Origin: Blastocatellia bacterium | Lineage (GTDB): Bacteria > Acidobacteriota > Blastocatellia > Pyrinomonadales > Pyrinomonadaceae | Assembly (NCBI GenBank): GCA_003175865.1 | Contig: PSRF01000219.1 | Span: 1-12,088 of the forward strand | Reading direction: 5' to 3' | DNA: 12,088 nucleotides | The notes under the pieces: generated by a model | Seen by the model: only the letters and a program-made list of their open reading frames with translations | What the model was told of the DNA's origin: nothing | The model's database searches: none | Position numbers and translations under genes: made by a program | Part shown: positions 1-12,088 of the stretch, piece by piece | How positions within the stretch are numbered: position 1 is the stretch's first letter | How the letters are laid out: the number at the start of each line of letters is the position of its first letter

Positions 1-40
1 TCACACGGAAGTAATTGGACTAGACAGCTCAATAAAATTC

Positions 41-72
41 CAATCGGCAATCAGCATTCGAAAATCAGCAAT
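41..72 (-). repeat. Family II 32-bp repeat, copy 1 (before asnB)
   Basis: Read on the minus strand this 32-base block aligns without gaps to 6122-6153, with 26 of 32 positions identical by eye. It is built of short related units (CAATCGG, CAATCAGC, AAAATCAGCAA). It ends 5 nt before the asnB ATG, and no Shine-Dalgarno sequence lies between. The end that reads GCAAT on the plus strand faces asnB. I recognise the heptamer-like texture as typical of interspersed intergenic repeats, but I cannot name a family. Confidence 0.6.
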
Positions 73-77
73 GTCTT

Positions 78-2009
78 ATGTGTGGCATAACAGGTTGGGC
101 TAATCTCGATTCACGCGTACCTCCCTTTGACGGCGCGCAAGAACTGCTGCACGCGATGTGCGAGCGCATGGTCCATCGTGGGCCCGATTCTGAAGGTCTG
201 TTTGTCACAACTGGCGCCGCACTCGGCATGCGACGCCTCGCCATCATCGATCTAGTAACAGGTGAGCAACCAGTTTTTAATGAAGATAAGTCAGTAGCCG
301 TCGTCCTCAACGGCGAGATCTACAATTATCGGGAGATTCGCGGAGAACTCGAAAAACGCGGCCACACCTTCCGCAGTGCATCCGACACAGAAGTGCTGCC
401 ACATCTCTATGAAGAATACGGCGACAAGATGGTGGACCATCTGAATGGGATGTTCGCGTTTGCTTTATGGGACGCGACACGTCGGCGTCTACTGATTTCA
501 CGCGATCGTTTCGGTGAGAAGCCACTCTACTGGGGCGTCTTCGACAACACCTTACTTTTCGCGTCGGAACCGAAAGTGCTACTGGCACACCCTGCTGTTC
601 GTCCGTCACTCAACCTGCAAGCATTACGACAGTATCTTTCGTTTGACTATGTCCCCGCACCGCTTTCGATCTATTCAGGAATCAGCAAACTGCCGGCGGC
701 GCATCAACTGACTCTCGAAGATGGAAAAATCACCGTCGCACCTTACTGGCGTCTTAGTTATAAAACACAAACACCAGTACCAACGGAGTCGGAAGCGGCT
801 GTAGCACTTCGCGAGTTATTAGCCGATTCAGTTCGAATGCGATTGGTTTCTGATGTACCACTCGGCGTGCTGCTCTCTGGTGGTGTGGACTCATCTACAG
901 TTGCTGCACTGGCTGTCAGGGCTTCCTCGGAAGCAGTTAAAACCTTTTCGATCTCCTTCGCTGAAACTTCGTTCGATGAGTCAGCTTATGCACGGAGCGT
1001 CGCCAAGTTCCTGGGAACCGATCATCACGAGGAACGATTAAGCGCAAACCTCGCCGCTAATCTTGTCAGTGAAATCGGTGCATGGATGGATGAACCATTC
1101 AGCGATCCATCGCTCGTTCCGACCTATCTACTATCGCGCTTCACACGCAAGCATGTAACGGTTGCACTAGGTGGAGATGGTGGAGATGAACTGTTTGCCG
1201 GTTATCCAATGTATGCGGGGCATCGTTGGGCTGAGATCTACACACGAGTGCCTGGTCCATTGAGAAGAGCAGTCGAACAGCTGATTCGCTTGTTGCCAGT
1301 GAAGACCAAAAACCTATCCCTTGATTACAAAGCTACGCGATTCGTGACGGGGGCCAAATTCGACACCGTGGCACGACATCACGTTTGGTTCGGATCGTTT
1401 ACGCCAGTCGAGCAGGAACAGTTACTAACACCTGAAGTGCTGTACGAAACAGACAGCGACATTTATCGTGATGCGCGCGTGCTAATGGAAGAGTGTGACA
1501 ATCTTGATCTCGTCACGCGCATGCAGAGCATCGACACTCGTCTGTACCTCGCCGAAGACATTCTTACGAAAGTTGATCGCGCGAGCATGGCCGTGTCACT
1601 TGAAGTGCGTGCGCCGTTTCTTGATCCGCGTGTGGCGGAATTCGCGGCGTCGCTGCCGCTCAACTACAAGCTGCGAGGGCACAAGACGAAGTATATTTTG
1701 AAGAAGGCCGTGGCGGACTTATTGCCACCGTTTGTGACGCGTCGCGGCAAGAAGGGCTTTGGTGTTCCCGTTGCTGAATGGCTCAAGTTTAAGTTGAAAC
1801 CCTTGGCGAGAGATTTGTTATCACCGGAGAGAGTAAAACGCGCCGGTGTGTTCAATCCTGAATTTGTATCGCGGTTACAATATGAGCACGAGACGGGCGT
1901 CGCAAATCATCGCAAACTGCTTTGGACACTGCTGATGTTCGAACTATGGCACGAGAGCTTTATTGAAACAGCGAGGAGAATTGAAACGTCGGTAGAAACC
2001 CAAAAGTGA
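78..2009 (+). CDS. asnB: Asparagine synthase (glutamine-hydrolysing)-type amidotransferase
   Basis: This 643-residue protein has the two-domain layout of the AsnB family. The N-terminal glutaminase (Ntn) domain has the nucleophile Cys2 exposed after Met removal (MCGI), RGPD at 34-37 and NGEIYN at 78-83. The C-terminal synthetase domain has the ATP PP-loop SGGVDSS at 267-273 and GGDGGDEL at 365-372. Family chemistry is release of ammonia from glutamine and amidation of an ATP-activated carboxylate in the cytoplasm. All key motifs are intact and the length is normal. Homologues are common in polysaccharide and exosortase-linked clusters, where the acceptor may be a sugar acid rather than aspartate; that role here is inference from context. 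The ATG at 78 is required because Cys must be residue 2. There is no Shine-Dalgarno; a 32-bp repeat ends 5 nt upstream. Confidence 0.93.
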   Translation: MCGITGWANLDSRVPPFDGAQELLHAMCERMVHRGPDSEGLFVTTGAALGMRRLAIIDLVTGEQPVFNEDKSVAVVLNGEIYNYREIRGELEKRGHTFRSASDTEVLPHLYEEYGDKMVDHLNGMFAFALWDATRRRLLISRDRFGEKPLYWGVFDNTLLFASEPKVLLAHPAVRPSLNLQALRQYLSFDYVPAPLSIYSGISKLPAAHQLTLEDGKITVAPYWRLSYKTQTPVPTESEAAVALRELLADSVRMRLVSDVPLGVLLSGGVDSSTVAALAVRASSEAVKTFSISFAETSFDESAYARSVAKFLGTDHHEERLSANLAANLVSEIGAWMDEPFSDPSLVPTYLLSRFTRKHVTVALGGDGGDELFAGYPMYAGHRWAEIYTRVPGPLRRAVEQLIRLLPVKTKNLSLDYKATRFVTGAKFDTVARHHVWFGSFTPVEQEQLLTPEVLYETDSDIYRDARVLMEECDNLDLVTRMQSIDTRLYLAEDILTKVDRASMAVSLEVRAPFLDPRVAEFAASLPLNYKLRGHKTKYILKKAVADLLPPFVTRRGKKGFGVPVAEWLKFKLKPLARDLLSPERVKRAGVFNPEFVSRLQYEHETGVANHRKLLWTLLMFELWHESFIETARRIETSVETQK

Positions 2010-2054
2010 ATTTCTTCAAACGTATCCTTCAGTAGTCCCGCGAGTCTGAATCAC

Positions 2055-2170
2055 GCTCTTCTGTCGGACCGCGAACGTCTCGTGCGCCTACTTTAACTGA
2101 AGACCTGTTAATTCTCAGCGTTCAAATACCGTAGTTAGCGCACGACACGTACGCGGTCCCACAGAAGAGC
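2055..2170. repeat. 116-bp long inverted-repeat element in the asnB/toroid spacer
   Basis: The left arm (2055-2091) and right arm (2131-2170) are inverted copies of each other around a 39-nt centre. The outer 19 bp (GCTCTTCTGT then GGACCGCG) pair with one mismatch. The inner part pairs through TCGTGCGC with a few mismatches and a small bulge before CTAC. The element is flanked by imperfect direct repeats: 2042-2054 and 2173-2187 share GAGTCT and AATCAC, with a 2-nt insertion and one mismatch. An inverted repeat inside direct repeats looks like a small non-autonomous mobile element (MITE-like). It could instead be a structured RNA or a strong terminator hairpin after asnB. No open reading frame is evident inside it. 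Confidence 0.7.
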
Positions 2171-2195
2171 TTGAGTCTTTCAATCACAGGCTACT

Positions 2196-2203
2196 AAAGG
2201 GAG
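2196..2203 (+). promoter_or_regulatory. Strong Shine-Dalgarno (AAAGGGAG) before a mini-ORF
   Basis: AAAGGGAG lies 8 nt before the ATG at 2212, ideal spacing for that ATG but 19 nt from the TTG at 2223 that opens the toroid-protein frame. It is one of only two convincing Shine-Dalgarno sequences seen in the window, so it bears directly on how the next gene is started. Confidence 0.6.
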
Positions 2204-2211
2204 CCGTCTTA

Positions 2212-2226
2212 ATGTTTACCAATTGA
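2212..2226 (+). other. Four-codon leader ORF overlapping the next start (TTGA)
   Basis: An ATG with good Shine-Dalgarno spacing encodes only M-F-T-N and then TGA at 2224-2226. That stop overlaps the TTG at 2223 that starts the downstream frame (TTGA, analogous to ATGA couplings). It may be a leader for translational coupling. Alternatively the true start is this ATG and a one-base sequence error or frameshift separates it from the downstream gene. Confidence 0.35.
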
Positions 2227-3467
2227 CCTTGAACGATCAAAACGATTCATTGACATCTGATCGATTTCTTAATGCCTTCACGGACCTTCTCGCATGGTGT
2301 CGAGCTCACGGTTTTACTGGTCACGATCCATTCGATGCGCTCAACAGTTCCCTCTTCCAAAAAACTCCCTTAGCAAAATCGCGCAACGCGCGACTCATCT
2401 GGACGCAACTCATAAAGCGCTCACCTTCTGATCTACGAACAATTGCTCGTGTTCCCCGTCAACGCAACTCAAAAGGCATCGCTCTGTTTGCCTTAGCCCT
2501 GTTAGCAAATTATCGAAGAGTCAAAACTCTTGAATCGGAAAAAGCCGCGCGTGAGATGTTGGACGCATTGTTATCGATGAAATTTGACATCGACAGTGGG
2601 CAGAATGTCTGTTGTGGTACGGCCTGGGGTTACAACTTTGATTGGCAGAGCCGAAATTTCTTCGCTCCTCAAGGAACCCCAACGATCGTGCCTACCGCGT
2701 TCGCAGTACGTGCCTTGGTGGATGCGGCTCACACTCTAGGAGATCCCATCTACCTGAAGACAGCTCAAGAAGCTTGTCACTGGATCAAAAGCGACCTTGC
2801 TGTAAGCTGGTCGACAGAAGATGAGCTCTGTTTCAGTTATTCGTCACTGAGTTCGACGCAAATCTACAACGCAAGTCTGCTCGCCGCTGAAGCACTTGCG
2901 GAGGTCGGCACAATCGACAAGGAGGTCGAACTGTTGTGCTTGGCCGAACGTGCGTCGCGTTATGTCATTAATCGCCAGCAGTCCGATGGCTCCTGGACCT
3001 ACGGAACAGAACCAGCACAATCCTGGATTGACAATTTCCACACCGCTTTCATCTTATTTTCGCTGTCGCGCATCATAAAGCGTTGCTCATTGGGTCCGGA
3101 GTTTCAGCAAGCGCTTGAGCGTGGATATAAGTATTGGAAGAAAAACTTTTTTCTTGCTGATGGTTGGCCGAAATATTATGCGGAAGACATGTATCCTGCA
3201 GACGCACATGCTGGCGCAAGCGCCATTATTACGTTTCTCGAACTCCAGTCTTTAGATAAAAATGCGGCCCAGCTGGCTGAAAAAGTCGCCGATTGGACCA
3301 TTCGAAATCTGCGCGATGAAAAGGGTTTCTTCTATTATCAGCGTCGCAGATTCTATACGGTGAAGACGCCATACATGCGCTGGAGTCAGGCCTGGATGTT
3401 GTATGCTCTCGCACGTTTACTGGAGGATCGCGGCGGCCAAAGTCAGGAAACAATAACGACAAGCTAA
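2223..3467 (+). CDS. Alpha/alpha-toroid protein, VpsJ-like polysaccharide biosynthesis protein
   Basis: The 414-residue protein is soluble, with no signal peptide or membrane helix. It has several helical repeats with aromatic and small-residue signatures typical of (alpha/alpha)6 toroid folds (terpene cyclase, C5-epimerase and glycoside hydrolase-like): TPTIVPTAFAVRAL, GSWTYG then WIDNFHTAF, DAHAGASA, and a C-terminal YMRWSQAWMLYAL. That last signature resembles the VpsJ family found in exopolysaccharide clusters and the C-terminal half of glucuronyl C5-epimerases. No catalytic activity can be assigned from sequence alone. The only workable start in frame is TTG (2223 or 2229), because the first internal Met is far inside the fold; see the leader ORF at 2212. 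The stop TAA lies inside a 25-bp palindromic repeat that also abuts the next gene. Confidence 0.7.
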   Translation: MTLNDQNDSLTSDRFLNAFTDLLAWCRAHGFTGHDPFDALNSSLFQKTPLAKSRNARLIWTQLIKRSPSDLRTIARVPRQRNSKGIALFALALLANYRRVKTLESEKAAREMLDALLSMKFDIDSGQNVCCGTAWGYNFDWQSRNFFAPQGTPTIVPTAFAVRALVDAAHTLGDPIYLKTAQEACHWIKSDLAVSWSTEDELCFSYSSLSSTQIYNASLLAAEALAEVGTIDKEVELLCLAERASRYVINRQQSDGSWTYGTEPAQSWIDNFHTAFILFSLSRIIKRCSLGPEFQQALERGYKYWKKNFFLADGWPKYYAEDMYPADAHAGASAIITFLELQSLDKNAAQLAEKVADWTIRNLRDEKGFFYYQRRRFYTVKTPYMRWSQAWMLYALARLLEDRGGQSQETITTS

Positions 3468-3480
3468 GGCTTATCGCACA
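3456..3480 (+). repeat. Family I palindromic repeat, copy A
   Basis: This copy matches the family consensus (arms CGACAAGCT and AGCTTATCG around AA, with a GACA tail) at 23 of 25 positions. It contains the TAA stop of the toroid gene (3465-3467) and ends exactly 6 nt before the ATG of the acyltransferase. Its tail end faces the acyltransferase. Confidence 0.85.
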
Positions 3481-3486
3481 TAAAAC

Positions 3487-3966
3487 ATGCCCATTGCTTC
3501 TGACGTAAAACTTGGACCTGACGTTCGCATCTTTCATCCTGAACTCGTCAACCTGTACGGGTGTTCGATTGGTGCGGAGACGAAGGTTGGATCCTTTGTG
3601 GAAATCCAGAAGAATGCCAGTGTCGGCAAACGCTGCAAGATTTCCTCGCACTCATTCATATGCGAAGGTGTCGAGATCGAAGACGAAGTGTTTGTTGGTC
3701 ACGGCGTAATGTTTACCAACGATATCTATCCACGGGCAGTGAACCCCGATGGATTACCACAGACAGACGCTGATTGGATCGTTGTCAAAACTTTAGTGAA
3801 GCGACGCGCGAGTATTGGCAGTAACGCCACGATCATCGCCGGAGTAACAATTGGCGAGGGTGCGCTCGTGGGCGCCGGCGCGGTGGTGACAAGAGATGTA
3901 CCAGACTTTGCCATAGTCGCTGGTGTTCCTGCACGTGTCACAGGAAAGGTGGCAGATGTCCGATGA
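3487..3966 (+). CDS. Left-handed beta-helix acyltransferase (WbpD/WlbB-like sugar N-acetyltransferase)
   Basis: The 159-residue protein consists of hexapeptide repeats throughout (CSIGAE, ASVGKR, VEIEDEVFVGH, ASIGSNATIIAGVTIGEGALVGAGAVVTRDV) and ends in the usual AGVPARV motif of CoA-dependent acyltransferases. The segment from about 16 to 82 (YGCSIG, FVEIQ, then GVMFTND) resembles WbpD/WlbB, which acetylates the 3-amino group of UDP-2-acetamido-3-amino sugars. Asn78 sits where that family keeps an active-site Asn. It is cytoplasmic and probably works as a homotrimer. The neighbouring Gfo/Idh/MocA dehydrogenase supports an amino-sugar route, but no aminotransferase is in the window. The ATG at 3487 gives a full-length protein and has no Shine-Dalgarno, only repeat copy A 6 nt upstream. 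The TGA stop lies within repeat copy B. Confidence 0.85.
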   Translation: MPIASDVKLGPDVRIFHPELVNLYGCSIGAETKVGSFVEIQKNASVGKRCKISSHSFICEGVEIEDEVFVGHGVMFTNDIYPRAVNPDGLPQTDADWIVVKTLVKRRASIGSNATIIAGVTIGEGALVGAGAVVTRDVPDFAIVAGVPARVTGKVADVR

Positions 3967-3981
3967 GCTTCAGCTTTTCGT
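3957..3981 (-). repeat. Family I palindromic repeat, copy B
   Basis: This minus-oriented copy matches the consensus at 22 of 25 positions. It overlaps the 3' end of the acyltransferase and supplies its TGA stop (3964-3966). With copy A it brackets the acyltransferase as an inverted pair with both GACA ends pointing inward. Confidence 0.8.
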
Positions 3982-4036
3982 GAGCCTGGGAGTCATTCGA
4001 CCGAAGAGAAATCTTGGGTCGAAATTGCGAAACTGA

Positions 4037-4061
4037 ACGACAAGCTAAAGCTTATCGGACA
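4037..4061 (+). repeat. Family I palindromic repeat, copy C (consensus copy)
   Basis: This copy equals the majority consensus at all 25 positions and ends 6 nt before the ATG of the Gfo/Idh/MocA gene. No Shine-Dalgarno sequence separates it from the start. Confidence 0.85.
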
Positions 4062-4067
4062 CTAGAT

Positions 4068-5081
4068 ATGCTTCGAATTGGTGTAATTGGCTACGGATAT
4101 TGGGGACCAAACCTTGTGCGCAACTTCATGGCTGCGCCGGGTTCGTCAGTTGTCGCTGTCTGCGATCTTCAAGATGAGCGCTTGTCCCCTCTGCGCAAAC
4201 TCTACCCGTCCATCAAAGCCACTAAGAATCCAATCGAACTTATCAATGACTCTACTGTGGACGCGGTGGTAATTGCGACTCCCGTTTCTTCACACTTCGA
4301 ACTAGCAATGGCGACGCTCAAAGCCGGCAAACATGTACTGGTCGAGAAGCCCCTGGCGGCAAACTCGGCAGACGCCGCTGGCCTAATTGAGATGGCTGCC
4401 AAACTCAAACTAGTGTTGATGGTCGATCACACTTTCGTTTACACCGACGCCGTTCGCAAGATGCGTAAACTAATTGCGAAAGGGGATCTTGGCGAGATCT
4501 ATTACTACGACGCTGTGCGCGTTAACCTCGGTTTGTTCCAGCATGACGTCAATGTCATCTGGGATCTTGCTATTCACGATCTGTCCATCATGGATTACGT
4601 CCTGCCTCACAGACCCGTTGCCATCTCGGCAACCGGGATGAGCCACGTTCAAGGACAACCGGAAAACGTTGCGTACATAACCTTGTTCTTTAAAGAAGCT
4701 GAGATCGCACACGTCCACGTAAACTGGTTAACGCCAGTGAAAGTACGTCACACCCTAATCGGCGGTAGCGAGAAGATGATTCTCTATGACGATCTTGAGC
4801 CCAGTGAGAAACTCAAAGTTTACGATAAAGGCATCACCGTCAGTCCGGGACCTGAGGATGTTTACAGAATGCTGGTCAGTTATCGTTCCGGCGACATGTA
4901 TGCTCCACGACTCGACAATACCGAGGCCCTTCAGACCGAAGCAATTCACTTTGCAGATTGCATTGAACACGGTACACGACCTGAAACCGATGGCGCAGCA
5001 GGACTGCGAATGGTGAAGATGATTGAAGCCGCTGAGCAATCGCTGCGAAATCGTGGAGCGTTAGTTGAACTGGATCTGTAG
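4068..5081 (+). CDS. Gfo/Idh/MocA-family NAD(P)-dependent sugar dehydrogenase (WbpB/WlbA-like)
   Basis: The 337-residue protein has an N-terminal Rossmann fold with the dinucleotide motif GYGYWG at 8-13, the family EKP motif at 93-95 (Lys94 catalytic), and a substrate-domain segment WDLAIHD at 165-171 whose His170/Asp171 match the usual proton-relay region. Family members oxidise or reduce nucleotide-sugar hydroxyls. The GYGYWGPN variety resembles UDP-GlcNAc-uronate 3-dehydrogenases (WbpB/WlbA), which fits the WbpD-like acyltransferase just upstream. The reading frame is open back to a TTG at 4014, but that extension would translate repeat copy C. The ATG at 4068 places the Rossmann strand at residue 3 as expected, so I use it. 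Only 16 nt separate it from the DUF354 gene, suggesting co-transcription. Confidence 0.9.
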   Translation: MLRIGVIGYGYWGPNLVRNFMAAPGSSVVAVCDLQDERLSPLRKLYPSIKATKNPIELINDSTVDAVVIATPVSSHFELAMATLKAGKHVLVEKPLAANSADAAGLIEMAAKLKLVLMVDHTFVYTDAVRKMRKLIAKGDLGEIYYYDAVRVNLGLFQHDVNVIWDLAIHDLSIMDYVLPHRPVAISATGMSHVQGQPENVAYITLFFKEAEIAHVHVNWLTPVKVRHTLIGGSEKMILYDDLEPSEKLKVYDKGITVSPGPEDVYRMLVSYRSGDMYAPRLDNTEALQTEAIHFADCIEHGTRPETDGAAGLRMVKMIEAAEQSLRNRGALVELDL

Positions 5082-5097
5082 ATGCTGACTTAAGTCC

Positions 5098-6114
5098 ATG
5101 CGACTGTGGATCGACCTCGCAAATTCGCCGCACGTTCCTTTCTTCAAAGCACTGATTAGTCGCTTTAATACTCAAGGTCACGAAGTTGAAACAACGGCTC
5201 GTGACTTCGCTGAAACCTTACCACTCGCGGCCGCAGCCGGTCTCACAACGCATGCCGTCGGTAGTCATGGCGGAGGTCAAGTCTCTGCGAAAGCGACTAA
5301 CTTGATGAATCGCGCGTGGCAACTCGCCGGGTGGGCACGCAAACGAAATTTCGACCTGGCTATCAGCCATAATTCCTACTCGCAGATTCTCGCCGCGCGA
5401 GCGTTGCGTATCAAAAACGTGACGCTGATGGACTACGAATATCAACCCGCGAACCATCTGGCGTTCCGCCTGACTTCACGGCTGATTGTTCCCGCGAGTT
5501 TTCCTGCGAAGCGTCTACGTCGTTACGGTGCTTCTTCACGAAAGGTCCTCCGTTATAATGGGACCAAGGAAGATGTTTACCTCGCCGACTTCACTCCTGA
5601 TCCCAACTTTAAGGCGAAGTTGACTGAACTTGGGATCGACATGAGCAATGTCATCATCCTGGTCCGGCCACCTGCACATGACGCGCTTTATCATCGTTTT
5701 CAAAACAAGTTGTTTGACGAAGCACTAACTCTTCTACTTGGGAACGAGAATGTTCGTGTCGTCTTGTTGCCACGAAATGAGTCACAACGCGCGACTTATT
5801 CTGAGCGCGCCGCCGAGAACTTAATCGTCCCGGCAAAACCACTAGACGGCTCAAATCTAATTGCAGCAAGTGACCTCGTGATAAGTGCTGGTGGAACAAT
5901 CAATCGTGAAGCAGCAGCACTTGGTGTTCCCGCGGCCAGCATCTACGCTGGAAAGTGGGCCGCAGTTGACGAACAGCTAATGAAGGAAGGACGTCTGAAA
6001 AGAATTATCAGCGCTGACGACATCCGTGCGTTAAACCCAGTAAAAAAGCCGCCATTGAATCCGCGGCGTTCCGTAGAGGTTATCGATGAAGTGGTCCGTC
6101 TGATCTTGGAGTAG
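5098..6114 (+). CDS. DUF354 family protein (GT-B-like, polysaccharide cluster)
   Basis: The 338-residue protein begins with MRLWIDLANSPHVPFF, the typical opening of DUF354 proteins, and carries the family block SAGGTINREAA at 263-273 followed by GVPAASIYAGK. The C-terminal block resembles the nucleotide-sugar-binding end of GT-B glycosyltransferases and UDP-GlcNAc 2-epimerases, but no activity is established for the family to my knowledge. It has no signal peptide and is probably cytoplasmic or peripheral to the membrane. It lies 16 nt after the dehydrogenase; the spacer contains the 10-bp palindrome GACTTAAGTC and no Shine-Dalgarno. It is likely a glycosyltransferase or sugar-modifying protein of this locus (inference). 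Confidence 0.85.
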   Translation: MRLWIDLANSPHVPFFKALISRFNTQGHEVETTARDFAETLPLAAAAGLTTHAVGSHGGGQVSAKATNLMNRAWQLAGWARKRNFDLAISHNSYSQILAARALRIKNVTLMDYEYQPANHLAFRLTSRLIVPASFPAKRLRRYGASSRKVLRYNGTKEDVYLADFTPDPNFKAKLTELGIDMSNVIILVRPPAHDALYHRFQNKLFDEALTLLLGNENVRVVLLPRNESQRATYSERAAENLIVPAKPLDGSNLIAASDLVISAGGTINREAAALGVPAASIYAGKWAAVDEQLMKEGRLKRIISADDIRALNPVKKPPLNPRRSVEVIDEVVRLILE

Positions 6115-6121
6115 GCCAGAG

Positions 6122-6153
6122 ATTGCCAATTTTCAATTGCCAATTGCCGATTG
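6122..6153 (+). repeat. Family II 32-bp repeat, copy 2 (after DUF354 gene)
   Basis: This is the inverted partner of 41-72 (26 of 32 positions identical, ungapped). It starts 7 nt after the DUF354 stop and ends 34 nt before the phosphotransferase ATG. It holds tandem CAATTGC-type units. Its ATTGC end faces the DUF354 gene, as the corresponding end of copy 1 faces asnB, so the pair brackets the first five genes. Confidence 0.6.
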
Positions 6154-6187
6154 ATCTTTCATTGTAGTTGGGAACAGTTGCTCTCAA

Positions 6188-7732
6188 ATGCGAGCTGAGC
6201 GGAAGAAAACCAGGCTATTGGAACCCAGCGATGTGCGTGTTCCCGGACGTGCGCCTCGTTGGATTGTTCCCACTGTAAAGGGAGCGCTTTTAATTTTCGA
6301 CGCTCTGGCCGCAGCGTTCTCATTCATCGCAGCATTCACGGTCCGCGAACACACGTCTGCTTTTCTTTCAAACCAAACGTTCGCATGGAGTCGAGAATTC
6401 GCACCGTACGGAGCGCTTTTGATCTTCGTCGTTTGCATTCGCCTGCTGACTCTACGTTACGTCGATCTCTATCGCATTCGTGGCGAGTTTTCATTTGTCG
6501 ACGAAGGATTAAGAGTCTTCAAAGCGACCGCGATCGGGTCGCTGCTAATTGTGGCGGCCGCTTTCCTGTATCGCGGTGGTTTTACATTTCGCGCCTTCTC
6601 TTACGCGCGTGGTGTTTTTGTATACGACTTTGTATTGGCACTTGTAACTATCGGGACTGTCAGGTTCCTGATGCGTACCGTTCAGATCGTTGTGCGGCGG
6701 CGTCAGGTTAATCTAATCCCGACGCTGGTTGTCGGACGTGGTCCAGAAGCTTCTTTCTGCATACGCGAAATGCGTGAACACCCCGAACTTGGTTATCGCG
6801 TAATTGGCATTGTGGACATTACAAACAATGGGGGGACAAGCACGTACGAAGGCGTTCCGGTTGTGAGTGACCTCAGTGGACTGCCTGATGCTATTCGTGA
6901 TTCCGGCGCAAATGAAGTGATCATAGCCGACCCACAAGTCAACAGCGACGCGCTTTTCGAGGTGATGATTCGGTGTGGTCGACGGCGTGGTGTCGAGTTT
7001 CGCATAGCGCCGAGTTTGTTCAATTGCCTGCCGCGCAAAACTGAAATCGATCAGATTGGCGTGCTGCCAATGATTCGCCTGTTTCGTGAGCCGCTCTCCA
7101 GTGGCGCACGACTGGTGAAGCGCGCGTCCGATCTCCTTCTCTCTGGTCTGGCGATTTCATTGCTCTTTCCTATCTGGCTTCTCATCGCACTGTTTATCAA
7201 ACTCGATTCAAAGGGTCCTATCTTCTACACACAAGACCGTGTGGGAATGGATGGGCGGCTCTTCCTTCTGTACAAGTTTCGCACGATGAGGGCTGGAGCG
7301 GATCCGGAGCTACACAAGGAATACCAACGCGCATTCATTGCTGGCCGCGCCGAAGCAAATTTGGGCGATCAAGACAAACCGACTTACAAAATACTTGCTG
7401 ATCCGCGCATCACTCGTGTTGGAAAATACTTGCGTCGCTTAAGCCTTGATGAGGTGCCACAACTATTCAACGTATTGATGGGCGACATGAGCGTTGTTGG
7501 ACCACGTCCACCAATTCCGTACGAAGTCGAGGCCTATGAGGTCTGGCATCGAAAGCGTTTGGACATGAAGCCGGGCCTCACTGGACTGTGGCAAGTGTCA
7601 GGGAGAAATCGTTTGCCGTTCGAGGAGATGGTCCGGCTTGACTTGTTCTACATTGAGAACTGGTCGTTGTTGCTTGATCTGAAAATTATTCTTCGCACCG
7701 GCTTCGTCATGCTCGGCGGCGAAGGATTCTAA
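6188..7732 (+). CDS. Polyprenyl-phosphate sugar phosphotransferase (WbaP/WcaJ-type initiating transferase)
   Basis: The 514-residue inner-membrane protein moves a sugar-1-phosphate from a nucleotide sugar to undecaprenyl phosphate, the first committed step of polysaccharide repeat assembly. Four N-terminal membrane segments lie at about 30-52, 73-95, 113-129 and 142-162. A Rossmann-like domain follows at about 175-290 (TLVVGRG at 179-185). The catalytic bacterial sugar transferase domain starts with a re-entrant hydrophobic helix at about 313-338 and has KFRTM at 363-367, the acidic pair Asp421-Glu422 in SLDEVPQ, GPRPP at 438-442 and KPGLTGLWQVSGR at 461-473. The length fits the large WbaP/WcaJ class, and all key residues are present. 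The sugar (glucose, galactose or other) cannot be read from sequence. No convincing Shine-Dalgarno precedes the ATG. It is followed by a hairpin and then a convergent gene. Confidence 0.94.
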   Translation: MRAERKKTRLLEPSDVRVPGRAPRWIVPTVKGALLIFDALAAAFSFIAAFTVREHTSAFLSNQTFAWSREFAPYGALLIFVVCIRLLTLRYVDLYRIRGEFSFVDEGLRVFKATAIGSLLIVAAAFLYRGGFTFRAFSYARGVFVYDFVLALVTIGTVRFLMRTVQIVVRRRQVNLIPTLVVGRGPEASFCIREMREHPELGYRVIGIVDITNNGGTSTYEGVPVVSDLSGLPDAIRDSGANEVIIADPQVNSDALFEVMIRCGRRRGVEFRIAPSLFNCLPRKTEIDQIGVLPMIRLFREPLSSGARLVKRASDLLLSGLAISLLFPIWLLIALFIKLDSKGPIFYTQDRVGMDGRLFLLYKFRTMRAGADPELHKEYQRAFIAGRAEANLGDQDKPTYKILADPRITRVGKYLRRLSLDEVPQLFNVLMGDMSVVGPRPPIPYEVEAYEVWHRKRLDMKPGLTGLWQVSGRNRLPFEEMVRLDLFYIENWSLLLDLKIILRTGFVMLGGEGF

Positions 7733-7757
7733 TATTCGACTAACTTCGACTTGTCGT
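7733..7757 (-). repeat. Probable degenerate family I repeat after the phosphotransferase gene
   Basis: Directly after the stop codon, 17 of 25 positions match the reverse-oriented consensus, including an intact CTTGTCGT end. Orientation follows the family rule (tail end toward the coding sequence). Divergence is high, so it may be chance similarity. Confidence 0.35.
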
Positions 7758-7764
7758 TAAGACA

Positions 7765-7789
7765 GGTGGCGTCCACCGTCGACGCCATC
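7765..7789. terminator. Hairpin between convergent genes
   Basis: GGTGGCGTC pairs with GACGCCATC (9 bp with one G-T wobble) around a 7-nt loop. It lies 32 nt after the phosphotransferase stop and faces the end of the convergent peptidase gene. No T-run follows on the plus strand, so a classical intrinsic terminator is not proven. Confidence 0.4.
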
Positions 7790-7814
7790 TATGGTTCAAT
7801 GATTCTGAAAGGTT

Positions 7815-7839
7815 ACGACAAGCTGAAGCCTATCGGAGA
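7815..7839 (+). repeat. Family I palindromic repeat, copy D
   Basis: This copy matches the consensus at 22 of 25 positions. It overlaps the 3' end of the minus-strand peptidase gene and supplies its TAG stop (7830-7832). Relative to that gene the stop falls at the same position within the repeat as in copy B. The tail end faces the coding sequence. Confidence 0.8.
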
Positions 7840-9077
7840 TCACTCGCCAGTCCGGCTAGTGCGACTTCCAGCAAAAGCATCTTCTTAATTCCCTTGTAAA
7901 GAGGTTCTATTTCACAGTTCTCTGTCAAGGCGTGTGAATCATTGCATGGACCAGCGCCGGTCGAGATTGAAGTAATTCCTTGTAGGAGCGCAGCACTCGA
8001 GTTGTTCGAACCAGCATTCCCGATTGGCGGTTCAAATCCCATTGCGCGATGCACTGCTTCTGCAATCTTTACCAACTCCGAGTCGCGATTTCCCGGCAAC
8101 ACAGCCGCTGGCGATGATGAAATTAAATCCGTCTTCACCGTCATACCGACGCGCTTTGCTTCTTCATCCAGTATCGCGGCAATCTTCTTCTCAAGGTCTG
8201 CAATAACGGCGTTGTCAGTTGAACGTAGATCGACAGAGAACCACGCATCCGAAGCTTTCGCATTCACGACTTCGGAGCCACCCAGCATCCCGATGTTCAA
8301 GTTGGAAGATGGATTCGTAGGGACTTTCAGTTCGTAAATCCGATTGATCGCTCGCGACAAAGGCAACGTCGCTGAATATGGCGGTGTACGTGAACGGGTG
8401 TGACCACCTGGTCCAATGAAATGGTGACGATACCAGTTGATTCCAATACCGGCATATGTGAACCCTTCGTAACCACCATCGAGCGCGACGTAATAATCAA
8501 CTTTTCCTTTGTTCTCCTTCGTGAAGAACTTGGCGCCAGACATGCCCGCCTCTTCATCTGTCGTGAAAACGAAGACCAGGTCGCCTTTTGTTTTGATTTT
8601 TGCAGCATCAAGGGCCCGTATTGTTGTCAGCAACGCTTCAATGTTACGCGTGTCGTCACCAATTCCAGGGGCATAAACACGGCCGTCGCGCACTGTCGCC
8701 TTGATCTTCAAGCCTGGCTGGAACACGGTGTCCATGTGCGCGTCGAAAACGGTGATTGGACCACCGCCGACTCCTTTCCGCACCCCTATTAAGTTGCCTG
8801 CCGCGTCGAAACGAATGTCCTGTAACTTGTACTTTCGCAGCAAGCTCTCGATGTACTTGGCGCGCTCCTGCTCCTGCTTGGACGGTGCGTTGATCTCGGT
8901 GATTGCTATCCATTCCTTCAGAATTGAGTCGTGGTTCTTGTCGATGTAATCGTTCGCTGTACTGAATTGCGGGTCAGATTGGATCGCTTTTACTCGATCG
9001 AGATACTGCGCCCCTTGCGACAAGGCGAGCGATGATACAAGCAGACACAAGACCAGACCCGGAGCAACTTTGTACAT
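7830..9077 (-). CDS. Secreted M20-family metallopeptidase (PepT-like aminopeptidase)
   Basis: The 415-residue protein has an N-terminal hydrophobic signal peptide (about 1-22, ending near SQGAQ) and is expected to be exported. Two-zinc M20 residues are visible: HMD at 114-116, bridging-type Asp in GIGDD at 138-142, TTDEE at 172-176 (catalytic Glu and metal ligand), ALDGG around Asp200, and SHALTE with His382. PGGHTR at 223-228 begins the dimerisation-domain segment. The family hydrolyses short peptides or amide bonds; the substrate is unknown. A proper Shine-Dalgarno GAGGAA lies 5 nt before this ATG (9083-9088 on the minus strand), unlike most genes here. It lies opposite to, and interrupts, the polysaccharide genes, and is bracketed by repeat copies D and E. 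There is no obvious polysaccharide role. Confidence 0.9.
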   Translation of the reverse strand: MYKVAPGLVLCLLVSSLALSQGAQYLDRVKAIQSDPQFSTANDYIDKNHDSILKEWIAITEINAPSKQEQERAKYIESLLRKYKLQDIRFDAAGNLIGVRKGVGGGPITVFDAHMDTVFQPGLKIKATVRDGRVYAPGIGDDTRNIEALLTTIRALDAAKIKTKGDLVFVFTTDEEAGMSGAKFFTKENKGKVDYYVALDGGYEGFTYAGIGINWYRHHFIGPGGHTRSRTPPYSATLPLSRAINRIYELKVPTNPSSNLNIGMLGGSEVVNAKASDAWFSVDLRSTDNAVIADLEKKIAAILDEEAKRVGMTVKTDLISSSPAAVLPGNRDSELVKIAEAVHRAMGFEPPIGNAGSNNSSAALLQGITSISTGAGPCNDSHALTENCEIEPLYKGIKKMLLLEVALAGLASDLR

Positions 9078-9151
9078 GGAATTTCCTCGAGGATGGAATA
9101 TATTAAGAACGCCGCCATTCTAATCAGTTCTTGCTCGTCGTGAAAGAACCA

Positions 9152-9176
9152 GGTCCGATAAACTTTAGTTTGTCGT
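9152..9176 (-). repeat. Family I palindromic repeat, copy E (compensatory change)
   Basis: This copy matches the consensus at 22 of 25 positions. Two of the three differences are at paired arm positions (G-C changed to A-T), so the palindrome is preserved. It lies 74 nt upstream of the peptidase start with its tail end facing that gene, and pairs with copy D around the peptidase gene. Confidence 0.8.
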
Positions 9177-9238
9177 TACGCTTGATATCATCCCATTCAC
9201 AGTCCATCAGGTACCCGATGTTGGATTATTGCGAAGTT

Positions 9239-9262
9239 ACGACAAGCTAAGCTTATCGAACA
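9239..9262 (+). repeat. Family I palindromic repeat, copy F
   Basis: This 24-bp copy lacks one A in the centre and has one substitution. It ends 8 nt before the ATG at 9271 (5 nt before a TTG at 9268). No Shine-Dalgarno follows. With copy G it brackets the ligase-family gene. Confidence 0.8.
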
Positions 9263-9270
9263 TTACTTTG

Positions 9271-10812
9271 ATGCCTCCTCCAGACGACGAACTTACAACT
9301 CCCGCAACAAAATGGCTTGACCGTGCCATTATCGGGTGTGTCTTCCTCATCGCCCTTTCTGCGCCTGTTTCGATCGCCGCGAGTCAATCAGCGTGGCTAT
9401 TGGGTATGGTCCTGTGGCTAGCGCGTTTTGCCTTCTATCCACGTCCACGTCTGTCCCGCACACCAGTTGATTACGCGCTATTGGGATTCTTTTTGTTGAG
9501 CGGGCTCTCATCGTTTCTGTCATATCAGCCTGTGTTATCGATTGGCAAAATGCGTGCAGCAAGTCTATTCACAGTCGCGTATCTCATTGCTGAGAACGTT
9601 CGCAGTCTTCGATTGGTGAGAATCCTAGCGCTCACGCTTGTCGTATCAGCGGTCGTTACAGTTCTTCTCACTGTTGGTCAGCTGGCGCTCGGCAAGGGAG
9701 TCAAACTCGAAGGAGTAAAGAAAGAGAGTCCACTGTCACTCGCCGTCTTTCACACCCGAACAGTTCGGCAACCGACACCTATCTTGAGTGGCGACATCGT
9801 TTGGGAAGTAGACAATCAACGGATTCATAACGCGGACGAGTTAGCAGCCGCACTTGCAGCTGCACCAAACTCGCAAAAAGCGGAAGTCAAAATCTACCGA
9901 GTGGAATGGATGCCGACGTTGGAGGTACCTCGCGGTCGTTTGTTGTCGGGCGCAGACGCTAACGAACAACTGGGAATTACCGGGTGGAAGCGTGGGCGTG
10001 ACTGGCGCGCAACAGGGTTCTTTGGACACTGGGTCACGTACGCTGAAGTTATACAGTTAATAGCGTCGCTAACTTTAGGCCTCCTGCTTGCCTTACCTAA
10101 AAAGCAGACGCTGACGGGCGCATTGTTGTTTGTTGCTTTGATTGGCTTGGTCTTCGCATTGGCAATGACAGTCACTCGCGCATCTTGGGCCGGCTTTGCG
10201 GTGTCAGCCGCTCTAATGTTGTTGTTATCCGCCTCTCGCCGCACGCAGGTTATTGCGGCAGCCCTTGCGATCGTACTCGTCATTGGTGGTGTTGTTTTGC
10301 TGCAACAAAGGCGAGCGATTGGGTTCTTCGATCGCAACGATCAATCAACGAGTTGGCGTGAAACAGTTTGGAGAGAAGGTTTTGATTTGCTCGTGAGCAA
10401 ACCAAGGCATCTTGTGGTTGGTGTCGGCATGGATTCGATTAAGGGTCATTGGCGCGAATGGGGTTTGTTTGATCATGGACGATTGCCGATGGGCCACATG
10501 CATTCAGATATGTTGCAAATCGCACTCGAGCGCGGTGTGCCGGCGTTGATTGCGTGGTTAGTGCTACTCGTCGTTTGGGCACGCATGTTGTGGCGAATCG
10601 TTCGACGCGCTACAGGAACCGACGGTGAATCCATTACTAATTCTATTTCGACTGACCGTGGGATTGCGCTGGGCTCGCTCGGAGGGTTGACTGGATTCTT
10701 CACGAGTGGGCTGGTCCATTACAACTGGGGCGACTCGGAAGTGGTGATGGTTTTGTATTTGTTTATGGGACTAACGCTCGTGATCAATCAATTGATGTCC
10801 GATGAGCTTTAG
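9271..10812 (+). CDS. O-antigen ligase/polymerase-family membrane protein with PDZ-like insert
   Basis: The 513-residue polytopic protein has hydrophobic helices at about 18-35, 38-55, 67-83, 97-108, 117-138, 258-276, 283-300, 306-320, 327-345, 423-440, 465-481 and 490-507. Ligase-family signatures are RATGFFGHWVTYA at 246-258, TRASWAG at 302-308 with a conserved Arg, RETVWREG at 363-370, and HSDMLQIALERG at 411-422 with the catalytic-type His411. The family polymerises or ligates lipid-linked glycans on the periplasmic side. Residues about 150-225 form an extra soluble segment that reads like a PDZ domain (GDIVWEVDNQ, then ADELAAALA, then KAEVKIYRVE), placed in the loop before the RATGFFGH motif. 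The frame is open upstream to TTG 9229, but that would translate repeat copy F; ATG 9271 (or TTG 9268) is preferred. The last codons and the TAG stop are formed by repeat copy G. Confidence 0.87.
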   Translation: MPPPDDELTTPATKWLDRAIIGCVFLIALSAPVSIAASQSAWLLGMVLWLARFAFYPRPRLSRTPVDYALLGFFLLSGLSSFLSYQPVLSIGKMRAASLFTVAYLIAENVRSLRLVRILALTLVVSAVVTVLLTVGQLALGKGVKLEGVKKESPLSLAVFHTRTVRQPTPILSGDIVWEVDNQRIHNADELAAALAAAPNSQKAEVKIYRVEWMPTLEVPRGRLLSGADANEQLGITGWKRGRDWRATGFFGHWVTYAEVIQLIASLTLGLLLALPKKQTLTGALLFVALIGLVFALAMTVTRASWAGFAVSAALMLLLSASRRTQVIAAALAIVLVIGGVVLLQQRRAIGFFDRNDQSTSWRETVWREGFDLLVSKPRHLVVGVGMDSIKGHWREWGLFDHGRLPMGHMHSDMLQIALERGVPALIAWLVLLVVWARMLWRIVRRATGTDGESITNSISTDRGIALGSLGGLTGFFTSGLVHYNWGDSEVVMVLYLFMGLTLVINQLMSDEL

Positions 10813-10820
10813 CTTGTCGG
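10796..10820 (-). repeat. Family I palindromic repeat, copy G
   Basis: This copy matches the consensus at 23 of 25 positions. It encodes the last residues of the ligase-family protein (SDEL) and its TAG stop at 10810-10812. The stop uses a different frame of the repeat from copies B and D. The tail end faces the coding sequence. Confidence 0.85.
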
Positions 10821-10911
10821 TCGGCGTGGGGGCCTCAACATCAGGGTAATAGATCGTCTTATTTATCATTGGATCAATAATTCTTTCGTAGGTTTAGTCT
10901 TGTTAGAGTAG

Positions 10912-10936
10912 ACGACTAGCTGAAGCTTATCGGACA
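10912..10936 (+). repeat. Family I palindromic repeat, copy H
   Basis: This copy matches the consensus at 23 of 25 positions and ends exactly 6 nt before the ATG of yjbQ, as copies A and C do for their genes. No Shine-Dalgarno intervenes. The rest of the spacer (10821-10911) shows nothing I can name. Confidence 0.85.
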
Positions 10937-10942
10937 TTTCGT

Positions 10943-11335
10943 ATGTACACACTACGAGTGACATCACATCAACGCGAAGAGTTGGTCGAGATAACTGATC
11001 TCGTTGCACAGAAACTTCACGAGTCGGGTAGGGACGAAGGTATCGTTGTTTTGTACGTCCAGCACACCACCGCCGGACTAACGGTCAATGAAAATGCTGA
11101 CCCAGATGTTCCGCGCGACATGCTACATGCGCTGCGCACCCTCATTCCGCAACATGGGATGGGCTTCCGTCACGGCGAGGAAAACTCTGATGCACATATC
11201 AAAGCTAGCCTCACCGGCCCATCAGTGACCGTCCCATTCAAAGATGGAAAACTTCTGCTCGGTCGTTGGCAGGGAATTTTTCTTTGTGAGTTTGATGGTG
11301 GACGCGAGCGCCAGGTAATTATGATGGTCCAGTAA
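10943..11335 (+). CDS. yjbQ: YjbQ/UPF0047 family protein (secondary thiamine-phosphate synthase type)
   Basis: The 130-residue cytoplasmic protein matches the UPF0047/YjbQ family along its length: HTTAGLTVNENADPDV at 41-56, HGEENSDAHIK at 77-87 with His77 and His85, GKLLLGRWQ at 102-110 and EFDGGRER at 116-123. The histidines and acidic residues form the presumed active-site pocket. E. coli YjbQ has weak thiamine-phosphate synthase activity and its physiological role is unclear. Nothing here ties it to polysaccharide synthesis. The start is fixed by the family N-terminus (MYTLRV); there is no Shine-Dalgarno, and repeat copy H lies 6 nt upstream. Confidence 0.93.
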   Translation: MYTLRVTSHQREELVEITDLVAQKLHESGRDEGIVVLYVQHTTAGLTVNENADPDVPRDMLHALRTLIPQHGMGFRHGEENSDAHIKASLTGPSVTVPFKDGKLLLGRWQGIFLCEFDGGRERQVIMMVQ

Positions 11336-11350
11336 TGGGAGCGTCACTGC

Positions 11351-11429
11351 TGGGAGCGCAGGCGTCGTCGCCTGCTAGTTGCGTTAAGATCGATCTAAGA
11401 AGGTAGCAGGCCAGTCTCTTTTGCTCCCA
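11351..11429. repeat. Inverted-repeat element between yjbQ and the methyltransferase
   Basis: Outer arms TGGGAGC (11351-11357) and GCTCCCA (11423-11429) and inner arms CCTGCTA (11371-11377) and TAGCAGG (11404-11410) are symmetrical, with 12-13 nt between outer and inner blocks on each side. The left half also contains a perfect 7-bp hairpin, GCAGGCG with CGCCTGC around TCGT (11358-11375). TGGGAGCG also occurs once more just upstream (11336-11343). It resembles degenerate interspersed palindromic repeats and may also terminate yjbQ transcription. Confidence 0.55.
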
Positions 11430-11440
11430 TCATTAACCTC

Positions 11441-12031
11441 ATGCCAATCACTTACGACCAGATTGCACCAAGCTACGACCGCAAGATTAGACCACTCGAA
11501 AGATGGTTTCTTGACAGACTCCGGCGCGAGGCGTTCGCTCTTCTCCCCGCGACCGGTCGCATACTCGAACTTGGTGCTGGAACTGGTCTCAATTTCATTC
11601 ACTACCGCTCTGATGCACACGGTGTTGCGACAGAGCCAAACAAAGCGATGATTGACATCGCTCGAGTAAAGGAGCGACCAGGAGGCGTTACCCTGGTCCA
11701 AAACTGCGCCGAGGAGTTGCCATTCGCGCGTGCCTCCTTCGATGCCGCCATTGTCACACTTGTTTTTTGTTCAGTGCGGTCACCAGCAGAAGCGTTTGAA
11801 GAATTGCGTCGCGTGATACGCAGGGGAGGAACTGTGGTGTTGCTCGAACATGTGAGACCTGATGGCGTTCTTGGTCCAGTGTTTGATCTTTTGTCCGCTT
11901 TCACCGTGCCCTTGTCAAACGACCACTTCAACAGGAGAACCGCTGATGCAGCACGTACGGCAGGCTTACAAGTTATCGATGTAAGAAAATTCGGTTTGGG
12001 GATTATTAACCTGATAAGCTGCCGCGTGTGA
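11441..12031 (+). CDS. Class I SAM-dependent methyltransferase (UbiE/Methyltransf_11 type)
   Basis: The 196-residue protein has a Rossmann-like SAM-binding domain: ELGAGTG at 43-49 (motif I), an acidic residue after the second strand near ATEPNK, NCAEELPF near 88-95, the motif IV region FDAAIVTLVFCSV, and a conserved post-motif stretch RRGGTVVLLEHVRPDG. It opens with YDQIAPSYDR, typical of small-molecule methyltransferases of the UbiE-like group. The substrate (lipid, quinone or small metabolite) cannot be inferred. It is complete and ends 57 nt before the window end; the remaining bases show no gene I can support. No Shine-Dalgarno is seen before the ATG at 11441. Confidence 0.88.
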   Translation: MPITYDQIAPSYDRKIRPLERWFLDRLRREAFALLPATGRILELGAGTGLNFIHYRSDAHGVATEPNKAMIDIARVKERPGGVTLVQNCAEELPFARASFDAAIVTLVFCSVRSPAEAFEELRRVIRRGGTVVLLEHVRPDGVLGPVFDLLSAFTVPLSNDHFNRRTADAARTAGLQVIDVRKFGLGIINLISCRV

Positions 12032-12088
12032 ACATCATGGACTTCTTACAACTTACCCTTCAGTAGCATCGTTGAAAGAATCATTTCA

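Follow-up and report, generated by a model that had tools for sequence, protein, structure and literature searches.

The window analysed here is a 12,088-nucleotide stretch from a Blastocatellia bacterium (assembly GCA_003175865.1, contig PSRF01000219.1), in which genes for a hexapeptide acetyltransferase, a Gfo/Idh/MocA protein, an M20-family peptidase and an O-antigen ligase are accompanied by short palindromes (Table 1). An earlier note on this DNA had counted eight copies, and all eight are real: each was recovered, far beyond what shuffling gives, and seven fit CGACAAGCTNAAGCTTATCGGAC with at most two mismatches (beginning at 3457, 3958, 4038, 7816, 9153, 10797 and 10913, 1-based). The remaining copy, at 9239/9240, has a loop one base short when read by eye. 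A ninth, decayed copy at 7734-7756 (seven mismatches) is the likely partner of the copy at 7816. The window copies amount to four doublets and the lone copy at 3457, for which no partner better than 11 mismatches was found in 3330-3456. The doublet at 3957..4061 occupies the gap between the acetyltransferase and Gfo/Idh/MocA genes and forms a single long hairpin (RNA z -8.2). An Rfam search of the window gave no match at gathering score.

Table 1. Repeats and neighbouring genes in the window (1-based coordinates).
Feature	Coordinates	Strand	Details
Lone REP copy	3457..3480	+	Head holds the stop of gene 2223-3467; 7 nt separate the tail from the ATG at 3487
Hexapeptide acetyltransferase gene	3487..3966	+	Final codons and stop (GTC CGA TGA) within a REP tail
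REPIN-like doublet	3957..4061	.	'-' REP 3958-3980, 57 nt spacer, '+' REP 4038-4060
Doublet, left arm decayed	7734..7838	.	Arm 7734-7756 (7 mismatches); '+' REP 7816-7838, its tail providing the stop of the minus-strand M20 peptidase
M20-family peptidase gene	7830..9077	-	C-terminus GLASDLR, then the stop, from the REP
Doublet	9153..9262	.	'-' REP 9153-9175; '+' REP ~9240-9262 with a one-base loop deletion; RNA fold z -3.6
O-antigen ligase gene	9271..10812	+	Ends inside REP 10797-10819, which holds its stop
Doublet	10797..10936	.	'-' REP 10797-10819, '+' REP 10913-10935; RNA fold z -5.4

Each element end is made up of a tag, 5'-(A)TGTCC, and an imperfect hairpin behind it, CGATAAGCTTYAGCTTGTCG. 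The genome to which the window belongs (62% complete) contains 164 matches, and a reversed control gave none. A sample of ~696 kb of this genome, from which our counts of orientation and distance are taken, holds 146 copies at up to four mismatches; because one shuffle of the same sequence yielded only two matches, both at six mismatches, chance is excluded. Short, palindromic, present in high copy and mostly extragenic, these repeats form an atypically tagged REP/REPIN family in Acidobacteriota of Blastocatellia type. The tag in this genome is GTCC, which does not fit the canonical GT[AG]G; since atypical tags exist in the literature, this weakens the claim that the repeats are canonical REPs, but not the claim that they work like REPs. 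Subtypes also vary by genome: in the relative with the most copies in our comparison (G008, 88% complete), most of the 100 places listed, out of 359, carry GCATATCGGACAT, as expected from separate amplification.

In a doublet, two palindromes stand inverted with their GTCC tags outward and a variable spacer between them; REPIN tags point outward in Pseudomonas and others as well. Neighbouring pairs are tail-out in 54 of 59 cases in the sample and in 24 of 25 on 20 contigs of G008. The spacers look dissimilar among copies, apart from a weak TTCAACT motif ~16 nt inside that some arms share, and covariation across 14 positions of 62 spacers gave no clear excess of pairing. Eighty doublets were searched for target-site duplications of 2-9 nt at seven boundary offsets, with shuffled flanks as the control, and no consistent excess emerged; the largest departures were four matches versus 1.9 in the 3-nt class, two versus 0.3 in the 4-nt class, and a single 6-nt match. 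The two window elements compared across relatives are lineage-specific, because no copy occurs at the acetyltransferase/Gfo junction in 12 of 12 same-genus orthologous loci or at the peptidase 3' end in 10 of 10. Five of ten M20 peptidase orthologs end in GLAQ, GLSQ or GLAN, and the remaining five otherwise. At up to three mismatches, the repeat is entirely absent from 7 of the 15 other genomes of the genus.

It had been proposed that the tail of every copy points into the adjacent gene, at gene starts and ends alike, and that copies sit at gene boundaries and never within genes. In the window, the tail does face a neighbouring gene boundary in all eight copies, but it is not always the nearer end: the head of the 3457 copy overlaps a gene end by 11 nt, and the tail at 9153 lies 75 nt from the peptidase start. 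The claimed exclusion from genes was too strict, as four window copies extend 9-16 nt into the end of a coding sequence and contain its stop (3457, 11 nt, by its head; 3958, 9 nt; 7816, 9 nt; 10797, 16 nt), and 5 of the 146 sampled copies (7 of 63 in G008) lie inside predicted genes. Orientation in the sample is nonetheless not random, and gene ends are enriched. Of 125 copies flanked by a gene on each side, 100 have the tail nearer than the head to the gene boundary, and a stop codon is no more than 10 nt away from 35 of 50 doublet tails, compared with a sliding null that averages 21.7 and reaches at most 30. Much of the orientation rule arises because the two tails of a tail-out doublet that occupies a spacer face the genes on either side, yet this hugging of stops is more than doublet geometry alone yields. 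Starts show no such enrichment: 10 of 42 doublet tails come within 10 nt of one, against a null of 17.0, and of the 60 tail-side starts in the sample 12 are that close. There is thus no single rule for both gene ends, and its 5' half is accounted for by doublets that fill the spacer. A fixed tail-to-start spacing was considered and set aside, since the 6-8 nt seen at four window starts is only a minor trend in the sample; the distance is exactly 7 nt at 7 of 60 tail-side starts, three of them in the window. In G008, the tail comes within 10 nt of the gene boundary at 16 of 27 ends and at 2 of 26 starts on the tail side; on the head side, none of 52 boundaries is that close to the repeat. Stops are hugged less in 69 loci from other relatives, whose gene calling is less complete: of 49 tail-side ends there, 14 are within 10 nt, and the tail is nearer in 63 cases, the head in 30.

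The repeat often provides the stop itself, which lies inside it or at its junction for 32 of 74 tail-side gene ends, with 14, 7 and 11 cases in the three frames. Read from outside, the tail gives a stop in two frames (GTC CGA TAA; TCC GAT AAG CTT TAG), and in the third when T precedes AATGTCC.

The most likely mobiliser is a divergent clade of RAYTs (REP-associated tyrosine transposases; HUH, single-tyrosine, IS200/IS605-type). In relatives, RAYT loci have GTCC palindromes on both sides in L268/L295 (G013, with a doublet on each side), L310 (G004) and L413 (G129), and in L299 (G006) a RAYT remnant lies between two REPs. The L413 frame is open over 250 aa with no stops; three of the four GTCC-linked loci are damaged, L310 by an in-frame stop, L268 by lack of its N-terminus and L299 as a remnant. 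All eight RAYT members of alignment A1 match NCBIfam REP_Tyr_transpos (NF047646) at E up to 0.01 (best 4.5e-20); L268 scores 47.9 against a curated cut-off of 80 for NF047646 and 18.2 against 23 for PF01797. At the same E threshold, the sole PDB match of the RAYT profile is TnpAREP (4er8, E 1.1e-5), to which the tyrosine region aligns, and NHxH and the tyrosine before NPVK are invariant in all eight members. No cognate RAYT of the clade was found in the window's own genome (62% complete), where the best match is distant (40 bits) with no adjoining repeat, or in G008 (88% complete), which has at best a possible 37-residue remnant (E 0.064) at a position that also has a repeat.

Ordinary PF01797 transposases were rejected as mobilisers, as no copy at up to six mismatches occurs in 38 loci scanned. 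The whole contig L095 has one copy ~2.8 kb from its PF01797 matches, and 8 of 40 further stretches, mostly around PF01797 genes and a few chosen for their repeats, hold copies; in L225 and L241 a copy lies ~0.3 kb from a PF01797 gene, which a rough density estimate makes compatible with chance. Together these scans covered part of the 110 PF01797 matches in ten genomes.

Very probably, then, each repeat is one end of a REPIN-like non-autonomous element, mobilised in all likelihood by a RAYT, and surviving copies tend to lie at gene 3' ends. The suggestion that the palindrome is the terminal repeat of a mobile unit is the one best supported, by the tail-out doublets, the lineage-specific sites and the repeat-flanked transposase clade in relatives. 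The element would have spread among genomes of one soil-bacterial family, probably via this dedicated transposase, which may move it as single-stranded DNA; such movement fits the absence of a consistent target-site duplication. Copies inserted in genes or ahead of starts would mostly be lost to purifying selection, and those at gene 3' ends would survive, often supplying the stop codon, helped because the tail can offer one in any frame, conditionally in the third. Stop hugging could instead reflect a target-site preference of the transposase of such an element, a variant that overlaps this account without excluding it and that we regard as improbable. ATT often adjoins the tag near gene ends (26 of 52 ends within 10 nt), though also elsewhere (14 of 22 other ends, 24 of 60 starts); repeat-supplied stops in all three frames and flanks that are little conserved beyond ~3 nt outside the tag mean that no stop-codon target is evident.

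Two further explanations dispense with a RAYT-mobilised element. A MITE mobilised by a classical DDE transposase, with the palindromes as its terminal inverted repeats and a duplicated target site, would account for inverted ends with outer TG...CA termini around a short internal sequence, but this is very unlikely given that the 80 doublets lack a consistent duplication, that spacers differ between copies, that each end is itself a hairpin, and that one of the six longer tail-out intervals listed holds a RAYT-type gene. A conserved signal for RNA processing, termination or translation, selected at gene ends for its function, is very unlikely as well. Tail-side stops are hugged beyond the sliding null, the four window doublets give better RNA folds than shuffled sequence does (z -2.7 to -8.2), and in E. 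coli, REPs no more than 15 nt from a stop reportedly lower translation (PMC12306157). However, the sites are not conserved in orthologous loci or across the genus, four single hairpins that were folded are weak (-5.6 to -13.5 kcal/mol), and the use of stops from any of the three frames is what chance insertion predicts. The processing or regulatory role offered in the earlier note is thus not supported as the primary one.

Within the RAYT clade, the tag itself varies: adjacent repeats carry GTAG, GTGG, GTAA, GTAC or GTCC (read by eye). Four members, L269, L282, L283 and L416, have Q at the residue aligned with Q95 of E. coli TnpAREP, for which contact with the GTAG motif is reported; their repeats are mainly GTAG or GTGG (L269 has, in addition, one GTAA and one GCAG copy). 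Twelve other members have E or A there, of which eight have only GTAC, GTCC or GTAA tags (L266, L267, L268, L270, L281, L299, L310, L413) and four have mixed tags (L296, L411, L412, L415); the members in this comparison are not independent. A strict rule pairing Q with canonical tags and E or A with others is broken by the mixed loci L269, L296, L411, L412 and L415, and so the pattern is kept only as a lead. It is conceivable, if doubtful, that this one clade holds a natural retagging series in which the Q95-equivalent position helps set the tag used. If so, GTCC REPINs would be a retagged branch, and the cutting site would be predictable from the tag.

Our findings describe, in Acidobacteriota of Blastocatellia type, a putative REPIN/RAYT pair whose tag is non-canonical and in which a mobile repeat sets gene C-termini through the stop codons it supplies. 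The tag changes provide a natural set for testing how RAYTs read the tag. The case also urges caution, as an apparent orientation rule at gene ends can come from doublet geometry and selection. REPs as such are not new in Acidobacteriota: atypical REPs are reported in Solibacter (PMC6006769), and a table in PMC12306157 counts REPs in three Acidobacteriota including Chloracidobacterium thermophilum. A literature search joining Pyrinomonadaceae with 'extragenic palindrom' returned no report.

Several known systems come close. REPINs, REP doublets that form hairpins in Pseudomonas and others (PMC3116915), share the inverted palindrome pair, less conserved spacer, extragenic location, high copy number, long hairpins and linked RAYT genes; they differ in bearing GTAG/GTGG rather than GTCC tags, whereas here some spacer arms have the weak TTCAACT and the genome studied yielded no cognate RAYT. 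GTAG- and CGTC-tagged REPs (PMC3733652) are likewise short tagged palindromes, mostly downstream of genes, with termini that often supply the stop and a predominance of inverted dimers. Our repeats have neither tag, and their candidate RAYT clade is repeat-flanked, a linkage not found for CGTC in that study. TIRYT of Acidobacteria (PMC3733652) and class 3 TnpA of Solibacter and others (PMC6006769) belong to the same phylum and are also tyrosine transposases with inverted repeats or tagged hairpins on either side, some of them genome-repeated, but their descriptions set them apart, through TIRs unrelated to REPs or a CnGA foot. With RAYT/TnpAREP (PMC2817692, PMC6006769, PMC8266576; PDB 4er8), the clade shares an alignable HUH motif and tyrosine and genes flanked by inverted REPs. 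Unlike TnpAREP, the A1 proteins are longer (212-269 aa versus 165 in 4er8), with an N-terminal part and a weak Pfam Y1_Tnp score, and several members of the clade carry GTAC, GTCC or GTAA tags.

The earlier note's eight palindromes are all present in the window, and a ninth, decayed copy joins them (see the table). Seven window copies fit a 23-base core with two mismatches or fewer; the eighth, near 9240, lacks one base in its loop. The claim that copies lie nowhere inside genes needs correction, as four of them contain a neighboring gene's stop codon; at copy 3457 the gene end is overlapped by the head rather than by the GTCC-tagged tail. The window also holds two other inverted repeats and a weak PDZ-like segment in an O-antigen ligase-like protein, which we tabulate as separate observations.

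The window's own genome is a fragmented assembly (3.57 Mb, 436 contigs, 62% complete) with 164 matches to the repeat at up to three mismatches and none to the reversed pattern used as a control. In the window and 80 fetched pieces, picked mainly for containing listed copies, 146 copies were found with at most four mismatches, five of them inside predicted genes; gene calls in this sample came from a simple script, so that stops are more certain than starts. The exact repeat occurs in at least 69 named records from Acidobacteriota, labelled Pyrinomonadaceae, Blastocatellia, Aridibacter, Chloracidobacterium, gp4, or just Acidobacteria; these labels suggest that the window's host is of the Blastocatellia type. 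Its conserved part is about 25 nt. At up to five mismatches, 54 of the 59 neighboring pairs within 300 bp in the own-genome sample are tail-out doublets, the others being tandem (three forward, two reverse), and the spacers look unalike save for a motif of the TTCAACT type that lies about 16 nt into some arms.

A strict rule had been proposed in which the tail points into the adjacent gene at both gene ends. Among 125 copies flanked by two genes, the tail is indeed the nearer end in 100 and the head in the other 25; among the 48 copies outside doublets, the tail is nearer in 24 and the head in 11, while 11 lie at a contig edge and two in a gene. Much of this orientation is forced by a tail-out doublet occupying a short spacer. 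When 46 of 49 own-genome doublets (leaving out two at contig edges and one inside a gene) were shifted 2000 times inside the gaps that hold them, tails fell within 10 nt of a stop in 21.7 cases on average and 30 at most, compared with 35 of 50 observed; for starts the observed 10 of 42 is below the null mean of 17.0. It is therefore not a single rule for both gene ends. Stop-hugging recurs in the copy-rich relative G008, where, in raw counts from 20 contigs, 16/27 tail-side ends, 2/26 tail-side starts and 0/52 head-side boundaries lie within 10 nt. It is weaker in 69 loci from named relatives, also counted raw (14/49 ends, 2/53 starts, 0/112 head-side boundaries; tail nearer in 63, head in 30).

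Of 74 tail-side gene ends, 14 have a tail-to-stop distance of +1, 7 one of -9 and 11 one of -16; these distances represent the three reading frames of TAATGTCCGATAAGCTTTAG. The commonest G008 subtype among the places listed is without the -9 stop, and G008 stops fall at -16 in five cases, at +1 in three and at -9 in none.

At orthologous loci of the same genus, no copy was found at the acetyltransferase/Gfo junction (0/12) or the peptidase 3' end (0/10), where the window's protein ends in GLASDLR* and five of the ten orthologs in GLAQ*, GLSQ* or GLAN*. At a third locus, downstream sequence was examined for 11 (L340-L350) of 13 orthologous loci listed, and L345, from relative G007, has a separate doublet of its own 7 nt 3' of the stop. 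No target-site duplication is consistent across 80 doublets; small departures are a single 6-nt flank match and, at one offset, two 4-nt matches (0.3 expected).

Genes matching PF01797, taken together, had no clear association with the repeat. Looking for genes between distant tail-out copies yielded six intervals, and in one of them, L040, a RAYT-like gene (REP-associated tyrosine transposase) with an in-frame stop lies between the repeats. Its relatives form one clade, present in 13 of the 162 genomes examined from the class at a threshold of 1e-60; all eight aligned members have matches to NF047646 (REP_Tyr_transpos) and weak ones to PF01797, while TnpAREP 4er8 is the alignment's sole PDB match at E <= 0.01. 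A script applied to 15 clade or near-clade loci found the same palindrome on both sides of the RAYT gene in 11, and a motif scan added L268 and L310; L312 and L322 had none. The same holds for four of six further loci, with tagged palindromes on a single side at L416 and none found at L414, near a contig edge. The repeats are GTCC-tagged on both sides of L268, L310, L413 and the remnant L299. Of these, L413 keeps a stop-free 250-aa frame, and the other three genes are damaged. A tree of 19 members, omitting the too-short L299, groups L268, L310, L413, L270 and L414 (support 84/85). Neither the window's genome (62% complete) nor G008 yielded a cognate gene, save a weak possible G008 remnant, so it is from these relatives that we infer mobilisation of the GTCC repeats by the clade.

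The flanks of L310 (broken gene, G004) and L299 (remnant, G006) look similar by eye, and therefore the two lineages may share a single old insertion that is decaying in each. Short matches to the C-terminal end of the L268 protein in three relatives cover residues ~199-246, including the repeat-coded part; they may be spacers that arose from the end of a RAYT gene, although their E-values run from 2.4e-4 to 0.064. The GTAC-tagged REPs flanking the L270 gene all point the same way, in contrast to the window genome's inverted doublets. Across clade loci L266-L284, L296, L299, L310 and L411-L416, four members whose tags are mainly canonical have Q at the position aligned to Escherichia coli TnpAREP Q95, and 12 whose tags are mixed or of other kinds have E or A there; in E. 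coli, Q95 is among the residues that contact the tag (PMC8266576; PMC6006769).

Coordinates of repeat copies, RAYT-related matches and other features
Feature	Location	Detail
Ninth REP copy	window 7734-7756	decayed
Imperfect inverted repeat	window 2048-2177	45-nt arms with 40 nt between them, 84% complementary; lies between asparagine synthase-like gene and next gene; unlike GTCC repeats in look
Second inverted repeat pair	window 30-76 / 6118-6164	CAATTGCCAATT-like units, 77% complementary
O-antigen ligase-like protein	window 9271-10812	weak PDZ-like segment, residues 165-219 (PF13180, below cut-off)
REP arrays around RAYT gene	L270 762-1138 and 1990-2561	GTAC-tagged
Match to L268 RAYT C-terminal end	G008:C471:731-850	E 0.064; weak possible remnant
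Match to L268 RAYT C-terminal end	G013:C580:137-262	E 2.4e-4
Match to L268 RAYT C-terminal end	G007:C244:15024-15164	E 0.021

We found no paper on extragenic palindromes in Pyrinomonadaceae and two that treat such palindromes together with transposases in Acidobacteria; REP counts exist for three Acidobacteriota (PMC12306157). Earlier work has established REPINs, REP dimers, their position downstream of genes and the flanking of RAYT genes (PMC3116915, PMC3733652, PMC2817692), and termini of GTAG REPs have been described as supplying stop codons (PMC3733652). The canonical tag is GT[AG]G; atypical ones have been reported next to RAYTs of subclass 2.6 and of class 3 (PMC6006769). Given these precedents, we classify the window repeats as a REPIN/RAYT family whose tag is atypical.
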